DNA of 64,000 bases, from the NCBI RefSeq assembly GCF_023544445.1, contig NZ_JALPVJ010000019.1, positions 62,001 to 126,000 on the forward strand. The letters are read 5' to 3'. The position numbers and the translations under genes were made by a program. Position 1 is the first letter of the stretch; the number at the start of each line of letters is the position of its first letter. The notes under the pieces are model-generated. The model did no database searches and had not been told where the DNA came from. It saw nothing but the letters and a program-made list of their open reading frames with translations. The stretch comes from Actinoplanes sp. M2I2 (GTDB taxonomy: Bacteria > Actinomycetota > Actinomycetes > Mycobacteriales > Micromonosporaceae). Below, piece after piece: positions 1 through 64,000 of this stretch.

Positions 1-2972
1 TAGACGTTGTTGATCTCGTCCGACCCACCCGCGTCGATCGCCGAGAACAGCGCGAAGCTGTCGTCGCCGGTGGCCCGGGCCTCGTTGTTGTCGACCAGGT
101 TGCCGGTGCTGCCGTTGGTCATGTTCACGCCGTCGGCGAACGTGTTCCGGATCCGGCTGTTCTTGATGACCATGTTGTCGGTGTTGGCGCCCCAGTAGAG
201 GCAGACCACGTGCTCGGTCCAGATGTTGTCGATGGTGATGCCGGCCGTGTTGGCGAAGTCGAACACCTTGCCCGGGCCGTCGATGCGGATGGTGTAGTTG
301 CCGAAGAACGCGAAGTCGGCGAACGTCGAGCCGTTGGCGGTGCTGTCGGCCCGGAATCCGGCGTCCGTCTCGCTCTGCGTGCTGGGGGTGTAGAAGCGCG
401 TGTACCAGGGGCCGGCCCCGACCACGCGGATCGACTTGCCGTACACCTGGAACTTGTTGGACGTCTGGTAGTCACCGGCGGGCAGGTAGACACCGAGCTT
501 CGTGGTGTCCTGGCGGGCGGTGTCGAGCGCGTTCTGCACCGCCTGCTGGTCGAAGCCGTTCGGTACGACGTACCGGGCCGCGTCCGGGTTGGCCTTGGGC
601 GCGACCTGCTCCAGGTTGATGAAGTCGATCGCGATGCTGCCCGGGTTGGCGCCGTCCTTCTGCAGCTTGATCGTGCTGCCGGCCGGGAACGAGCCGTTCA
701 GCAGGATGTTCGCCTCGTCGTAGATGTGCCGCGGTCCGGTGCCCGAGTTCTGCGGCGCGGTCTCGTTGCCGTAGAGCCAGGCGTACTTCGAGGTGAGCGG
801 CAGGGTCTTGTTCAGCGTGCCGTTGACGTAGACGTTGATCGAGCTGCTGGTGCCGTCGGGGATGGAGAACCGCGCGACCACCGTGTTGGTCGCCGCCCGG
901 GTGGTCCACTGCACGTACGCTCCGGTCTGGTTGAGCGTGACGGCCCTGCGCCCGGAGGCCTCGCCGGCCAGGTCGCCGACGGTCCGGTTGGGGCCGACGA
1001 CCGCCGCGCCACCGCCGGTCTGCCCGTCCTCGGCCTCGTACATGTCGTACGGCATGTTGGCGCCGCGACCCACGAAGAAGGACTTGTCGCTGGTGTTGTT
1101 GGTCTGCTTGACCGGCAGCTCGTTGGCGTCGTTGGCGATCACCGTGCGGACCGTGTAGCGACCGTTGGCCGCCGTCCAGGTGCCCAGGTTGATTGCCGGC
1201 GAGGACGCGCCCGCGGCTAGCGTCCCGGTCCAGGAACCGGTCAGCGTCCGCACCACCGACGAGCCGTTGAGCACGGTCAGCGTGACGCCGTGGGCTCCGC
1301 CGGCCGAGGCCGCCGAGCCCTGGTTCTTCAGGGTGACCGAGAAGGTGACCGTCTGACCCGCCGCCGGGGTGCCGGGCGACCAGCTGACCACCGAGGCGAC
1401 CAGGTCGGAGCTGCTGACCGGGGTCACGACCAGGTTCGAGGGGCTGGTGTACGAGTTGTTGGCCTCGTTCGACTCGATGATCGTGTTCGACTCGTCCACC
1501 TTGGCGACCACCTGGTACGAACCGGCGTTCCGGGCGCCGATGTTCGCCGAGACGGTCGTCTGTGCGCCGGCCGCCAGAGCGCCGACGGTGGCGGTGCCGA
1601 CCTTCGTCGTACCCAGGTAGAAGTTGACGTTGGAAGCCGCGCTGCCCACGCCGCCCGCGTTGCGGACGGTGGCCGACAGCGTGACCGCGTCGGTCTCGAC
1701 CGGGGCGGCCGGCGAGACCGAGGTGGAGGTGACCGTCAGGTCCGGGTTGGGCGCCGCCACGCCGTTGACCTGGAGCTCGGCGACCTGGCCGCTCGGCGAG
1801 CCGCTGTTCGCGGTGAACGACAGACGCAGGTCGGCGGCGGTGGCGCTGACCGGAACGGTCACCGTGTTGCCCGAGGCCGGGTTGAAGCTGTACGACGCCG
1901 CGCCGACGATCGTCGTGAAGGTGCTCGAGCTCTGCTCACGGCCGAGGATCGCGAAGGTCTGCTGGCGCGAGCCCCACGAGCTGTCCGGGTTGAGCTTGAC
2001 GACGACCGACGACACCGACGCGTTCGAGCCCAGCTTGACCGTCAGCGTCGCCGGGAAGCCGTTGCCCTCCCAGTACGTGGCGGTGTTGTTGTCGTTGGCA
2101 TTGGCCGCCACGAACGTGTGCACCGTGGACGACGCCTCGATCGGCTTGCCCTGAGCCAGGTTGCTGCCGGGCGCCGTGGTGCCGTTGCGGGTGACCGTGT
2201 TGCTCGGCGCCGAGACGTTGCCCGCCGCGTCCTTGGCCCGCACCTGGTACGAGACGGTCGCACCGGCCGGCTGTGTGTCGGTGTAGCTCAGCACGTTGCC
2301 GGCCAGGCTGGTGCGGAGCACACCGTTGGCCAGGACGTCGTATCCGGTGACGCCTACGTTGTCGGTCGACGCCGACCAGGTCAGCCGGATCTGGTCGGTG
2401 GCCGGCTGGGTGAAGGCCAGGTTTCCGGGCGCGCCCGGGGCCTGCGTGTCGCCGCCACCCGAGACGGGGCCGTAGACCTCGAGCTCGGAGAGCTGACCGG
2501 CCGGCCAGCCGGTGTTGCCGGTGAAGCTCAGGCGGACGAAGCGGGCGCTCGCGGCGGTGAAGTCCACGGTGACCGCGTTGCCGCCGGCCGGGTTGAAGGT
2601 GTAGCCGGCGCTCGCCTTGAGCGTCGAGAACGACGATCCGGTGGTGCTGCCCTGCACGGTCAGCGTCTGGGTGCGGGTGGCCCAGGCGGTGGCCGGCGGC
2701 AGCTTGAGGACGACCTGGTTGACCTGGGTGGCGGTGCCGAGGTCGACCTGCAGCCACTGCGGGAAGGCGTTGTTGCTGCTCTCCCAGTAGGTGCTGGCGT
2801 TGCCGTCACCGGCGTTGCCGGCGCCGTAGACGTCGCTGACGCTGCTGGCGCTGAAGGTCTTGCCGGCGGCGAGGTTGGGGCCGGCGGCGTGGGCGGCCGG
2901 GGCGTTCACCAGGGTGGCGACGACCCCGGCGGCGACCGCCGCCGCTAGGAACTTTCTTCTCAATCTGGACAT
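1..2972 (-). CDS. Secreted GH87-type alpha-1,3-glucanase, C-terminus beyond the left window edge
   Basis: Begins at ATG 2972 and stays open to position 1, so about 990 residues are visible. A basic, hydrophobic signal peptide (1-33, ending AHA-A) is followed by a discoidin (F5/8 type C) domain at about 35-166, an FN3 domain (171-264), a second discoidin domain (267-407), two CARDB-like domains (409-627), a CBM35/6-like beta-sandwich (629-790) and the start of a right-handed beta-helix. In the helix, D947 (ADG) and D970-D971 (GDD) keep the 23-residue spacing that I recall for the three catalytic aspartates of GH87 alpha-1,3-glucanases. The same motif occurs in the upstream gene. It is the last visible gene of the sugar locus. 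The domain calls are from sequence pattern; substrate is inferred from family. A related mycodextranase (nigeranase) activity is the main alternative. Confidence 0.82.
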   Translation of the reverse strand, partial: MSRLRRKFLAAAVAAGVVATLVNAPAAHAAGPNLAAGKTFSASSVSDVYGAGNAGDGNASTYWESSNNAFPQWLQVDLGTATQVNQVVLKLPPATAWATRTQTLTVQGSTTGSSFSTLKASAGYTFNPAGGNAVTVDFTAASARFVRLSFTGNTGWPAGQLSELEVYGPVSGGGDTQAPGAPGNLAFTQPATDQIRLTWSASTDNVGVTGYDVLANGVLRTSLAGNVLSYTDTQPAGATVSYQVRAKDAAGNVSAPSNTVTRNGTTAPGSNLAQGKPIEASSTVHTFVAANANDNNTATYWEGNGFPATLTVKLGSNASVSSVVVKLNPDSSWGSRQQTFAILGREQSSSTFTTIVGAASYSFNPASGNTVTVPVSATAADLRLSFTANSGSPSGQVAELQVNGVAAPNPDLTVTSTSVSPAAPVETDAVTLSATVRNAGGVGSAASNVNFYLGTTKVGTATVGALAAGAQTTVSANIGARNAGSYQVVAKVDESNTIIESNEANNSYTSPSNLVVTPVSSSDLVASVVSWSPGTPAAGQTVTFSVTLKNQGSAASAGGAHGVTLTVLNGSSVVRTLTGSWTGTLAAGASSPAINLGTWTAANGRYTVRTVIANDANELPVKQTNNTSDKSFFVGRGANMPYDMYEAEDGQTGGGAAVVGPNRTVGDLAGEASGRRAVTLNQTGAYVQWTTRAATNTVVARFSIPDGTSSSINVYVNGTLNKTLPLTSKYAWLYGNETAPQNSGTGPRHIYDEANILLNGSFPAGSTIKLQKDGANPGSIAIDFINLEQVAPKANPDAARYVVPNGFDQQAVQNALDTARQDTTKLGVYLPAGDYQTSNKFQVYGKSIRVVGAGPWYTRFYTPSTQSETDAGFRADSTANGSTFADFAFFGNYTIRIDGPGKVFDFANTAGITIDNIWTEHVVCLYWGANTDNMVIKNSRIRNTFADGVNMTNGSTGNLVDNNEARATGDDSFALFSAIDAGGSDEINNV

Positions 2973-3032
2973 GCGGGAGCGCACCTTTCGGAGACACTGC
3001 TGGACGGGCAGTGGGGGACGGAGCGGACGGGC

Positions 3033-5807
3033 TCAGGAGGAATGGACCTCGAACTCGGCGAGCTGGCCGGCCGGCCAGCCGGTGTTGCCGGTGAAGGTCA
3101 CCCGCACGTAGCGCGCGGTGGACGCGGTGAGGGTGACGGTGGCGGTGTTGCCCGACGCCGGGTCGAACGTGTAACCGGCGCTGCTCCGCAGGGTGCCGAA
3201 GGCGGAGCCATCGGTGCTGCCGAGCACCGAGAGCGTCTGGGTGCGGGTCGCCCACGCCGTGGCCGGCGGGAGCTTGAGGACCACCCGGCCGACCGACCGG
3301 TTCTGCCCCAGGTCGACGGTGACCGACTGGGGGAAGGCGCTGCTCCGGCTCTCCCAGTAAGTGCCGGCGTTGCCGTCGGTCACGTTGGCCGGGGCGTAGA
3401 CGTCGGCCTGGCTGGTCGCGGTCACGGGCCGGCCGGCGGCCAGGTTGCCGATGGCCGGCGGGGTCGTCACAGGCGGCGTGGTCGTGGGCGGGTTGGTCGT
3501 GGTGCCACCGGCGGCGTACGCCTCCAGTTCGGACAGTTGGGCCGCCGGCCAGCCGGTGTTGGCCGAGAAGGTGAGCCTGAGGTAGCGACGGTTGCCGGAG
3601 GGCAGCGTGATGGTCGCGCTCGGGTTGAGGGTGTACGCGGTGGCCGGGGTCAGCGACGTCCAGGACGATCCGTCGCCGGAGCCGGCGACCGCGACGGTCT
3701 GGTTGCGGCTCTCCCAGCCGGTGGGCAGCTTGAGCACGAGCCGGCCGACCGCCTGCGAGGAGCCGAGATCGACCGTGTACGTCTGCGGCAGCGCGCCGCT
3801 GCTCTCCCAGTAGGTCGACGCGTTGCCGTCGACCGCGTTGGCCCCGGCGTACTGTCCGTTGGTCGAGGACACCGTGACGGGCCGCCCCTGAGCGAGGTTC
3901 CCCGTCGTGGGAGGAGTCGTGGTCGGCGGAGTCGTCGGCGGAGTCGTCGGCGGGGTCGTCGGCGGGGTGGTCGGGCCGTTGCCGTACTGCGGCGCCGGCC
4001 ACGGTCCGCAGTACGAGTTGGCGGTCGACCAGCCCGAGTTGCCACCGCCGTCGGTGATCTGCAGACCCGCGCCGGCGCAGTTGTACACCGTCTGGCTCTG
4101 CGCGATGCCGGACGCCCGCACGTTGGTGAACCGGGCCGTGGCCGGGGCCTGCGCCTGCAGCGCGAACGTGCCGGCGCCGGCGATGGTCACGTTGGTCAGG
4201 TTCAGCCCGGTGGTCTGGCTGCCGATCCACTGGATCCCGGCGTACGAGCTGTCCAGGATGTCGGTGTCGGTGACGTTGATGGTGGCGCCGGTGATCGGTC
4301 CCTGGTCGCCCCAGAACCACAGGGCGCCGATCCCGAAGTTCCAGTTGTAGTCGGAATTGCCGGCCCGGATCAGGGTGTTGCGGGCCAGCGTCCAGGTGCC
4401 GGCGACCGCGGTCGGCCCGGTCACGCCCGGATACCGGTTGCCGACGTGGATGCCGCCGCCGTTGGAGACCGACTCGCTGACCACGTTGTCGGTCATCACG
4501 ATGTCCCGGCCGCCATAGCTGACCAGGTGGTTGGCCAGGATCGGGGCGACGATCGTGTTGCGGGTGAACGAGTTGCCGACGTTGGGCACGTTCTCGGCCC
4601 ACATGGCCAGCGCGTCGTCACCGGTGTTGCGGACGAACGTGTTGGTGACGGTCGAGTTGGTCACGCCGATGTGGAAGTTCACGCCGTCCGCGGTCTGGTC
4701 GAGGATGCGGCTGTTCTTGATGGTGAACCGGTCCATCGGCCCGTCCATCCAGGCCCCGACCTTGGTGTGCTGCATCCAGACGTTGTCGATGGTGGAGTTG
4801 GACATGGCTCCGCCGAACGCGTTGACCTGGTCGTTGTCGACCCGCTCACGGATGTCGCCGATCACCGCGAGGTCGCGGACCACGACGTTCTGGCTCGGGC
4901 CGCCCTCGTTGGTGTACTTGCCGTAGAGCCCGGCCGCGAGGTTGCGCTGGGTGGGGTGCCGCCCGCCGAGGACGCTGTACCAGGGTCCGGCCCCGGCCAG
5001 CGTGACGCGGTCGACGATCACGTGGCTGTAGAGGGTGAAATTGCCCCGCGGGACGTAGACCGTGCGGCCGGCCGCCGCGCCCGCGTTGACCGCGGCCTGG
5101 AACTTCGCCGTCGAGTCGGTGGCGCCGGTCGGGTCGGCGCCGTAGTCGGCCACCACGTCGATGGCGCCGGACGGCTTGGCGAGCGGCTCGGGCACGTTCT
5201 CGAAGTCGGCCAGGTCGATGGTGAAGGTCGGTGACTGCGCGGTCGAGGAGACCTGCAGCCGGATCTTCGTACCGGCCGGGTAGGTGGCGCCGAACAGCGT
5301 CCGGGCCTCGTCGTAGAAGTGGTGCGGCAGCGGGTCGCCGGGGTTGTTCGAGAACGGGTAGTAGCCGTAGTACCAGCTGTATTTCGAGGTGACCGGGACG
5401 GTCTTGACGAGCGTGGAGCCGCTGCGCACGTCGATCGTGGCGTCCCGGCCGGTGCCGGCGGCGTTGTCCGGGATGCTGTAGCGGAAGGTCACCGCGTTGG
5501 CCGGCTTGGTCAGGGTGAACTCGACGTACTCGCCGGCCGCGTCGAGGGTGACGGCCTCACGGCCGGACGCCTCCGACGAGAGGGTGCCGTAGGTGCGGCT
5601 GGTGCCGGTGGAGGTGCCGTTGTGCGCGGCCTTCTCGGCCTCCTGCTCGACGAAGGGGACCGTCGCGCCGCGGCCGGCGATGTCGAAGGGGGAGAGTCCG
5701 GCCGCCTGCGCCGGGGTTGCTGTCCAGGTGACGGCGACGGCCGAGGCGGCGACGGTGGCGCCCGTCGCCAAGGCGACGAGCGCGCGCCGGAGTTTGCGGT
5801 TGGCCAT
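3033..5807 (-). CDS. Secreted GH87-type alpha-1,3-glucanase with C-terminal discoidin domains
   Basis: 924 residues from ATG 5807, preceded by a strong ribosome site (AGGAAAGGGA). A longer in-frame start at 5972 lies inside the neighbouring glucosidase and is rejected. Layout: signal peptide (about 1-36), CBM35-like domain (45-205), beta-helix catalytic domain (about 212-605) opening with a pectate-lyase-3-like segment (VVADYGADPTGATDSTAKFQAA), a Thr-Pro linker (611-635), and two discoidin domains (637-770 and 793-924) separated by a second Thr-Pro linker. D374 in ADG and D397-D398 in GDD are the presumed catalytic aspartates. The binding modules sit at the C-terminus, the reverse of the downstream paralogue. 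The 60-bp gap to that gene suggests co-transcription. Likely role: extracellular cleavage of alpha-1,3-glucan. Confidence 0.85.
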   Translation of the reverse strand: MANRKLRRALVALATGATVAASAVAVTWTATPAQAAGLSPFDIAGRGATVPFVEQEAEKAAHNGTSTGTSRTYGTLSSEASGREAVTLDAAGEYVEFTLTKPANAVTFRYSIPDNAAGTGRDATIDVRSGSTLVKTVPVTSKYSWYYGYYPFSNNPGDPLPHHFYDEARTLFGATYPAGTKIRLQVSSTAQSPTFTIDLADFENVPEPLAKPSGAIDVVADYGADPTGATDSTAKFQAAVNAGAAAGRTVYVPRGNFTLYSHVIVDRVTLAGAGPWYSVLGGRHPTQRNLAAGLYGKYTNEGGPSQNVVVRDLAVIGDIRERVDNDQVNAFGGAMSNSTIDNVWMQHTKVGAWMDGPMDRFTIKNSRILDQTADGVNFHIGVTNSTVTNTFVRNTGDDALAMWAENVPNVGNSFTRNTIVAPILANHLVSYGGRDIVMTDNVVSESVSNGGGIHVGNRYPGVTGPTAVAGTWTLARNTLIRAGNSDYNWNFGIGALWFWGDQGPITGATINVTDTDILDSSYAGIQWIGSQTTGLNLTNVTIAGAGTFALQAQAPATARFTNVRASGIAQSQTVYNCAGAGLQITDGGGNSGWSTANSYCGPWPAPQYGNGPTTPPTTPPTTPPTTPPTTTPPTTGNLAQGRPVTVSSTNGQYAGANAVDGNASTYWESSGALPQTYTVDLGSSQAVGRLVLKLPTGWESRNQTVAVAGSGDGSSWTSLTPATAYTLNPSATITLPSGNRRYLRLTFSANTGWPAAQLSELEAYAAGGTTTNPPTTTPPVTTPPAIGNLAAGRPVTATSQADVYAPANVTDGNAGTYWESRSSAFPQSVTVDLGQNRSVGRVVLKLPPATAWATRTQTLSVLGSTDGSAFGTLRSSAGYTFDPASGNTATVTLTASTARYVRVTFTGNTGWPAGQLAEFEVHSS

Positions 5808-5844
5808 GGGGATTCCCTTTCCTAGGTGGCCAGCCCCCGGTGGT

Positions 5845-7431
5845 TCAGGTACGCATGCGCAGCCACACGGCGGTGTCCGGGGGGAGGCGGTCACCGTCGA
5901 GAGGGCTGCTGGCGAGCAGGGTCGATTGATGGGCGGGCAGGGCGACGGGGGCGCCCGACATGTTGACGACACAGGCGAAGTCCTGGCCGCGGCAGAAGGC
6001 GAGAACCGACGGGGTCAGGTCGAGCCAGGCCATCTCGCCGCGGTGCAGCCCGGGTTCGGCCCGGCGCAGGGCGATGGCCGAGCGGTAGAGCTCGAGCATC
6101 GAACTGGGGTCGCCGGTCTGGGCCTGGGCCGTGCGGTCCTTCCACTCGGCCGGCTGGGGAAGCCAGGGAGTGGCGGTGGTGAAGCCGAACGGCGCCTCGT
6201 CGCCGGTCCACGGCAGCGGCACCCGGCAACCGTCGCGGCTGTGGCCGCGGCGGCCCCACATCGGGTCCTGATACTCCTCGGGCGGGATGTTCTCGTTCTC
6301 CCAGAGACCGAGCTCCTCGCCCTGGTAGATGTAGGTGGCGCCGGGCAGGGACAGCGACAGCAGCGCGGCGGCCCGGGCGCGGCGGGTGCCGAGCTCGAGG
6401 TCGACCGGGGTGCCGTCGAGGTTGTTGTCGAAGCTGAAGGTGGTGTCCTCGCGGCCGTACCGGGTGACGTGGCGCGTGACGTCGTGATTGGACAGCACCC
6501 AGGTGGCCGGGGCGCCGACCGCGGCGTGCGCGTGCAGGGTGCGGTCGACGCAATCGCGCATCAAACGGGGATCCCAGGCACAGCCGAGGAAGTCGAAGTT
6601 GAAGGCCGCGTGCAGCTCGTCCGGGCGCAGGTAGTTGGCGAACCGCTCGACCTCGGGCATCCACACCTCGCCGATCAGCGCGCGGTCCCCGCCGTACGAG
6701 TCGGCGATGCGCCGCCACGAGCGGTACACGTCGTGCACGCCGTCGAGGTCGTGGAACGGGTGCGGGCTGTCCTCGAGGACCTCGGGCAGCTCCGGGTCCT
6801 TGAGCAGCAGCGCGGCCGAGTCGATCCGGATGCCGTCGACGCCCCGGTCGAACCAGAACCGCAGGATGCTCTCGAACTCGGCCCGCACATCCGGGTGGTC
6901 CCAGTTCAGGTCGGGCTGCTCGGGCGTGAACAGGTGCAGATACCAGGAGCCGTCCGGCGTACGGGTCCAGGTGGTGCCGCCGAACTCCCCTCGCCAGTCC
7001 GTCGGCATCCGCTCGCCGTCGTCGCCCCGGCCCGGCCGGAACCAGAAGTAGTCGCGCTCCTTGGCCTCCGGGTCGGCCAGCGCGGCCTTGAACCACGGGT
7101 GCTCGCTGGAGATGTGGTTGGGCACGATGTCGACGATCATGCGGATGCCGGCCGCGTGCGCCTCCTCGATCAGCGCCTCCGCCTCGGCCAGCGAGCCGAA
7201 CACCGGGTCGATGTCCCGGAAATCGGCGACGTCGTAGCCGGCGTCGGCCATCGGCGACGGATACCACGGGCTCATCCAGATGGCGTCGACGCCGAGCGCG
7301 CTCAGGTGGGCCAGCCGGGCCCGGATGCCCGGGATGTCGCCGACGCCGTCGCCGTCCGAGTCGGCGTAGCTGCGCGGATAGACCTGATAGATCACCGCGT
7401 CGCGCCACCACTGGGAGTCGGAGGAAGACAC
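5845..7431 (-). CDS. GH13 alpha-glucosidase (oligo-1,6-/alpha-glucosidase type), cytoplasmic
   Basis: About 528 residues with no signal peptide. The barrel motifs of GH13 are all present: DIVPNH (101-106), nucleophile D204 in GIRIDSA, acid/base E255 in IGEVW and D317 in LSNHD. QPDLNW at 172-177 is the fifth conserved region of the oligo-1,6-glucosidase-like subfamilies. Length is normal for the family. GTG 7431 gives the usual start just ahead of the WWRDAVIYQVYPRSY strand; GTG 7452 would add seven residues. Placed between the sugar permeases and the secreted glucanases, it probably hydrolyses imported nigero- or malto-oligosaccharides to glucose. Linkage specificity cannot be read from sequence alone. 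Confidence 0.9.
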   Translation of the reverse strand: MSSSDSQWWRDAVIYQVYPRSYADSDGDGVGDIPGIRARLAHLSALGVDAIWMSPWYPSPMADAGYDVADFRDIDPVFGSLAEAEALIEEAHAAGIRMIVDIVPNHISSEHPWFKAALADPEAKERDYFWFRPGRGDDGERMPTDWRGEFGGTTWTRTPDGSWYLHLFTPEQPDLNWDHPDVRAEFESILRFWFDRGVDGIRIDSAALLLKDPELPEVLEDSPHPFHDLDGVHDVYRSWRRIADSYGGDRALIGEVWMPEVERFANYLRPDELHAAFNFDFLGCAWDPRLMRDCVDRTLHAHAAVGAPATWVLSNHDVTRHVTRYGREDTTFSFDNNLDGTPVDLELGTRRARAAALLSLSLPGATYIYQGEELGLWENENIPPEEYQDPMWGRRGHSRDGCRVPLPWTGDEAPFGFTTATPWLPQPAEWKDRTAQAQTGDPSSMLELYRSAIALRRAEPGLHRGEMAWLDLTPSVLAFCRGQDFACVVNMSGAPVALPAHQSTLLASSPLDGDRLPPDTAVWLRMRT

Positions 7432-7513
7432 TTTTACCCGCTTTCTGTGCACGCTGGGTCCGACGGTCGACGATGACCGCCCATTTCGTACGTCTGGCCT
7501 GTGCTGCCGGGGA

Positions 7514-8398
7514 TCAGCCCTTGAGGCTGCCCGTGGTCAGACCGGACATGATGTTTCGCTGGAAGAGCAGGAAGATGATCACCGTGGGGATGGCGGCGAT
7601 GACCGAGGCGGCGATGACCACGTTCTGGGGCGTGCCCCCGCTGAAGGCGTAGATGCCGACACTGAGCGTCCGGGTCTCGGGCGACGGCATCACCAGCTTG
7701 GGCCAGAGGAAGTCCTTCCAGACCGCCGTGACCGCGAAGATCGCCACCACCCCGAGGATCGGCCGCGACATCGGCAGGATGATCGACCACAGCGTGCGCA
7801 GCGGCGACGCGCCGTCCACCTGCGCGGCCGCGATCAGGTCCTCCGGGATCGAGTCGAAGAACCGCTTGAGCAGGAAGATGTTGAACGCGTTGGCGATCAG
7901 CGGAAGCCAGATCGCCCACGGGGAGTCCAGCAGGTTGACGTGGATGATCGGCAGGTCGATCGCCGTGACGTACTGCGGGACGATCAGCACCATCGCCGGG
8001 ATCATCAGCGTCGCCAGCATCAGCCCGAGGATGACGTTGCCGAACACCGGCCGCAGCTTGGACAGGGCGTAGGCCGCGGCGGTATCGAAGACGAGCTGGA
8101 AGAAGACCGCGCCGGCCGCGTAGTAGAACGTGTTGAACATCAGCTTGGCCAGGTCCAGGTTGTTCCACGCGTCGGTGTAGTTCTGCAGCTGCGGGTTCTG
8201 CGGCCACAGCGTGGGCGGCGTCTGCGCGATCTCCTGGCCCGACTTGAGCGCGCCCGTGACCATCCAGTAGAGCGGCCCGAGGAAGACCAGGGTGAAGCCG
8301 GCGACGACGACGGCCAGCAGCGTCCAGTAGAGGTACTTGCCGCGCCCGCGCCGGAGCTGCGCCTGCGAGATGAGGGTCCGGGAGCCGGAGTCAGCCAT
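7514..8398 (-). CDS. Carbohydrate ABC transporter permease, MalG type
   Basis: 294 residues with about six membrane spans. The EAA loop is recognisable as EDLIAAAQVDGASPLRT, the contact site for the ATPase. N-terminal residues 1-25 are cytoplasmic and basic. It starts 4 nt after the stop of the companion permease, so the two are surely co-translated. Function: inner half of a sugar uptake channel working with the binding protein encoded at 9409-10800. No ATP-binding subunit is encoded nearby, which is common in actinomycete CUT1 loci that share an MsiK-type ATPase. Confidence 0.93.
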   Translation of the reverse strand: MADSGSRTLISQAQLRRGRGKYLYWTLLAVVVAGFTLVFLGPLYWMVTGALKSGQEIAQTPPTLWPQNPQLQNYTDAWNNLDLAKLMFNTFYYAAGAVFFQLVFDTAAAYALSKLRPVFGNVILGLMLATLMIPAMVLIVPQYVTAIDLPIIHVNLLDSPWAIWLPLIANAFNIFLLKRFFDSIPEDLIAAAQVDGASPLRTLWSIILPMSRPILGVVAIFAVTAVWKDFLWPKLVMPSPETRTLSVGIYAFSGGTPQNVVIAASVIAAIPTVIIFLLFQRNIMSGLTTGSLKG

Positions 8399-8402
8399 GG
8401 TG

Positions 8403-9341
8403 TCAGTCCTGTTTCGTCGTCAGTCGCACGTAGACGGCGGAGAAGGCGGCCAGCACCAGCAACATGATCACTCCGAGCGCGGCGGCGCCGTTGAGGTCGT
8501 TCTGGAAGAAGCCGTGCTGGTAGATGAGGTAGGCCACCGAGGTCGCGGAGTCCTGCGTGCCGGCGCCGTTGGCCAGGATCAGCGGCTCGATGAACAGCTG
8601 CATGGTCGCGACGATCTGCAGCATGGCCAGCAGCGCGAGGATCAGCCGGGTCTGCGGGATCGTGACGTTCCAGATGCGCCGCCAGACGCCGGCGCCGTCG
8701 AGCTCGGCCGCCTCGTACAGCTCGCCCGGGATGTTCTGCAGGGAGGCCAGGTAGATGAGCACGGCGCTGCCCATGTTCATCCAGGTCGAGGCGATCACCA
8801 TCGCGGGGATCGTCATGGTCGGTGACTGCATCCACTCCGAGGTCGGCAGGTGCAGCCCCTTGAGGATCGCGTTGAACAGCCCGGCCTCGCTGGGGTCGTA
8901 CGCGTAGTACTTGAAGAGGAACAGCGCCGAGGCCGGCGGCAGCATCACCGGCAGGTAGACCAGGACGCGCAGGTAGCCCTTGGCGTGCCGGAACTCGTTG
9001 AGCAGGATCGCCACGAAGAACGGCAGCACGTAGCCGAGCGCGAGGGCCAGGATCGTGAAGATGAAGGTGTTCTTCCAGGCGATCCAGAAGCTGGGATCGG
9101 CGACGATCCGGGTGTAGTTGTCCCAGCCCACCCAGGTGGTCTCGCCGCGCCGGGTGCGCTGGAAGCTCATCACGACGCCGCGGATCATCGGGTACCACAT
9201 GAAGAGGGCGAAGCAGACGACCGCCCCGATCAGGAACGCGTGCCCGGTGAGGTTGTCGCGCAGCTTGCGGGCGAAGCCACCGCGGGCTCGTGCGGTCGAG
9301 GGGTCCGGCGGGGTCGGGGTGGTGACGCCTGGGGCGGTCAT
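8403..9341 (-). CDS. Carbohydrate ABC transporter permease, MalF type
   Basis: 312 residues from ATG 9341. A GTG at 9401 would add 20 residues but would place the start inside the intercistronic hairpin, so ATG 9341 is preferred even though its ribosome site is weak. Six membrane spans are evident, starting with HAFLIGAVVCFALFMWYP. The EAA loop is ELYEAAELDGAGVWRRIW, conserved for this subfamily. It pairs with the MalG-type permease immediately downstream and with the lipoprotein upstream to import an oligosaccharide. Confidence 0.92.
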   Translation of the reverse strand: MTAPGVTTPTPPDPSTARARGGFARKLRDNLTGHAFLIGAVVCFALFMWYPMIRGVVMSFQRTRRGETTWVGWDNYTRIVADPSFWIAWKNTFIFTILALALGYVLPFFVAILLNEFRHAKGYLRVLVYLPVMLPPASALFLFKYYAYDPSEAGLFNAILKGLHLPTSEWMQSPTMTIPAMVIASTWMNMGSAVLIYLASLQNIPGELYEAAELDGAGVWRRIWNVTIPQTRLILALLAMLQIVATMQLFIEPLILANGAGTQDSATSVAYLIYQHGFFQNDLNGAAALGVIMLLVLAAFSAVYVRLTTKQD

Positions 9342-9371
9342 GATCGCCAAGGGAAAGCTCCAGGGGTGCGG

Positions 9372-9401
9372 GTGCGGGAGCCGGCCATCCGGCTCCCGCA
9401 C
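9372..9401 (-). terminator. Intercistronic hairpin between binding-protein and permease genes
   Basis: A perfect 13-bp stem (9372-9384 pairing with 9389-9401) closes a 4-nt loop. It begins 7 nt after the stop codon of the binding-protein gene and ends about 30 nt before the permease start. There is no T-run. Such hairpins are known to protect or partly terminate the upstream message so that binding protein is made in excess over permease. That role is inferred from position. Confidence 0.7.
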
Positions 9402-9408
9402 TCAGTGG

Positions 9409-10800
9409 TCAGCTGCCGGCGGCCTGCAGCTGGTTCGTCTTCGTCTCGGCCGTCTTGAGCAGCGAGTCGATGTTCGCGTTGGGGTTGGTCAGCACCCCGG
9501 ACATCGCGGAGTCGAGGACCGCGTAGATCGCCTGGGCGTTGCGGGGCTCCCCCACGATCGGCACCGGGTTCTCCTCGAAGGCCTTGAAGTTGGCCGTGTC
9601 GACGTTCGCGTTGGCCTTGCGCAGCTCGAGCTCCTGCTTCTGGGCCTCGCTGCCGTTGGTGAACAGCAGCGGCTGGGGCAGGCCGACCGGGTAGTTCTGC
9701 GGCTTGGCCCGCACGTAGTCGAGCTGGCCCTTGCCCGGTGTGAGCTTCTGGTAGGCGATCCACTTGAGACCGGCCTTGACCTGCTCGGGAGTGAGGTCCT
9801 TCTTGAAGAAGTACCCCTCGCCGCCGCCCAGCGTGCCCTTGGCCGGACCGTCCTGCCCGGGCATCGGGCCCATCGCCCAGTCCTCGTACTTGCCCTGGAA
9901 CTGGCTGACGATCGCCTGGGTCGCGTCGGGCGCGCCGATGAACATGCCCACCTTGCCGGCGCCGGCATTGGTTAGCAGGTCACCCCACTGCAGGAGCTGG
10001 CGGGTGCCCATGCTGTTGTCGCCGTACCGCATGTCCTTGAGGTTCTGCAGGACCTGCTTGCCCTGAGCGCTGTTGAACTCGGCCTTCTTGCCGTCGTCGC
10101 TGAGGACCTTGCCGCCCTGCGAGTACGTCATCGCGGTGAAGTGCCAGCCGCCGGTGTTGCCGGCGCTGTACTCCGAGTAGCCCGCGACGCCGCCGCCGAG
10201 CCCGGCGATCTTCTTGGCCGCGGCGCGCACCTCGGCCCACGTCTTGGGCGGGGTCTCCGGGTCGAGGCCGGCCTTCTTGAACAGCGCCTTGTTGTAGACC
10301 AGGCCCATCGAGTAGTTCTTCACCGGTACGGCGTAGAGCTTGCCGTCCTCGGTGAAGACGTTCTTGAGCGCGGGGTCGACGCTGTCCCAGGTCGGGACGG
10401 TGTCCTTGGTGGCGTACTGGGTGATGTCCATGGCCTGACCCGAGTCGAGCACCTGCTGCAGGTCGGTCATGTAGCCGTAGAAGACGTCGGTCATCGTGCC
10501 ACCGGCCAGGCGGGCGGTGAAGTCCGGCGGGTTGTTGCACTGCTCGCCGACGCTGACGCTCTTGATCGTGATGTCGGGGTTCTGCTTCTGGAACTCCGCG
10601 ACGTCCGCGTTCCAGTTCGCCAGCAGCTCCTTCTGCGCGCCGACGGGCTGGCAGTCGACGGTGATGGTGACCTTGCCGCCGGCCTCGGTGCCGCCGTCGT
10701 CGTCGCTCTTGGTGGAGCACGCCGTGAGGCTGAGCCCCAGGCCGGCCACGAGCGCCAGCGCCGCGGCCCTCCTGTATCGCTGGTGCTGCGGTACGGACAT
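9409..10800 (-). CDS. Extracellular sugar-binding lipoprotein of the ABC transporter
   Basis: 463 residues. The start at ATG 10800 follows GAAGGGATGG and gives a proper lipoprotein signal with lipobox LTAC at Cys28; an upstream ATG at 10959 would bury the signal and is rejected. The body has features of the CUT1 solute-binding family: ADVAEFQKQNPDITIKS near the N-terminus, PVKNYSMGLVYNKALFKKAG, and WAEVRAAAKKI. As first gene of the transport operon, downstream of a LacI repressor gene with its own terminator, it should capture the oligosaccharides released by the secreted glucanases. Ligand identity is inferred from context. Confidence 0.92.
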   Translation of the reverse strand: MSVPQHQRYRRAAALALVAGLGLSLTACSTKSDDDGGTEAGGKVTITVDCQPVGAQKELLANWNADVAEFQKQNPDITIKSVSVGEQCNNPPDFTARLAGGTMTDVFYGYMTDLQQVLDSGQAMDITQYATKDTVPTWDSVDPALKNVFTEDGKLYAVPVKNYSMGLVYNKALFKKAGLDPETPPKTWAEVRAAAKKIAGLGGGVAGYSEYSAGNTGGWHFTAMTYSQGGKVLSDDGKKAEFNSAQGKQVLQNLKDMRYGDNSMGTRQLLQWGDLLTNAGAGKVGMFIGAPDATQAIVSQFQGKYEDWAMGPMPGQDGPAKGTLGGGEGYFFKKDLTPEQVKAGLKWIAYQKLTPGKGQLDYVRAKPQNYPVGLPQPLLFTNGSEAQKQELELRKANANVDTANFKAFEENPVPIVGEPRNAQAIYAVLDSAMSGVLTNPNANIDSLLKTAETKTNQLQAAGS

Positions 10801-10835
10801 CTGTCCATCCCTTCGGGAACGGGTGTATCCACGGG

Positions 10836-10846
10836 TATCGCTGATA
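10836..10846. promoter_or_regulatory. Possible operator upstream of the sugar-binding-protein gene
   Basis: TATC-GCT-GATA is a short inverted repeat about 36-46 nt upstream of the start codon of the binding-protein gene, within the 220-bp gap behind the LacI-type repressor gene. LacI-family operators are palindromes close to promoters. This one is short and has no clear central CG, so it is only a candidate. Confidence 0.25.
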
Positions 10847-10977
10847 TGCGTGATCTTTGTGACCTGGGTCTCGCATGTTTCGTGGAGGTGACGATACAAA
10901 GTCCAACGGGTCGCCGCAAGAAGCCGACTAGAGAAAGAAAAAACTCGACTGCCGCGCATGAGGGCGCAGACGACGAA

Positions 10978-10998
10978 GGGCGGGCCATCGGCCCGCCC
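10978..10998 (-). terminator. Terminator-like hairpin after the LacI-family gene
   Basis: A perfect 9-bp GC stem, GGGCGGGCC / GGCCCGCCC, with a 3-nt loop. It lies 23 nt beyond the stop codon of the repressor gene read on the minus strand. It separates the repressor transcript from the transport operon, which therefore needs its own promoter between about 10801 and 10970. Confidence 0.7.
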
Positions 10999-11020
10999 TG
11001 GAAGAAAAGAAACGTGCTGG

Positions 11021-12007
11021 TCAGCCGCGCCTTCGCGCGGGCGCGGTCGAACCGCGCACCACCAGCTCCGGTTCGAAGAGAAGCTCGTCCGGCTCGACGC
11101 CGCTGCCCTCGATCTGGTTGACGAGCAGATCGACGGCCGACTGGCCCATCATCTCGATCGGCTGCCGCACGGTCGTCAGCGGCGGGTCGGTGCAGGTCAT
11201 CAGCGCCGAGTCGTCGAACCCGACCACCGAGATGTCACCGGGCACGTCGAGGCCGAGCCGGCGTGCGGCCCGGATCGACCCGAGCGCCAGCACGTCGGAG
11301 GCGCAGATCATGCCGGTCACGCCCCGCTCGATCAGCTTGGCCGCGGCCAGCCGGGCGCTCTCCATCGAGAAGCTCGTCCGCTCGACCTGGACGTCCTTGC
11401 CGTCCAGGGCGGCCAGCTTGCGCCGCGACGGCACGTGGTCGGCCGGGCCCATGACCATGCCGATGCGCTCGTGACCCAGCGATCGCAGGTGCCCGTACGC
11501 CTGCTCGACCGCCACCGCGTCGTCGGTCGAGATGTGCGGGAAGCCCAGGTCGGCGACGCCCGCGTTGACCATGACGACCGGCATGCGGCGGTCGGTCAGC
11601 GCGCGGTAGTGCCCGTGCTCGGCGTCGGCCAGCGCGTAGGAGCCGCCGGCGAAGACCACCCCGGAGACCTGGTGATCGAGCAGCATCTCGATGTAGTCGC
11701 GCTCGGGCACGCCGCCGATCGTGCGGGCGGCCAGCAGCGGGGTGAAGCCGCGCTGGGCCAGGGAGGCGGTCACCACCTCGGCCAGCGCCGGAAAGATCGG
11801 ATTTTGCAGCTCGGGCAGGACGAGGCCGACCAGACGGCCGCGCTCGCCGCGAAGCTTGGTGGGGCGCTCGTAGCCCAGCACGTCGAGCGCGGTCAGCACC
11901 GACGCGCGGGTCGCCTCGCTCACGCCGTTGCGACCGTTGAGCACCCGGCTGACGGTCGCCTCGCTGACGCCCGCCTTCTTGGCCACCTCGGCCAGACGTT
12001 TGGTCAC
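11021..12007 (-). CDS. LacI-family transcriptional repressor of the glucan locus
   Basis: 328 residues from GTG 12007. The N-terminal helix-turn-helix (about 3-25, RLAEVAKKAGVSEATVSRVLNG) and hinge are classic LacI; the C-terminal part is a periplasmic-binding-protein-like sensor (LVGLVLPELQNPIF, DVPGDISVVGFDDS). It is directly upstream of and co-directional with the oligosaccharide transport operon, so it most likely represses that operon until a sugar inducer is present. The inducer is not known; a nigero-oligosaccharide would fit the enzymes downstream. Confidence 0.93.
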   Translation of the reverse strand: MTKRLAEVAKKAGVSEATVSRVLNGRNGVSEATRASVLTALDVLGYERPTKLRGERGRLVGLVLPELQNPIFPALAEVVTASLAQRGFTPLLAARTIGGVPERDYIEMLLDHQVSGVVFAGGSYALADAEHGHYRALTDRRMPVVMVNAGVADLGFPHISTDDAVAVEQAYGHLRSLGHERIGMVMGPADHVPSRRKLAALDGKDVQVERTSFSMESARLAAAKLIERGVTGMICASDVLALGSIRAARRLGLDVPGDISVVGFDDSALMTCTDPPLTTVRQPIEMMGQSAVDLLVNQIEGSGVEPDELLFEPELVVRGSTAPARRRG

Positions 12008-12286
12008 GCGGCAACCTTACGTCAGATCAACGCAATTTTCGAACCGGAACTTGCAGCCGACGGAATCCGCCGTGGCGGGCGCTGCAAGTCCCGTCAGCGC
12101 CGGCGCCGGCGTGTTGATCCAGTGTTGCCGGAATGTCGCGCGCCGTGTCGGCCGACCCGAACTGAAGCGATTAAGTCGTCGCAGAGCGCGATGAAGCTGC
12201 GGACATCGACTTACGCCACGGTTCCATAACGCCCGGTGCCGTCCGAACGTGTCGTGCCGCTCGCCCGGCGCTGACAAAATGGCTCC

Positions 12287-12694
12287 ATGGCGCAGAAAAC
12301 CAAACTTTGTCCCTGCGGGCGCGGGCTGCCGTACGCCGAGTGCTGCGAGCCGGCCCACCGGGGCGAGCCGCCGGCCACCGCCGAGGCGCTGATGCGGTCG
12401 CGCTACACCGCCTTCGCGCTCGACGACGACGCGTACGTGCTGAAGTCCTGGCACCCGAAGACCCGGCCCGCCCGCATCGAGCCCGACTCGCGCCTGCGCT
12501 GGGTGGGCCTCGAGATCGTCGAGACCAGCGGCGGCGGCCTGTTCGACACCGAGGGGGTCGTCGAGTTCCGGGCCCACTACAAGGATCACGGCAAGGCCGG
12601 CGACCTGATCGAGCGCAGCCGTTTCGTCCGGCATGACGGTCAGTGGGCGTACTGGGGTCCGATCCTTACCGAAGGCTCGTTGGCCAACATCTGA
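12287..12694 (+). CDS. YchJ-family (UPF0225) protein with SEC-C zinc motif
   Basis: 135 residues. The N-terminus carries a SEC-C metal-binding motif, CPCGRGLPYAECC, at 8-20, followed by a compact alpha/beta fold with RSRYTAFALDDDAYVLKSWH and a final DGQWAYWGP strand, both typical of YchJ-type proteins. SEC-C motifs bind zinc and are found in SecA and many accessory proteins. The function of the family is unknown. It is a single gene, diverging from the LacI-type gene across a 279-bp gap. Confidence 0.85.
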   Translation: MAQKTKLCPCGRGLPYAECCEPAHRGEPPATAEALMRSRYTAFALDDDAYVLKSWHPKTRPARIEPDSRLRWVGLEIVETSGGGLFDTEGVVEFRAHYKDHGKAGDLIERSRFVRHDGQWAYWGPILTEGSLANI

Positions 12695-12739
12695 GCTGGT
12701 GTGATTCCCTTCAGGTGAAGAACCGAGGAGGGATGCGGC

Positions 12740-13594
12740 GTGAACTCCGACGAACGGCCGATCGAGGACTCCGTCGTCCGCGATTTCAAGGTCAACCTGT
12801 CGTACGGTCGCTATCTGCACCTGGACGAGCTGCTCGGCGCGCAGCACCCGGTGAGTGTGCCCGAGCACCACGACGAGCTGCTGTTCATCCTTCAGCACCA
12901 GACCTCCGAGCTCTGGCTCAAGCTCGTGCTGCACGAGCTGCGCGAGGTGACCCGCCGGATCGCCCAGGACGACCTGCGGCCGGCGCTCAAGGGTCTGGCC
13001 CGGGTCAAGCACATCCAGCGCACGCTGACCGAGCAGTGGTCGGTGCTGGCCACCCTCACCCCGAGCGAGTACGCCGAGTTCCGCAGCTTCCTCGGCACGT
13101 CGTCGGGCTTCCAGTCGTACCAGTACCGCGCGGTCGAGTTCATCCTCGGCAACAAGGACAAGCGGATGCTGTCGCTCTTCGACGACGACGCGGCCGCGCA
13201 GTCGCTGCTGGTGGAGGCCCTGGAGGCGCCCAGCGTCTACGACGAGTTCCTGCGCTACCTGCACCGCCACGGCCACGACGTGCCGGTCGAGCTGCTCCAG
13301 CGGGACGTCCGGCTGCCGTGGCGCTACCACGAGGATCTGGTCCCCGTCTTCGTCGGCATCTACAGCGACCCGGAGAAGAACTGGGAGGCGTACGAGGCCT
13401 GCGAGGAGCTCGTCGACATCGAGGAGAACTTCCAGCTCTGGCGGTTCCGGCACCTCAAGACGGTCGAGCGCACCATCGGCTTCAAGCGCGGCACCGGCGG
13501 CTCCAGCGGCGTCGACTTCCTGCGCAAGGCCCTCGACCTGACGTTCTTCCCCGAGCTCTACGCCGTCCGCACCGAGATGGGAGTTCCCAGTTGA
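12740..13594 (+). CDS. kynA: Tryptophan 2,3-dioxygenase
   Basis: 284 residues from GTG 12740 after GAGGAGGGA. The enzyme opens the indole ring of L-tryptophan with O2 to give N-formylkynurenine. H53 (LQHQTSELW) matches the distal active-site histidine, and H238 (FRHLKTVERTIGFKRGTGG) the proximal haem ligand of bacterial enzymes. Length is normal. The stop overlaps the TTG start of kynU (TTGA), indicating translational coupling. First gene of a three-gene tryptophan-degradation operon. Confidence 0.96.
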   Translation: MNSDERPIEDSVVRDFKVNLSYGRYLHLDELLGAQHPVSVPEHHDELLFILQHQTSELWLKLVLHELREVTRRIAQDDLRPALKGLARVKHIQRTLTEQWSVLATLTPSEYAEFRSFLGTSSGFQSYQYRAVEFILGNKDKRMLSLFDDDAAAQSLLVEALEAPSVYDEFLRYLHRHGHDVPVELLQRDVRLPWRYHEDLVPVFVGIYSDPEKNWEAYEACEELVDIEENFQLWRFRHLKTVERTIGFKRGTGGSSGVDFLRKALDLTFFPELYAVRTEMGVPS

Positions 13595-14793
13595 CCGACC
13601 CCGCTGCCCTGGACGCGGCTGACCCGCTGGCCTCGTACCGGGAGGAGTTCCTCACGCCGGACGACTGGGACGTCATCTCCTATCTGGACGGCAACTCGCT
13701 CGGCCGCCCGCTCAAGGCCACGGCCGAGCTGATGGCCGAGTTCATCGGCCGGCAGTGGGCCGGCCGGCTCATCCGCGGCTGGAGCGAGGGCTGGCTCGAG
13801 TGGCCGCTGACGCTGGGCGACCGGCTCGGCGCGATCGCCCTCGGCGCGGCGCCCGGCCAGACCGTCGTCGCCGACTCGACGACAGTGCTGATCTACAAGC
13901 TGGCGCGGGCCGCGGTCGACGCGCGTCCCGGCCGCCGCAAGGTGCTGCTCGACACCGACAACTTCCCGACCGACCGGTACGTCCTGGAGGGCATCGCGGC
14001 CGAGCGGGGCCTCACCCTCGAGTGGATCTCCACGTCGCCCGAGGAGGGCATCCACCCGTCCCAGGTCGCCGACGTGATCGACGAGGACACCGCCCTGGTG
14101 CTGTTCAGCCACGTCGCGTACCGGTCGGGCTGGCTGGCCGACGCGGCCGCGATCAGCCGGATCGCGCACGACGCCGGCGCGCTGGCGATGTGGGACCTCA
14201 GCCACTCGGTCGGCTCGGTGCCGATCGAGCTCGACGCCTGGGGCGCCGACCTGGCCGTGGGCTGCACCTACAAGTACCTCAACGGCGGGCCCGGAGCGCC
14301 CGCCTTCGCCTACCTGCGCCAAGGGTTGCAGGAAGAGCTGCGCCAGCCGATCCACGGGTGGATGGGGCACCGGTCGTCCTTCGAGATGGGCCCCGGCTAC
14401 GAACCGGCCGCCGGATCGCGGGCCCTGCTGAGCGGCACGCCGCCGATCCTGGCCATGGTGCCGCTGCACGCCAACCTGGACATGCTCGAATCGGCCGGGA
14501 TCGAGGCGGTGCGGGCCAAATCGATGCGGCTGACCGAGTACGCCCTGGAGCTCGCCGACGAATGGCTGGCCCCGCTCGGCATGACCGCCGGGAGCCCGCG
14601 TGACCCGGAGCGGCGCGGCGGCCACCTGACCCTGCGCAAGGCCGGGTCGGCCGAGTTGATCGGCAAACTGTGGACCGACGGGGTGATCCCGGACTTCCGG
14701 CAGCCGGACGGGCTGCGGATCGGGCCGGCCCCGTTGAGTACCAGCTTCGCCGAGGTCCACCGGGGGTTGTCGGCGCTGCGCGACCTGCTGTGA
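13591..14793 (+). CDS. kynU: Kynureninase
   Basis: 400 residues from TTG 13591, which overlaps the kynA stop. No in-frame ATG or GTG lies nearby, and the residues after TTG align with the expected N-terminus. It is a PLP enzyme of fold type I cleaving kynurenine to anthranilate and alanine. The cofactor lysine is K228 in TYKYLNGGPG; YLDGNSLG (31-38) and DLSHSVG (202-208) are conserved family motifs. Its own stop overlaps the next start (GTGA), so all three genes are coupled. Confidence 0.95.
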   Translation: MTDPAALDAADPLASYREEFLTPDDWDVISYLDGNSLGRPLKATAELMAEFIGRQWAGRLIRGWSEGWLEWPLTLGDRLGAIALGAAPGQTVVADSTTVLIYKLARAAVDARPGRRKVLLDTDNFPTDRYVLEGIAAERGLTLEWISTSPEEGIHPSQVADVIDEDTALVLFSHVAYRSGWLADAAAISRIAHDAGALAMWDLSHSVGSVPIELDAWGADLAVGCTYKYLNGGPGAPAFAYLRQGLQEELRQPIHGWMGHRSSFEMGPGYEPAAGSRALLSGTPPILAMVPLHANLDMLESAGIEAVRAKSMRLTEYALELADEWLAPLGMTAGSPRDPERRGGHLTLRKAGSAELIGKLWTDGVIPDFRQPDGLRIGPAPLSTSFAEVHRGLSALRDLL

Positions 14794-15809
14794 CGGCGTC
14801 CTACAGCGCGGACTCCCTCTGGTGGGACGGCGGGTTCCGGAGCGGCGGGACGTTGCGTGTCTCCGGGGACGGCGGCGTCGCTGTGGCGTCGTCGTCCGAG
14901 CCGGCCGGGTCCGGCGATCTCGTCCGGCGGCTGCCCGGCACGCTGCTCCCCGGCCTGGTGGACGCGCACGTGCACGCGGCGCTGGTCGACCTGCCCACGC
15001 TGCGGGCCGGCGGGCTGGCCGGGGTGTGGGACCTGGGCGGCGTACCGGCGCAGCTCGCCGGCCTGCGGGGCCGTCCCGGGATGCCGCGGCTGCGGTACGC
15101 GGGACCGTTCCTGATCCCGCCGGGCGGTTACCCCAGCGACCGGGCCTGGGCGCCGCGCGGCAGCTGGCGCGAGATCCGCTCGGCGGCCGACGGTGCCGAG
15201 GCGGTCGAGGAGGTACGGGCCGGCGGGGCGACGCTGGTGAAGGTCACCGCGCACGCCGGTGGCCCGCTGCTGCCACAGCCGACCCTGGCCGCCGTGGTCG
15301 CCGCCGCGCACGACGCCGGGCTGCCCGTGGTCGTGCACGCCGAAGGACCGGGCACGGTCGCCGCGGCCGTCGAGGCCGGCGCCGACTGGCTGGCGCACAC
15401 CCCGTGGACCGAACCACTGGACGCCGGGCTGGCCCGGGAGTGCGCCGCCCGGACCGGATGGATCAGCACGCTGGACATCCACGGCTGGGGCACCCCGACA
15501 GCCGAGCTCGGCACCGCCGTCGCCAACCTGCGGCTCTTCCGCTCCTTCGGCGGGCGGGTCCGCTACGGCACCGATCTGGGCAACGGTCCGCTCCCCCCGG
15601 CGATCAACCCGCGCGAGATCCGGGGACTGCAGGCGGCCGGTCTCACGCCGGACGACGTCCTGGCCGCCATGACCGAGCACACCGGCGTCTCATGGGTTCC
15701 CGGCGGCCTCGATCTCGACCCGGACCGTTTCGCCGACGTGCTCGCGACCGCGCGCGTCCTGTCACCCGGACCGGATCACCGCACTCCATTACGCGGGTCG
15801 CAACAGTGA
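14790..15809 (+). CDS. Amidohydrolase-superfamily metal hydrolase in the kynurenine operon
   Basis: 339 residues from GTG 14790, overlapping the kynU stop. The superfamily metal signature is complete: H60 and H62 in DAHVHA, K151 in TLVKVTAH, H183 (VVHAEG), H203 (WLAHTPW) and D262 (YGTDLG). This pattern is close to imidazolonepropionase-like members. The operon has tryptophan dioxygenase and kynureninase but no recognisable KynB-type formamidase, so hydrolysis of N-formylkynurenine is the obvious candidate role. Other amide or lactam substrates remain possible. The 3' end overlaps the convergent TetR gene by 21 bp. Confidence 0.85.
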   Translation: MTASYSADSLWWDGGFRSGGTLRVSGDGGVAVASSSEPAGSGDLVRRLPGTLLPGLVDAHVHAALVDLPTLRAGGLAGVWDLGGVPAQLAGLRGRPGMPRLRYAGPFLIPPGGYPSDRAWAPRGSWREIRSAADGAEAVEEVRAGGATLVKVTAHAGGPLLPQPTLAAVVAAAHDAGLPVVVHAEGPGTVAAAVEAGADWLAHTPWTEPLDAGLARECAARTGWISTLDIHGWGTPTAELGTAVANLRLFRSFGGRVRYGTDLGNGPLPPAINPREIRGLQAAGLTPDDVLAAMTEHTGVSWVPGGLDLDPDRFADVLATARVLSPGPDHRTPLRGSQQ

Positions 15810-16382
15810 TCGCAGCGCGGGGACGAGTTCGTCGAAATCGGCTTTCCGGCCGGTGAAGAACTCCGCGTAGAGGAAAGTGCCGACCATACGGACGTAGAGA
15901 AAGGCAAGATGGCTCACGTCGGCGCCGGGCGGCAACTCTCCGGTCAAGCCGGTCTCCCGGAAAACCTCGATCTGATTGCTGACGGCGGTCTCGTGGACCC
16001 CACCGGCCGGCGTGAACAATATTCGCGATGCGGCTTCGGCTTCGCGCTTCAGAAAAGCGTCGAGAACAGGCGACCGCAACAGCTCGCCGAAATGCCGCGA
16101 GACCTCGATCACGCCGTCGAATCCGCCGGCCGTGCGAGCCGCGCGGGCATCGGCGAACATCGCCTCGGTGAGGGCCCTCAAAATGTCCTCGAGCAGGGCG
16201 TCCCGGCTGCCCGCGACCCGATAGAGCGTGGCCCGGCTGATGGCCATCTCACCGGCCAGCGCTTCCATGTCCAATGTCGAGCGAAACAGAAAGTGTTCGA
16301 CCCCGGCCCGGACGACCTGATCATGACTGACGACACGACGGCTCGTCGCGCCGCCTTCCGCGGGCGCTTTTCCGTCAACCAT
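15789..16382 (-). CDS. TetR-family transcriptional regulator (QsdR-like)
   Basis: 197 residues. An N-terminal helix-turn-helix with MEALAGEMAISRATLYRVAGSRDALLEDIL (about 39-68) is followed by an all-helical ligand domain. The HTH and C-terminal pattern remind me of the QsdR subgroup, but that is recall only. It is divergent from the secreted cutinase-type hydrolase at 16646, with a 263-bp gap, so that gene is a plausible target along with autoregulation. I found no convincing palindrome in the gap. Confidence 0.85.
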   Translation of the reverse strand: MVDGKAPAEGGATSRRVVSHDQVVRAGVEHFLFRSTLDMEALAGEMAISRATLYRVAGSRDALLEDILRALTEAMFADARAARTAGGFDGVIEVSRHFGELLRSPVLDAFLKREAEAASRILFTPAGGVHETAVSNQIEVFRETGLTGELPPGADVSHLAFLYVRMVGTFLYAEFFTGRKADFDELVPALRSLLRPA

Positions 16383-16645
16383 CCGCAGCCGCCATCACCG
16401 TGTACTCGAACCGGGGCTCACTGTAGCAATCTTTCGACCCGGCGTGCAGTTATCTTTGGCCGCTTCCCGTCCATGTCAACTCCTTTGTCCGGATTGGGGT
16501 CGCGACATCGAAGGACATCTAAGAGCTTTCCTGCGACCGCCGTCTCACAATTTCCCCCTCGTCTTGTAATACGGATTGACCGGCGTCCAGGATCGGTTCG
16601 CCACCATCCGATCCCGCCATCCGCGCGGGCTGACGAGGAGAACCC

Positions 16646-17557
16646 ATGCCCCACACGCAGACCGACCGGCGCCCCCGCCGCCTGCTCCGCGCGCGCAACC
16701 TGGTCGGCGCGGCCGCCGCGGTGACGATGGCCGTCGGCGGAATCACCCTGGTGCCCTCGGCCCAGGCGGCGACGAACCCCTTCGAGCGCGGACCCGCGCC
16801 CACCCTCTCCAGCATCCAGGCCACCCGCGGGTCGTTCGCGGTCTCGCAGACGAGCGTCTCGTCGCTCACCGCCAGCGGCTTCGGCGGCGGCGACATCTAT
16901 TACCCGACCAGCACCAGCGCCGGCACCTTCGGCGCGGTGGCGATCGCGCCCGGCTACACGGCTTCCAAGTCGAGCATGGCCTGGCTGGCGCCGCGGCTCG
17001 CGTCCCAGGGCTTCGTCGTCTTCAACATCGACACACTGACCCGCTCGGACCAGCCGGCCAGCCGGGGCCGCCAGCTGCTGGCCGCGCTGGACTACCTGAC
17101 CCAGCGCAGCACGATCCGCACCCGCATCGACGCCACCCGCCTGGCGGTCGTCGGTCACTCGATGGGCGGCGGCGGCACGCTGGAGGCGGCCAAGAGCCGT
17201 CCCAGCCTGCAGGCGGCCGTCCCGCTGACCCCGTGGAACACCGACAAGAGCTGGCCCGAGATCCAGACCCCGACCCTGGTGATCGGGGCCGAGAACGACT
17301 CGGTCGCGTCGGTCTCGTCGCACGCGATCCCGTTCTACAACAACATGCCGTCGTCGCTGGACAAGGCGTACCTGGAGCTGAACAACGCTTCGCACTTCGC
17401 GCCCAACAGCAGCAACACGACGATCGCGCAGTACAGCATCTCGTGGCTGAAGCGCTTCGTCGACAACGACGTCCGGTACGACCAGTTCCTCTGCCCCGCC
17501 CCGCGGGTCAGCACCACGATCTCCGAGTACCGCGACACCTGCCCGCACTCCTCCTGA
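16646..17557 (+). CDS. Secreted cutinase / PET-hydrolase-type alpha/beta hydrolase
   Basis: 303 residues from ATG 16646 after GAGGAGAA. A signal peptide ends near AQA-A41 and the mature chain begins with [10 protein letters not shown], as in actinobacterial cutinases of the Thermobifida / leaf-compost type. Catalytic triad: S172 in GHSMGGGG, D218 in GAENDSV, H250 in NASHFAPN. Oxyanion-hole residues are Y104 and M173; C283 and C299 form the expected C-terminal disulfide. H171 and F251 place it with the type I polyester hydrolases rather than with the Ideonella enzyme. Natural substrate is probably plant cutin or other polyesters; activity on PET is possible but not shown. Confidence 0.93.
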
Positions 17558-17574
17558 CTTTCGCAGTGCAGCTG

Positions 17575-17602
17575 GCCGCCCCCGGCCCGAGCCGGGGGCG
17601 GC
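17575..17602 (+). terminator. Terminator hairpin after the cutinase-type gene
   Basis: A perfect 12-bp stem, GCCGCCCCCGGC pairing with GCCGGGGGCGGC across a CCGA loop, starts 18 nt after the stop codon. The very stable GC stem without a T-run is typical of high-GC actinomycetes. Confidence 0.8.
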
Positions 17603-17690
17603 TTGACGCGCTCGTCTGCCCCCACCCTTGCCTGGGTCGGGCGGCTTGACGCCCTCGCCTGCCCCCGCCCGCGCGGCTTGACGCCTCGTT
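17598..17690. repeat. Three imperfect copies of a GCGGCTTGACGC element
   Basis: GCTTGACGC cores occur at about 17601, 17644 and 17676, the first two each followed by a CTCG(T/C)CTGCCCCC segment. The repeat starts inside the terminator hairpin and ends about 90 nt before the DedA gene. It contains no open frame of interest; it may be a slippage product or secondary terminator material. Confidence 0.5.
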
Positions 17691-17776
17691 CCCGGGTCGA
17701 AGGTGTGGTTTTCCCCAGGTGAATTCGGCGGTCAGCTTCATTCTCCGGGCGGCCGCCGATCCCTAGCGTCTTCTGC

Positions 17777-18409
17777 ATGACCTCGACCTATGCGACCGAC
17801 GGCGGGCTGACAGGCTTCGTCACCGATCTGGTGGAACGCCTCGGCGGGCCCGGAGCCGGTCTGGCAGTGGCCCTGGAAAATCTGTTCCCGCCCATCCCGA
17901 GCGAGGTGATCCTGCCGCTGGCCGGCTTCGCGGCCGGGCAGGGCCGGATGAGCCTGATCGGGGCGATCGCCTGGACCACGCTCGGCTCGGTCGTCGGGGC
18001 CGTCGCCCTCTATTACGCGGGCGTGCTGCTCGGTCGCGACCGGCTACGCGCGATCGCCGCCCGCCTCCCGCTGATCAAACTCAGCGACATCGATCGCACC
18101 GAGGCCTGGTTCCATCGCCACGGGCCCAAGACCGTGCTGCTGGGCCGCATGATCCCGATCTTCCGCAGCCTGATCTCCATCCCGGCCGGCGTGGAGCGCA
18201 TGTCCCTGCCCGTCTTCCTGCTCTGCACCACCGTCGGCAGCCTCATCTGGAACACCGTCTTCGTCCTGGCCGGCTACTTTCTCGGCGCCAACTGGCACGA
18301 GGTCGAGGCCTACGCGTCCACCTTCCAGAAACTGGTGATCGTGGTCTGTGCCGCGGCCGTCGCCACGTTCGTCGCCCTCCGCCTGACTCGCCGCCACCGC
18401 GTACGGTGA
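17777..18409 (+). CDS. DedA-family membrane protein
   Basis: 210 residues with about five hydrophobic segments. The family signatures are present: an N-terminal re-entrant segment with ENLFPPIPSEVILPLAG (34-50) and the basic motif GRMIPIFRSLISIPAG (about 119-134). DedA proteins act as lipid scramblase/flippase-like factors for undecaprenyl phosphate or phospholipid recycling. It is a single gene between two short non-coding gaps. Confidence 0.92.
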   Translation: MTSTYATDGGLTGFVTDLVERLGGPGAGLAVALENLFPPIPSEVILPLAGFAAGQGRMSLIGAIAWTTLGSVVGAVALYYAGVLLGRDRLRAIAARLPLIKLSDIDRTEAWFHRHGPKTVLLGRMIPIFRSLISIPAGVERMSLPVFLLCTTVGSLIWNTVFVLAGYFLGANWHEVEAYASTFQKLVIVVCAAAVATFVALRLTRRHRVR

Positions 18410-18493
18410 CCACGATGCTTGCTCGGGACGCGCCGCCCTCGCCACCTGCTGCCGGCACCTGCCGGACCCGCACCTCTCCCGCCCCCACCGCCG

Positions 18494-18514
18494 CGACCCG
18501 CTCCTCGCGGGTCG
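18494..18514. terminator. Hairpin between the DedA and histidine-kinase genes
   Basis: An 8-bp stem, CGACCCGC / GCGGGTCG, with a 5-nt loop (TCCTC) lies 85 nt after the DedA stop and 16 nt before the kinase start. It could terminate the DedA transcript or sit in the kinase leader. Confidence 0.4.
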
Positions 18515-18530
18515 GCCGGGCCGCTCCGCG

Positions 18531-19634
18531 ATGAGCCGGGCGCTTCGGCTGATAGGCCGGGCCGGGCAACCGCTCTCGGTGGTGGCTCTCGGGGCGCTGA
18601 GCGGGGTCGCCGGGATCCTGTTCCTGGTCATCGCCGGGCTGGTGTGGCCGACGCGGGCCCGGGACGGCGTGCTCCGGGGCGCCCGGCGCCTCGTCGCGTG
18701 GGAACGGCGGCGGCTGTCGCTCCCGCCGGTGCCCATCGACGGGCCGCGGGTGCTGGCCTACCTCGGCGCACGACTCGCCCCGGGGCTCCTCGGGGCGGTC
18801 ACGTCCGGGTTGCTCGTGGTCGGTCTGGTGCTCGCCGGCATCGTGACCCGGGCCTTCGCCGCCGGGCGGATGAGCGCGTTCGAGGTCGGCGTCCAGGTCT
18901 TGATCGGGGGCCTGCTGCTGGCGCTGAACGTCCAGGCCATCGGCAGCGTGCTGCAGCTCGATCGGTGGCTCGCCCGCAGCCTGCTCGAGCCGGGCAGCCG
19001 CGAGGAACTCGAGCAGCGCATCACCGAGCTCACCACGACCCGCGCCGGCGTGATGGCGGCCATCGACACGGAACGCCGTCGCATCGAACGCGACCTGCAC
19101 GACGGCCTGCAGCAAAGGCTCGTCGCGCTCGGCATGACGCTGGGCCGGGCCCGCCGCAGCCGCGACCCCGAGCAGGCTTCCCAGTTGCTCATCCAGGCGC
19201 ACGACGACGCGACGCGCGCGCTCGCCGAGTTGCGCGAGGTCGCCTGGCGGGTCTACCCCTCGGCGCTCGACGACGGCACCCTCGACGACGCCCTCACCAT
19301 GGTCGCCCAGCGTTCCGCCGTGCCGGTCCGCATCGACTACCGCCTGGCCGACCGCCCGCCCCCGCCGATCGAGACGGCGCTGTACTTCGTCGCGTGCGAG
19401 GGCATCACCAACGCGGCCAAGCACTCCGGCGCTACGGTCATCCACATCGACATCACCGGCAACGCCTCCGAGGTGGACATGCGACTCCGCGACGACGGCA
19501 AGGGCGGCGCCGACCCGGGCGGCAGCGGGCTGCAGGGCCTGGCCCGCCGCGTGGCTGCCCTCGACGGCCGCTTCACGCTCGACAGTCCGGGCGGCGCCGG
19601 CACCACGATCCGGGTGAGCCTGCCGTGCGCATAG
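18531..19634 (+). CDS. Two-component sensor histidine kinase, HisKA_3 type
   Basis: 367 residues. The N-terminal third has several membrane segments (about 10-40, 80-105, 115-140). A HisKA_3 dimerisation helix follows with the phospho-acceptor H190 in ERDLHDGLQQRL. The HATPase domain has its N box at VACEGITNAAKHS and a G-box at GGSGLQGLARRV. It partners the overlapping LuxR-type regulator downstream. The large membrane portion suggests sensing of an envelope or membrane signal, not identified. Confidence 0.93.
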   Translation: MSRALRLIGRAGQPLSVVALGALSGVAGILFLVIAGLVWPTRARDGVLRGARRLVAWERRRLSLPPVPIDGPRVLAYLGARLAPGLLGAVTSGLLVVGLVLAGIVTRAFAAGRMSAFEVGVQVLIGGLLLALNVQAIGSVLQLDRWLARSLLEPGSREELEQRITELTTTRAGVMAAIDTERRRIERDLHDGLQQRLVALGMTLGRARRSRDPEQASQLLIQAHDDATRALAELREVAWRVYPSALDDGTLDDALTMVAQRSAVPVRIDYRLADRPPPPIETALYFVACEGITNAAKHSGATVIHIDITGNASEVDMRLRDDGKGGADPGGSGLQGLARRVAALDGRFTLDSPGGAGTTIRVSLPCA

Positions 19635-20269
19635 TCCTGGCCGAGGACTCGACCCTGCTGCGCGAAGGACTGGTGCGGCTGCTGGGCGACGAGGGGCACG
19701 ACGTCGTCGCGGCCGTCGCCGACGCCGATCAGCTGGTCGTCGCGGTCGGCGAGCACCGACCGGACGTGGTGGTCACCGATGTGCGCATGCCTCCCACCAA
19801 CACCGACGACGGCCTGCGGGCGGCCCTCGAGATCCGCCGCCGGTGGCCCGGCCTGGCCGTGCTGGTGCTGTCGCAGTACGTCGAGAAGCGCTACGCCGCC
19901 CAGTTGCTGGCCGACCGGTCGGAGGGGGTCGGCTACGTCCTCAAGGACCGGGTGGCCCAGGTCGAGGACTTCCTCGACGCCCTCGACCGGGTGGCCGCCG
20001 GGTCCACCGCGCTCGACCCCGAAGTCGTCCGGCAACTGATGTCGGCCACCGCCCACACCGACCCCTTGAGCCGGCTCACCCTCCGCGAGGGCGACGTCCT
20101 GCGCCACATGGCCGAGGGCTACACGAACGCCGCCATCGCCGATCGCCTCCACGTCTCGCAGAGCGCCGTCGAGAAACACATCAACGCCATCTTCGACAAG
20201 CTCGGCCTGGCCGACGCCGCCGGATACAGCCGCCGCATCCTGGCCGTCCTGCGCTACTTGGGCATCTGA
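19625..20269 (+). CDS. LuxR/NarL-type response regulator
   Basis: 214 residues from GTG 19625, overlapping the kinase gene by 10 nt. Receiver domain: acidic pair near E7-D8, phospho-acceptor D52 in VVVTDVRMP, conserved Lys in VLKDRV. The C-terminal LuxR helix-turn-helix contains LTLREGDVLRHMAEGYTNAAIA and VEKHINAIFDKLGL. It forms a cognate pair with the preceding HisKA_3 kinase. No target is evident locally. The stop codon region lies in a 17-bp tandem repeat. Confidence 0.94.
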   Translation: MRIVLAEDSTLLREGLVRLLGDEGHDVVAAVADADQLVVAVGEHRPDVVVTDVRMPPTNTDDGLRAALEIRRRWPGLAVLVLSQYVEKRYAAQLLADRSEGVGYVLKDRVAQVEDFLDALDRVAAGSTALDPEVVRQLMSATAHTDPLSRLTLREGDVLRHMAEGYTNAAIADRLHVSQSAVEKHINAIFDKLGLADAAGYSRRILAVLRYLGI

Positions 20270-20310
20270 GTTACCTGGGCATCTGAGCTACCCGAGCATC
20301 TGAGCTACCC
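20255..20310. repeat. Three 17-bp tandem repeats across two convergent gene ends
   Basis: The unit GGCATCTGAG plus CTAC-type spacer occurs at about 20261, 20278 and 20295 with a strict 17-bp period and few mismatches. The first copy includes the stop codon of the response regulator and the third abuts the stop codon of the convergent secreted-protein gene at 20305. Each copy provides another TGA, so it is a small duplication of a gene 3' end. Confidence 0.75.
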
Positions 20311-20934
20311 GATTTTCGTCCAGGTGGTACAGCCGCTGCTCTTGAAGACACCGCCGGGCGTGATGGTGACGACCAGCTGTCCCTGGGCGATCTCGTTGGC
20401 GATGATGTTGCTGGAGGCGCCGTCGGCCGAACGGGACCGTTCCCAGTAGCAGTACGCCTTGTTGGCCGACGACCGATAGGTGCCCGGGACGAAGTCCGAC
20501 CCGACGAAGTAGACGCCGTTGCCGGCGATGGCGGTCCTGGTCGACTTGACGCTCATCGCCGCGGCGGTCACCTTGGTCCACGCCTTGCAGCTGCTGCTCT
20601 TGAACACCTTGTCGGTGGGCTTCACATAGACCAGCCGCTGCCCGCCGCCGATGTCGTTGGCGATGATGCTGCTGGTGGCCCCGGTCGCATCGGTCGCCCG
20701 CTGCCAGTAACACGAGCTGTTGCCGACGGACCGGTAGACCCCCGCCTGAAAATCCTTGTTCACGACATAGGTGCCGCTCCCGGGAATCGTCGTCTTGGGT
20801 ACCACAACCGCAGGCCCCTCGACCACCGGTGACGCGCCCGCCGCCACCGGCCACGCAGCCAGGCCCCAGATCACGGACATCACCGCGCCGGCCGCCCGCC
20901 TCGCACCCCGCCCACGCATGAGAAACGCGCTCAT
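20305..20934 (-). CDS. Small secreted protein of two Cys/Trp-rich repeats, function unknown
   Basis: 209 residues from ATG 20934 after AAAGGAG; longer starts lack a ribosome site. A signal peptide ends near residue 35. Then two homologous units of about 70 residues: G(S/N)G(T/V)Y-V-DF--G-YRS---(C)YW-R, then IIAN(D/E)I--GQ, then VFKSS-C--WTK. Each has two cysteines, likely one disulfide per repeat. I have seen this repeat in many actinobacterial secreted proteins, without an assigned function. The gene stands alone next to the two-component pair. Confidence 0.8.
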   Translation of the reverse strand: MSAFLMRGRGARRAAGAVMSVIWGLAAWPVAAGASPVVEGPAVVVPKTTIPGSGTYVVNKDFQAGVYRSVGNSSCYWQRATDATGATSSIIANDIGGGQRLVYVKPTDKVFKSSSCKAWTKVTAAAMSVKSTRTAIAGNGVYFVGSDFVPGTYRSSANKAYCYWERSRSADGASSNIIANEIAQGQLVVTITPGGVFKSSGCTTWTKIG

Positions 20935-21266
20935 CTTGCTCCTTTCGCTTCGCAGTTGGCCGGCCCGGGCCGAACCGCACACGGTCGCGGTCGACAGCCC
21001 CATTCCGGCCCCGATCAGTCACAACAAACCGGAACCGGCACCGCGCCACCTGACAAACGGCTCGCCTTAGACCCTTCGAGCAGGAGATCGGCGAACGAAC
21101 GCCGTTCGAATGCGGCACCCAGAACGCAGCAGGGCGCACGTCTCGCCGGGCCGAGCGTCAACTCCAGCGCGTCACGACCCAAGAAGACAGCGGCCCCCAC
21201 GACTGGTTGTCCGGGAGCAAGCCCTAAGTTGTCGGCTTCTCAGACCGTGAATCAGTCCCGCAAGCC
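20935..21266. other. Gene-poor stretch upstream of the repeat protein
   Basis: About 330 bp. It must hold the promoter of the small secreted repeat protein (minus strand). On the minus strand 21015-21200 can encode a short peptide ending in RRSFADLLLEGSKA that looks like the tail of a lost protein, without a ribosome site or recognisable family. Otherwise nothing supported. Confidence 0.4.
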
Positions 21267-21557
21267 TTGCACCGCCCGCGGACTCCGACAGGTTGCAGAG
21301 ATGACCAGATACTTGGCTGGTCCGGGCTGCTGTTCGACAACCCGGTGGTCTACTGGATCGGCGGGGGCAGCGGCGGCGGCAAGAGCACCGTCGCCCGGAC
21401 GGCGCTTGGTGATCGGCTGCGCGCCTCGGGAGCATCGCGAGTGCCAGTGTCGTTCGGCGAGCTCAACCGGTTGGTGTCCGGCGGCCTGCCACCCAGTGCG
21501 TATCGGCGCGACGCCTGGTGGAGCAATGAAGGCAATCCAGGCAGCATGCACGGTTAA
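21267..21557 (+). pseudogene. Fragment of a P-loop ATPase/kinase gene
   Basis: The frame contains VVYWIGGGSGGGKSTVART, a clear Walker A (GGGSGGGKST) preceded by a hydrophobic strand, as in small nucleotide kinases and antibiotic phosphotransferases. Homologous-looking sequence fades after about residue 50, and the frame stops at 96 residues without Walker B or a lid. No ribosome site precedes it. Best read as a truncated remnant in a decaying region. Confidence 0.45.
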
Positions 21558-21952
21558 AGCCGCCTGGGCTGGATAGCCGCCGGCCACGATGCTGCCGTCG
21601 ACCAGATCGCCCGGGCAAGGTCCCTATACCGGGCACCGCTGAAAGGCGACCGTCAACGCTAAGAGCCTCATCGGATCTGCAGCGCTCCACCGGGCGTCAT
21701 GACCGCACCAACCGCGATCGCCATCGGCGCGACCCCGGTGAGTTGTTGGTGAGAGGTTCGCGGCGGGCGTCCATTCGAACCGGGCTGCCTCCGGACCTCC
21801 CGCCGCCGCAGGGCTTCCGTTGTATTGACGTCTGGCCTGGACGCGCCGAGTCCTACGACTGACCGCACAGCGAAGCCGAGGAGCTGGTCGGCGTCGAGCT
21901 CCGGCGGGACACGCAACGACGCAGTCAGCCGGCTATAGCCTTCGTCGGCCGG

Positions 21953-21991
21953 GCCAGCCAGCCGGCTGGCTGGCTGGCTGGCTGGCTGGCT
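21953..21991. repeat. (GGCT)7 microsatellite with an adjoining perfect palindrome
   Basis: Seven uninterrupted GGCT units run from 21964 to 21991. They are preceded by AGCC units, so that 21953-21974 is a perfect 22-bp palindrome centred between 21963 and 21964. Tetranucleotide runs are prone to slipped-strand changes. No coding frame is affected here. Confidence 0.9.
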
Positions 21992-22016
21992 GGTCGCCTC
22001 AGCCAGCCGGTCCGCC

Positions 22017-22255
22017 TCACGCCGGTCGCCTCAGCCAGCCGGCGCGGCTGACGCCGGTCGCCTCAGCCAACCGACCCGCCTCACGCTGATCAACTCAACC
22101 AGCCGGCGCGGCTGACGCCGGTCGCTGAGCCAACCGGCCCGCCTCACGCTGATCAACTCAACCAGCCGGCGCGGCTGACGCCGGTCGCTGAGCCAACCGG
22201 CCCGCCTCACGTTGATCGACTCAACCAGCGGCGCGGCTGACGCTGGTCGCTTCGC
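22017..22255. repeat. 63-bp minisatellite, about four copies
   Basis: Units start at about 22017, 22081, 22144 and 22207 with period 63 bp (64 bp for the first step). The two central copies are almost identical: TCACGCTGATCAACTCAACC, then AGCCGGCGCGGCTGACGCC, then GGTCGCTGAGCCAACCGGCC. The first and last copies have drifted. Within each unit AGCCGGCGCGGCT forms an inverted pair. No CRISPR-like spacer variation is present. Confidence 0.88.
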
Positions 22256-22327
22256 CGGCCGGGGCGGCGGGATCGCCGGGATGGGGAGACCGCAGCGGTT
22301 GAGGCCTGGGCGGCGTACAACAGGGGG

Positions 22328-23164
22328 ATGGGTTTGATCGTGATCACGGGTGCCAGTGGGCGCCTGGGTGGACGGGTGGCTCGGAAGCTGGACGGGCCGA
22401 AGCGGCTGCTGGTGCGGGACCGGGCTCGGGCGCCGGACGTCGCGGGGGCCGAGGTGGCCGTGGCGGAGTACCGGGACGGGGAGGCGGTGTGGCGGGCGCT
22501 GGAGGGGGCCGAGACGGTCTTCATGGTGTCGGCGGCTGAGACGCCCGATCGGGTCGCCGAGCATCGGAGCTTCGTGGATGCGGCGGCGCGGGCGGGGGTG
22601 CGGCGGCTGGTCTACACGTCGTTCGCGGGGGCGGCGCCGGAGGCCGCTTTCACGCTGGCTCGCGATCACTGGGCCACCGAGGAGCACATCCGGCGCAGCG
22701 GGCTGGGCTTCACGTTTCTGCGGGACAACCTGTACGCCGACTTCCTGCCGTCCATGGTCGGGGCGGACGGGGTGATTCGCGGGCCGGCGGGGGACGGGCG
22801 GGCGGCGGTCGTGGCTCAGGACGACATCGTGGACGCGGCGGTGGCCGTGCTGCGGGATCCGGCGGCGCACGACGGGCGTACCTATGACCTGACCGGGCCG
22901 GTCGCGCTGAGCCTGGCCGAGGTGGCCGCGACGATCAGCTCGGTCACCGGGCGGGAGGTCCGCTATCAGGCCGAGTCGCTTTCCGAGGCGTACGCGTCGA
23001 GGGCCTCCTACGGCGCGCCCCAGTGGCAGCTCGATGCGTGGGTGAGCACCTACACGGCGATGGCGAAGGGTGAGCTGGCCGCGGTGAGCACGGCCGTCCC
23101 GGAGCTCACCGGCCATCCCGCGACCACGCTTGCCGAGCTGCTGAGCCGGGGCGCTGCCGGCTGA
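22328..23164 (+). CDS. NAD(P)-binding NmrA-type oxidoreductase
   Basis: 278 residues. The N-terminal Rossmann motif is GASGRLGG (8-15), followed by VYTSFAGA and LRDNLYADFL, typical of NmrA-like and quinone oxidoreductase 2 proteins. It lacks the YxxxK of classical short-chain dehydrogenases, as expected for this branch. Likely a NADPH-dependent quinone/aldehyde reductase or a redox sensor. A MarR regulator lies 33 bp downstream on the same strand; such pairs often form a redox-responsive unit. Confidence 0.88.
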   Translation: MGLIVITGASGRLGGRVARKLDGPKRLLVRDRARAPDVAGAEVAVAEYRDGEAVWRALEGAETVFMVSAAETPDRVAEHRSFVDAAARAGVRRLVYTSFAGAAPEAAFTLARDHWATEEHIRRSGLGFTFLRDNLYADFLPSMVGADGVIRGPAGDGRAAVVAQDDIVDAAVAVLRDPAAHDGRTYDLTGPVALSLAEVAATISSVTGREVRYQAESLSEAYASRASYGAPQWQLDAWVSTYTAMAKGELAAVSTAVPELTGHPATTLAELLSRGAAG

Positions 23165-23178
23165 CTTCCACCCACCGA

Positions 23179-23201
23179 ATATGACATCATTGTTGTCATG
23201 T
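23179..23201. promoter_or_regulatory. Operator-like inverted repeat over the MarR start codon
   Basis: ATGACA (23181-23186) and TGTCAT (23194-23199) form a perfect 6-bp inverted repeat with a 7-nt spacer; the second arm contains the ATG start of the MarR gene. MarR proteins usually bind such palindromes and repress themselves. A TATGAC hexamer at 23180 could be a -10 box, giving an almost leaderless transcript. Confidence 0.5.
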
Positions 23202-23653
23202 TGGCGGAACGCGGGGCCCTGCTGTACGAGATTCTGCGCACCGTGCGGCCGCTGGTGCTCAACTCGGTCCGGGTGGTCGAGAAGGACCTGGCGGCCGACG
23301 GGCTGACGGTGGGCATGCGGGCCGTACTGGAGGTCCTCGCCGAGCTTGGGCCGGCCACCGTGCCGGCGATCGGGGAGCGGCTCGACCTGGCCCGGCAGGG
23401 AATTCAGCGGCACGTCAACGACCTGGCTCACCTCGGGCTCGTCGAGGCTCGCGCCAACCCGGCCCATCGTCGCTCCGTGCTCATCGGGCTGACGGCCGCG
23501 GGCACGGCGCGATTCGCGCGGATCCGGGACGACGAGCTCGGCCGCCTCGACCGGATGGCCGCCGGGTGTACGACCGACGAGATCGCCACCGCCGTCAAGG
23601 TGCTGCGGAGTCTCGGCCGGGACGTGCGGCGCCGGGCCGGGGGCGACCAGTGA
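23198..23653 (+). CDS. MarR-family transcriptional regulator
   Basis: 151 residues. The winged helix-turn-helix is visible as VLEVLAELGPATVPAIGERLDLARQGIQRHVNDLAHLGLVEA, then the wing NPAHRRSVLIGLTAAG. The start ATG 23198 has no ribosome site and sits in a palindrome. It is coupled (GTGA) to the following mycothiol-dependent isomerase-like gene and is close behind the NmrA-type reductase, suggesting control of a small redox/detoxification unit. Confidence 0.9.
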   Translation: MLAERGALLYEILRTVRPLVLNSVRVVEKDLAADGLTVGMRAVLEVLAELGPATVPAIGERLDLARQGIQRHVNDLAHLGLVEARANPAHRRSVLIGLTAAGTARFARIRDDELGRLDRMAAGCTTDEIATAVKVLRSLGRDVRRRAGGDQ

Positions 23654-24285
23654 TCTACCGGCTCACCAGCGAGAACCGCCTGAGGATCGCCGACCTGCTG
23701 GAATCGCTCGACGACGAGCAGTGGGAACGGCCGACGCTGTGTGACGGGTGGACGGTACGGCACGTGGCCGCCCACTTCGTGCAGCCGATGCTGGTCGGGT
23801 TCGGCCGGTTCCTGCTCACGTCGATCCGCTTCCGCGGGGACACCGACCGCACCGTCGACCATGTCGCCCGCCGACTGGCCCGGCGTCCCCGGCCCGACCT
23901 GATCGCCCTGTTGCGAGCCCACGCCGGCGACCGGGTGAATCCGCCCCGCGTCGGGCCGATGGGACCGTTCGCCGAGACGTGCGTCCATCTGCGCGACATC
24001 GCCCGCCCGCTGGGGCTGGCCGCCGACGTGCCGGTCGAGCATTGGCGGATCCTGCTCGACTACCTCACGTCGCCCGGCGTGGCCCCGGCGCTGGTGCCAC
24101 CCGGCCGGCTCGACGGACTCCACCTGGTCGCCACCGACACCGGCTGGAGCGGCGGCGCCGGCGCCCCACTGACCGGCCCGGCCGAGGCGCTCGGCATGGC
24201 CGTCACCGGGCGCAGCGCCGCGCTCGCCGACCTGACCGGCCCGGGCGTCGAGCGGCTGGCCCGGCAGATCCGGCCAACCGTCTGA
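23650..24285 (+). CDS. Maleylpyruvate-isomerase-like, mycothiol-dependent (MDMPI/DinB-fold) protein
   Basis: 211 residues from GTG 23650, overlapping the MarR stop. The DinB-like four-helix fold is indicated by LTSENRLRIADLLESL, CDGWTVRHVAAHF and FAETCVHLRDIARPLGL; His in VAAHF together with Glu and His in ETCVH are the usual metal ligands of the MDMPI N-terminal domain. The family uses mycothiol as cofactor or transfers it to substrates. Substrate unknown; co-expression with the reductase and MarR gene suggests electrophile detoxification. Confidence 0.85.
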   Translation: MIYRLTSENRLRIADLLESLDDEQWERPTLCDGWTVRHVAAHFVQPMLVGFGRFLLTSIRFRGDTDRTVDHVARRLARRPRPDLIALLRAHAGDRVNPPRVGPMGPFAETCVHLRDIARPLGLAADVPVEHWRILLDYLTSPGVAPALVPPGRLDGLHLVATDTGWSGGAGAPLTGPAEALGMAVTGRSAALADLTGPGVERLARQIRPTV

Positions 24286-24368
24286 AACCGTCAAGAACAG
24301 CCGAGCGAACCCCGCGGCCCCAGCGAAGCGACCGCCGAGCGCCTGACCAGGCACGACCGGGCGGCCCG

Positions 24369-26492
24369 TCAGGCGGCGTTGATCGGCAGAGGCTCGCGGA
24401 CGCCGCGGGCCGGGTCGACGGTGTACATGTGGGCCTCGGCCAGGTCGAAATACAGCCCGCTCAGCGTCAGCCGGCCGGCCGCCTCGGCTTCGCGCACGAC
24501 CGGGTACGTCCGCAGGTTGACCAGTTGCTGGGCGACGTTGGCGGTGACGCAGTGCTCCTCGTCCCCGCAGCCCGAGAAGTCCACGCCGGAGCGGGTCAGC
24601 CAGCGGCCCAGCGCCCGGTCGGCCCGGAACCCGCCGGTCATCAGCGCCCGGACGGCGCCGCAGCCGGAGTGGCCGCAGACCGTGATCGTGCGGACCCCCA
24701 GCACCTCGACGGCGAACTCGATGGCCGCTCCGACCGAGGCGTCGCCGGTGTCGTGGGGCGGGACGATGTTGCCCACGTTGCGGAGGCAGAACAGGTCGCC
24801 GGGGCCGCTCGTCGTGATCAGGTTGGGCACCACGCGGGAGTCGGCGCACGTGATGAACAGCTGCTCGGGCTGCTGGCCGTCGCGGGCCAGGCCGGCCAGG
24901 TGCGGGCGGACCAGCGGCGCGACGCTGCGCTCGAACTCGCGGATGCCGGCGCCCATCGCGTCCCGGCGCTGGCGGTCCCGGTCCTGCCACTGCGACCACG
25001 AGCCGAATCGCCGGGGTGGCGCTGTCTTGCCGTCACCGAGCCGCCCGCTCGTCGCCCGCGAGAACCACCCGTCGTGGGTTTCCCGCACCGTGACGGTCCC
25101 GCCGCCTTTCTCGTACGTCTCCCGCCAGTCGTCGATCACCTGGAAGGCGCCGTGGTCGAGGTAGTCGAGGTGCAGCTCGATCGCGACGCGCTCACCGCCG
25201 GGGATCGTGGCCAGCGCGCGAGCCACCCGGCCGGAGCCCACGAAGGCCAGCGTGCCGCTGATCGTGACCGTCCACTCCCCCGGCCCGCCCGCGACGACCC
25301 GCGTCTCGCACCGGGCGAGCCGCCAGAGCATGACCAGCACCGCCGTGCCGAGCCCGAGCGCGACCCCGGTCAGCAGGTCGGTCGCGACCACTCCGACCGC
25401 GGTGATCAGGTAGGTGGGCAGTTCGCGGTGGCGGATGTAGGTGCGGATCTGGGCCAGGCTGATCAGCCGCAGGCCGACGACGACCAGCACAGCCGCGAGC
25501 GCCGCCATCGGGATCGTCTCGAGCAGCGGCGCGCACAGCAGCACGAAGACCGCGATCCACAGGCCGTGCAGGATCGCCGAGGCCCGGGTGCGCGCGCCCG
25601 CGGCCACGTTGGTCGAGCTGCGCACGATCACGCCGGTGATCGGCAGGCCGCCGAGCAGGCCGGAGGCGGCGTTGCCGGCGCCCTGGGCGACGAGTTCACG
25701 GTTGAGGTCGGCGCGGGGGCCGTCGTGCAGGCGGTCGACGGCGACCGCCGACAGCAGGGATTCGACGCTGGCGACCAGGGCGATGGTGAGCACCGCGACG
25801 GCGATCTCGCCGAGCCCGGCGTCCGGCCAGCGCGGGAAGACCATCTCGTCGAGCGGCCGGCCGGGAAGGTCGACGCGTTTGACGTCGGCGCCGATCGCGG
25901 CGGCCACGGCGGTGGTGAGGACGACCGCGGCGAGGGCGGCCGGCAGCAGCGAGGTCTTGACCAGGCGGGGCCAGAGCAGCAGGACGGCGATGGTGAGCAC
26001 GCCGAGCAGCATCGACACGCCGTGGTTGCCGATCACCTGCGCGGGCAGGTCGCGCAGGTTCCTCCAGGCTTCGCTCTGGGCGTCGCCGCCGAGCAGCACG
26101 TGGACCTGGCTGAGCGCGATGACCAGGCCGATGCCGGCGAGCATGCCGTGGACGACGGCGGGCGAGAGCGCCAGGGCGGCGCGACCGAGGCGGGCCACCC
26201 CGAGCAGGATCTGGACGCCGCCGGCCAGCGCCACGATGGCCGCGGTGGCGGCGAAGCCGTAACTCGCGATGGTGCCGGCGACGATCACGGTGAGCCCGGC
26301 CGCCGGACCGCTGACCTGCAGGGGCGCCCCACCGAGCAGGCCCACGACCACGCCGCCGACCACCGCCGCTATGAGCCCGGCGAGCAGCGGCGCGCCCGAG
26401 GCGGCGGCGATGCCCAGGGAGAGCGGGATGGCGATCAGGAAGACGACGATCGACGCCGGGACATCGTGCCGGAGGGCCTTCAAGACGGACAT
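24369..26492 (-). CDS. SulP anion transporter fused to STAS and beta-carbonic anhydrase domains
   Basis: 707 residues. Residues 1-400 are a SulP/SLC26 transporter with 10 or more spans (SGPAAGLTVIVAGT near the substrate site). About 405-490 is a STAS-like domain (WTVTISGTLAFVGSGRV). 510-707 is a beta-class carbonic anhydrase with all zinc ligands: C549 and D551 (CADSR), H608 and C611 (HSGCG). Such fusions suggest bicarbonate uptake directly coupled to CO2/HCO3- interconversion, as for BicA-type SulP carriers. The ORF is continuous without frameshift. It faces the MDMPI gene convergently. Confidence 0.93.
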   Translation of the reverse strand: MSVLKALRHDVPASIVVFLIAIPLSLGIAAASGAPLLAGLIAAVVGGVVVGLLGGAPLQVSGPAAGLTVIVAGTIASYGFAATAAIVALAGGVQILLGVARLGRAALALSPAVVHGMLAGIGLVIALSQVHVLLGGDAQSEAWRNLRDLPAQVIGNHGVSMLLGVLTIAVLLLWPRLVKTSLLPAALAAVVLTTAVAAAIGADVKRVDLPGRPLDEMVFPRWPDAGLGEIAVAVLTIALVASVESLLSAVAVDRLHDGPRADLNRELVAQGAGNAASGLLGGLPITGVIVRSSTNVAAGARTRASAILHGLWIAVFVLLCAPLLETIPMAALAAVLVVVGLRLISLAQIRTYIRHRELPTYLITAVGVVATDLLTGVALGLGTAVLVMLWRLARCETRVVAGGPGEWTVTISGTLAFVGSGRVARALATIPGGERVAIELHLDYLDHGAFQVIDDWRETYEKGGGTVTVRETHDGWFSRATSGRLGDGKTAPPRRFGSWSQWQDRDRQRRDAMGAGIREFERSVAPLVRPHLAGLARDGQQPEQLFITCADSRVVPNLITTSGPGDLFCLRNVGNIVPPHDTGDASVGAAIEFAVEVLGVRTITVCGHSGCGAVRALMTGGFRADRALGRWLTRSGVDFSGCGDEEHCVTANVAQQLVNLRTYPVVREAEAAGRLTLSGLYFDLAEAHMYTVDPARGVREPLPINAA

Positions 26493-26581
26493 TCCGGCAA
26501 TGTACCGATTCGCCGTTAACTCACCGTTACGGCACGACCGCCCTCAGGCAAGGCACAGCCAACTGCCAGCGAGCGCGCGCA

Positions 26582-26611
26582 AAGGCAGCGACGCGCAAGG
26601 CAGCGACGCGC
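26582..26611. repeat. Perfect 15-bp tandem duplication
   Basis: AAGGCAGCGACGCGC is present twice in direct succession in the 166-bp gap between the epimerase stop and the SulP start. The gap also holds the promoter of the SulP-carbonic anhydrase gene (minus strand). The role of the repeat is unknown. Confidence 0.8.
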
Positions 26612-26658
26612 GAGACGGCGAGCCGGCCGGGAGGTCAGCCGGCCGGTCGAGCGGAGGG

Positions 26659-27729
26659 TCAGGGCTTCCAGACGTCCTGGTTGGCCTCGTACATCTCGCG
26701 GAGGATCGCCGGGACGTCGTAGGTGAGCTTCCACTCCGGGTAGTGCTGCTCGAAGCGGGCCGTACTGCTGATCCACCACTGGTGGTCGCCGGTGCGGGCC
26801 TGGTCGACATAGTCGGTGCGCGCCTCGAGGCCGGTGATCTCCTCGGCGATCTTGAACGCCTCGATGTGGCTGCAGTTGGAGAAGCGGCCGCCACCCATGT
26901 TGTAGACCTCGGCGACGCGCGGCGCCCGGTGGAAGGCCTCGAACGCGGAGACCAGGTCGTGCGAGTGGATGGCGTCGCGGACCATTTTGCCCTTGTAGCC
27001 GTAAATGTGGTACTGCCGCTGCTCCATGACACACCGCATCACGTACGCCAGGAAGCCGTGCAGCTCGGCCGCGGAGTGACCCGGCCCGGTCAGCGTGCCC
27101 CCACGGAACACCGCGGTCGGCATGTCGAAGTACCGGCCGTACTCCTGCACCAGAACGTCGGCCGCGACCTTGGACGCGCCGAAGACCGAGTGCATGGTCT
27201 GGTCGATCGACATCTCTTCGTCGATGCCGGCGTACCACTGGTGATCTGCAGGCAGCTCGTACCGCGTCTCGTGCTCGATCAGCGGGAGCCGGTTGGGGGT
27301 GTCGCCGTAGACCTTGTTGGTCGAGGTGAAGATGAACGGCGCCGACGGGCTGTGCTGCCGCGCGGCCTCGAGCATGTTGAGCGTGCCGACCGCGTTGACG
27401 TCGAAGTCGGTGAACGGCTCCTTCGCGGCCCAGTCGTGCGAGGGCTGCGCCGCGGCGTGGATGATCAGGCCGACGTTGCTGCCGAGCTTGGCGAAGAGCG
27501 CCGCGATCCCGGCCCGGTCGCGGATGTCGATCTCGTGGTGGGTGTACCGGTCGCCGACCTCCTTGGTCAGGCGGTCCAGGTTCCACTTGGTGGAGCCGTC
27601 CTTGCCGAAGAAGTAGCTGCGCATGTCGTTGTCGATGCCGACGACGTCCATGCCGAGCCCGGCGAAGTGCCTCACCGACTCGGAGCCGATCAATCCGGCG
27701 GATCCGGTCACCACGACGACACTGCTCAT
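26659..27729 (-). CDS. NAD-dependent sugar-nucleotide epimerase (CDP-paratose/tyvelose 2-epimerase-like)
   Basis: 356 residues from ATG 27729, preceded by GGAGGTTG. Extended SDR with GSAGLIGS as dinucleotide motif, [40 protein letters not shown] and the later region GASKVAADV, which resemble CDP-tyvelose 2-epimerase-type proteins. It lies divergent to the GCS2/ATP-grasp-AsnB-S9 genes over a 182-bp shared control region. Possible role: making a sugar nucleotide for cell-surface glycan; the exact sugar is uncertain. Confidence 0.85.
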
Positions 27730-27911
27730 CAAACAACCTCCGGTGAGAGTTCGGCCCGACGTTACAGGGTGTGTGCGAGCGTGGAGTCCACCGCCTGCCG
27801 TGTCGTCACAGTCATGCATGGCGCAGGACGGAAACGGGCACGTGACAGATTCGGCACATGTGATGGCAAGGCTCCGACAAGGCAGTGTTGGGCCAGGAGA
27901 GGGGCGGTCCC
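27730..27911. promoter_or_regulatory. Divergent promoter region of epimerase and ligase operons
   Basis: 182 bp between two outward-reading starts, so at least two promoters must be here. I see the ribosome sites at both ends (GGAGGTTG and GGAGAGGGG) but no convincing -35/-10 pair or palindrome. Confidence 0.4.
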
Positions 27912-30488
27912 ATGACGGAGTCTCTGAGCGTCGCTTCCGGCGGCGCTACGGCGAGCCACGGCCTCGACCTCGGTGTCGAGGAGGAGTTGCACGTCGTCGA
28001 CCTGGTCACCAGGGAGCTCGTGCCGCGTGCGCAGGAGGTGCTCGACCAGCTCGACCCGACGCATTTCTCGGCCGAGCTGCACCGGTCGGTGGTCGAGACG
28101 AACACCCCGGTGGCCACCACCCTGGACGGGCTGCGCGACGCCATCGTGGAGCGGCGCCGGACGGCGATCACGGTCGCCGAGTCGCTCGGGCTCGGCCTGG
28201 TCGCCGCGGGCACGGTCCCGCTGGTCGACCTGGAGTCACTCCCGGTGACGCCCACCTCGCGGTACCGGCGGATGCTGGACGACTACCAGATGCTCGCCCG
28301 GGAGCAGTTGATCTGCGGCGCCCAGGTGCACGTCGGCGTCCCCGACCGGGACGAAGCGGTCGCGGTGACCCAGCGGGTCGCCTCCTCCCTGCCGGTCCTG
28401 CTGTCGCTGAGCACGAGCTCGCCGTACTGGATGGGTGAGGACTCCGGCTATGCCAGCGTGCGATCGCTGGTCTGGCTGCGCTGGCCGACCGCGGGCGACC
28501 CCGGCCTGCTCAACAGCGCGGCCGAGTTCGACGAGCTGGTCGCCGACCTGATCGCCTCGGGCACCATCACCGACCCCAAGATGGTCTATTTCGACGTCCG
28601 CCCGTCGGCCCACGTGCCCACGGTCGAGCTGCGGGTCACCGACTCCAGCCCGGACGTCGACACGGTCGTGCTGATCGCCGGCCTGTTCCGCGGCCTGGTG
28701 CTGCGCGCCCAGCAGGACTACCGGGCGGGCCGGCCGTTCACCCCGACCCGGCCGCCCCTGCACCGCGCCGCGATGTGGCGGGCCGCCCGCTCGGGTCTCG
28801 AGGGTGATCTGCTCGACCTGCCGCGCTCGACGCAGCCGGTGCCGGCCGCCATCGCGGTCGAGCGGCTGATCGGCGACCTGCGCCCGCAGCTCGAGGAGCT
28901 GGGCGACTGGGAACACGTCTTCGACCTGTCGGTGCACGCGCTGAGCCGGGGCAGTTCGGCCGCCCGCCAGCGCCGGGCCCTGGCCCGCCGTGGCCGCATC
29001 TCCGACGTGGTCGACCTCATGGTGGCCGACACGAGGGGCGGCGCGACCGGCATCGGCCCCGAGGGCCAGACCGTCCCGGCCGGGCTGTTCCCCTATGTCG
29101 GGACCGGCGACGAGGCCTTCGCCGACGGTGAGACCAACCCGGCGTACGAGGGGATCGTCACGGTCCTGTCGGCGCTCGGCTCGGGGGGCCTGCGCCGCCG
29201 GGAGGACGCCCGGGACGACGAGCAGCGCTCGCGGGGCATCACCTTCAGCGTGGCCGGCGAGGCCGCCACCCGCCTGTTCCCCTTCGACCTGGTGCCGCGG
29301 ATCGTGCCGGCGGCCGACTGGGCGGCGCTGCGGGTCGGGCTGGTGCAGCGGGTCCGCGCGCTCGACCTGTTCATCCAGGACGTCTACGGCGACCGGAACG
29401 CCGTCCGGGACGGCATCGTGCCCGAGTGGGTGCTCGACGGGTCGCCCGAGCTGCGGCCGAGCGGCGCCCTGGTGACCCACGAGGGGGTCCGGGCCCAGGT
29501 GGCCGGCGTCGACCTGGTGCGCGACGCGGACGGCCGCTGGTGTGTGCTCGAGGACAACCTGCGGGTGCCCTCCGGCATCGCCTACGCCATGCAGAACCGC
29601 CGTCTCACCGAGGCCGTGCTGCCCGAGCTGCCCCAGCCGGACGGCCTGATCTCGGTCGAGCGCACCCCCGAGATGCTGCGCCGGGCGCTGCTCGAGTCGG
29701 CCCGCCCGGCCGCCGGCGACGACCCGAGGATCGTGGTGCTCAGCCAGGGGCCGGACGACTCGGCCTGGTTCGAGCACCGGATGCTGGCCGAGGACATGGG
29801 CGTCCCGGTCGTGCGCAGCACCGAGCTGTTCGTCGACGACAGCCGGGTGTTCCGGCTGCGCGACGGCAAGCGTCACCCGGTCGACGTGATCTATCTGCGG
29901 ATGGGCGAGGACAGCCTGGTCCACTCCCCCGGCGCCGACGGGATGCCGCTCGGCCCGAGCCTGATCACGGCTCTGCACGCCGACACCGTGGTGCTGGCCA
30001 ACGCGCTGGGCAACGGCATCGGCGACGACAAGGCCGTGTACGCCTACGTGCCCCAGCTGATCGAGTACTACCTGGGCGAGAAGCCGTTGCTGGCCGACGT
30101 GCCCACCTATCTGTGCGGCATCCCCGAGCAGCGGGCCGAGGTGCTCGACCGCCTGGACCAGCTGGTCTGCAAGCCGGTCGACGGCTACGGCGGCGACCGC
30201 ATCGTGATCGGCCCGCACGCGACCCCGGAGGACCTCGCGGCCGTACGGCGGCAGATCCGCACCGCGCCGCACCGGTGGGTCGCCCAGGAGGTCGTCCAGC
30301 TGTCGACCCACCCGGTGTTCGACGGCCACCAGCTCGCGCCCCGGCACGTCGATCTGCGGGCGTTCGTCTTCACCGGCACCGAGTCGGTGGTCGCCCCGGC
30401 CGCGCTGACCCGGGTCGCGCCGGCCGGCTCGATGATCGTCAACTCTTCGCGCGGCGGCGGTTCGAAGGACACCTGGTTGCTGGGGTGA
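27912..30488 (+). CDS. GCS2-type carboxylate-amine ligase fused to circularly permuted ATP-grasp
   Basis: 858 residues from ATG 27912. The first 380 residues match the glutamate-cysteine-ligase-2 family ([47 protein letters not shown]), which joins an amino acid or amine to the gamma- or alpha-carboxyl of glutamate. Residues about 400-858 are a circularly permuted type-2 ATP-grasp ([57 protein letters not shown]), also a carboxylate-amine ligase. The two catalytic modules could build a dipeptide stepwise. It heads an operon with an AsnB amidotransferase and a peptidase. Confidence 0.92.
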
Positions 30489-30546
30489 CAGCCGCGTTAC
30501 AGCGTGGTGACCTGATCGAAACCGACGACAGGGAGGTTCTTTAATC

Positions 30547-32319
30547 ATGTGCGGAATCGCGGGCGAGCTGCGGTACGACGGACACCTCGCGGACGCCGAG
30601 GCGGTCCACCGGATGCTGCCGTGCCTGGAATCGCGCGGACCGGACGGCGAGGGACTCTGGGCGCGCGGACCGGTCGTGCTCGGCCACCGCCGACTCAAGA
30701 TCATCGACCTGTCCGAGGCCGGCGGTCAGCCCATGATCGACGACGAGCTGGGCCTCTCGCTGGTCTTCAACGGCTGCATCTACAACTACAAGCAGCTGCG
30801 GGACGAGCTCCAGGGGTACGGCTACAAGTTCTTCTCCACCTCGGACACCGAGGTGATCATCAAGGCGTACCACCGCTGGGGCGCCGACTGCGTGCAGCAC
30901 TTCCTCGGCATGTTCGCGTTCGCGATCGTCGAGCACGACAGCGGGACGGTCGTGCTCGCCCGCGACCGCCTCGGCATCAAGCCGCTCTACCTGGCCGAGA
31001 CCCGGGGCCGGCTGCGGTTCGCGTCGACCCTGCCCGCGCTGCTCGCGGCCGGCGACGTCGACAAGTCGATCGACAAGGTCGCGCTGCAGCACTACATGAC
31101 GTTCCACTCGGTCGTGCCGGCGCCGCGCACCATCGTCAACGGCGTCCGGAAGCTCCCGCCGGCCACCGTCCGGATCATCCGGACCGACGGCACGTCGACC
31201 GAGCGCGTCTACTGGGAGGCGTCGCACGTCCGGCGGACGGACATCGCGGACGCCGAGTGGCCCGAGCTGATCCACGAGAAGCTCAAGGTGGCCGTCGAGC
31301 GGCGCATGGTCGCCGACGTGCCGGTGGGCGTGCTGCTGTCCGGCGGCATCGACTCCAGCTACATCGTGGCGCTGCTGGCCGAGCAGGGACAGCGTGGGCT
31401 CACGACGTTCAGCATCGGCTTCGAGGCGGCCGGCGGCGAGACCGGCGACGAGTTCGCGTACTCCGACATCGTGGCCAAGCAGTTCGACACTGTGCATCAT
31501 CAGATCAGAATCGGGAAAGACCGCTTCCTGCCGGCCGTCGACCGCACCGTCGCGGCGATGAGCGAGCCGATGGTCTCGCATGACTGCATCGCGTTCAACC
31601 TCTTGAGTGAGGACGTTTCAAAGCACGTTAAAGTCGTACAATCGGGCCAGGGCGCCGACGAGATCCTGGCCGGCTACAGCTGGTATCCGCCACTCGCGAA
31701 CGTCCCCTTGGACCAGGCCGTCGACGCGTACGCGAAGGAGTTCTTCGACCGCCCGCACAGCCGCCTCGCGCAGCAGCTCAGCCCCGAGTGGCTGATCGGC
31801 GAGGACGTCAGCCGGGCCTTCGTCGCCGCGAGCTTCGGCCGGCCCGGCGCCGAGACGGCGGTGGACGCGGCACTGCGGCTCGACTCCCAGGTCATGCTCG
31901 TCGACGACCCGGTCAAACGAGTCGACAACATGACTATGGCGTGGGGCCTGGAAGCTCGCGTACCGTTCCTCGATCACGAGTTGGTGGAACTGGCCGCGGC
32001 CTGCCCTCCCGCTCTGAAATTGGCGCACGGCGGCAAGGGGGTTCTCAAGGACGCGGCCCGCGGGGTCGTGCCCGACGAGGTGATCGACCGGACCAAGGGA
32101 TACTTCCCGGTTCCGGGCATCCGGCACCTCGAAGGCGCGATGCTCGACAAGGTCCGCGACGCGCTCTCGGCGCAGGCCGCCCGGGAACGGGGTCTGTTCC
32201 GGCAGGAGTACGTGGACTCCCTGCTGGCCGACCCGAACACGCCGCGCACCACGCTCGGCGCCAACCAGTTGTGGCAGCTCGCCCTGCTGGAGATGTGGTT
32301 GCAGGACAAGGGAATCTAG
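30547..32319 (+). CDS. AsnB-type amidotransferase (N-acetylglutaminylglutamine amidotransferase-like)
   Basis: 590 residues. Class II glutaminase domain with nucleophile Cys2 (MCGIAGELRYDG) and RGPDG; synthetase domain with PP-loop SGGIDSS starting at residue 265 and a C-terminal LEARVPFLDHELVELA typical of AsnB. The subfamily resembles the amidotransferase of the NAGGN osmoprotectant trio, in which an ATP-grasp/GNAT ligase makes a glutamine dipeptide that is then amidated. Here the partner upstream is a GCS2/ATP-grasp fusion and downstream an S9 peptidase. Product inferred to be an amidated small peptide. Confidence 0.9.
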   Translation: MCGIAGELRYDGHLADAEAVHRMLPCLESRGPDGEGLWARGPVVLGHRRLKIIDLSEAGGQPMIDDELGLSLVFNGCIYNYKQLRDELQGYGYKFFSTSDTEVIIKAYHRWGADCVQHFLGMFAFAIVEHDSGTVVLARDRLGIKPLYLAETRGRLRFASTLPALLAAGDVDKSIDKVALQHYMTFHSVVPAPRTIVNGVRKLPPATVRIIRTDGTSTERVYWEASHVRRTDIADAEWPELIHEKLKVAVERRMVADVPVGVLLSGGIDSSYIVALLAEQGQRGLTTFSIGFEAAGGETGDEFAYSDIVAKQFDTVHHQIRIGKDRFLPAVDRTVAAMSEPMVSHDCIAFNLLSEDVSKHVKVVQSGQGADEILAGYSWYPPLANVPLDQAVDAYAKEFFDRPHSRLAQQLSPEWLIGEDVSRAFVAASFGRPGAETAVDAALRLDSQVMLVDDPVKRVDNMTMAWGLEARVPFLDHELVELAAACPPALKLAHGGKGVLKDAARGVVPDEVIDRTKGYFPVPGIRHLEGAMLDKVRDALSAQAARERGLFRQEYVDSLLADPNTPRTTLGANQLWQLALLEMWLQDKGI

Positions 32320-32339
32320 ACAAACGAGGGAGGACCCGT

Positions 32340-34127
32340 ATGACCGGTCAGTTCAACCGTGTCGACGTCACCGTGCTGCCGATGGGCTGGACGAATCGTG
32401 AGACGGGATCCTTCCCCTCGGAAGTGTCGGGCAGCTGGTCGCCGGCGCTCTCGCCGGACGGCCGGCACGCCGCGTACGTCTCCGACCGCAGCGGCCGCCC
32501 GCAGGTCTGGGTGCAGCCGGTCGGCAGCGACCTGACCTTCCTGGTCGACACGGGTGAGGCGCCGGTCGCCGAGGTGCGGTGGTCGACCGGCGGGGGCTGG
32601 CTGGCCTGCCTGGTCGCGCCGGGCGGGGCGCCCCGCCACGAGCTGTGGCTGGTGCGCCCGGACGGCTCCGAGCTGCACCAGGTCGCGGGCTTCGGCGACG
32701 GCACGGCCGACAACATGCGCTGGCTGCCCGGCCGGTCGCTGCTGGCCTTCACCGAGAACCTCACCACGGCCCTGCTCGTCGACCCGGTCTCGGGTGAGCG
32801 GTCGGTGGTGGCCCGCGGGGAGCTGATCTCGCTGCTCGACGTCTCGCCCGGCCGCGACCGCGCGCTGCTGCGGGTCGGGCCGCGGGGCGACCGCCACATC
32901 GTCGTGCGCGACCTGCTCACCGGCGTCGACGAGTTCGTCACCACGGGCGAGCAGGCGGTCTTCGGCCCGGACGGCACGACGGTGTACGCCCGCAGCGAGT
33001 CGGGCGAGCTGCCGGTGCTGATCCGGGTGGTCAAGGGCAGCGTGGAGGTGCTGGCCGCGTCCGAGACCGATGAGATCGAGTCGTTCACGATCACGGCCGA
33101 CGGGCGTACGGCAGCGGTGTTGTGGAACGTGCGCGGCGGGCTCTCGGAGCTCACCCTGCTCGACCTCGACTCGGGCGCCGGGCGACCCGTGACCCCGCTG
33201 CCGGGGCTCGTGGTCAGCGGTCCGGCCTGGTCCTTCGACGGCTCCACGCTGGCCTTCACGGCCGAGGGGCCGGGGCAGCCGCACGGCGTGTGGGTGTCGT
33301 CGGCGATCGGCGTCCAGGCGATCTCGGCCGACCCGGCGGCGCCGAACGCGGTACGGCCCACCCTCGAGACGTTCGCCGCGCACGACGGGCTGACGCTGAC
33401 CGGCTGGCTGTTCCGGCCGGCCACCCCGGGGCCGCACCCGACGGTGCTGTGGTTCCACGGCGGCCCCGAGGCGCAGGAACGACCCGGGCACGGGCCGCTC
33501 TTCCAGTCGCTGACCGACCGCGGCATCGCCGTGTTCGCCCCCAACGTCCGCGGGTCCTCGGGCTTCGGGCGCAGCTTCGTCAACGCCGACAACCTGGGGC
33601 TGCGCTACGCGGCGATCGAGGACGTGCGCTCGTGCGCCACCTACCTCACCGGGTCGGGCATCTCCTCCACGCTGGGGATCATGGGCCGCTCGTACGGCGG
33701 GTACCTCACGCTGGCCGCGCTGACGACGTTCCCCGACCTGTTCGCGGTGGGCATCGACGTCTGCGGCATGTCCAACTTCGCGACCTTCTACGAGCACACC
33801 GAGCCGTGGATCGCGGCGGCCGCGGTCTCCAAGTACGGCGACCCGGTGGCCGACCGCGACCTGCTCGAGGACCTGTCCCCGATCACCCGCATCGACCGCC
33901 TGCGGACCCCGCTGATGATCGTGCACGGCGAGAACGACAGCAACGTCCCGGTGATCGAGGCCGAGCAGGTCGTCGCCGCCCTGGCCGCGCGCGGCGTCCC
34001 GCACCGCTACCTGCTCTTCCCCGGCGAGGGGCACGAGCTGCTGAACCGCTCGTCGCGATCCGACTACCTGCGCGAGACGGTGGACTGGCTGACCACCTAC
34101 CTGAGCCCGCTGATCACTTCTTCATGA
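32340..34127 (+). CDS. S9-family (prolyl-oligopeptidase-type) serine peptidase
   Basis: 595 residues from ATG 32340 after GAGGGAGGACC, 20 nt behind the amidotransferase. The N-terminal 330 residues form a WD/propeller-like beta region (SPDGRHAAYVSDRSGRPQVW). The C-terminal alpha/beta-hydrolase domain has S451 in GRSYGGY, D533 in HGENDSNVP and H565 in GEGHE. No signal peptide, so it should act in the cytoplasm. In the analogous NAGGN trio a peptidase accompanies synthesis, perhaps for turnover of the peptide osmolyte. The last 14 bp overlap the convergent hypothetical gene. Confidence 0.92.
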   Translation: MTGQFNRVDVTVLPMGWTNRETGSFPSEVSGSWSPALSPDGRHAAYVSDRSGRPQVWVQPVGSDLTFLVDTGEAPVAEVRWSTGGGWLACLVAPGGAPRHELWLVRPDGSELHQVAGFGDGTADNMRWLPGRSLLAFTENLTTALLVDPVSGERSVVARGELISLLDVSPGRDRALLRVGPRGDRHIVVRDLLTGVDEFVTTGEQAVFGPDGTTVYARSESGELPVLIRVVKGSVEVLAASETDEIESFTITADGRTAAVLWNVRGGLSELTLLDLDSGAGRPVTPLPGLVVSGPAWSFDGSTLAFTAEGPGQPHGVWVSSAIGVQAISADPAAPNAVRPTLETFAAHDGLTLTGWLFRPATPGPHPTVLWFHGGPEAQERPGHGPLFQSLTDRGIAVFAPNVRGSSGFGRSFVNADNLGLRYAAIEDVRSCATYLTGSGISSTLGIMGRSYGGYLTLAALTTFPDLFAVGIDVCGMSNFATFYEHTEPWIAAAAVSKYGDPVADRDLLEDLSPITRIDRLRTPLMIVHGENDSNVPVIEAEQVVAALAARGVPHRYLLFPGEGHELLNRSSRSDYLRETVDWLTTYLSPLITSS

Positions 34128-34830
34128 CCAGCCGGCTGAGCTGCGCGTAGAGCCGGCGGTCGGAGACGGCCGCCGGGACGGTGCCGCCGGTGCCCAGCGG
34201 AACAGCGTTGGGACACCGGAGCACGTCGCCGTCGAGCTGCTTGTCCAGCAGTTTGCGGCCGGTGGCGACCTCGTGGACGGCGAGCGAGTGGACGGCCCGC
34301 ACGACCGAGACGCCCGGGCACTTCTTCACGGCGGCGCCGGTCCGGATAAGCGTCACGCAGGCGACCAGCTGCGCCTTCGCCGGCGCGGGCGTCCAGGCCG
34401 ACCGGACCTTCTCCTCGACCGTGTACGGCACCTCGACCGCCGCCTTGATCCGGTGGCTCGTCTCCGACGGCTGGTCGCGGACGCCGACGCTGATCGGGTG
34501 CGGCGCCCGGCCCGCATAGCGCGGCGCGGCCGGGTAGTACCAGCCCTCGCACACCCGGCTCAGGTCGTCGTTCGCGCGGACGGGCGTGGTGCTCGCGCGC
34601 GGCCCGGCCGCCGCGACGGGCACGCTGGGCCCGCCGGACACGAAGGCCCCGACCGGCCCGGACGACGAGGACGTCGGCTCACCTCCGACCAACCGCAGGG
34701 CCGCGGCGCCGAGGCAGGCCACGAGTACGACCGCCAGGATTCCCTTCGGATCGCGAACCCATGAAGGGAGCGCCGGCCACCACGCGGTCCCCTCCCGCGG
34801 CGGTGGTGCCGGCGCTCCCGTCTCGTTCAT
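34114..34830 (-). CDS. Membrane-anchored protein of unknown function
   Basis: 238 residues from ATG 34830 (a GTG at 34860 is an alternative). A short Pro-rich cytoplasmic head (1-25) is followed by one membrane segment (about 30-50, GILAVVLVACLGAAALRL), a Ser/Pro linker and an extracytoplasmic domain of about 150 residues with four cysteines (VCEGWYYPAAPRY, VACVTLIRTG, KCPGVSVV, LRCPNAVP), probably two disulfides. No family recognised. The pattern of a repeated 'tested value' domain facing outside suggests an envelope protein. Confidence 0.7.
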   Translation of the reverse strand: MNETGAPAPPPREGTAWWPALPSWVRDPKGILAVVLVACLGAAALRLVGGEPTSSSSGPVGAFVSGGPSVPVAAAGPRASTTPVRANDDLSRVCEGWYYPAAPRYAGRAPHPISVGVRDQPSETSHRIKAAVEVPYTVEEKVRSAWTPAPAKAQLVACVTLIRTGAAVKKCPGVSVVRAVHSLAVHEVATGRKLLDKQLDGDVLRCPNAVPLGTGGTVPAAVSDRRLYAQLSRLVMKK

Positions 34831-34936
34831 CTGCGTTCCCGTCGTCGTCCGGAACCCCACGCTCAGGACGGCGACTGTATCGAATCGCAGACGTCTTTGT
34901 TACCGGCCAGTTCGCCCGGCCGGGAACTCGGCGGCG

Positions 34937-36580
34937 TCAGAAGGCCGTCAGCGTGATGCCGGCCGTCCGGGGGTCGCCGCTGTGCACCAGCGACTCCTGG
35001 TTCTGCACGTCGTCGAAGGCGAACGCGTAGGCCTTGCCGTCCACCATGCTGTCGTGGATCACCTTGGCGTACAGGTTGGCCGGGTTGCCGCGATAGAAGT
35101 CGGCCGCCGTGCCGCTCGGCTGGGTGTCGAGCCGGCCCAGCGTGGTCCGGGTCATCGCCGCGCACAGCGTCCGGGCGATCGGCCCCACGATCAGGTCGTT
35201 CGGGGCGCCGAGGGCGCCGTCGCAGCCCCACACGTTCGCGGTCGACGGCTTGGTGAAGGAGGCGACCGTCTTGCCCGTGCTGTCGGTGAAGTTCATGACG
35301 TTGCCGGTCGTGCGGCCGAGGAACTTGGTGTCCGGCCGGTCGGTGAACGGCACGACGGTGAGGGTCTTCGAGGCGTACGCGTTCCAGGCCCCGGTGATGT
35401 ACGAGTCCAGGTAGGTCGGGCTCATCAGGCCGGCATCGGCCGCCTTGCCCGGCGCCAGCACCCGCAGCACCGTGCCGTCGGCCCGGGTGACCACGCTCCT
35501 GGCGAAGTCCGGCGACGCCTTGACCGCGTCGATGACCCGCTGACGGCCACCGGCCTTGAGCTCGCCGGTGCTGGCGGTGGCGCCGTTCCCGCCGGTCACG
35601 CTGACGACGTGGGGCACGGCGAACATGTCGACCTGGGAGCTGTTGAGCCACAGGCCGGAGTCGTTCAGGGTGAACTCGCTCCAGTCGAACAGGACGTCGC
35701 GGTTGGGGTCGCCGCCGGCCCACGGCGCCGGCTGCACCAGACCGTCGCCGGTCAGCCGGAAGTCGAGCTTCTCACCGAACGACATGTACAGGCGGCCGGA
35801 GAGGTTCTTCGGCAGCTTGAGCGTGGTGGTCGCGCCCTTGCCGGGGCCGGCGATGGACACGTCCGGCGCCGGCACCGGAACGGGTCCGCCGCCGGTCCAC
35901 GCGGTGAACCCGCCGGCCGCGTTCACGTAGCCCAGCTTGCCGGTGGTGAGGTTGGTGCCGAGCACGTAGAGGAAGACGTTGTCGGCCCGCCCGGTGTCGT
36001 TCTTGACGACCACCGGGAGCGTGCTGCCGGCCGGGGGAACGCTGACCGGCGCGGCGGGGGCCTTGGTGGTCGCCGGCGGCGCGGTCGTCGGGGCCTTCGT
36101 GGGCGCCGCCGTCGGGGTGGCCGCCGGGGCGGTCGTCGCCTTGGCCGGCGGGGTCGGGGCCGGGGCCGTCGTCGTGATCACCGCGCCGCCACCCGCGCAC
36201 GGCGCGCCGTTGAGCTTGCAGTTGGCCGGCTTGGCCCCCGAGCCCACGAAGCCGAAGGTGACGCTGTCGCCGACCGCGACGCGGCCGTTCCAGGGCCGGT
36301 TGCCGAACGTCCGGTGGCTGCCCGCGGCGACCATGTCGGCGTCCCAGAAGCTGCCGACCGCGGCCCCGGCCGGGAGGTCGAACTCGACCTTCCACGAGGA
36401 CATCGCGTCCGTACCGGTGTTCTTGATCGTCACCTCGCTCTGCCAGCCCGAGCCCCAGTCGGAGACCGTCCGCAGCGTGGCGGTGGGAGCGGCCGCCGAC
36501 GCGGGCAGGGCGATCCACGTGGTGACGCCGACCACCGCCGCGACGACACCGGACAGAACGAGACTTCGCTTGCGACGCAT
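34937..36580 (-). CDS. Secreted GH64 beta-1,3-glucanase with N-terminal CBM2
   Basis: 547 residues. A signal peptide (1-30, ASA-A) precedes a CBM2-like domain (31-128: WGSGWQSEVTIKNTG, FGNRPWNGRV, CKLNGAPC), a Thr/Ala/Pro linker (133-183), and a GH64 thaumatin-like catalytic domain (188-547). E302 in DWSEFTLNDSGLW and D318 in SSQVDMF have the 16-residue spacing of the catalytic pair in Streptomyces laminaripentaose-producing beta-1,3-glucanase. YAFAFDDV and ESLVHSGDP near the C-terminus are typical. It attacks beta-1,3-glucan such as laminarin or fungal wall glucan, complementing the alpha-1,3-glucanases at the left of the window. Confidence 0.93.
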   Translation of the reverse strand: MRRKRSLVLSGVVAAVVGVTTWIALPASAAAPTATLRTVSDWGSGWQSEVTIKNTGTDAMSSWKVEFDLPAGAAVGSFWDADMVAAGSHRTFGNRPWNGRVAVGDSVTFGFVGSGAKPANCKLNGAPCAGGGAVITTTAPAPTPPAKATTAPAATPTAAPTKAPTTAPPATTKAPAAPVSVPPAGSTLPVVVKNDTGRADNVFLYVLGTNLTTGKLGYVNAAGGFTAWTGGGPVPVPAPDVSIAGPGKGATTTLKLPKNLSGRLYMSFGEKLDFRLTGDGLVQPAPWAGGDPNRDVLFDWSEFTLNDSGLWLNSSQVDMFAVPHVVSVTGGNGATASTGELKAGGRQRVIDAVKASPDFARSVVTRADGTVLRVLAPGKAADAGLMSPTYLDSYITGAWNAYASKTLTVVPFTDRPDTKFLGRTTGNVMNFTDSTGKTVASFTKPSTANVWGCDGALGAPNDLIVGPIARTLCAAMTRTTLGRLDTQPSGTAADFYRGNPANLYAKVIHDSMVDGKAYAFAFDDVQNQESLVHSGDPRTAGITLTAF

Positions 36581-36657
36581 CTTCGACTTGCCTCCGTAGT
36601 GAGCCGGACCAGCCCATCTTGGGAAGCGGAGGGCCCGATCACCGCAGCCGTGTTGAT

Positions 36658-36679
36658 CTTTAAGGTCGCTTTAAGGTCG
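36658..36679. promoter_or_regulatory. Perfect 11-bp direct repeat between GH64 and UvrA-like genes
   Basis: CTTTAAGGTCG occurs twice head to tail, a one-helical-turn period. It lies 78-99 nt upstream of the GH64 start and 91 nt upstream of the UvrA-like start. Direct repeats of 11 bp are the usual target layout for OmpR/PhoB- and SARP-type winged-helix activators. The sequence does not fit the Pho-box consensus I know, so the regulator is unknown. Confidence 0.5.
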
Positions 36680-36769
36680 AATTGCCCCTGCGCGCCGAAC
36701 CGGTTGCCCGCCCGGACTTTGTGACGGAAGCTACTGCGCGGCCCGGCTGATCACGGCTAGACCGTACGC

Positions 36770-39220
36770 ATGGCCTCCTCCATCCCGCCCCCGCCGGACT
36801 CGCTGCCGCGGGCCATCCAGGCGCGCGGCATCCGGCACAACACCCTGCGCGACCTCGACGTCGACGTGCCGCTCTGGCGAACCGTCGTCATCGCCGGGGT
36901 GTCGGGGTCGGGCAAGACGTCGCTGGCCATGGGGACGCTCTACGCCGAGGGCCTGCACCGGTTCCTCGAGGGGCTCAGCACGTACAGCCGGCGACGGCTC
37001 ACCCAGGCCCAGCGGCCCGACGCCGACCGCATCGACAACCTGCCGCCGGCGCTCGCGCTGCGGCAGCGCCCGCCCGTGCCGGGGCCGCGCAGCACGGTCG
37101 GCACGATGAGCGAGGTGCTCAACGTGCTGCGGCTGACCATGTCGCGGCTCGGCACCCACCGCTGCCCGAACGGCCACGACGTGCCGCCGTCGATCACCAC
37201 CCAGGCCATGGAGATCCGGTGCCCGACCTGCGGCGCCCGGTTCGAGCATCCCGGCGCCGAGTCGTTCGCCTTCAACTCGATCGGGGCGTGCCCGCGCTGC
37301 AACGGCATCGGCACGGTGTTCGAGGTCGACCCGGCGACGCTGGTGCCCGACGAGAGCAGGACGATCGGCGACGGGGCCGTGCTGCCGTGGAATGTGGGCG
37401 GCCGCCGGCTCAGCATGTATGCGGCGGGCGAGCTCGGAGTCCGGCTCGACGTCCCGTACGGGAAGCTCTCGCGCCGGGAGAAGGAGCTCGTGATGCGCGG
37501 CGAGCCGGTGAAGCAGATCGTCACCGTCTCCGGCCGCAACGGGCGGCCGGTGCAGCTCAACGTCACCTACGACAACGCCGTCACCGCGGCCCAGCGCTCG
37601 GAGAACAGCAAGTATTTGAACTCGCACACCTGCCCGGTGTGCCAGGGCACCCGCTTGCGGCCCGAGGCGCTCACGTCCCGGCTGAACGGCCGGAACCTGG
37701 CCGAGATCAGCGCGCTCGACCTCGACCACCTGGTGGCCTTCGCGGGTGAGCTGCCGCCGCTCCTGCCGCCGGAGCTGAGCCGCCTGACCAGCGGGCTGCT
37801 CGGCGAGCTGACCGGTGCCGTCGCCCCGCTGCTCGACCTCGGTCTGGGCTATCTGGGGCTGGACCGGGCCGGCGCCACCCTGTCGACCGGCGAGCGGCAG
37901 CGGATCGAGCTGACCTCGACGGTCCGCTCGACCACCACCGGCATGCTCTATGTGCTCGACGAGCCGTCGGTCGGCCTGCACCCGAGCAACGTCGAGGGGC
38001 TGCGCAAGACGATCGCCGCGCTGGCCGCGCACGGCAACTCGGTGATCATCGTCGAACACGATCTGGACGTGATCCGCACCGCCGACTGGATCATCGAGAT
38101 GGGCCCCGGCGCCGGCCGGCTGGGCGGCACGGTCCTCGCCTCGGGCACGGTCGACGAGGTCCGGCACAACCCCGGATCGATCATCGGGCCGTACCTGTCC
38201 GGAAAGCCGGCAGTCGACCGGTCACCCCGGCCGCCGGCCGGCCCGGAGATCGCGATCACCGTACGGCGCCTCTACAACCTGCGGGAGGTGACGGCCGCCT
38301 TCCCGATCAACCGGCTGACCGGGGTGGCCGGCCCGTCCGGGGCCGGCAAGACCGCGCTGGTGCTCGACAGCCTGGTCCCGGCGGCCCGCGCACGGCTCGC
38401 CGGCGCCACCCTGCCCGCGCACGTGACCGCGCTCGACCTGGGCCCGGTGCGGCAGGTGGTGGAGATCGACGCGACCCCGATCGGCCTGAACGCGCGCTCC
38501 ACCCCGAGCACGTACTCCGGCGCCTTCGACGCCATCCGCAACCACTTCGCCGCGGCGTCGGGCCGCGCACCCGGGCACTTCTCGTTCAACACCAAGGAGG
38601 GTCAGTGCCCGACCTGCAAGGGTCTGGGCTCGATCGACCTGGACGTGCAGTACCTGCCCGACATCAACGTCGAATGCCCCACCTGCCACGGCAAGAGGTT
38701 CAACGACAAGACCCTGTCCGTACGGGTCGACGACCTCACCATCGCCCAGGTGCTCGACCTGACGGTGCGCGAGGCGCTGGACCGGTACGCCGAAACGCCC
38801 GCGATCGTCCGCCCGTTGCGCCCCATCCTCGACGTGGGCCTGGACTACCTGCGCCTGGGCGAGCCCACGCCCACGCTGTCCGGGGGCGAGTCGCAGCGCC
38901 TGCGCATCGCGGCCCGCCTGCGCAGCAGCCAGCGCAACGTCCTCTACGTGCTGGACGAGCCGTCGACCGGCCTGCACCCGGTCGACATCGGCACTTTGGC
39001 CGGCGTCTTCGACCGCCTGCTCGACGCGGGCGCCACCGTCGTCGTCATCGACCACGACCTCGACGTCCTGGCCGCGGCCGACCAGGTGATCGACATGGGC
39101 CCGACCGGCGGCCCGAGCGGCGGCCGCATCGTCGCCCGGGGCACCCCGGCCGAGGTGGCCGCCGACCCCGCCAGCGTGACCGGCCCCTGGCTGGCCGCCC
39201 ACCTGTCCCGCCTCTCTTGA
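36770..39220 (+). CDS. UvrA paralogue (UvrA2-like ABC ATPase)
   Basis: 816 residues, shorter than the housekeeping UvrA of roughly 950. Two ABC modules: the first Walker A is GVSGSGKTS (about 43-51) with signature LSTGERQR; the second is GPSGAGKTA with LSGGESQR; each has VLDEPS and a following His switch. Zinc modules are present as CPTCGARF...CPRC and CPTCKG...CPTCHG. Parts of the UvrB-interaction/signature insertion seem reduced. Such UvrA2 forms are linked to tolerance of DNA-binding drugs; a role in repair is possible but the gene is not next to uvrB or uvrC. Confidence 0.88.
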   Translation: MASSIPPPPDSLPRAIQARGIRHNTLRDLDVDVPLWRTVVIAGVSGSGKTSLAMGTLYAEGLHRFLEGLSTYSRRRLTQAQRPDADRIDNLPPALALRQRPPVPGPRSTVGTMSEVLNVLRLTMSRLGTHRCPNGHDVPPSITTQAMEIRCPTCGARFEHPGAESFAFNSIGACPRCNGIGTVFEVDPATLVPDESRTIGDGAVLPWNVGGRRLSMYAAGELGVRLDVPYGKLSRREKELVMRGEPVKQIVTVSGRNGRPVQLNVTYDNAVTAAQRSENSKYLNSHTCPVCQGTRLRPEALTSRLNGRNLAEISALDLDHLVAFAGELPPLLPPELSRLTSGLLGELTGAVAPLLDLGLGYLGLDRAGATLSTGERQRIELTSTVRSTTTGMLYVLDEPSVGLHPSNVEGLRKTIAALAAHGNSVIIVEHDLDVIRTADWIIEMGPGAGRLGGTVLASGTVDEVRHNPGSIIGPYLSGKPAVDRSPRPPAGPEIAITVRRLYNLREVTAAFPINRLTGVAGPSGAGKTALVLDSLVPAARARLAGATLPAHVTALDLGPVRQVVEIDATPIGLNARSTPSTYSGAFDAIRNHFAAASGRAPGHFSFNTKEGQCPTCKGLGSIDLDVQYLPDINVECPTCHGKRFNDKTLSVRVDDLTIAQVLDLTVREALDRYAETPAIVRPLRPILDVGLDYLRLGEPTPTLSGGESQRLRIAARLRSSQRNVLYVLDEPSTGLHPVDIGTLAGVFDRLLDAGATVVVIDHDLDVLAAADQVIDMGPTGGPSGGRIVARGTPAEVAADPASVTGPWLAAHLSRLS

Positions 39221-39575
39221 CCGGTCGCGTCAGGTAGCGGCGTCGATCAGCACCTCCGCGAGCTGATCGGGCGGGTCAGCATGCCCGCCGTCTGCTCGAT
39301 CAGCTCAGGCGGCGCGCCGTTCACGAAGCTCTGGCCCCACCAGGAGGCCGGGGGAGCCGGTGCAACAGCGTCGATCGCGGCGTCGGCCGCGGCGGACTCC
39401 TCCGGGAAGGGCATGACGTCGTTCTACTTCGGGCTCCACTCATGGCGCTCACTGATCGAGGAGAACGAGTGGAGCTACGAAGCCGCCGAGCGCTGGCTGG
39501 CCCACCACGCCTGGACCACACTGACCGACTCCGGCGCCCCCTGATCGAGCAAGGACCGGCCACCGTCGAGGGGGA
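39221..39575. pseudogene. Remnants of two genes: a hydrolase tail (minus) and a TetR tail (plus)
   Basis: No intact gene in 355 bp. On the minus strand about 39421-39247 reads DVMPFPEESAAADAAIDAV, then ASWWGQSFVNGAPPELIEQT, resembling a C-terminal piece of an alpha/beta hydrolase. On the plus strand 39413-39544 reads FYFGLHSWRSLIEENEWSYE and AAERWLAHHAWTTL, resembling the last helix pair of a TetR-family regulator. Neither has a full domain or ribosome site. Together they suggest a decayed hydrolase-regulator locus. Family assignment of such short pieces is tentative. Confidence 0.4.
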
Positions 39576-40481
39576 TCACCGCCCGCGCTCGATCCAGCCA
39601 ATGAAATCTGGGGACGCGAGCGACCGGATCAGCCGGCGGTATTCGCCCAGATCACCCTCGGTCAGGGTCCCGCGCCACTGACCCGACGTCCCGGATCGGA
39701 AAAAGGCCTGCGGATCGGAGAACAGACCGAGCCGCTCGTCCGGAGCGAGGTCGGCCGCGCCGGCCCGCATCCGGTCGAACGAGGCCGCCTCGACGAGGGC
39801 AGGCCAAAGAGCCTCCGCGACCGCGATGTCCAGGCGGGCGGCGAGGTACCGCATGCGGCCCTCCAGGTCATGGCGCAGGTCGTCGAAGTGCACGAGGGTG
39901 ACCATCGGTTCCTGGCGCCGAGCCCAGGCTCCGGCAAGGTGCCACACGAGGGCACGCAGGGAGTCGAGGTTCGCCGCAGGAGGCCGCTCGTCGCGGATCC
40001 ACCGCATCACCCGCTCCCGGAGATCGGCCGGCCGGGCCGCGGATGCCGATCGGCCTGACGGACCCGGCCCGGCCGGTGACCCCGACAACGACTCGATGAC
40101 GGTGATGTTCAGATTGGCGCGGTGACGATCCATGGAGACTGCGACATCGCGAGGATCACGCCCCACGACCACATAGTGAACGCCGTCCACCTGCGGCAGG
40201 CCGTCAAGTGGCGTGTGCGTCTTGATGAACCGCCGATGATTCTGGCCCTCCAGCAGACCCAGGACCTCGGGCAAGGGCCGTAAGCGCATGTCCAGCCACG
40301 GTGACAGTGTGGTCAGGGCAGCCGGCAGTTCCACGCTCTGAAAGATCAGCAGAGCGCAGATCATCTGCATCCAGGTCGTCCCGCACTTGGACGGCGTGGA
40401 GATCACGATGTCGCCCGGCCGAAGCGTGGCAGCCGCCCACCTGCTGCTGTCGGTCAGGCCACTGCGATACACCACGGGCAC
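39576..40481 (-). CDS. Sulfotransferase-domain protein
   Basis: 301 residues from GTG 40481. The PAPS 5'-phosphosulfate loop is TPSKCGTTWMQ (29-39); the 3'-phosphate site is VVGRDPRDVAVSMDRH; FFRSGTSGQWRGTLTEGDL near the C-terminus corresponds to the last PAPS-binding motif. These are the three marks of cytosolic-type (Sulfotransfer_1) sulfotransferases. Acceptor unknown; no biosynthetic cluster surrounds it. The insert at about 130-150 rich in Ser/Pro/Gly is not conserved and may be a loop. Confidence 0.9.
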   Translation of the reverse strand: MPVVYRSGLTDSSRWAAATLRPGDIVISTPSKCGTTWMQMICALLIFQSVELPAALTTLSPWLDMRLRPLPEVLGLLEGQNHRRFIKTHTPLDGLPQVDGVHYVVVGRDPRDVAVSMDRHRANLNITVIESLSGSPAGPGPSGRSASAARPADLRERVMRWIRDERPPAANLDSLRALVWHLAGAWARRQEPMVTLVHFDDLRHDLEGRMRYLAARLDIAVAEALWPALVEAASFDRMRAGAADLAPDERLGLFSDPQAFFRSGTSGQWRGTLTEGDLGEYRRLIRSLASPDFIGWIERGR

Positions 40482-40516
40482 GGGCGGTCCACCGATCGGT
40501 CGGGAGCCGGGCCGAG

Positions 40517-40768
40517 TCAGTTCAGGTGGTCGAGCTTTGCCTGGATGGAGTCGCGGCGCTGCTCCAGCGTGTCGATGACGGCCTCGGTCTCGGCCAGGCC
40601 GGTCAGCTCGGTGGCGATCTCCTCCGGCTCCTGCAGGCCGATGGAGCTGTCGCTGTCCTCGCCGCGGCGGGCGTTCACGTCGCCGGCCAGGCGGCGCATC
40701 TCGGCCAGTTCCTCGTCGACGTCCTTCAGTTCCTGACGGAGCTGCTCAGCTGTGATCTCACTGGTCAT
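40517..40768 (-). CDS. Small coiled-coil protein, function unknown
   Basis: 83 residues, strongly charged, with heptad-like LRQELKDVDEELAEMRRLAG and IDTLEQRRDSIQAKLDHL segments separated by an acidic region. No Cys, no membrane segment. Probably an alpha-helical dimer. The start ATG 40768 is supported by the reading frame only. Similar short coiled-coil proteins are common in actinomycetes; no function can be given. Confidence 0.65.
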   Translation of the reverse strand: MTSEITAEQLRQELKDVDEELAEMRRLAGDVNARRGEDSDSSIGLQEPEEIATELTGLAETEAVIDTLEQRRDSIQAKLDHLN

Positions 40769-40842
40769 GACGGCATCCTAGGGGCCGATGACCGGTGAGC
40801 GACCACCTCAGCGACGAAGGACACCCCACCGCGGATCCGGCC

Positions 40843-41325
40843 TCAGACGGCCAGCGCCTCGAAGTGCGACTTCATCGACGGGTAGTAGTCGTTGAAGTCG
40901 GGCAGCGGCCGGTCCTCGCGGGCGGCGACGAGGTTGTCGAGGTAGTACTCCCAGCCGGGACCGACCTCGCCGAGGCCCTCGGTGGTCTCCAGGTGATGCA
41001 CCAGCCGGAGCTCGGTGCCGCCCTCGACCGCGGTCAGCCGCAGTTCGAGATGCCAGGCGCCGACCTCGTCCACAGTGGAGACCTCAAGGCGGCGTGGGGG
41101 CTCACAGGCGTCGATCCGCGCCTCCACCCAGGGGGTTCCTTCCTCGTACGCCATCTGGACCTTGACAGTGCGGCCGGGCCCGGCCTCGCCGGTCCACCGG
41201 CCGAACCACCGGGCGGTGCGGTCCGATTCGGTGACGCTGGCCCAGACGTCGTCGATGCCGGCCGGGAAGGTGCGGGTCAGCACCAGATCCCTGCCCTCGA
41301 GCCGTCCGGTCGGTGCGTTCGTCAT
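40843..41325 (-). CDS. SRPBCC/AHSA1-type START-like domain protein
   Basis: 160 residues from ATG 41325, after GGGGAAG. Motifs of the AHSA1 branch: LTRTFPAGIDDVWASVTES, ARWFGRWTG, ELRLTAVEGGTELRLVHH, GWEYYLDNLVA. The fold forms a hydrophobic ligand cavity. Its ATG overlaps the stop of the upstream ArsR regulator by 4 bp, the standard ArsR-SRPBCC pair; the ligand is unknown. Confidence 0.9.
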   Translation of the reverse strand: MTNAPTGRLEGRDLVLTRTFPAGIDDVWASVTESDRTARWFGRWTGEAGPGRTVKVQMAYEEGTPWVEARIDACEPPRRLEVSTVDEVGAWHLELRLTAVEGGTELRLVHHLETTEGLGEVGPGWEYYLDNLVAAREDRPLPDFNDYYPSMKSHFEALAV

Positions 41326-41696
41326 GCCGTCTTCCCCTGTCGGTCGGACGCCGGGACACGACGGTCCCGGCGAGTGCGGTAGACCTCGGTCTCGAGCGCG
41401 TCCAGTCGCCGGCTCCACACATCGGGTGCCGTGAGACCGGCGATCCAGTCGCTCAGCGATGTCAGCGGGGACGGGTCGAGCCGGTAGAGGCGCTCGCGGC
41501 CGGTGAGTGTGTCGTGGACGAGCCCGCACTCGCGCAGCACGCGCAGGTGCCGGCTGACGGCCGGGCGGCTGATCGGGAACCGCGCGGCGATGCGGCGCGC
41601 GGGCAACGGGCCCTCGCGCAGCATCGTCAGGATCTCCCGGCGTACCGGGTCGGCGATCGCCGCCGCCACCTCGTCCACCCCGGAAGCGTAACTCAT
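41322..41696 (-). CDS. ArsR-family regulator
   Basis: 124 residues. Winged helix: IADPVRREILTMLREGPLPARRIAARFPISRPAVSRHLRVLRECGLV. No cysteine metal site of the ArsR/SmtB type, so it probably senses something other than metal. The start codon lies in the spacer of a perfect 11-bp inverted repeat (41683-41708), an evident autoregulatory operator shared with the divergent PEP-mutase-family gene. Confidence 0.92.
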   Translation of the reverse strand: MSYASGVDEVAAAIADPVRREILTMLREGPLPARRIAARFPISRPAVSRHLRVLRECGLVHDTLTGRERLYRLDPSPLTSLSDWIAGLTAPDVWSRRLDALETEVYRTRRDRRVPASDRQGKTA

Positions 41697-41708
41697 CAGT
41701 TACGCTTC
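41683..41708. promoter_or_regulatory. Perfect 11-bp inverted repeat, bidirectional ArsR operator
   Basis: GAAGCGTAACT and AGTTACGCTTC flank a CATC spacer. The ArsR start codon (41694-41696) is inside the element, and the divergent lyase gene starts at 41714, only 6 nt from its edge. The regulator can therefore block both transcripts at once. Direct view of the sequence; binding by this ArsR is inferred. Confidence 0.8.
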
Positions 41709-41713
41709 TGGCC

Positions 41714-42496
41714 ATGAGAGATCGTTTCCGCGCGCTGCACGACAGCGGCACCTTCCTGCTGCCGAACCCGTGGGACGCCGGCTCGGCCCGGCTGCTGGAG
41801 TCGCTCGGCTTCGAGGCGCTGGCCACCACGTCGTCCGGGCTGGCCGCGAGCCTCGGCCAGGCCGACCAGCAGGTCTCCCGGGACGAGCTGGTGGCCCACG
41901 TCGCCGCGCTCACCGCCGCCGTGCGGATCCCGCTGAACGTCGACGCCGAGCGCTGCTTCGCGGACACCCCCGAAGGCATCGCCGAAACCGTCGATCAGCT
42001 GGCCGAAGCGGGCGCGGCCGGCATCTCGATCGAGGACTACGACCCCGCGACCGGGCGGATCGAGACCCTGGAGGCGGGCATCGAGCGGGTCGCCGCCGCG
42101 GCCGAGGCCTGCGCCCGGCACGGCGTGGTGCTGACCGCCCGGGCCGAGAACCACCTCTACGGGTACGACGATCTGGACGACACGATCGAGCGGCTGCGCG
42201 CCTACCGGGCCGCCGGCGCCGACGTGGTCTACGCGCCCGGCCTGCGCACACCCGACGACATCGGCCGGCTCGTGGCCTCGGTGACGTGCCCGGTCAACGT
42301 GCTCGCGGTCGCCGGCGCCCCACCGGTGGCCGAGCTGGCGCAGCTGGGCGTGCGGCGGGTGTCCACCGGCGGCTCGCTGGCCTGGGCCGCGTACGGGGCC
42401 CTGCGGGACGCGGCCCGCGAGCTGCGGGACGCCGGCACCACGACGTTCCGGACGGCCGCCCTGACCCCCGACGAGATCAAGCAGGTGTTCGGGTGA
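41714..42496 (+). CDS. Isocitrate lyase / PEP mutase-family protein
   Basis: 260 residues. TIM-barrel motifs: LPNPWDAGSARLLESLGFEALATTSSG at the N-terminus, VDAERCFADTPEG (metal site and loop), AGISIEDYDP and TARAENHLYG. The isocitrate-lyase KKCGH loop is absent, so it belongs with the oxaloacetase / carboxyvinyl-phosphonate-type relatives of this superfamily. Substrate unknown. It shares an operator with the divergent ArsR-SRPBCC pair. Confidence 0.88.
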   Translation: MRDRFRALHDSGTFLLPNPWDAGSARLLESLGFEALATTSSGLAASLGQADQQVSRDELVAHVAALTAAVRIPLNVDAERCFADTPEGIAETVDQLAEAGAAGISIEDYDPATGRIETLEAGIERVAAAAEACARHGVVLTARAENHLYGYDDLDDTIERLRAYRAAGADVVYAPGLRTPDDIGRLVASVTCPVNVLAVAGAPPVAELAQLGVRRVSTGGSLAWAAYGALRDAARELRDAGTTTFRTAALTPDEIKQVFG

Positions 42497-42558
42497 CGCC
42501 GGTCCGTCCACGAAGGAACGTCCTGAGCTGATCGCGACACCGCAGAATCCCGCCCACA

Positions 42559-42984
42559 TCAATCGCCGGAGAAGCCCCAGATGCCCACGGCGCTCGGGCG
42601 ACCGCCGTCGAACAGGGTCGCGGCGTAGCCGCACCAGACCGCGGGCAGGCCACCCTTGAACCGGCTGTCCGTGGTCCGTTCGAAGTCGGCGACGCTCGGC
42701 CGGACCGTTCCGAAGAACCGCTCGAGCCCGGCGTCGCCGAGGGGGCGAAGCGCGCCCCCACTGTCCTCGTCGGCGGCATCGATCACGTAATCGACGTCCA
42801 GCACGGAATGGGTGCCCTCGGCCGCGGGCCATTCGTCGTCGAGCTGGTCCAGATCGGCCGGGCGGTCCAACCCGGCGGGCCAGTGGTAACGGCCCCGCTC
42901 GAAGACCTCCTGACGCAGCCGCCCCAGCACAACGGCCAGATCTTCGTCGTACGGCGTCACGTACTCCCAGCCCGACTTACCCAT
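42559..42984 (-). CDS. Conserved hypothetical protein
   Basis: 141 residues from ATG 42984; in-frame ATGs at 42993 and 42996 are alternatives, with a GGGGTGG stretch just upstream. Begins GKSGWEYVTPYDEDLAVVLGRLRQEVFERGRYHW, an opening I associate with a widespread actinobacterial family of unknown function. No membrane segment, few cysteines, acidic. No assigned role. Confidence 0.7.
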   Translation of the reverse strand: MGKSGWEYVTPYDEDLAVVLGRLRQEVFERGRYHWPAGLDRPADLDQLDDEWPAAEGTHSVLDVDYVIDAADEDSGGALRPLGDAGLERFFGTVRPSVADFERTTDSRFKGGLPAVWCGYAATLFDGGRPSAVGIWGFSGD

Positions 42985-43048
42985 GCGCCGCATCATCCAC
43001 CCCGGCCGGGTCGGCGGCCACGATGACCACCGGCGCGTCCACCGGGAC

Positions 43049-43414
43049 TCACCACCGGCGCCATCGGTCCGTGACAGCGAAACGACTTACGCCGTGCCGG
43101 GCGGCCAGCTCCTCCATCGCGACGCCACGTTCGGTGAGCGCCTCGTCGATGAATAGGCAGAGCTGTTCCCGCTCGTCGGTGTCGATGCTGTCGCCCGTCG
43201 TCTCCTGGTTCACCCGGTTGAGCGCCACGACAACCCGTTCGACCGCAGCGAGGACTTCAGGACCCGACGTCGGCGTCAGCTGCCGCACATCGGACTCGAA
43301 AGCGGTCAGCGCCTGGTCGACGGAGCTCAGGAAACTCTCGGAATAGACGCCCAGGAAGGACGCATCGCCAAGATCCATCGCACCGGCCGCGACGGCGTCC
43401 GCCTCCTTCTGCAT
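43049..43414 (-). CDS. Hypothetical protein with C-terminal HTH-like segment
   Basis: About 121 residues from ATG 43414; the frame extends further upstream without ATG/GTG and the true start is uncertain. Residues 15-75 are acidic and helical (YSESFLSSVDQALTAFESDVRQL). The C-terminus ERGVAMEELAARHGVSRFAVTDRWRRW resembles a helix-turn-helix. Could be a small DNA-binding regulator; family not recognised. Confidence 0.5.
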   Translation of the reverse strand: MQKEADAVAAGAMDLGDASFLGVYSESFLSSVDQALTAFESDVRQLTPTSGPEVLAAVERVVVALNRVNQETTGDSIDTDEREQLCLFIDEALTERGVAMEELAARHGVSRFAVTDRWRRW

Positions 43415-43527
43415 TTCCTGCCGCCAGTACTGGGAAGGCTTGACGACTATGACCTCTCTTTCGCTGATACCAAGTGCCGCGCTTACCCCCAAGGTCGGCC
43501 GGGTGGTGGTTCTGCGGGAGGTCCTGA

Positions 43528-43560
43528 GGCGTGGTGCCGTTGCCGCGACGGCACCACGCC
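43528..43560 (-). terminator. Terminator hairpin after the streptogrisin-ricin protease gene
   Basis: A perfect 13-bp stem, GGCGTGGTGCCGT / ACGGCACCACGCC, with a 7-nt loop, 43 nt beyond the stop codon of the protease (minus strand). Highly stable and well placed to end that transcript. Confidence 0.8.
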
Positions 43561-43602
43561 GGCCAGGGACACGCCGGCCAGGAAGAGGCCGGTCAGGGAT
43601 GG

Positions 43603-45111
43603 CTACCCGCGGCGCCACTTCTGGTTGGCGCCGCCCGTGCACTCCCACAGCACCAGTTGGGCGCCGTCGTTGGCGTTCCAGGCGTCGATGTCGGCGCACT
43701 TGTTGGCCTGGGGGTTGACCAGGTCGCCGGCCGCCGAGAGCACGAACTGCTGGGCCGGGTGGCCGCTGCAGGTGACGATCTGGAGCGCGGCCCCGTTGGC
43801 CGTGGAGCCCCAGGCCACGTCGAGGCACTTGTTGTTCGACGTCTGGAGGCTGCCGTTCACGAAGTTCCAGCTCTGGGCCGCGGTGCCGTTACAGGTCCAC
43901 ATCTGCACCCGTACGCCGTCCGCGAAGTTGGCGTTGGGCACGTCGAGGCACTTGCCGTTCAGGTTGCTGATCAGTGACGACGCGGAGCCGCCGCCGCTGG
44001 TGGTCAGCGACAGCCCGTAGACCGACAGGATCTCGTTGACCGGCTGGAACCACATCGTGCCGCCGCCGGAGCAGTTGCCGCTGCCGCCCGAGGTGACGCC
44101 CTGAGCCTGGTTGCCCGAGATCCACGAGCCGCCCGAGTCGCCCGGCTCGGCGCACGCGTTGCTGCGGGACAGGCCCGAGACGGCGCCCTGGGCGTAGACG
44201 ATGGTCTCGTTGCGACCGAGCAGGGTGCCGCAGCGCCAGCCCGTGGTGCGGCCCGACCGGCAGATCGAGCTGCCGATCGCGGCGTCCTGCGACCCGGCGA
44301 CGGTGACGTTGCCGCCGGCGTAGTTGTTCACCCACGGCTGGGAGGCCCAGTTGCCGTTCGTCCGCACCCAGCCGTAGTCGTTGCCCGGGAACGACGACCC
44401 GGCGAAGGTTCCCTGGGCGACGTTGTTGTAGCCGAGCGTCGGGCTGCCGGTGCCGCCGCAGTGGCCCGCGGTGACGAAGCCGCCGGCCACCGAAAAGCCG
44501 ACCGAGCACAGCGTGTTCCCGTTGATGACGTACTGGTCGCCGCCGCGGAGGTCGTACAGCGGGCGGGGTTGCTCGGCCGAGGTGACCACGGTCACCGCGC
44601 CGGCCCCGCTGGCCGCGGCGAAGGCCCGCGCGGCCTGTTCGGCGCCCGGGGCGGCCGTCACGACGACCCGGTTGTTCGGGACGTCGACGTACCAGCCGCG
44701 GACGACCGACGGCCGGGCCGACGTGGCGTGCTTGTCCAGCGCGGTGCGCGACTTGGTCAGGTCGGCGGTGCTGCGGGCCACGACGCGAGGCTCGGCGCCC
44801 TCGGCCCGTACGGCGGAAGCGGTCGAGGCGTCGGTGACCGCGACCGTCAGTCGTCGCGCGCCGGGCGGGATCCACGCCCCGGCGAAGGCGGCGCCGAGCT
44901 TGGTCTTCAGGCGCTTCTCGACGACCGGCGCCGCGGCTTCGGTGCGCAGCCGGGCGGCGATCTGATCGTCGCCGAGCCCGAGGTCCCGGCGCATGGCGCT
45001 GAGCATGCCGGGGTCCATGTCGATCGAGGGGGTGGCGGCGTGGGCGGGGATCGGACTGAGGGTGCCGACGGTGATCGCTGCTGCGGCGATCGTCAACCAG
45101 CGGAGGCGCAT
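43603..45111 (-). CDS. Secreted streptogrisin-type serine protease with ricin-type lectin domain
   Basis: 502 residues from ATG 45111 after AAAGGA. Signal peptide (1-25), prodomain of alpha-lytic-protease type (about 30-180: LGLGDDQIAARL, SRTALDKHA), S1 catalytic domain (about 187-370) with H217 (TAGHC), D245 (GNDYGWV) and S326 (GDSGGSW), and a C-terminal beta-trefoil ricin-B domain (378-502) with three repeats ending in QSWNF, QQFVL and QKWRRG. The lectin should tether the protease to glycans. Self-processing of the prodomain is expected from the family. Fits the saprophytic exoenzyme set in this window. Confidence 0.95.
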   Translation of the reverse strand: MRLRWLTIAAAAITVGTLSPIPAHAATPSIDMDPGMLSAMRRDLGLGDDQIAARLRTEAAAPVVEKRLKTKLGAAFAGAWIPPGARRLTVAVTDASTASAVRAEGAEPRVVARSTADLTKSRTALDKHATSARPSVVRGWYVDVPNNRVVVTAAPGAEQAARAFAAASGAGAVTVVTSAEQPRPLYDLRGGDQYVINGNTLCSVGFSVAGGFVTAGHCGGTGSPTLGYNNVAQGTFAGSSFPGNDYGWVRTNGNWASQPWVNNYAGGNVTVAGSQDAAIGSSICRSGRTTGWRCGTLLGRNETIVYAQGAVSGLSRSNACAEPGDSGGSWISGNQAQGVTSGGSGNCSGGGTMWFQPVNEILSVYGLSLTTSGGGSASSLISNLNGKCLDVPNANFADGVRVQMWTCNGTAAQSWNFVNGSLQTSNNKCLDVAWGSTANGAALQIVTCSGHPAQQFVLSAAGDLVNPQANKCADIDAWNANDGAQLVLWECTGGANQKWRRG

Positions 45112-45159
45112 GTCGGGGGTCCTTTCAGTGCGCCGGGGGGAACCGGGGATTAATCGGAG

Positions 45160-45186
45160 GTTGTCTATGTATGACAACGCTGTCAA
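45160..45186. promoter_or_regulatory. Overlapping inverted repeats upstream of the protease gene
   Basis: GTTGTC (45160-45165) pairs with GACAAC (45173-45178), and TGACA (45172-45176) pairs with TGTCA (45181-45185), in an AT-richer pocket about 50-75 nt upstream of the protease start. A TTGACA -35-like hexamer lies on the minus strand at 45181-45186. Likely promoter/operator of the protease; the regulator is unknown. Confidence 0.45.
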
Positions 45187-45378
45187 GAAACAGGAAGGAA
45201 ACCTGCCCGAACGAACCACGTGTGCTCCGTCGCCTGCCCTCGCCGATCGGGGCCCGGACGTGCAAGGCTGTGTTCTTGAGCCGGGCCGGGGGCACCGAGC
45301 CGAGCCGGGTGCCGAGCCGGCCCGGGCGAGCCGAGCCGGGCCGGGGCGCGACGGCGGACGAGGGACGGGAACAGCAGG

Positions 45379-46548
45379 ATGGGCATGGTCAAGGTCGTCG
45401 GCCTGGTGCTGCACCCGAGGCGCGACTGCGGGTCGGCGATAGACGCCATCGTGAAGTGGGCCGAGCGCCGCGACGTCACCGTGCTGGGACTGCACGACGA
45501 GATCAATCGCATCGACTGCGACGCGGTGGCGGTGACTCCCGACGAGATGGTCGAGCGGGCCGGCCTGCTGGTCAGCCTGGGCGGCGACGGCACGATGCTG
45601 CGCACCATGCGGCTGGTCGAAGGGCGCAAGACCCCGGTGCTGGGCGTCAACGTCGGCCGGCTGGGCTTCCTGGCCGAGGTCGACCTGCCCGACCTGCCCG
45701 ACGCGCTGTCGGCGATCGACGAGCACCGGTTCACCGTCGAGGCCCGCACGGCCGTACGCACCACGCTGCCCGACGGCAAAGAGGTCTCGGCGTTCAACGA
45801 CATCGCGATGGTGCGCGTGCCCGGTGACGGTCTGGCCGCCATCGGCATCTCGGTCGAGGGCAAGAACTTCGTGAACTACGCGGCCGACGCGGTCATCGTC
45901 GCCACCCCCACCGGCTCGACGGCGTACAGCTTCTCGGCCGGCGGCCCGATCGTCTCACCGAACGTCGAGGGCCTCATCGTCACCGCCTCGGCCGCGCACT
46001 CCTCGTTCAACCGCCCGCTGATGCTGGCCCTGCAGGAGCAGCTCCGGCTCGACGTGCTGCCCACCAGCGGCCGGCTGGCCATCGAGGTGGACGGCATCAT
46101 CGAGGGGTACGCCGGGCCCGACGACAAGCTGTCGATCGAACCGATCCCGTCGGCCGCCCAGGTGATCCGCCTGGGCAGCACGAGCTTCTACGAGCGGGCC
46201 CGCCGCAAGCTGCGCGTCGAGGGCAGCGCCCAGGTCGGCGTGGCCGACGCGTCCGAGGCCGTGGTGGTCGACAGCTTCGAGCAGCAGCGCTACGAGTTGC
46301 TGATCGGCGGCGAGGTCGCGGGTGTGCTGCACTACCGCCGCCACGGCGACAGCATCGAGCTGATGCACACCGAGATCGAGCAGCGGTTCTCCGGCCGGGG
46401 TTTGGCCGGCCGGCTCGCCGCGGCCGCGCTCGAGGACGCGCGCGGCCGGGCCACCCCGGTCCGGCCGACCTGCCCCTTCGTCATCGGATATCTGGAGCGC
46501 CACCCCGAGTTCACCGACCTGCTGGTCACCCCACCTGCCGATAGCTGA
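45379..46548 (+). CDS. nadK: NAD kinase fused to a YjdJ-type N-acetyltransferase domain
   Basis: 389 residues; ATG 45379 is used, although ATG 45385 is better spaced from the AGGA. Residues 4-283 are an ATP-NAD kinase: GGDGT at 68-72, NVGRLGFLAE, and TPTGSTAYSFSAGGPIVSP. Residues about 300-382 form an extra domain: RYELLIGGEVAGVLHYRR, ELMHTEIEQRFSGRGLAGRL (GRGLAGRL, 339-346, as acetyl-CoA loop) and PTCPFVIGYLERHPEF, matching small GNAT proteins of the YjdJ type. No stop or frameshift separates them. Ordinary bacterial NAD kinases end near 290-310 residues. The enzyme makes NADP(+); the tail function is unknown. Confidence 0.9.
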   Translation: MGMVKVVGLVLHPRRDCGSAIDAIVKWAERRDVTVLGLHDEINRIDCDAVAVTPDEMVERAGLLVSLGGDGTMLRTMRLVEGRKTPVLGVNVGRLGFLAEVDLPDLPDALSAIDEHRFTVEARTAVRTTLPDGKEVSAFNDIAMVRVPGDGLAAIGISVEGKNFVNYAADAVIVATPTGSTAYSFSAGGPIVSPNVEGLIVTASAAHSSFNRPLMLALQEQLRLDVLPTSGRLAIEVDGIIEGYAGPDDKLSIEPIPSAAQVIRLGSTSFYERARRKLRVEGSAQVGVADASEAVVVDSFEQQRYELLIGGEVAGVLHYRRHGDSIELMHTEIEQRFSGRGLAGRLAAAALEDARGRATPVRPTCPFVIGYLERHPEFTDLLVTPPADS

Positions 46549-46558
46549 GGTACCTGCC

Positions 46559-48217
46559 ATGGGCCACCCCGCGATCCTGACCGTCGACGACGACCCCGCG
46601 GTCTCCCGGGCGATCGCCCGCGACCTGCGACGCCGCTACGGCGACCAGTACCGCATCCTGCGCGCCTCGTCGGCCTCCGAGGCGCTCGACGCGCTCAAGG
46701 AGCTCAAGCTGCGCGGCGGCCGGGTCGCCGTCATCCTCGCCGACTACCGCATGCCACAGGTCAACGGCATCGAGTTCCTGGAGCAGGCGATGGACCTGTT
46801 CCCCAACGCGCGGCGGGCGCTGCTGACCGCGTACGCCGACACCGACGCGGCCATCCAGGCGATCAACGTCGTCGACGTCGACCACTACCTGCTCAAGCCC
46901 TGGGACCCGCCCGAGGAGAAGCTCTACCCGGTGCTCGACGCGCTGCTCGACGCCTGGCTGGCCACGGGCGACCGCGAGACCGAGGACATCCGGGTCGTCG
47001 GTCACCGGTGGAGCGAGCCGTCCTACGAGATCCGGGACTTCCTGGCCCGCAACCTGGTGCCCTACAAGTGGCTGGGCGCCGACGAGCCCGAGGGCCGCCG
47101 GTTGCTCGAGGCGGCCGGGGTCGGTCCCGAGTCGGTCCCGCTGGTGGTGACGGCCGACGGCCGGGCGATGGCCCAGCCCAGCAGCACCGCGGTGGCCGAG
47201 GCGGTCGGGCTCTCCACGGCGCCCGACCGCGACTTCTACGACCTGATCATCGTGGGCGGCGGTCCGGCCGGGCTGGGCGCGGCCGTCTACGGCGCCTCCG
47301 AGGGCCTGCGGACGCTGCTGGTCGAGCGGCGCGCGGTCGGCGGGCAGGCCGGGCAGAGCTCCCGCATCGAGAACTACCTGGGCTTCCCCGACGGCATCTC
47401 CGGCGCCCAGCTCACCGACCGCGCCCGCCGGCAGGCCGGCAAGTTCTCGGCCGAGGTGCTGACCACCCGCGACGTCACCGGCCTGCGCCCGGACGGCTCG
47501 GCCCGCACGCTGACGTTCGCCGACGGCGGCGAGATCTCGGCCCACTCCATCGTGCTGGCCACCGGCGTCTCCTACCGGCCGCTGATCGCCGACGGCGTGG
47601 CCGAGCTGACCGGTTCGGGCGTCTACTACGGCTCGGCCGCCACCGAGGGGCCCTCCTGCGAGGGCACCGACGTCTACATCGTCGGCGGCGCCAACTCGGC
47701 CGGGCAGGCGGCGTTGTTCTTCTCCCGGTACGCCCGGTCGGTGACCCTGTTGGTGCGCGGCGACTCGCTCGAGGCGTCGATGTCGTACTACCTGATCCAG
47801 CAGCTCAACAAGATCGAGAACATCCGGGTGCGCACCCGCTGCGAGGTCATCGGCGCCCAAGGCGACGGGCACCTGCAGGCGATCACGATCTGTGACAGCA
47901 AGGAGGGCGCGAGCACGACCGTCGAGTGCGGTTACCTCTTCGTCTTCATCGGCGCCGAGCCCCGCACCGAGTGGCTCGGGACGTCGGTCGCGCGGGACGA
48001 GAAGGGCTTCGTCTACACCGGGCCGGATCTGCTCTCAAATGGCACCCGTCCGAAGGGATGGGATCGGGACCGGGATCCGTTCTACCTTGAGTGCAGTGTT
48101 CCCGGCATTTTCGCCGCCGGCGACGTCCGGGCCAACTCGGTCAAACGGGTGGCTTCGGCGGTCGGCGAGGGCGCGATGGCCGTCACGCTGGTCCACCGCT
48201 ACCTGGAGGCTCAGTAA
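46559..48217 (+). CDS. Receiver domain fused to glutaredoxin-like and thioredoxin-reductase-like domains
   Basis: 552 residues. 1-130: response-regulator receiver with D62 in LADYRMP and K113 (LLKPW). 142-218: thioredoxin-fold segment IRVVGHRWSEPSYEIRDFL in which a CxxC would be replaced by S152-x-x-S155. 225-552: FAD/NAD(P) reductase of thioredoxin-reductase type (IIVGGGPAGLG at 231-240, IFAAGDVR), but the usual CATC redox pair is missing (SAATE at 359-363). So it should be an FAD/NAD(P)H oxidoreductase lacking the normal disulfide relay, controlled by phosphorylation. It is followed after 3 nt by a histidine kinase, its evident partner. Confidence 0.9.
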   Translation: MGHPAILTVDDDPAVSRAIARDLRRRYGDQYRILRASSASEALDALKELKLRGGRVAVILADYRMPQVNGIEFLEQAMDLFPNARRALLTAYADTDAAIQAINVVDVDHYLLKPWDPPEEKLYPVLDALLDAWLATGDRETEDIRVVGHRWSEPSYEIRDFLARNLVPYKWLGADEPEGRRLLEAAGVGPESVPLVVTADGRAMAQPSSTAVAEAVGLSTAPDRDFYDLIIVGGGPAGLGAAVYGASEGLRTLLVERRAVGGQAGQSSRIENYLGFPDGISGAQLTDRARRQAGKFSAEVLTTRDVTGLRPDGSARTLTFADGGEISAHSIVLATGVSYRPLIADGVAELTGSGVYYGSAATEGPSCEGTDVYIVGGANSAGQAALFFSRYARSVTLLVRGDSLEASMSYYLIQQLNKIENIRVRTRCEVIGAQGDGHLQAITICDSKEGASTTVECGYLFVFIGAEPRTEWLGTSVARDEKGFVYTGPDLLSNGTRPKGWDRDRDPFYLECSVPGIFAAGDVRANSVKRVASAVGEGAMAVTLVHRYLEAQ

Positions 48218-48220
48218 CCC

Positions 48221-49690
48221 ATGGCTGACATCACCGACGAGGTCCGGCTCGTTCCCTGCGACCCCGGCGCGCTCACGCCCGACACCCTGCGCACCCTGTT
48301 CCTGTTCGAGAAGCTGACCGACGACCAGCTGGCCTGGCTCTCGCAGCACGGCTGCACCATGCACATGCCGGCCGGCGGCGTCGTGATCCGCGAGGGCGAC
48401 CCCGCCGATCAGTTCTTCGTGCTGCTCAGCGGCACGATCGCGCTGACCCGCCGGATCGGTCAGGACGACGTCGAGACGACCCGCACCGAGCAGCGCGGCG
48501 TCTACATGGGCGCGACCCAGTCGTACCTGCGGGACGACGGTGTCGAGCGCAAGTACATGGCCAGCATGCGCGCGCTCGACGACTCCGACTTCTTCGTGAT
48601 GAGCGCGTCCGACTTCGGTCACATGATGCGCGAGTGGTTCCCGATGGCGATCCACCTGCTCGAAGGTCTCACCCTGGGCATGCGCACCACCCAGGCGGCG
48701 GTCAGCGAGCGGCAGCGGCTCACCGCCCTCGGCGCGCTCTCGGCCGGGCTCATGCACGAGCTCAACAACCCCGCCGCCGCGGCCGGCCGGGCCACCAGCG
48801 CGCTGCGGCAGCGGGTCGCCGGCATGCGTCACAAGCTGGCCATGCTGGCCGCCGGCAAGGTCGACCCGGAACGCCTGGTGGCGCTGGTCGAGCTGCAGGA
48901 GGACGTGATCGAGCGGGCGGCCAAGGCCAAGCCGCTGACCGCGATGGAGACGGCCGACCGCGAGGACGAGCTCGGCGACTGGATGGACGAGCGCAACGTC
49001 ACCAGCGGCTGGGACCTCGCGCCGGTCTTCGCCCAGGGCGGCATCGACATCGAGTGCCTCACCCTGATCGAGGAGCGGGTCGGCACCCAGAAACTGCTCG
49101 ACCAGGCGATCCACTGGATCGGCTACGCGCTCGAGACCGAGCAGCTGATGAGCGACATCGAGGACGCCACCGGGCGGGTGTCGTCGCTGGTCTCGGCGGC
49201 CAAGCAGTACTCGCAGATGGACCGGGCGGCCCACCAGTGGATCGACGTGCACACCGGGGTCGACAGCACGCTGGTGATGCTCACCCACAAGATCGGCAAC
49301 GGGGTCAAGGTCGTCAAGGACTACGACCGGTCGCTGCCGCAGATCCCGGCCCACCCGGCCGAGCTCAACCAGGTCTGGACCAACCTGATCGACAACGCGG
49401 TGCAGGCGATGAACGGCGTCGGCACGCTGACGGTCCGGACGTACCGCGAGGACGACCATGCCGTCGTCTCGATCGGGGACACCGGGCCGGGCGTGCCCGA
49501 GCAGCTGAAGAAGCGGGTCTTCGAGCCCTTCTTCACGACCAAGCCGGTGGGTGAGGGAACGGGGCTGGGCCTCGACATCTCGTACCGGATCGTGGTGAAC
49601 GGGCACGGCGGTGACATCCGGTTGGAGTCCCAGCCGGGTGACACGCGGTTCCTGGTGCGGTTGCCGCTCACCGAGCCGTCCTCGGCCTGA
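48221..49690 (+). CDS. Histidine kinase with N-terminal cyclic-nucleotide-binding domain
   Basis: 489 residues. Residues about 25-150 are a cNMP/CRP-like beta-barrel (HMPAGGVVIREGDPADQFFVLLSGTIAL). The H box is LGALSAGLMHELNNPAAAA with phospho-acceptor H179; the HATPase part has an N box LIDNAVQAM, G boxes GDTGPGVPE and GEGTGLGLDIS. No membrane segment, so it is a cytosolic sensor. Only 3 nt separate it from the receiver-oxidoreductase gene, making a two-component pair with an enzymatic output. Whether the barrel binds a nucleotide or another ligand is not clear. Confidence 0.92.
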   Translation: MADITDEVRLVPCDPGALTPDTLRTLFLFEKLTDDQLAWLSQHGCTMHMPAGGVVIREGDPADQFFVLLSGTIALTRRIGQDDVETTRTEQRGVYMGATQSYLRDDGVERKYMASMRALDDSDFFVMSASDFGHMMREWFPMAIHLLEGLTLGMRTTQAAVSERQRLTALGALSAGLMHELNNPAAAAGRATSALRQRVAGMRHKLAMLAAGKVDPERLVALVELQEDVIERAAKAKPLTAMETADREDELGDWMDERNVTSGWDLAPVFAQGGIDIECLTLIEERVGTQKLLDQAIHWIGYALETEQLMSDIEDATGRVSSLVSAAKQYSQMDRAAHQWIDVHTGVDSTLVMLTHKIGNGVKVVKDYDRSLPQIPAHPAELNQVWTNLIDNAVQAMNGVGTLTVRTYREDDHAVVSIGDTGPGVPEQLKKRVFEPFFTTKPVGEGTGLGLDISYRIVVNGHGGDIRLESQPGDTRFLVRLPLTEPSSA

Positions 49691-49696
49691 ACGGCC

Positions 49697-49726
49697 GCCG
49701 GCGGAGACCCGAGGGCCTCCGCCGGC
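49697..49726. terminator. Bidirectional terminator hairpin between convergent genes
   Basis: GCCGGCGGAG pairs with CTCCGCCGGC across a 10-nt loop that itself has a CCC/GGG pair. It lies 6 nt beyond the kinase stop and 7 nt before the stop of the convergent DinB gene, so it can serve both. Confidence 0.8.
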
Positions 49727-49733
49727 GTACGAC

Positions 49734-50231
49734 TCAGAGCAGACCGCGGAGGTAAGCGGCCTGTCCGGCGTGCTGCGCGTCGTCGTCGTAGACGCTGACG
49801 AGCCGCGCCCCGAGGGTGACCGGCGGATCCCAGTTGTCGTCCACCACCCGGTCGAGGTCCTGGTCGGTCAGACCGGCCAGATACCCCACCGTACGGTCGT
49901 GGACCGCCCGGTAGTAGTCGGTCAGCACCTGCGCGCTGCGCGGGGCCACCGCCGCGACCTGGGACGCGTCGTGGCCGTAGCCGGTCTCCGTCGCGTCCTT
50001 GAGCCCGAACTGCGACGCCCACTCGCCGGTCGCGTAGATCTGCTCGGCGCCCATCACCTCGGCGACGTGGTCGTCCTGCACCCGGGTCAGGTGCCAGACC
50101 AGCCAGCCGATGGTGTTGGCCCCCTCGGCCGGCTGCCAGCGCAGCTGCTCCGGCGTGAGGCCCTGGACGGCCGTGTTCACCAGCTCGGGGAGACGCCCGA
50201 AGGCTTCGGTCAGTACGTCTTTCGCGTCCAC
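49734..50231 (-). CDS. DinB-fold protein (mycothiol-transferase-like)
   Basis: 165 residues. Four-helix DinB fold with likely metal ligands His in WLVWHLTRVQDDH and in DDDAQHAGQAAYLRGLL. EQLRWQPAEGANTIGWLVWHL is characteristic of the DUF664/DinB-2 branch that includes bacillithiol and mycothiol S-transferases. It lies 3 nt before the stop of the upstream membrane protein gene. Likely a thiol-dependent detoxification enzyme; substrate unknown. Confidence 0.85.
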   Translation of the reverse strand: MDAKDVLTEAFGRLPELVNTAVQGLTPEQLRWQPAEGANTIGWLVWHLTRVQDDHVAEVMGAEQIYATGEWASQFGLKDATETGYGHDASQVAAVAPRSAQVLTDYYRAVHDRTVGYLAGLTDQDLDRVVDDNWDPPVTLGARLVSVYDDDAQHAGQAAYLRGLL

Positions 50232-50234
50232 CCG

Positions 50235-51035
50235 CTACTCCCCGTCCTGCTGGTCGTCCGGCTGGATCTGCTGGTCGTTCAGCTGGCTCCCGTCCTGGCC
50301 CGATCCGTCACCGGTCGTGCCGTCCTGCTGAGTGGTGTCCTCGCCGGTGCCGGTGGGCTCGTCGGTCGGCGTCGTGCCGGGGTCGACCCCATCGGTCTGC
50401 TGCGGCTCGGCCGGCTGGGTCGGCGAGGTCGTCGGCGTCACGGTCGGCTCGGTGCTCGGCGTGGCGGTCGGGTCGGCGCTCTCGGAACCCTCATCGGGCT
50501 CGGTGGACGGCGATTCCGACGGCGTGGTCGTGCCCTCCTGCCGGTCGCGGCTGCCGTTGTCGCCGCTGAAGGCCGAGCCGAGCGTCGTGCTCGAGCTGGT
50601 CTTGTGGCCGACGGCGGCCGGGACGCTCTTCCCGCTGATCAACTCGAACGCGGTGAGCGAACCCATCGCGAGCACGAACAGCGTGCCCGCCGCGGCGGCG
50701 ATCCGGCCCCAGTGCATCTTGACCGGTGCGGACAGCGCCGCCGGCGCGGTTTCCTCGGACGGGACCTCGTGGGCGGCCTCCACCGACGGGGTGCCGACCG
50801 CGGCCGGCGCGGTGACGAACGTCGACTTGATCCGCTGGCTCCCGCGCTGCAGCCAGCGCTGGTAGAGCTCCGTGCCGACCGAGCCGATGAGGCTGGCCAC
50901 GGCGGCGCCGATCAGGGTGCCGGCCACGCCGAGAAACGAGCCGATCACCGCGGCGGAGACCGCGGCGAGGGTGCCCGCGAGGGTCTTGGTGATGTCGATG
51001 CCGGACCAGGGTTTGGCCGGTGCGTGCTCGGTCAT
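50235..51035 (-). CDS. Membrane protein with long acidic Ser/Thr/Pro tail, function unknown
   Basis: 266 residues from ATG 51035 after AGAGGAGGAC. A Gly/Ala-rich hydrophobic stretch (about 14-50, GTLAAVSAAVIGSFLGVAGT) may be a hairpin of two membrane helices; a second segment is at about 112-130 (IAAAAGTLFVLAMGSLTAFEL). The remaining 130 residues are low-complexity Thr/Ser/Pro/Glu/Asp with a Gln/Asp-rich end, probably outside the membrane. No family recognised. Possibly an envelope or stress-related protein; translationally close to the DinB gene. Confidence 0.75.
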   Translation of the reverse strand: MTEHAPAKPWSGIDITKTLAGTLAAVSAAVIGSFLGVAGTLIGAAVASLIGSVGTELYQRWLQRGSQRIKSTFVTAPAAVGTPSVEAAHEVPSEETAPAALSAPVKMHWGRIAAAAGTLFVLAMGSLTAFELISGKSVPAAVGHKTSSSTTLGSAFSGDNGSRDRQEGTTTPSESPSTEPDEGSESADPTATPSTEPTVTPTTSPTQPAEPQQTDGVDPGTTPTDEPTGTGEDTTQQDGTTGDGSGQDGSQLNDQQIQPDDQQDGE

Positions 51036-51064
51036 GTCCTCCTCTGCCCTTACGTCGGATGTGC

Positions 51065-52414
51065 TTACTTCTGTCCGGTGAAGCTCTTCGCCTTCTCCGT
51101 ACGGCTGATCGCTAAACCCCGCCGCTGTGCCCACACCTCGCGGAGTGGACGGACCACGATGCCCTCCTCGGCCATGCGCTGCCGGGCCAGCCTGCGGGTT
51201 CGCAGGATCCCGACCACGCCGATCACGAGGAAGACGTATTGCACCGACATGGCCACTTTGAAGTCGGCGATGTCATAGGTAGCGGCACCGCCGGTGCGCG
51301 CGTCGAGGATAAGGCCGATCAGCTCGATCGACAGCAACGACGCGACGAAGCCGCCGACGTTGACGACGCCGGTCGCGGTGCCCAGCCGGCTGGCCGGGTT
51401 GAACGTGCGAGCGTAGTCGAAGCCGATCATCGAGCCCGGGCCGCCCAGGCCCAGCGCCACGATCAGCAGCACGAGCACCGGCAGCGGCGCATGCCCCGGC
51501 CACGCCAGCACCAGGCCCCAGCCGGCCGCGTTCACGCCGACCACGCCCAGCACCAGCCACGACCGGCGCAACGGGTGCCGCTGCACGAGGATCCCGATTA
51601 GCGGTCCGGCCGCCATGCCGACCAGGACGAACAGGGTGAGCAGCGAGCTCGCCGTCTCCCGGGCCAGCCCCTGCCCGGCGATGAGGAACGGGAAGCCCCA
51701 CATCAGCGCGAACACCGTGCCCATGAACTGGGTCGTGAAGTGCGTCCACAACCCCAGCCGGGTGCCCGGATGCCGCCAGGCGCTGCCCAGGTTCTCCCCG
51801 AGCTGCCGCATCGTCATCGACGCGCCGTTGCTGAGCCGCCGTTCCGGGGTGTCGCGCAGCGCGGCGAACGCGGCGATCGACACGAAGACCCCGGCGCCCG
51901 CCGCCGCGAAGAAGGCGGTCCGCCAGCCCGGCCCGGCCAGCAGGATCGCCAGCGGCACGGCCGACAGCACCTGCCCGGCCTGCCCGACGATGCCGGTCAG
52001 CTGGGTCAGAACGGGCACCCGGTTGGCCGGGAACCACTGTGGCACCAGCCGCAACACGCTGATGAAGGTCATCGCGTCGCCCGCACCGACCAGGACGCGG
52101 GCCAGCACCGCGCCGCCGACGTGATCGGTGGTTGCCATGATCGCCTGACCGGCCGCCATCAGCACACCGCCGCTGACCACCAGTCGCAGCGACCCGAAGC
52201 GGTCGAGCAACAGCCCGACCGGCACCTGCAGACCGGCGTACACGAGTAGTTGCAGCACGGCGAACGAGGCGAGCGCCCCGGCGCCGATGTCGAAACGGTG
52301 CTGCGCGTCCAGCCCGGCAACGCCGAGAGAGGTGCGGTGCAGCACGGCGACGATGTACGCGGCGAGGCCGACGGCCCAGACCGCCCAAGCCCGTGCTGGA
52401 GTACGCAAGGGCAT
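51065..52414 (-). CDS. MFS transporter
   Basis: 449 residues from ATG 52414 after GGAAGG. Twelve hydrophobic segments; the loop-2 motif appears as GLLLDRFGSLRLV. The family pattern with SVLRLVPQWFPANRVP and the later GSMIGFDYARTFNPASRLGTATG resembles nitrate/sugar-phosphate-type or general MFS permeases of actinomycetes. Substrate unknown. It diverges from a second MFS gene across 207 bp. Confidence 0.88.
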   Translation of the reverse strand: MPLRTPARAWAVWAVGLAAYIVAVLHRTSLGVAGLDAQHRFDIGAGALASFAVLQLLVYAGLQVPVGLLLDRFGSLRLVVSGGVLMAAGQAIMATTDHVGGAVLARVLVGAGDAMTFISVLRLVPQWFPANRVPVLTQLTGIVGQAGQVLSAVPLAILLAGPGWRTAFFAAAGAGVFVSIAAFAALRDTPERRLSNGASMTMRQLGENLGSAWRHPGTRLGLWTHFTTQFMGTVFALMWGFPFLIAGQGLARETASSLLTLFVLVGMAAGPLIGILVQRHPLRRSWLVLGVVGVNAAGWGLVLAWPGHAPLPVLVLLIVALGLGGPGSMIGFDYARTFNPASRLGTATGVVNVGGFVASLLSIELIGLILDARTGGAATYDIADFKVAMSVQYVFLVIGVVGILRTRRLARQRMAEEGIVVRPLREVWAQRRGLAISRTEKAKSFTGQK

Positions 52415-52621
52415 GAGACGCCTTCCACTCGCTCTTGGCACGTAAGGACTCAAGCCTTGCCCGTCCGGCCGCCGGTCACAACCGAATCCGCCCCGAACGA
52501 GACGTGGGTCCGGTCACTGATCGTCTGACCAGGGCGTCAAGCCCATTTCCGCGATTCGGCGACGTTGTGATCACTATTACCCGGCGGAAGAATCCCGGGT
52601 CCGGCCGCCTTGACGCTGAAT

Positions 52622-53875
52622 ATGCGCCAAGACCTGTCCCCCGGGGAGCTCCTGCCCTCCGGCCGTCGACTGAGCATCGTCCTCGTCCTCGGGTTCCTGT
52701 CCGCCCTCGGGCCGCTGACGATCGACATGTACCTCCCGTCGCTTCCGACGATCACCACCGACCTGCACTCCACCGAGGCGGCGGTACAGCTCACGCTCAC
52801 CGGCACCCTGCTCGGCCTGGCCCTCGGTCAGCTGCTGATCGGCCCGCTCTCCGACGCGATCGGGCGCCGGGCCCCGCTGCTCGCCGGGGTCGCCGTACAC
52901 GTCTTGGCCACCGTTCTCTGCGTGGTCGCTCCCAACCTGGCCATCCTGGGCTCGCTGCGGGTCCTGCAGGGCCTGGGCGCGGCGGCGGCCGCCGTGGTCG
53001 GGATGGCCATCGTGCGCGACCTGTTCAGCGGGCTCGCCGCGGCCAAGCTGCTCTCCCGGCTGATGCTCGTCATCGGAGTGGCGCCGATCCTCGCGCCGAC
53101 CATCGGCGGCGCGGTGCTCACCTGGACGTCGTGGCGCGGCGTCTTCGTGGTGCTCGCGCTGATGGCGATCGCGATCCTGACCGCGACCGCGCTGCTGCTG
53201 CCCGAGACGCTGCCGGCTGAGCGCCGCCGCAACGGCGGGGTGACCGGGACGCTGCGCGACTACGGCACGCTGTTCAAGGACCGCGCGTACGTCGGTCTGA
53301 TCCTGGTCGCCGGGCTCGCCTTCTCGGCCCTCTTCGCGTACGTCAGCGGCTCGTCCTTCGTCTTCCAGGACGAGTACGGGCTGAGCCAGCAGCAGTTCGC
53401 GTACGTCTTCGCCGGTGGCGCGGTCGGCCTGATCGGCGCCACCCAGCTCAACGTCCGCCTGCTGCGCCGCTGGACTCCCGCGCAGATCCTCAGCTCCTCG
53501 CTGATCGCCGGCGCGGTCTTCGGCGGCGTGCTGCTCGTCTTCGCCGCCACCGGCTTCGGCGGCCTGATCGGCATCCTGATCCCGCTGTGGCTGGTGCTCG
53601 CCACCGTCGGCCTGGCCATGCCCAACGCCCCCGCGCTGGCCCTGTCCCGGCACGGCGAGGCCGCCGGGACGGCTGCGGCCCTGCTGGGCGCGGTGCAGTT
53701 CGGCGTCGGCGCGCTGGCCGCCCCGCTGGTCGGGGTGCTCGGCAACAGCGCGATCGCCATGGCCATCGTGGTCTTCGGCGGCATGATCGCCGCCGTCGTG
53801 GTGCTGGAAACGGTCGTCCGGCCGAGCCGGCTTCCGGTCGAGACCGGTGAGCCCGTGATGGCCGTCGCACACTGA
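52622..53875 (+). CDS. Bcr/CflA-type MFS drug efflux transporter
   Basis: 417 residues from ATG 52622; a TTG at 52610 is an alternative, and no ribosome site is obvious. The Bcr/CflA signature is clear: LGPLTIDMYLPSLPTI in helix 1, GQLLIGPLSDAIGRRAPLL in loop 2, and LRVLQGLGAAAAAVVGMAIVRDLF. Twelve membrane spans. Such proteins export bicyclomycin, chloramphenicol or small peptides/amino acids by proton antiport. Confidence 0.92.
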   Translation: MRQDLSPGELLPSGRRLSIVLVLGFLSALGPLTIDMYLPSLPTITTDLHSTEAAVQLTLTGTLLGLALGQLLIGPLSDAIGRRAPLLAGVAVHVLATVLCVVAPNLAILGSLRVLQGLGAAAAAVVGMAIVRDLFSGLAAAKLLSRLMLVIGVAPILAPTIGGAVLTWTSWRGVFVVLALMAIAILTATALLLPETLPAERRRNGGVTGTLRDYGTLFKDRAYVGLILVAGLAFSALFAYVSGSSFVFQDEYGLSQQQFAYVFAGGAVGLIGATQLNVRLLRRWTPAQILSSSLIAGAVFGGVLLVFAATGFGGLIGILIPLWLVLATVGLAMPNAPALALSRHGEAAGTAAALLGAVQFGVGALAAPLVGVLGNSAIAMAIVVFGGMIAAVVVLETVVRPSRLPVETGEPVMAVAH

Positions 53876-53930
53876 GCGACGCGCGTCGCATTGCCGTGAG
53901 CCGATCTCACCGGCGGGGTAGTCGGGCCGC

Positions 53931-54743
53931 ATGCGCGAACGATCCCCTCGCCGGTGGGCCTGGCTCGGCGTCCTGGTCACCGGTCTTGCCCTGTACGCCG
54001 TCGTTCTGCGGACCCTGGTCCACACGCAGAACCCCAACTTCGTGCCGGCGCTGATCCTGCTCGGCGCGACGGTCGTACCGCTGTCCTTCCTCACCTTCGC
54101 CCAGGCCCGCACCGGCCGCTGGCAGGTGCCGACCTCGGCCCTGGCCATCTCGGCGTTCTTCGGCGGGGTCATCGGCATCGTGGTCGCGGGCACCCTCGAA
54201 TACGACACCCTGCGCGGCCTCGGCGTGCTGCCGATGGTGCTGGTGGCGATCATCGAGGAGTCGGCCAAACTGATCGTGCCGCTGATCCTGCTGCTCACGA
54301 TCATGCGCCGGCACGAGCGCCGCCTGCCCTCCGACGGCCTGATAATCGGGGTCGCGGCCGGCCTGGGCTTCGCCGCCCTCGAGACCATGGGGTACGCCTT
54401 CACCGCGCTGCTCGCCTCGAACGGCAACATCGGCAGCGTCGAGCAGACCCTGTTCCTGCGCGGCCTCACCGCCCCCGCCGGCCACACCGCCTGGACCGGG
54501 CTGACCGCCGGCGCGCTGTGGGCCCTGATCGCGGCCCCGAGCGCCCGTCGCGTGCTCGCCTTCCTGGGCACCTTCGCCGGCGCGGTCGTCCTGCACACCT
54601 GCTGGGACACCTTCGGCGCGCCGATCCCGTACGTCATCCTGGCCGTCGTCAGCCTGGGCTGGCTGTTCCTGGCCCTGCGCCACTACCGGGCGTTCGCCGA
54701 CCACTCCCCCGCCCCCGCGGCACTGCAACCCCTGACGATCTAG
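53931..54743 (+). CDS. PrsW-family intramembrane metalloprotease
   Basis: 270 residues with about eight membrane spans. The PrsW motif set is present: E109-E110 followed by SAK, then E151 in FAALETMGY, His in PAGHTAWTG and His/Asp in VLHTCWDTFG. In Bacillus PrsW cleaves anti-sigma factor RsiW; here no sigma/anti-sigma pair is nearby, so the substrate is unknown. Its stop overlaps a small convergent gene by 4 bp. Confidence 0.9.
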   Translation: MRERSPRRWAWLGVLVTGLALYAVVLRTLVHTQNPNFVPALILLGATVVPLSFLTFAQARTGRWQVPTSALAISAFFGGVIGIVVAGTLEYDTLRGLGVLPMVLVAIIEESAKLIVPLILLLTIMRRHERRLPSDGLIIGVAAGLGFAALETMGYAFTALLASNGNIGSVEQTLFLRGLTAPAGHTAWTGLTAGALWALIAAPSARRVLAFLGTFAGAVVLHTCWDTFGAPIPYVILAVVSLGWLFLALRHYRAFADHSPAPAALQPLTI

Positions 54744-54919
54744 GCGACTGGTGCTGAACGGCGGTTGGCCGGCGTAGCCGACGGGCCGCCGTTGTGGTTC
54801 TGGTGCAACTGTCCGGCGAGGTTGGTGGCGGCGGCCAGCAGGGTGGAAGTCTGCGCTGATTCGTTCGCGGCCGCGGCGCCCATCTCCCCCTCGAAAAGCG
54901 GTGATGGGACATGGCTCAT
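54740..54919 (-). CDS. Possible small protein, 59 residues
   Basis: ATG 54919 to stop 54740. Starts MSHVPSPLFEGEMG, then an Ala/Asn/Thr/Gln-rich helix-like stretch (ATNLAGQLHQNHN) and a basic Pro-rich end. Ribosome site weak. It is divergent from the gene at 54989 across 69 bp, which supports a real gene. No cysteine, so not a lanthipeptide-type precursor; no family recognised. Confidence 0.4.
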   Translation of the reverse strand: MSHVPSPLFEGEMGAAAANESAQTSTLLAAATNLAGQLHQNHNGGPSATPANRRSAPVA

Positions 54920-54988
54920 CGGCTGATTCTGGTGGCGCCTTCGGTATGAGGAAATGGGCAGGTTGCCGTTCGGCGGGGAAGGTGCGGT

Positions 54989-55825
54989 TTGCGTACTCAC
55001 GGGCCACCCATCGTCGTGCACGGCCCATCGCGCTGGAGGCGGGCGCGGTTTCTCACCGTCGCGCCCGCGCGGACCGCGGTGGTCCTGACTGCGGTCGTCG
55101 CCGCGGCCGGCGGTGTGGTCCTGCTCAGCCGGCAGTCGTGGCTGCCCGGGGTGGCTCTCGTCGCGCCGGCGGTCGCGGCGATCCTGGCCGTCGCCGGTGC
55201 CCTGCTCGCACGGCCTCGAGCCGCGGTCGTCGACGGCCACGCCTGGTGGGATGTCGAGAAGTGGTGCCGGACGATCCTCAGCGCGTGGCCACGAGCGGAA
55301 GGGATGATCGGTCTCGAAGACGTCACCGCGGTAGTCGAGAGCGCCAGATGGGACCTGGCCCGCCTGCACGCCGAGCGCGGTGAGCTGGTCGCCGCCCGGG
55401 ACGAAGCGACCTTCGCCCAATACGGCTTCGACTGGGACGACCCGCTCCGGCAACAGTTGGGGGCGCGGCGCGAGCAGGTGGTGCAGCGTCTGGAAACCCT
55501 GGACCAGGAAATCGCCCGGCGGTCCGGTCGTCTGCGCTCGCTGGCCGAGCACTGCGCCCATCTCAGTTACCGTCCGGACAGCGCGCGCCGCACCTCCAAG
55601 CGGGAACGCCGCGCGTACAAGGCGCTCGCACAGGCCGACTCGGCGATGGTCGGCGCAGCACCCTGGGACGTGCGCACCGATCCGGCAACCGACCTGGCCG
55701 AGCAGACCGCTGTCGTGCTGACCGCTTATCAGGAACTCGCGGCCGGACACGAGGAAAACCGACCAACCGCAGTTGACTCCCCAGAGACGCCATGGGTGCC
55801 TGGCGGTCGGCCTCAGGGGAGGTAG
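54989..55825 (+). CDS. Membrane-anchored coiled-coil protein, function unknown
   Basis: 278 residues from TTG 54989, which has GGGGAAGGTG upstream; GTG 55016 is an alternative. Two adjoining membrane segments (about 27-47 and 50-73), then a cytoplasmic part with Trp-rich WWDVEKWCRTILSAW and a long helical region (DLARLHAERGELVAARDEA, EQVVQRLETLDQEIARRSGRL). No family recognised. It overlaps the convergent hydrolase gene by 13 bp. Confidence 0.65.
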   Translation: MRTHGPPIVVHGPSRWRRARFLTVAPARTAVVLTAVVAAAGGVVLLSRQSWLPGVALVAPAVAAILAVAGALLARPRAAVVDGHAWWDVEKWCRTILSAWPRAEGMIGLEDVTAVVESARWDLARLHAERGELVAARDEATFAQYGFDWDDPLRQQLGARREQVVQRLETLDQEIARRSGRLRSLAEHCAHLSYRPDSARRTSKRERRAYKALAQADSAMVGAAPWDVRTDPATDLAEQTAVVLTAYQELAAGHEENRPTAVDSPETPWVPGGRPQGR

Positions 55826-57018
55826 CGCATCTCGCGGAAGGCCGGGCTGGGGCCTTCGAGCAGGCGTTGCCGCTGGTGGCGCAGGTGCAGGTCGAAGAAC
55901 GCCAGGGGGTACGCCTGCTGGATACGCACCGCCCGGCCGGGGGGCAGCTTGCCGATCCACGACCGCAGGACCTTCTCGCTCCACCCGAGCGCCGCCCCGA
56001 TCTGCGGCAGCAGGAACTGGTAGTCGTCGTAGGCGTTGTGGATCGCGCCGCGGGCCTGGACGTTGAGTTTCCAGCCGGTCAGGTGGGACCAGAACTGGGC
56101 GACCGGCGCCGTGGCCCGGGTGTAATCCGCGGTCATCAGCATGAACGGGCGATCTAGGTCGGCGGTGACCAGGGGCTCCATCGGGGCGTCCAGGCTCAGC
56201 CCGGCCCGTACGCGCGGGTCCACGCCCATGACCAGCGCGGTCGCGGTCCCGCCCTTCGAGGTGCCGAACATGCCGATGCGCCGTGGGTCGGGTGCGCCGA
56301 TCAGCCCGGCCGGCAGCGGTTTGCCGTCGGCGTCGGGGTTCCGGCCCGCCGCGAGACCGTCGACGCAGTCCAGCACGTACGGGATGTCGGCGGCGAAGTC
56401 GGGGGCGCCGAGGGAGTGCTCGCCGTCGATCGGGGCGAGGCGCCGGCCGTCGGGGAACTCGACGAACGCGTCGTACGTGTGGTCCACAGTGACCACCAGG
56501 TAGCCGTGACTGGCCAGCTCCTGGACCACGATCGTGGTGTCGGCGCGTTGGTCGTGGGCCTCGGGCGAGTAGACGACGACCGGCAGGGGACCACCCGCGC
56601 GCCGTACCGGAGCACCCACCCGCCCGGCCGTGATCGGAGGGCCGCCCACCGCGGCCGACGGGATCCCGTTGAACTCCAGCAGATCGCGCAGCAGCGGGTC
56701 GGACATCCAGACGGCCCGCGGGTGACGGGCGGCGTCCCGGGCCGGATACCAGAGGCTGACCATCAGTTCGCGGTAGTGGCCCGGACCGGCCACCGGATCC
56801 GGCCGCGACCGGTCGACCAGGTGCAGGGCCACCGTGCCGATCGGGTACGGACCGGTCGGCGCGGGCAGGACCATGCGGGGTGCGCCGGCAGCGGGCGGGC
56901 GATCGGCCGCTGCCGCCGGCCCGGCCAGGCCGAGCGGCACGGTGAGCCCCGCGCCCAGCGCGGCGGAGAGCAGGCCACGGCGGGACAGGTACTTCTCGAT
57001 CGACGGTGTGCGGGGCAT
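55813..57018 (-). CDS. Secreted alpha/beta hydrolase (PAF-acetylhydrolase/lipase-like), Tat-type signal
   Basis: 401 residues from ATG 57018 after GTAGGAGA. The leader SRRGLLSAALGAGL fits a Tat signal. The nucleophile is Ser in FGTSKGGTA (GxSxG); conserved surroundings include VVVYSPEAHDQRADTTIVV and FPDGRRLAP. The acid may be the Asp in LSLDAPMEP or LMTADYTRA and the base His in GAIHNAYDD. The layout resembles PAF-acetylhydrolase-like esterases. A winged-helix regulator is directly upstream with its start 8 nt away. Confidence 0.87.
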   Translation of the reverse strand: MPRTPSIEKYLSRRGLLSAALGAGLTVPLGLAGPAAAADRPPAAGAPRMVLPAPTGPYPIGTVALHLVDRSRPDPVAGPGHYRELMVSLWYPARDAARHPRAVWMSDPLLRDLLEFNGIPSAAVGGPPITAGRVGAPVRRAGGPLPVVVYSPEAHDQRADTTIVVQELASHGYLVVTVDHTYDAFVEFPDGRRLAPIDGEHSLGAPDFAADIPYVLDCVDGLAAGRNPDADGKPLPAGLIGAPDPRRIGMFGTSKGGTATALVMGVDPRVRAGLSLDAPMEPLVTADLDRPFMLMTADYTRATAPVAQFWSHLTGWKLNVQARGAIHNAYDDYQFLLPQIGAALGWSEKVLRSWIGKLPPGRAVRIQQAYPLAFFDLHLRHQRQRLLEGPSPAFREMRYLP

Positions 57019-57026
57019 GGCGTCTC

Positions 57027-57374
57027 CTACTCGTCGTTCGTGGTCTCGACGCGGGCGATCAGCTGCTTGAGCCGCCGGATCTCGTTGGACAGCGCGGTGA
57101 CGCCGTCGTCGGTAAGCGTGATCCAGGTGCGGCCGCGCCGGCCCTCGTAGCCCTTCTCCACCTCGATCAGGCCGGCCGCCTCGAGCACGCTCAGGTGTTT
57201 GGAAAGGTTGCCCGCGGTCAGCTCGAGCTGGGTGCGCAGATAGCCGAACTCGACCCGGCGGGCCTCGTGCGTGATGGCCAGGATGCCCAGCCGCACCCGT
57301 TGGTGCACGACCTCGTCCAGTCCGTTGGCCGGGTGCGCGGCGTCCGGATCCGGGGTTTGTGTCACGGCCGTCAC
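57027..57374 (-). CDS. Winged-helix transcriptional regulator (HTH_34-type)
   Basis: 115 residues from GTG 57374, which overlaps the stop of the upstream membrane-protein gene (GTGA); GTG 57365 is an alternative. The core VRLGILAITHEARRVEFGYLRTQLELTAGNLSKHLSVLEAAGLIEVEKGYEGRRGRTWI is a winged helix of the MarR-like HTH_34 group. These regulators commonly sit beside small multi-span membrane proteins, as here. Confidence 0.9.
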   Translation of the reverse strand: MTAVTQTPDPDAAHPANGLDEVVHQRVRLGILAITHEARRVEFGYLRTQLELTAGNLSKHLSVLEAAGLIEVEKGYEGRRGRTWITLTDDGVTALSNEIRRLKQLIARVETTNDE

Positions 57375-58060
57375 CGAGGCCGCCGTCGGGCGGCTCGGAA
57401 GCCGAGAGCGCCCAGCAGCAGCACCACACCGACGATGAGCTGCGGCACCGCGAACTGCGCCCGGAGACCCCACTTGGGCGGTCCGATGCCGATGTTCAAC
57501 GGCAGCACCAGCACCAGAGCCAGGTAGGCGAGCGTGAACAGCAGGAGTGCGACGTTGCGCTCCAGCCAGGCCAGCACCAGCAGCGCGACCCCGACCATGG
57601 CCCACGGCATGACCAGCCGGTCGAGCAGGAACCACCAGTAGGGCAGCGGCCCCTCCGGCACCGGATGGCTGGACAGATAGAGCCGCAGGCCGAACCAGGC
57701 GGCCGGGAACACGACCGTCGTGGCCGCGCCGGTGATCGCATACGGCAACACCCGGGTTCCGACACCTCGCGCCCGGGCCGCCCGCACATAGCAGAAGGCG
57801 ATGGCCGCGTAGGTCAGGAGCATCGCCACCGGCCAGTAATACAGCAAGCCCTGTCTCGCGTATTGGCAGCCGCCGTCGGGATAACAGGTCACCTTCATGC
57901 CGAACCAGTCGAACGGGATGCCCACCAGCGTCGCCGCGGCCAGCACGAGCAGCGCGGCCCAGGTCATTCGCTGGTCGAGACGAACGCGATGGGCGAGGGC
58001 GCGGATGTCGGACAGCAGTCGGCGGGGATCGCCGGCGGCGGAGGCCGAGTCGGTGGTCAT
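57371..58060 (-). CDS. Multi-span membrane protein, partner of the winged-helix regulator
   Basis: 229 residues from ATG 58060. About six hydrophobic helices (MTWAALLVLAAATLVGIPF, YYWPVAMLLTYAAIAFCYV, YAITGAATTVVFPAAWFGL and three more). Two Cys in KVTCYPDGGCQYAR in the first outer loop may form a disulfide. No transporter or enzyme family recognised. Translationally coupled to the regulator gene downstream. Confidence 0.8.
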   Translation of the reverse strand: MTTDSASAAGDPRRLLSDIRALAHRVRLDQRMTWAALLVLAAATLVGIPFDWFGMKVTCYPDGGCQYARQGLLYYWPVAMLLTYAAIAFCYVRAARARGVGTRVLPYAITGAATTVVFPAAWFGLRLYLSSHPVPEGPLPYWWFLLDRLVMPWAMVGVALLVLAWLERNVALLLFTLAYLALVLVLPLNIGIGPPKWGLRAQFAVPQLIVGVVLLLGALGFRAARRRPR

Positions 58061-58154
58061 GCCAATAGGTTTCCACAGCAAACCGATCGGCGCTAGTGCG
58101 AGAAGGGCCGGGCGGGGGCGGACAGGCGCTCGGTGTCTTCGCTAGCCTCGCGGG

Positions 58155-59057
58155 ATGCGTAGTCCCACCCAGCCTCGGATCGGCGTCGATGGCATCGCCG
58201 GGATCGTCCGGGACGGCCTCGGGGCCCTCGTGTCGGAGGCGACCGAGTTGACCGGGGGCGGGTTCGCCGCCGTCTGGCGGGCTTCGCTCAGCGATGGGCG
58301 TGACGTCGTGGTCAAGGTGGGGCCACCGCCGTCGGCTCGCCTTCTGGAGTACGAGCGGGGGCTGATCCCGGCCGAGGCGGAGTACTTCACCCTCGTACGC
58401 GGGAAGGCGCCCGTGCCGGTGGTGCTGGCTCACGGCGAGAGCTGGATCATCTCGTCGCTCCTACCTGGGCGGCCGTTGACCGAGGGCGACTCGCCCCTCG
58501 CGCGGCGGCACCTGGGCGCGGCGGTGGCCCGGGTGCACACCATCAGCGGGCCGCGGTTCGGCTACACCGGGGACCGGCCGTCGGCGGCGGACTGGCCGGG
58601 CGCCTTCGCCGCGATGATCGCCTCCCTGCGGGCCGACGCGGCGGCGTGGGAGGTGCCGCTGCCACCGCTCGACGGTCTGGTCGAACGGCACCGCGCGGTG
58701 CTGGCCACGGTGACCCGGCCGGCGCTGCTCCACTTCGACCTGTGGGACGGCAACGTGCTGGTGGCGCCGGACGGGTCGCTCAGCGGGCTGGTCGACGGCG
58801 AGCGCTACCTCTACGGCGATCCGCTGCTCGACTTCGTGTCGCCCGCGCTGTTCCGTCGCATCGACGCCGCCCACCCGTTCGCGATCGGTTACGGCGCCGG
58901 GCCCTTCACGGCGGACGAGGAGATCCGGCTGGCGCTCTACCGGGTTCACCTCTACGTGCTGATGCTGGCCGAGGGGCCGAGCCGGGGCATCGCGGCGGAC
59001 AGCGAACGCCAGCGGAACGTGACCGCTCTGCTCGAGGCCGAGTTGGCGTCGCTGTGA
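58155..59057 (+). CDS. APH/fructosamine-kinase-type phosphotransferase
   Basis: 300 residues. Protein-kinase-like fold of aminoglycoside phosphotransferases: VVVKVGPP (ATP-contact Lys), then the catalytic LLHFDLWDGNVL (HxDxxxxN) and metal Asp in GLVDGERYLYGDPLLD. Substrate may be a small alcohol, sugar or antibiotic. The stop overlaps the GTG of the GNAT gene, indicating a two-gene operon of modifying enzymes. Confidence 0.9.
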   Translation: MRSPTQPRIGVDGIAGIVRDGLGALVSEATELTGGGFAAVWRASLSDGRDVVVKVGPPPSARLLEYERGLIPAEAEYFTLVRGKAPVPVVLAHGESWIISSLLPGRPLTEGDSPLARRHLGAAVARVHTISGPRFGYTGDRPSAADWPGAFAAMIASLRADAAAWEVPLPPLDGLVERHRAVLATVTRPALLHFDLWDGNVLVAPDGSLSGLVDGERYLYGDPLLDFVSPALFRRIDAAHPFAIGYGAGPFTADEEIRLALYRVHLYVLMLAEGPSRGIAADSERQRNVTALLEAELASL

Positions 59058-59497
59058 CCGGTCAGGTCGCGTGGACGACCCCGGCCGATCCGGGCTTCGC
59101 CGCGGTCGCCGCGCTCTTCGACGAATACCGGACCCACTACGGCGAGCCCCCGGACGTCGAGGCGACTCTCGCGTGGCTGACCGGCCAGGTCACGGCCGGC
59201 CGGCTCAGGGTGGCGGCCGCGGCGGACCTCGGCTTCGTCACCACCGCCGTGCTGCCGGCCTCGCTGACGCTGGGCGAGGCCTGGCTGGTCCGCGATCTGT
59301 ACGTCCCGGCGCGAGCCCGGCGGCGCGGTGTGGCGCGGGCCCTGCTCACCCACGTCGTCGAGGCGGCCCGGGCGGCCGGCGCGCGCCGGGTGTCGTTGCA
59401 GACCGAGACCGGCAACGCCCCGGCGCTCGCCCTCTATGCCGCGGCCGGCTTCCGCCCGGTCACCGGCCTGGAGATGCTCAACCTGCCTCTCGGCTGA
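59054..59497 (+). CDS. GNAT-family N-acetyltransferase
   Basis: 147 residues from GTG 59054. GNAT motif A is visible in AWLVRDLYVPARARRRGVARALLTHVVEAARAAGARRVSLQTE, with R/Q-x-x-G-x-G/A as RRRGVA; the end NAPALALYAAAGFRPVTGLEM is motif B. Acceptor unknown. Coupled to the phosphotransferase upstream; its last 20 bp overlap the convergent epimerase. Confidence 0.92.
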   Translation: MTGQVAWTTPADPGFAAVAALFDEYRTHYGEPPDVEATLAWLTGQVTAGRLRVAAAADLGFVTTAVLPASLTLGEAWLVRDLYVPARARRRGVARALLTHVVEAARAAGARRVSLQTETGNAPALALYAAAGFRPVTGLEMLNLPLG

Positions 59498-60401
59498 ACA
59501 GCTCGGCCTCGGCCTCGGGCGGGAACGGGTCGTCGGCGGGCCCGCCGCGCGCGACGTCCCAGGCCAGCACGTCGGCCGCCGTCTCGTGGACCGGCCGGGT
59601 GGTCAGGCCGTGGGCCCGGGCCCGTTCGCCGTCGACGAGGTTGGCCGCGGCCCACTGTGGATCGCCGATCCAGAGCGGCACACCCATCCACGGGTCCACG
59701 CCGGCCGCGATCAGCTTCGCGCCCGGCACCCAGACCAGTTCGGCCGGGGCGGTGGTCCGGCACGCGTCGAGGAGCTCGCGCATCGGCAGCGGCCGGCCGA
59801 CCACGTTGAAGACGCCGGTGTTCTCGCTCAGAAGCCAGGCGCCCAGATCCCGTACGTCGATGAGCTGCGCCGGGTCGTCCGGCGCGCCCGGGGCCAGGAC
59901 GCGTCCGCCGCGGGCCAGCCGGCGGGGCCAGTGCGGGAAGCGCTCCGTCGGGTCGTGCGGCCCCACGATGAGGCCCGGCCGCGCGATCAGGGCCCGTTCC
60001 CCGAGGCCTTCCTGGACGACGCTTTCACAGCGCGCCTTGCGACCGCCGTACGAGTCGTCGTCGAGAACGGCCGAGCCCTCATCCGCCGGAACGCTCTGAT
60101 CGGCGTACACGGAGACCGAGGAGACGAAGACGTAACGCCCGACGCTGTCCCGCAGCGCGTCGACCGACCGGCCGACCACCTCGGGCTGATAGCCGGCGCA
60201 GTCGACGACCGTGTCGAACCGCCGCCCGGCCAGCGGTGAGAGGTCGACGGTGCGGTCCCCGACGACGGTTTCCGCCTCCGGGTAGAGCCCAGGCGCCGTC
60301 CGGCCCCGGTTGAAGAGAGTGACGTCATGGCCGGCGGCGAGCGCGGCCTCGACAACGGCACGGCCGACGAACCGCGTGCCGCCGAGCACCAGAATGCGCA
60401 T
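59478..60401 (-). CDS. NAD-dependent epimerase/dehydratase
   Basis: 307 residues from ATG 60401 after AAAGGAAG. Rossmann motif GGTRFVGRAVVEAAL; VVDCAGYQPEVV; FVSSVSVYAD; catalytic Tyr and Lys in SYGGRKARCE; conserved ARPGLIVGPHDPTERFPHWPRRLARGG. These are marks of the NAD-dependent epimerase-like reductase group of actinomycetes. Substrate unknown. Second co-directional gene after the methyltransferase, with 68 bp between. Confidence 0.9.
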   Translation of the reverse strand: MRILVLGGTRFVGRAVVEAALAAGHDVTLFNRGRTAPGLYPEAETVVGDRTVDLSPLAGRRFDTVVDCAGYQPEVVGRSVDALRDSVGRYVFVSSVSVYADQSVPADEGSAVLDDDSYGGRKARCESVVQEGLGERALIARPGLIVGPHDPTERFPHWPRRLARGGRVLAPGAPDDPAQLIDVRDLGAWLLSENTGVFNVVGRPLPMRELLDACRTTAPAELVWVPGAKLIAAGVDPWMGVPLWIGDPQWAAANLVDGERARAHGLTTRPVHETAADVLAWDVARGGPADDPFPPEAEAELFSREAG

Positions 60402-60469
60402 TTCTGAGCTTCCTTTCAGGCTGTGAAGACGGCCTCACCCCAGTCGTTCACTGCCTGCGGCGGTCGATC

Positions 60470-61465
60470 CTAACCGGTGGAGCCGGTCCGGACGGCGATG
60501 GCGAGAAAGCGGTTGTCGTCGTCCTCATAGGACGAGAGGGCCCACCCCGCGCCGGTGAGCAACGGCCGAAGGTTGTCCTCGTTCAGGGGCTCGTCCGGCC
60601 TCAGCTCGCGGCCGTGCCGGGCGGCCAGCGCCGCGCGGCCGGTCGGGTGGAACAACACCAGACGGCCGCCGGGCCGGGTGACGCGGCCCAGCTCGGTCAG
60701 GCCGGCCGCGGGATCGGGCAGGTGGTGGACCAGGCCGGCGGCGAAGACGACGTCGGCCGTCGCGTCGGCCAGCGGCAGGTGCGAGGCGTCGGCCCGCACC
60801 AGGGCGGCCCCGCGGTCGCGGCCGCGAGCGCGGGCCTGGGCCAGCATGTCGTGGGTGCAGTCGATGCCGATCACCTGGCCGGTCGGGCCGACCGCGGCGA
60901 CCAGGGCGGGCAGGGCCCGGCCGGTGCCGCAGCCGACGTCGAGGGCCACCTCGCCGGGCGCCGGGCCGGCCGCGGCGACGGCCCGGGCGTACGCGGGAAG
61001 GTCGTCGCCGAATTTCTCGTCCCAGCCGGCTGCCCGCGGGGCGAAGAAGGCCTGACTCTCGGCCAGATGCCAGCGTTCGGGGCCGGCCAGGCGCGGGTGC
61101 AGCTCGCGGATCACCGGCCACTGAGGATCGTTGTTGTCGATCACCACCTGGGCCCGCCGCTCCCCCTCGCCCGCGGGGCCGCGGGCGCCCGAGCGCAGAT
61201 AGACGATCACCCGGTCGGTGGCCGGTTCGAGCACGTTCATCGCCGAGTCGAGCACGCCGCCGGACGGACCGGTCAGCCCGAGCACCGCGTCGACCTTCCA
61301 GGCGCGGGCCGACGGCGGGAACGCCGCCGCCAGACAGGAGGCGAACCGGGCGGCGGCGCCGTGGTCACCGCCGTCGACGATGACGGTGAGCGGCGCGCGA
61401 GGGGTGAGGATCTCGGCCAGGAACGAGGTGACCTCGGTGAGGCGCTGGGACACGCCCACCAGCAT
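60470..61465 (-). CDS. Class I methyltransferase with N-terminal degenerate uridine-kinase-like domain
   Basis: 331 residues from ATG 61465; TTG 61513 is a less likely start. The N-terminal 130 residues look like the actinobacterial uridine-kinase-type P-loop fold, but the loop is degraded to DGGDHGAAARF without the GK(S/T). The sequence also has AWKVDAVLGLTGPSGG and a final ERRAQVVIDNNDPQWPVI, which recalls the kinase C-terminus. Residues about 170-331 are a SAM methyltransferase: LDVGCGTGRALPAL, VIGIDCTHDMLA, VRADASHLPLADATADVVFA. Substrate unknown. Confidence 0.85.
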   Translation of the reverse strand: MLVGVSQRLTEVTSFLAEILTPRAPLTVIVDGGDHGAAARFASCLAAAFPPSARAWKVDAVLGLTGPSGGVLDSAMNVLEPATDRVIVYLRSGARGPAGEGERRAQVVIDNNDPQWPVIRELHPRLAGPERWHLAESQAFFAPRAAGWDEKFGDDLPAYARAVAAAGPAPGEVALDVGCGTGRALPALVAAVGPTGQVIGIDCTHDMLAQARARGRDRGAALVRADASHLPLADATADVVFAAGLVHHLPDPAAGLTELGRVTRPGGRLVLFHPTGRAALAARHGRELRPDEPLNEDNLRPLLTGAGWALSSYEDDDNRFLAIAVRTGSTG

Positions 61466-61518
61466 GCCGTCGCGGGTGTGACCTCGGCAACGGTTTCGTA
61501 TCTGCGAGTTCAAACCGC

Positions 61519-61548
61519 TTCTCAGCCTCGCAAGTGCGGGCCTATGGT
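61519..61548 (+). promoter_or_regulatory. Putative leaderless promoter of the molybdate operon
   Basis: TATGGT at 61543-61548 fits a -10 box; TTCTCA at 61519-61524 is a weak -35 with an 18-bp spacer. The GTG start is only 7 nt from the -10 box, which predicts a leaderless transcript, frequent in actinomycetes. Confidence 0.35.
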
Positions 61549-61554
61549 GACCCG

Positions 61555-61953
61555 GTGACGACCTACCGCATCGGCGAGGCCGCCGAACTGCTCGGCGTCA
61601 GCGTCGACACGGTCCGGCGCTGGGTCGACGCCGGGCGGTTGCCGGCCGACCGCGACGACCACGGGCACCGGCACATCGCCGGCGTCGATCTGGCCGCTTT
61701 CGCGCGGTCGAGCGCCGACGAGCCCGACCCGGGCACAGGCCGCTCGTCGGCCCGCAACCGGCTGCGGGGCATCGTCACGGCGATCACCCGCGACTCGGTG
61801 ATGGCCCAGGTCGACATCCAGGCCGGCCCGTTCCGGGTGGTGTCGCTGATGAGCCGCGAGGCGGTCGACGAGATGGGGCTCGAGGTGGGTTCGACGGCGG
61901 TCGCCGTCATCAAATCGACCACCGTGGTCGTGGAACGAGGAGACGACAGATGA
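61555..61953 (+). CDS. MerR-like HTH protein with TOBE (molybdate-binding) domain
   Basis: 132 residues from GTG 61555. Residues 4-50 are a MerR/excisionase-type HTH (YRIGEAAELLGVSVDTVRRWVDAGRLP). Residues about 66-130 are a single TOBE/mop domain (SARNRLRGIVTAITRDSVMAQVDIQ, VGSTAVAVIKSTTVVVE), which binds molybdate or tungstate. Head of the mod operon and coupled to modA (ATGA), so it is probably the molybdate-responsive regulator; it differs from E. coli ModE by its MerR-like HTH. Confidence 0.93.
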   Translation: MTTYRIGEAAELLGVSVDTVRRWVDAGRLPADRDDHGHRHIAGVDLAAFARSSADEPDPGTGRSSARNRLRGIVTAITRDSVMAQVDIQAGPFRVVSLMSREAVDEMGLEVGSTAVAVIKSTTVVVERGDDR

Positions 61954-62756
61954 GACGCGTTCTGACCGCAGTGGCCCTGATCGCCGTGTTCACGACCGCG
62001 GCCTGCGGCGGCGGCTCGGGCGACAGCGGTAACGAGGCGCCGGCCGGGGGCGGCGCCTCCGGCAGCGCCGGGTCCGGCGCGACCGGAGAACTTGTCGTGC
62101 TCGCCGCGGCGTCGCTGACCGAGTCGTTCGACCGGATCAAGCAGGACTTCCAGGCCCAGAACCCCAACCTCCAGGTCACCATGGCGTACGGCGGAAGCTC
62201 CGGCCTGGCCCAGCAGATCACCTCGGGGGCCCCGGCCGACGTGTTCGCGGCGGCCAGCCCGGCCACCATGAAGACCGTCGTCGACGCGGGTGACGCGAAC
62301 GGCGAGCCCGTCGTCTTCGTGCGCAACCAGCTGGTCATCGCCACCGCCAAAGGCAACCCCGAGGGCATCCGGACCCTGTCCGACCTGACGAAGCCCGACC
62401 TCAAGGTGGCGCTCTGCGCCGAGCAGGTGCCGTGCGGCTCGACGGCGACCAAGGCGTTCGCGGCCGCCGGTGTCCGGGTCACGCCGGTGACGCTGGAGAC
62501 GGACGTCAAGTCGGCCCTGTCCAAGGTTAAGCTGGGCGAGGTCGATGCCGCCCTGGTCTATCGCACGGACGCGAAGGCGGCATCGGCCGATGTGGACGGC
62601 GTCGAGTTCCCCGAGTCGGCCGGCGCGATCAACGACTACCCGATCGTGACGCTGAAGGACGCGCCCAACCCGGCCGCGGCCGCCGCCTTCGTCGCCTTCG
62701 TCCGCAGTGAGCCCGAGCTCAAGGTGCTCACCGACGCAGGGTTCCAGAAGCCCTGA
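61950..62756 (+). CDS. modA: Molybdate-binding lipoprotein
   Basis: 268 residues, ATG 61950 overlapping the regulator stop. Lipoprotein signal with Cys19 (FTTAACGGG), a Gly/Ser linker, then the ModA fold: VVLAAASLTESFDRI, AYGGSSGLAQQI, GAPADVFAAAS and VDAALVYRTDAK, which carry the oxyanion-binding Ser and Tyr residues. Binds molybdate/tungstate outside the membrane for the ModBC carrier. Confidence 0.96.
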   Translation: MRRVLTAVALIAVFTTAACGGGSGDSGNEAPAGGGASGSAGSGATGELVVLAAASLTESFDRIKQDFQAQNPNLQVTMAYGGSSGLAQQITSGAPADVFAAASPATMKTVVDAGDANGEPVVFVRNQLVIATAKGNPEGIRTLSDLTKPDLKVALCAEQVPCGSTATKAFAAAGVRVTPVTLETDVKSALSKVKLGEVDAALVYRTDAKAASADVDGVEFPESAGAINDYPIVTLKDAPNPAAAAAFVAFVRSEPELKVLTDAGFQKP

Positions 62757-63550
62757 GCGCCCGGCGACCGGGCGCGTCGAGGATCCCGCTCGCCCTGGCC
62801 GTCCCGGCGGCGCTCGGCCTGGCGTTCCTCGTCCTGCCCCTGGCCGGGCTGCTGATCCGGGCGCCGTGGTCGACGCTGCCGGAACGCCTCACCGAGCCGG
62901 GCATCCTCGCCGCGCTGCGGCTGTCGCTGGTGACGGCGAGCCTGGCCACGGTGGTGTGCCTGATCCTGGGCGTGCCGCTGGCCTGGGTGCTGGCCCGCCA
63001 GGAGTTCCCGGGCCGGCGGCTGGTGCGGGCACTGGTGACCGTGCCGCTGGTGCTGCCGCCGGTCGTCGGCGGGGTGGCGCTGCTGCTGGTCTTCGGCCGG
63101 CGCGGGCTGCTCGGCGAGTGGCTCGACCAGACGTTCGGGGTGAGCCTGCCGTTCACCACGGCCGGCGTGGTGGTGGCCGAGGCGTTCGTGGCGATGCCGT
63201 TCCTGGTGATCGCCGTGGAGGGCGCCCTGCGCGGCGCGGACGCCCGCTTCGAGGAGGCGGCGGCCACGCTGGGCGCCACCCGCTGGACGGCGTTCCGGCG
63301 GGTCACGCTGCCGCTGATCGCGCCCGGGGTGGCGGCCGGCGCGGTGCTCTGCTGGGCCCGCGCGCTCGGCGAGTTCGGGGCGACGATCACCTTCGCGGGC
63401 AACTTCCCGGGGCGTACGCAGACCATGCCCCTGGCTGTCTATCTGGCCTTGGAGCAGGACGTGGACGCGGCCATCGTGCTCAGCCTCGTGCTGCTGGCCG
63501 TGTCGGTGGCGATCCTGGCCGCCCTGCGCGACAAGTGGGTGGCGCCGTGA
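62753..63550 (+). CDS. modB: Molybdate ABC transporter permease; apparent CTG start
   Basis: 265 residues if it starts at CTG 62753, which overlaps the modA stop (CTGA). No ATG, GTG or TTG occurs in frame between an upstream stop at 62708 and GTG 62930; starting there would remove the first membrane span (PLALAVPAALGLAFLVLPLAG) that is homologous to other ModB proteins. Five to six spans; EAA loop RFEEAAATLGATRWTAFRRV. A rare start codon, or a sequence error at the junction, must be assumed. Its stop overlaps modC (GTGA). Confidence 0.88.
   Translation: MSARRPGASRIPLALAVPAALGLAFLVLPLAGLLIRAPWSTLPERLTEPGILAALRLSLVTASLATVVCLILGVPLAWVLARQEFPGRRLVRALVTVPLVLPPVVGGVALLLVFGRRGLLGEWLDQTFGVSLPFTTAGVVVAEAFVAMPFLVIAVEGALRGADARFEEAAATLGATRWTAFRRVTLPLIAPGVAAGAVLCWARALGEFGATITFAGNFPGRTQTMPLAVYLALEQDVDAAIVLSLVLLAVSVAILAALRDKWVAP
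62757..62775 (+). promoter_or_regulatory. Hairpin in the modA-modB junction
   Basis: GCGCCCGG and CCGGGCGC form a perfect 8-bp stem with a 3-nt loop (CGA), beginning directly after the modA stop codon and lying at codons 2-8 of modB. It could hold back ribosomes at the unusual modB start, favour re-initiation, or stabilise modA mRNA. Confidence 0.5.
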
Positions 63551-64000
63551 GCCTGGTCGCGCGGTTGGACGTACGCCGGGAAGGTTTCTCGCTCGAGGTC
63601 GACCTGACCGCCGAGCCGGGCGAGGTCGTCGCGCTCCTCGGCCCGAACGGCGCGGGCAAGACCACGACGCTGCGCGCGCTGGCCGGTCTGCTGCGGCTCG
63701 ACGGCGGCCACATCACCCTCGACGGCGTACGCCTGGACCAGCTCCCGCCCGAGCAGCGCCGCATCGGTGTCGTGTTCCAGGACTACCTGCTCTTCCCGCA
63801 CCTCAGCGCGCTCGACAACGTCGCCTTCGGCCCGCGGTGCCGCCACGTGCCCAAGGCCGACGCCCGCCGCACCGCGCAGGAGTGGCTCACCCGGGTGGGG
63901 CTGGCCGAGCACGTCCGCAAGAAGCCCCGGCAGCTCTCCGGCGGCCAGGCCCAGCGGGTGGCGCTGGCCCGCGCGCTCGCGACCGAGCCCCGGATGCTGC
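63547..64000 (+). CDS. modC: Molybdate ABC transporter ATPase, C-terminus beyond the right window edge
   Basis: First 151 residues visible, from GTG 63547 overlapping the modB stop. Walker A LLGPNGAGKTTTLRAL, Q-loop VVFQDYLLFPHL and signature LSGGQAQRVALARAL are intact; Walker B is beyond the edge. Powers the ModAB carrier. It completes the operon regulator-modA-modB-modC. Confidence 0.95.
   Translation, partial: MSLVARLDVRREGFSLEVDLTAEPGEVVALLGPNGAGKTTTLRALAGLLRLDGGHITLDGVRLDQLPPEQRRIGVVFQDYLLFPHLSALDNVAFGPRCRHVPKADARRTAQEWLTRVGLAEHVRKKPRQLSGGQAQRVALARALATEPRML

Follow-up and report, generated by a model that had tools for sequence, protein, structure and literature searches.

What is made by an operon in which an amidotransferase of the NAGGN family adjoins not its usual ligase partner but a protein resembling, to judge by fold comparison, two enzymes of glutathione synthesis? 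In the soil bacterium Actinoplanes sp. M2I2, three genes follow one another on the + strand between positions 27912 and 34127 of the window (the whole 64-kb stretch of DNA analysed), separated by intergenic gaps of 58 bases (P1-P2) and 20 bases (P2-P3). The operon is real: a two-ligase protein, an amidotransferase and a peptidase, as claimed by an earlier reading made from the sequence only, are borne out by three consecutive + strand genes with matching domains. Comparison of upstream regions revealed a conserved block ahead of them, GAAAYGGGCACG...GGCTC (27831..27874, + strand), clear in 23 of 25 chosen regions and degenerate in two (L072 and L076), which is perhaps a promoter or a 5' leader. 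The core of this block, searched across the 9.58 Mb genome for a possible regulon, has one exact match and three further matches with one mismatch, and Rfam gave no match in the upstream region or anywhere in the 64-kb window.

The first protein, P1 (858 aa; 27912..30488, + strand), was assigned from domain profiles and fold as a GCS2 (carboxylate-amine ligase) fused to a circularly permuted type 2 ATP-grasp (CP-ATP-grasp) enzyme. Its GCS2 domain (27969..28799, + strand; assigned by profile, GhExE motif and fold match) spans residues 20-296 (Pfam PF04107, E 5.6e-53) and lies above the TIGR02050 cut-off (273.9 bits vs 176.4). It also passes NCBIfam NF010041, a ‘glutamate--cysteine ligase’ subfamily (364 bits, cut-off 332), a label that is the name of the model and makes cysteine no more than a putative acceptor. 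The GhExE motif (as described in the available text of PMC2588565) is present as G21-E23-E25 and, together with H140, D228, R230, E239 and R241, is retained in 35 of 35 aligned fusions. The CP_ATPgrasp_2 domain (29295..30419, + strand; assigned by profile and a glutathione-synthetase-like fold) covers residues 462-836 (E 2.8e-126) and scores 421.9 bits against PF14403, the circularly permuted type 2 ATP-grasp model (cut-off 32); D548, N549, K707, K754, D814, R816, R834, N844 and K852 are again kept in all 35. Fold matches were YbdK (1r8g) and plant glutamate-cysteine ligase (2gwc) for the GCS2 half, and 3n6x and human glutathione synthetase (8fbz) for the CP-ATP-grasp half, so by fold P1 corresponds to both glutathione-synthesis enzymes joined. 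GshF (3ln7) appeared only at rank 50 in the fold comparison, with a TM of 0.37 by target, and neither the ergothioneine enzyme EgtA (TIGR03444) nor the NCBIfam GshF/GshAB model is among the P1 matches at E <= 0.001.

The second protein, P2 (590 aa; 30547..32319, + strand), is assigned by TIGR03104, alignment and tree as AsnO, the glutamine-dependent amidotransferase of the NAGGN family. It scores 972.5 bits against TIGR03104 (cut-off 570.1) and shares 61% and 63% identity with the AsnO proteins of Sinorhizobium medicae and Azospirillum lipoferum, respectively, both of which adjoin Ngg; P2 is a full member of the NAGGN amidotransferase family itself rather than an analogue. When AsnO proteins from different genomic settings were compared at 90% conservation, not one position separated 10 NAGGN-type proteins from 39 proteins of settings B, D and E, whereas paralogue group C differed from the NAGGN type at 14 positions. 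When every one of the 87 rows of settings B, D and E was used at a laxer limit of 85%, three hydrophobic positions did separate NAGGN from these settings; in addition, 18 positions set five close actinobacterial proteins of the NAGGN type apart from B. The alignment, from which three incomplete loci (L106, L124, L136) and one without AsnO (L108) were omitted, shows no consistent difference in the active site between NAGGN and GCS2 settings. For the AsnO tree and the position comparison group B was reduced to 30 rows, and for the GCS2 tree to 27. An in-place ligase swap within Micromonospora is ruled out by the AsnO tree, in which the fusion-type Micromonospora rows group with Catenuloplanes and Virgisporangium, apart from the Ngg-type members of the family.

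The third protein, P3 (595 aa; 32340..34127, + strand), is an S9 peptidase of the acylaminoacyl-peptidase type, assigned by profile and conserved triad. Residues 388-588 match Peptidase_S9 (PF00326, E 2.8e-43), a PD40 propeller repeat is also present, and the residues aligned with S451, D533 and H565 are kept in 81 of 81 relatives. Its nearest solved relatives include acylaminoacyl peptidases (5l8s, 1ve6), and no signal-like stretch was seen by eye at its N-terminus.

A survey of operon conservation, which the sequence-only reading had proposed as a check, covered the best 80 of 330 relatives of the fusion. AsnO lies downstream on the same strand in 79 of these 80 and is accompanied by the S9 gene in 75, so the arrangement is not due to chance; AsnO follows the fusion in seven named families. 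Neither Ngg nor an M42 peptidase was found in any of the 80 fetched stretches. Neighbour clustering with a purpose-made simple gene finder, in which the 60 largest clusters were examined and those in four or more genera listed, gave eight widespread clusters; besides AsnO and the S9 gene, no neighbour was seen to be widespread beyond one family. Among 150 sampled genomes of the same family, 24 carry the fusion, 23 carry Ngg and none carries both, an exclusion that follows genus lines in counts uncorrected for kinship; coordinates compared by hand place AsnO beside the fusion in 24/24 and beside Ngg in 23/23. Strict mutual exclusion is broken by two genomes of the same order but other families (G600, G653), each with an AsnO-Ngg pair plus a fusion operon, so in those genomes the systems are not simply interchangeable. 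Taken together, the TIGR03104 membership of AsnO, its lack of a consistent active-site difference and the separation of Ngg and fusion across the family sample (the two co-occurring in G600 and G653, outside the family) uphold the parallel drawn earlier with the NAGGN trio, in which both ligase and peptidase have been exchanged.

Beyond the family, matches were present in 150 genomes of the order, from which 40 loci were picked by hand so as to span its families and genera, at least two of them (L186, L198) being the same loci as two of the 80 (L130, L103); the profile models for gene finding were built from earlier-collected loci. Other actinobacteria possess split ligases, only one ligase beside AsnO, or a different hydrolase. 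GCS2 and CP-ATP-grasp are separate neighbouring genes in three loci (L147, L176, L180), setting D has GCS2 alone beside AsnO with no CP-ATP-grasp match elsewhere in 4/4 genomes (E <= 1e-15), and setting G has CP-ATP-grasp alone beside AsnO with a GCS2-like match elsewhere in 7/8. Settings D and G rule out a fixed two-ligase scheme, and the two-step tripeptide route proposed below cannot hold unchanged everywhere.

The evidence tilts slightly towards an operon that follows NAGGN logic, a ligase of glutathione style standing in for Ngg, to build and later recycle a small peptide amide inside the cell. This logic of the operon is well supported; its substrates, product and role we infer. Since the partner of AsnO is here not the usual one but a two-step, glutathione-like ligase, a different peptide amide is probably made in this bacterium and many of its relatives. 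Briefly, P1 would make a gamma-glutamyl peptide, its CP-ATP-grasp domain, with the fold of eukaryotic glutathione synthetase, activating the carboxyl of gamma-Glu-X and joining a second amino acid Y. AsnO, whose family membership is clear, would then convert the C-terminal carboxylate to the amide with nitrogen from glutamine, and P3 would hydrolyse the product once it is unneeded; acylaminoacyl peptidases release blocked residues, which favours such a recycling role. NAGGN is a main metabolite of a Micromonospora carrying asnO and ngg (available text of PMC8146288), which speaks for the comparison with that pathway. Because the AsnO active site shows no consistent change, glutamine, whether X or Y, is by analogy with NAGGN most likely the final residue. 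First candidates would be gamma-Glu-Gln-NH2 or gamma-Glu-Gln-Gln-NH2, with gamma-glutamyl replacing N-acetyl as the N-terminal cap; such an amide would have no net charge, fitting a compatible solute, and its role is probably that of NAGGN. The gamma-glutamyl-type dipeptide amide put forward by the sequence-only reading gains plausibility from the fold comparison, as a di- or tripeptide, while its substrates and product stay inferred and an osmotic, redox or signalling role would be a candidate function; that reading is thus supported in part.

Mycothiol is a thiol for which these bacteria are known, which counts against a thiol product in the manner of glutathione amide, gamma-Glu-Cys-Y-NH2 with X = cysteine, serving redox or detoxification. 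We regard such a thiol as unlikely, even though the fusion folds are those of glutamate-cysteine ligase plus glutathione synthetase, the GCS2 half exceeds the NF010041 cut-off (364 vs 332 bits) and purple sulfur bacteria have glutathione amide (as cited in the available part of PMC7278568): AsnO belongs to the NAGGN family with no consistent active-site change, the lack of a CP-ATP-grasp match in all four group D genomes (E <= 1e-15) is odd for a tripeptide thiol, and inspection by eye of the eight widespread clusters listed revealed no redox enzyme.

It is quite unlikely that the product is NAGGN or an acyl compound close to it, with the fusion acting as Ngg. The shared amidotransferase family and the lack of a consistent active-site change would suit this, as would the lack of overlap between fusion and Ngg in the family sample and the precedent of Casuarina Frankia, for which NAGGN was assumed although its ‘Ngg’ has <15% identity (available text of PMC5563000). 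However, profile searches of the three proteins found no acetyltransferase domain, inspection by eye of the widespread neighbours listed revealed none either, GCS2 enzymes join the glutamate gamma-carboxyl and not acetyl groups, and two genomes retain both systems. The accessible part of a Nocardiopsis gilva paper names NAGGN in a list only. Screening one family of genomes (f73) for nifH, to see whether it is Frankia, gave 0 of 15 above the cut-off, so the Frankia gene order in PMC5563000 serves as a lead; Frankia loci are named there and in PMC5768760 (FRAAL1888, PEG-induced).

Searching 1721 small frames around the operon gave, as best match per family pair, low-complexity frames rich in arginine and proline and, in one case, the S9 start. 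A CP-ATP-grasp tagging system was reportedly proposed by Iyer in 2009, which counts for a reading in which the ligases put a peptide tag on proteins and the S9 enzyme takes it off. That reading, which the sequence-only reading gave as its refuting case, is very improbable, although the Pup ligase PafA has GCS2 as its nearest relative (available text of PMC2588565): a carboxylate-capping amidotransferase better suits a finished small molecule and, more weakly, no convincing gene for a tag encoded near the operon emerged from those best matches.

Short of even chances, though worth stating, is a broader version of the peptide-amide proposal: a large class of gamma-glutamyl peptide amides may serve as compatible solutes in Actinomycetota, with AsnO constant, the ligase (Ngg, or GCS2 and CP-ATP-grasp in fused, split or single form) and the hydrolase (M42 or S9, perhaps also DUF1028) interchangeable, and the ligase module setting the solute. 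If so, NAGGN would be one among several products of a modular pathway, it would be an error to annotate a genome as a NAGGN producer on the strength of AsnO by itself, and databases and papers that do so would have to be corrected. Further protective small molecules, forming a new group, could then be discovered, and the combination of a single amidotransferase with several ligases would offer a direct test of product change in such pathways. No description of the GCS2/CP-ATP-grasp/AsnO combination was found in the portions of the literature searched; an earlier one may exist, likeliest in Iyer 2009 or Sagot 2010, outside that search.

Among known systems, GshF and GshA plus GshB likewise place a gamma-glutamyl ligase before an ATP-grasp ligase, in P1 and GshF within one chain, and in fold the two halves of P1 resemble plant glutamate-cysteine ligase and eukaryotic glutathione synthetase, but P1 draws on other families than the GshF domains, YbdK-type GCS2 and circularly permuted ATP-grasp, and an amidotransferase comes next. 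YbdK carboxylate-amine ligases share the TIGR02050 match with the GCS2 half of P1, which differs in having a second ligase in the same chain and AsnO as a constant companion. The glutathione amide of purple sulfur bacteria would, if the proposal holds, share a gamma-glutamyl peptide with a C-terminal amide, but is a thiol, and no amidating gene is named in the accessible portion of PMC7278568. With the acylaminoacyl peptidases (S9C) P3 shares an intact catalytic triad and close structures, differing in its tie to this operon. The NAGGN pathway (asnO, ngg, M42 peptidase) shares the TIGR03104 AsnO and the grouping of ligase, amidotransferase and peptidase in one operon; its Ngg (GNAT plus ATP-grasp, TIGR03103), whose model scores at best 160.6 bits in the M2I2 genome (cut-off 569), is replaced here by the GCS2 plus CP-ATP-grasp fusion, and its M42 peptidase by an S9 enzyme.

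Three consecutive + strand genes at 27912-34127 in this 9.58 Mb genome, separated by intergenic gaps of 58 and 20 bases, encode an 858-aa fusion of the Pfam domains GCS2 and CP_ATPgrasp_2 (P1, 27912-30488), a 590-aa AsnB-type amidotransferase (P2, here AsnO, 30547-32319) and a 595-aa S9 peptidase with a propeller repeat (P3, 32340-34127). The component families are all known already. The five nearest P1 proteins among the matches listed belong to Paractinoplanes and Actinoplanes species, with 91-95% identity in the best segment. A block 5′ of P1 (about 27831-27874), conserved in Actinoplanes and kin, matched no Rfam family; its core has a single mismatch-free site genome-wide, and the block may be a promoter.

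The sequence-only reading had likened these genes to the trio for N-acetylglutaminylglutamine amide (NAGGN), with ligase and peptidase exchanged. This analogy is stronger than that reading could know, as P2 belongs to the same amidotransferase family (NCBIfam TIGR03104, 972.5 bits, cut-off 570.1). According to two papers, the NAGGN synthetase Ngg acetylates one glutamine and couples a second, and AsnO amidates the product to N-acetylglutaminylglutamine amide (PMC8070244, PMC5563000). Pseudomonas with the NAGGN genes deleted is described there as growing more slowly at high osmolarity (PMC8070244), and a further paper counts NAGGN among the two main metabolites of a Micromonospora with asnO and ngg (PMC8146288). 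The fusion is present in twelve other Micromonospora genomes. Ngg is absent from the window's genome, where the best TIGR03103 match reaches 160.6 bits against a cut-off of 569; it is a weak partial match (positions 238-511) in a 1715-residue open frame (L001/L014, contig G000:C30).

An alignment of seven fusions was used to scan named bacterial genomes for relatives, and the best 80 of 330 were kept; all 80 are fusions, an outcome that this ranking favours. Among these best 80 of 330, AsnO lies 3′ of the fusion on the same strand in 79 and S9 follows AsnO in 75, while neither Ngg nor the NAGGN-pathway peptidase M42 was found within the fetched stretches around any fusion. The distance from the last aligned base of P1 to the AsnO start is ≤150 bases in 72/79, and that from AsnO to the S9 match ≤250 bases in 75/75. 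The proposed three-gene operon thus exists and is conserved as a unit in relatives, and both replacements, of the ligase and of the peptidase, are genuine and widespread. Five loci are without S9: the contig of L136 ends before S9 could appear, L108 is missing AsnO as well, and L100, L106 and L118 have enough flanking sequence, yet S9 was not found there. In L118, an Actinoallomurus MAG, an EgtC-like gene (4684-5493; 216.2 bits, cut-off 218.65) follows AsnO at the expected S9 place; the role of EgtC in ergothioneine synthesis is gamma-glutamyl removal.

By family, the 80 loci divide into Micromonosporaceae (53), Pseudonocardiaceae (14), Thermomonosporaceae (2), Nocardioidaceae, Dermatophilaceae, Nocardiaceae and Mycobacteriaceae (1 each) and seven without a family name. 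Neighbouring proteins of at least 100 aa were clustered, and eight of the 60 largest clusters, which were those inspected, span at least four genera. Because only the P1, AsnO and S9 clusters extend beyond Micromonosporaceae, this is, within the script's limits, a three-gene system without fixed company. Three of the eight correspond to the operon genes, a fourth represents a fusion of SulP anion transporter and carbonic anhydrase, and the others were judged by eye; none of the eight was recognised as a redox enzyme or acetyltransferase. The SulP-carbonic anhydrase gene lies at 24369-26492 (-), and its relatives occur within the fetched stretch at 29/80 loci, Micromonosporaceae throughout.

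Among 150 genomes of the same family, AsnO exceeds the cut-off in 50 (scores step from 881.6 to 405.9 bits), Ngg occurs in 23 and the full fusion in 24, counting G143, whose match is listed as three segments within a single open frame. Coordinates compared by hand place AsnO next to the fusion in 24/24 and next to Ngg in 23/23; the remaining 3/50 AsnO genomes (G065, G081, G138) hold solely AsnO paralogue group C. Fusion and Ngg occur together in 0/150, for which the chance is 0.013 over all 150 genomes and 2.4e-11 over the 50 AsnO genomes, kinship ignored, and the split runs along genus lines in this sample. As a general rule such exclusion fails in the order, where G600 and G653 carry a fusion operon (L196, L197) and an AsnO-Ngg pair (L203, L204); the pairings L203/L196 and L204/L197 suggest two different products in one cell.

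Across the phylum, AsnO was detected in 31/296 genomes, and its settings were assigned from P1 and Ngg searches, with coordinates compared by hand and twelve loci read in detail. AsnO stands with Ngg (setting A) in 21 of the 31, two with incomplete Ngg matches, with the fusion (B) in 2, as single GCS2 - AsnO - S9 (D) in 4, as CP-ATP-grasp - AsnO - DUF1028 (E) in 3 and as GCS2 - AsnO (F) in 1. The annotated genes of the named Streptomyces fungicidicus record follow D, and Azospirillum lipoferum has setting A. Pfam confirms the divergent E members (GCS2, CP_ATPgrasp_2, DUF1028) and the S9 of D; an extra upstream GCS2 gene is present in the E loci L146 (frames partly interrupted) and L147 and missing in L145. 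In an order-level set of 40 AsnO loci, picked for family coverage, 12 are A, 16 are B (15 with S9), 8 show AsnO - S9 - CP-ATP-grasp with GCS2 missing (G) and 2 show AsnO - S9 - GCS2 - CP-ATP-grasp as separate genes (H); one further locus has AsnO - CP-ATP-grasp and one AsnO - S9, and Ngg stands alongside other ligases in one stretch in 0/40. The two ligases form one protein in B but come from separate genes in E and H, a classical sign that both act in one pathway. Since either can be missing beside AsnO, the product varies or the partner is encoded elsewhere. A GCS2-like match lies elsewhere in 7/8 G genomes, and the four D genomes gave no CP-ATP-grasp match at any position at E ≤ 1e-15. A DUF1028-like gene adjoins AsnO in a classical NAGGN setting (L184, 7516-8121, two-sequence model) and in the CP-ATP-grasp setting (L145, 8062-8784; L147); its product is possibly a third kind of recycling hydrolase. 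A Mycobacterium branderi plasmid carries a single GCS2 gene (L157, 4989-6128) with 56% identity to the window's GCS2 half and no AsnO within 5 kb either side.

Comparison of 104 AsnO proteins revealed 135/590 invariant positions. At 90% conservation per group, no position separates 10 NAGGN-type from 39 B + D + E proteins, two separate them from B + D and three from B; the same three, 119, 331 and 525, separate the groups at an 85% limit when the full 87 rows of B, D and E are used, and all their exchanges are among hydrophobic residues. Between B and five actinobacterial NAGGN members that are close kin of one another, 18 positions differ, which counts against an unchanged AsnO job; these differences are such as lineages show. 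Paralogue group C differs from NAGGN-type AsnO at 14 positions, three of which (364, 379, 380) surround the SGQGADE motif; the count against B + D is 11. The window's genome encodes one such paralogue (L013, G000:C18:109143-110915; 884 bits, over the cut-off). Residues close to its active site are altered, and no ligase gene adjoins it; at the loci of relatives (L048, L049, L055, L151), one GCS2 gene from a different lineage is found nearby. In a tree of 56 AsnO proteins, rooted like the quick GCS2 tree at its midpoint only, a branch with support 92/97 (not starred) has B, C and D on the same side, and B + D group together at 95/93. Loss of ATP-grasp from B is a likely origin of D, since the Nonomuraea D locus L155 stands beside the Actinoallomurus fusion L118 in both trees and all six D rows plus L118 form one AsnO group (94/92); the five Streptomyces-type D rows stand apart in the GCS2 tree.

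The predicted structure of P1 (35 sequences; mean pLDDT 85.9, pTM 0.65) has an ATP-grasp half matching 3n6x and, at greater distance, the glutathione synthetases of humans and plants, and a GCS2 half matching YbdK and plant glutamate-cysteine ligase. All 35/35 fusions keep the GhExE motif, as well as further polar residues hand-picked from invariant columns. The natural product of such a ligase pair would be gamma-Glu-X-Y, which AsnO would convert to gamma-Glu-X-Y-NH2; X or Y might be glutamine, judging solely by the kinship of AsnO with the NAGGN enzyme. That the ligases instead attach a tag encoded by a neighbouring small gene finds little in 1721 small frames near the operon across families, whose best pairwise matches were arginine/proline-rich low-complexity or, once, the S9 start, although this evidence against it is weak because the best match per family pair alone was looked at. 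For the peptide-amide route, P3 would empty the solute pool, by analogy with a proposal for a Frankia peptidase. Its nearest solved relatives include acylaminoacyl peptidases, enzymes freeing blocked residues, and its triad is intact in 81/81 relatives.

In the literature searched, no published description of the GCS2/CP-ATP-grasp/AsnO combination was found, and NCBI already labels an AsnO from this kind of locus 'N-acetylglutaminylglutamine amidotransferase' (Streptomyces record). Iyer 2009 reportedly surveyed such ligases, and an earlier mention, for example there, is possible. The Frankia alni amidotransferase FRAAL1888, which its authors assign to NAGGN synthesis, is 2.2-fold up under PEG (PMC5768760). 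In Casuarina Frankia, the peptidase gene lies between AsnO and ligase, the ligase is called Ngg despite <15% identity to known Ngg, and a solute-emptying role is suggested for the peptidase (PMC5563000); the reported order is that of setting G. By fold, given the matches of its two halves, P1 unites in a single polypeptide the two enzymes that make glutathione, with domains from other families than those of GshF.
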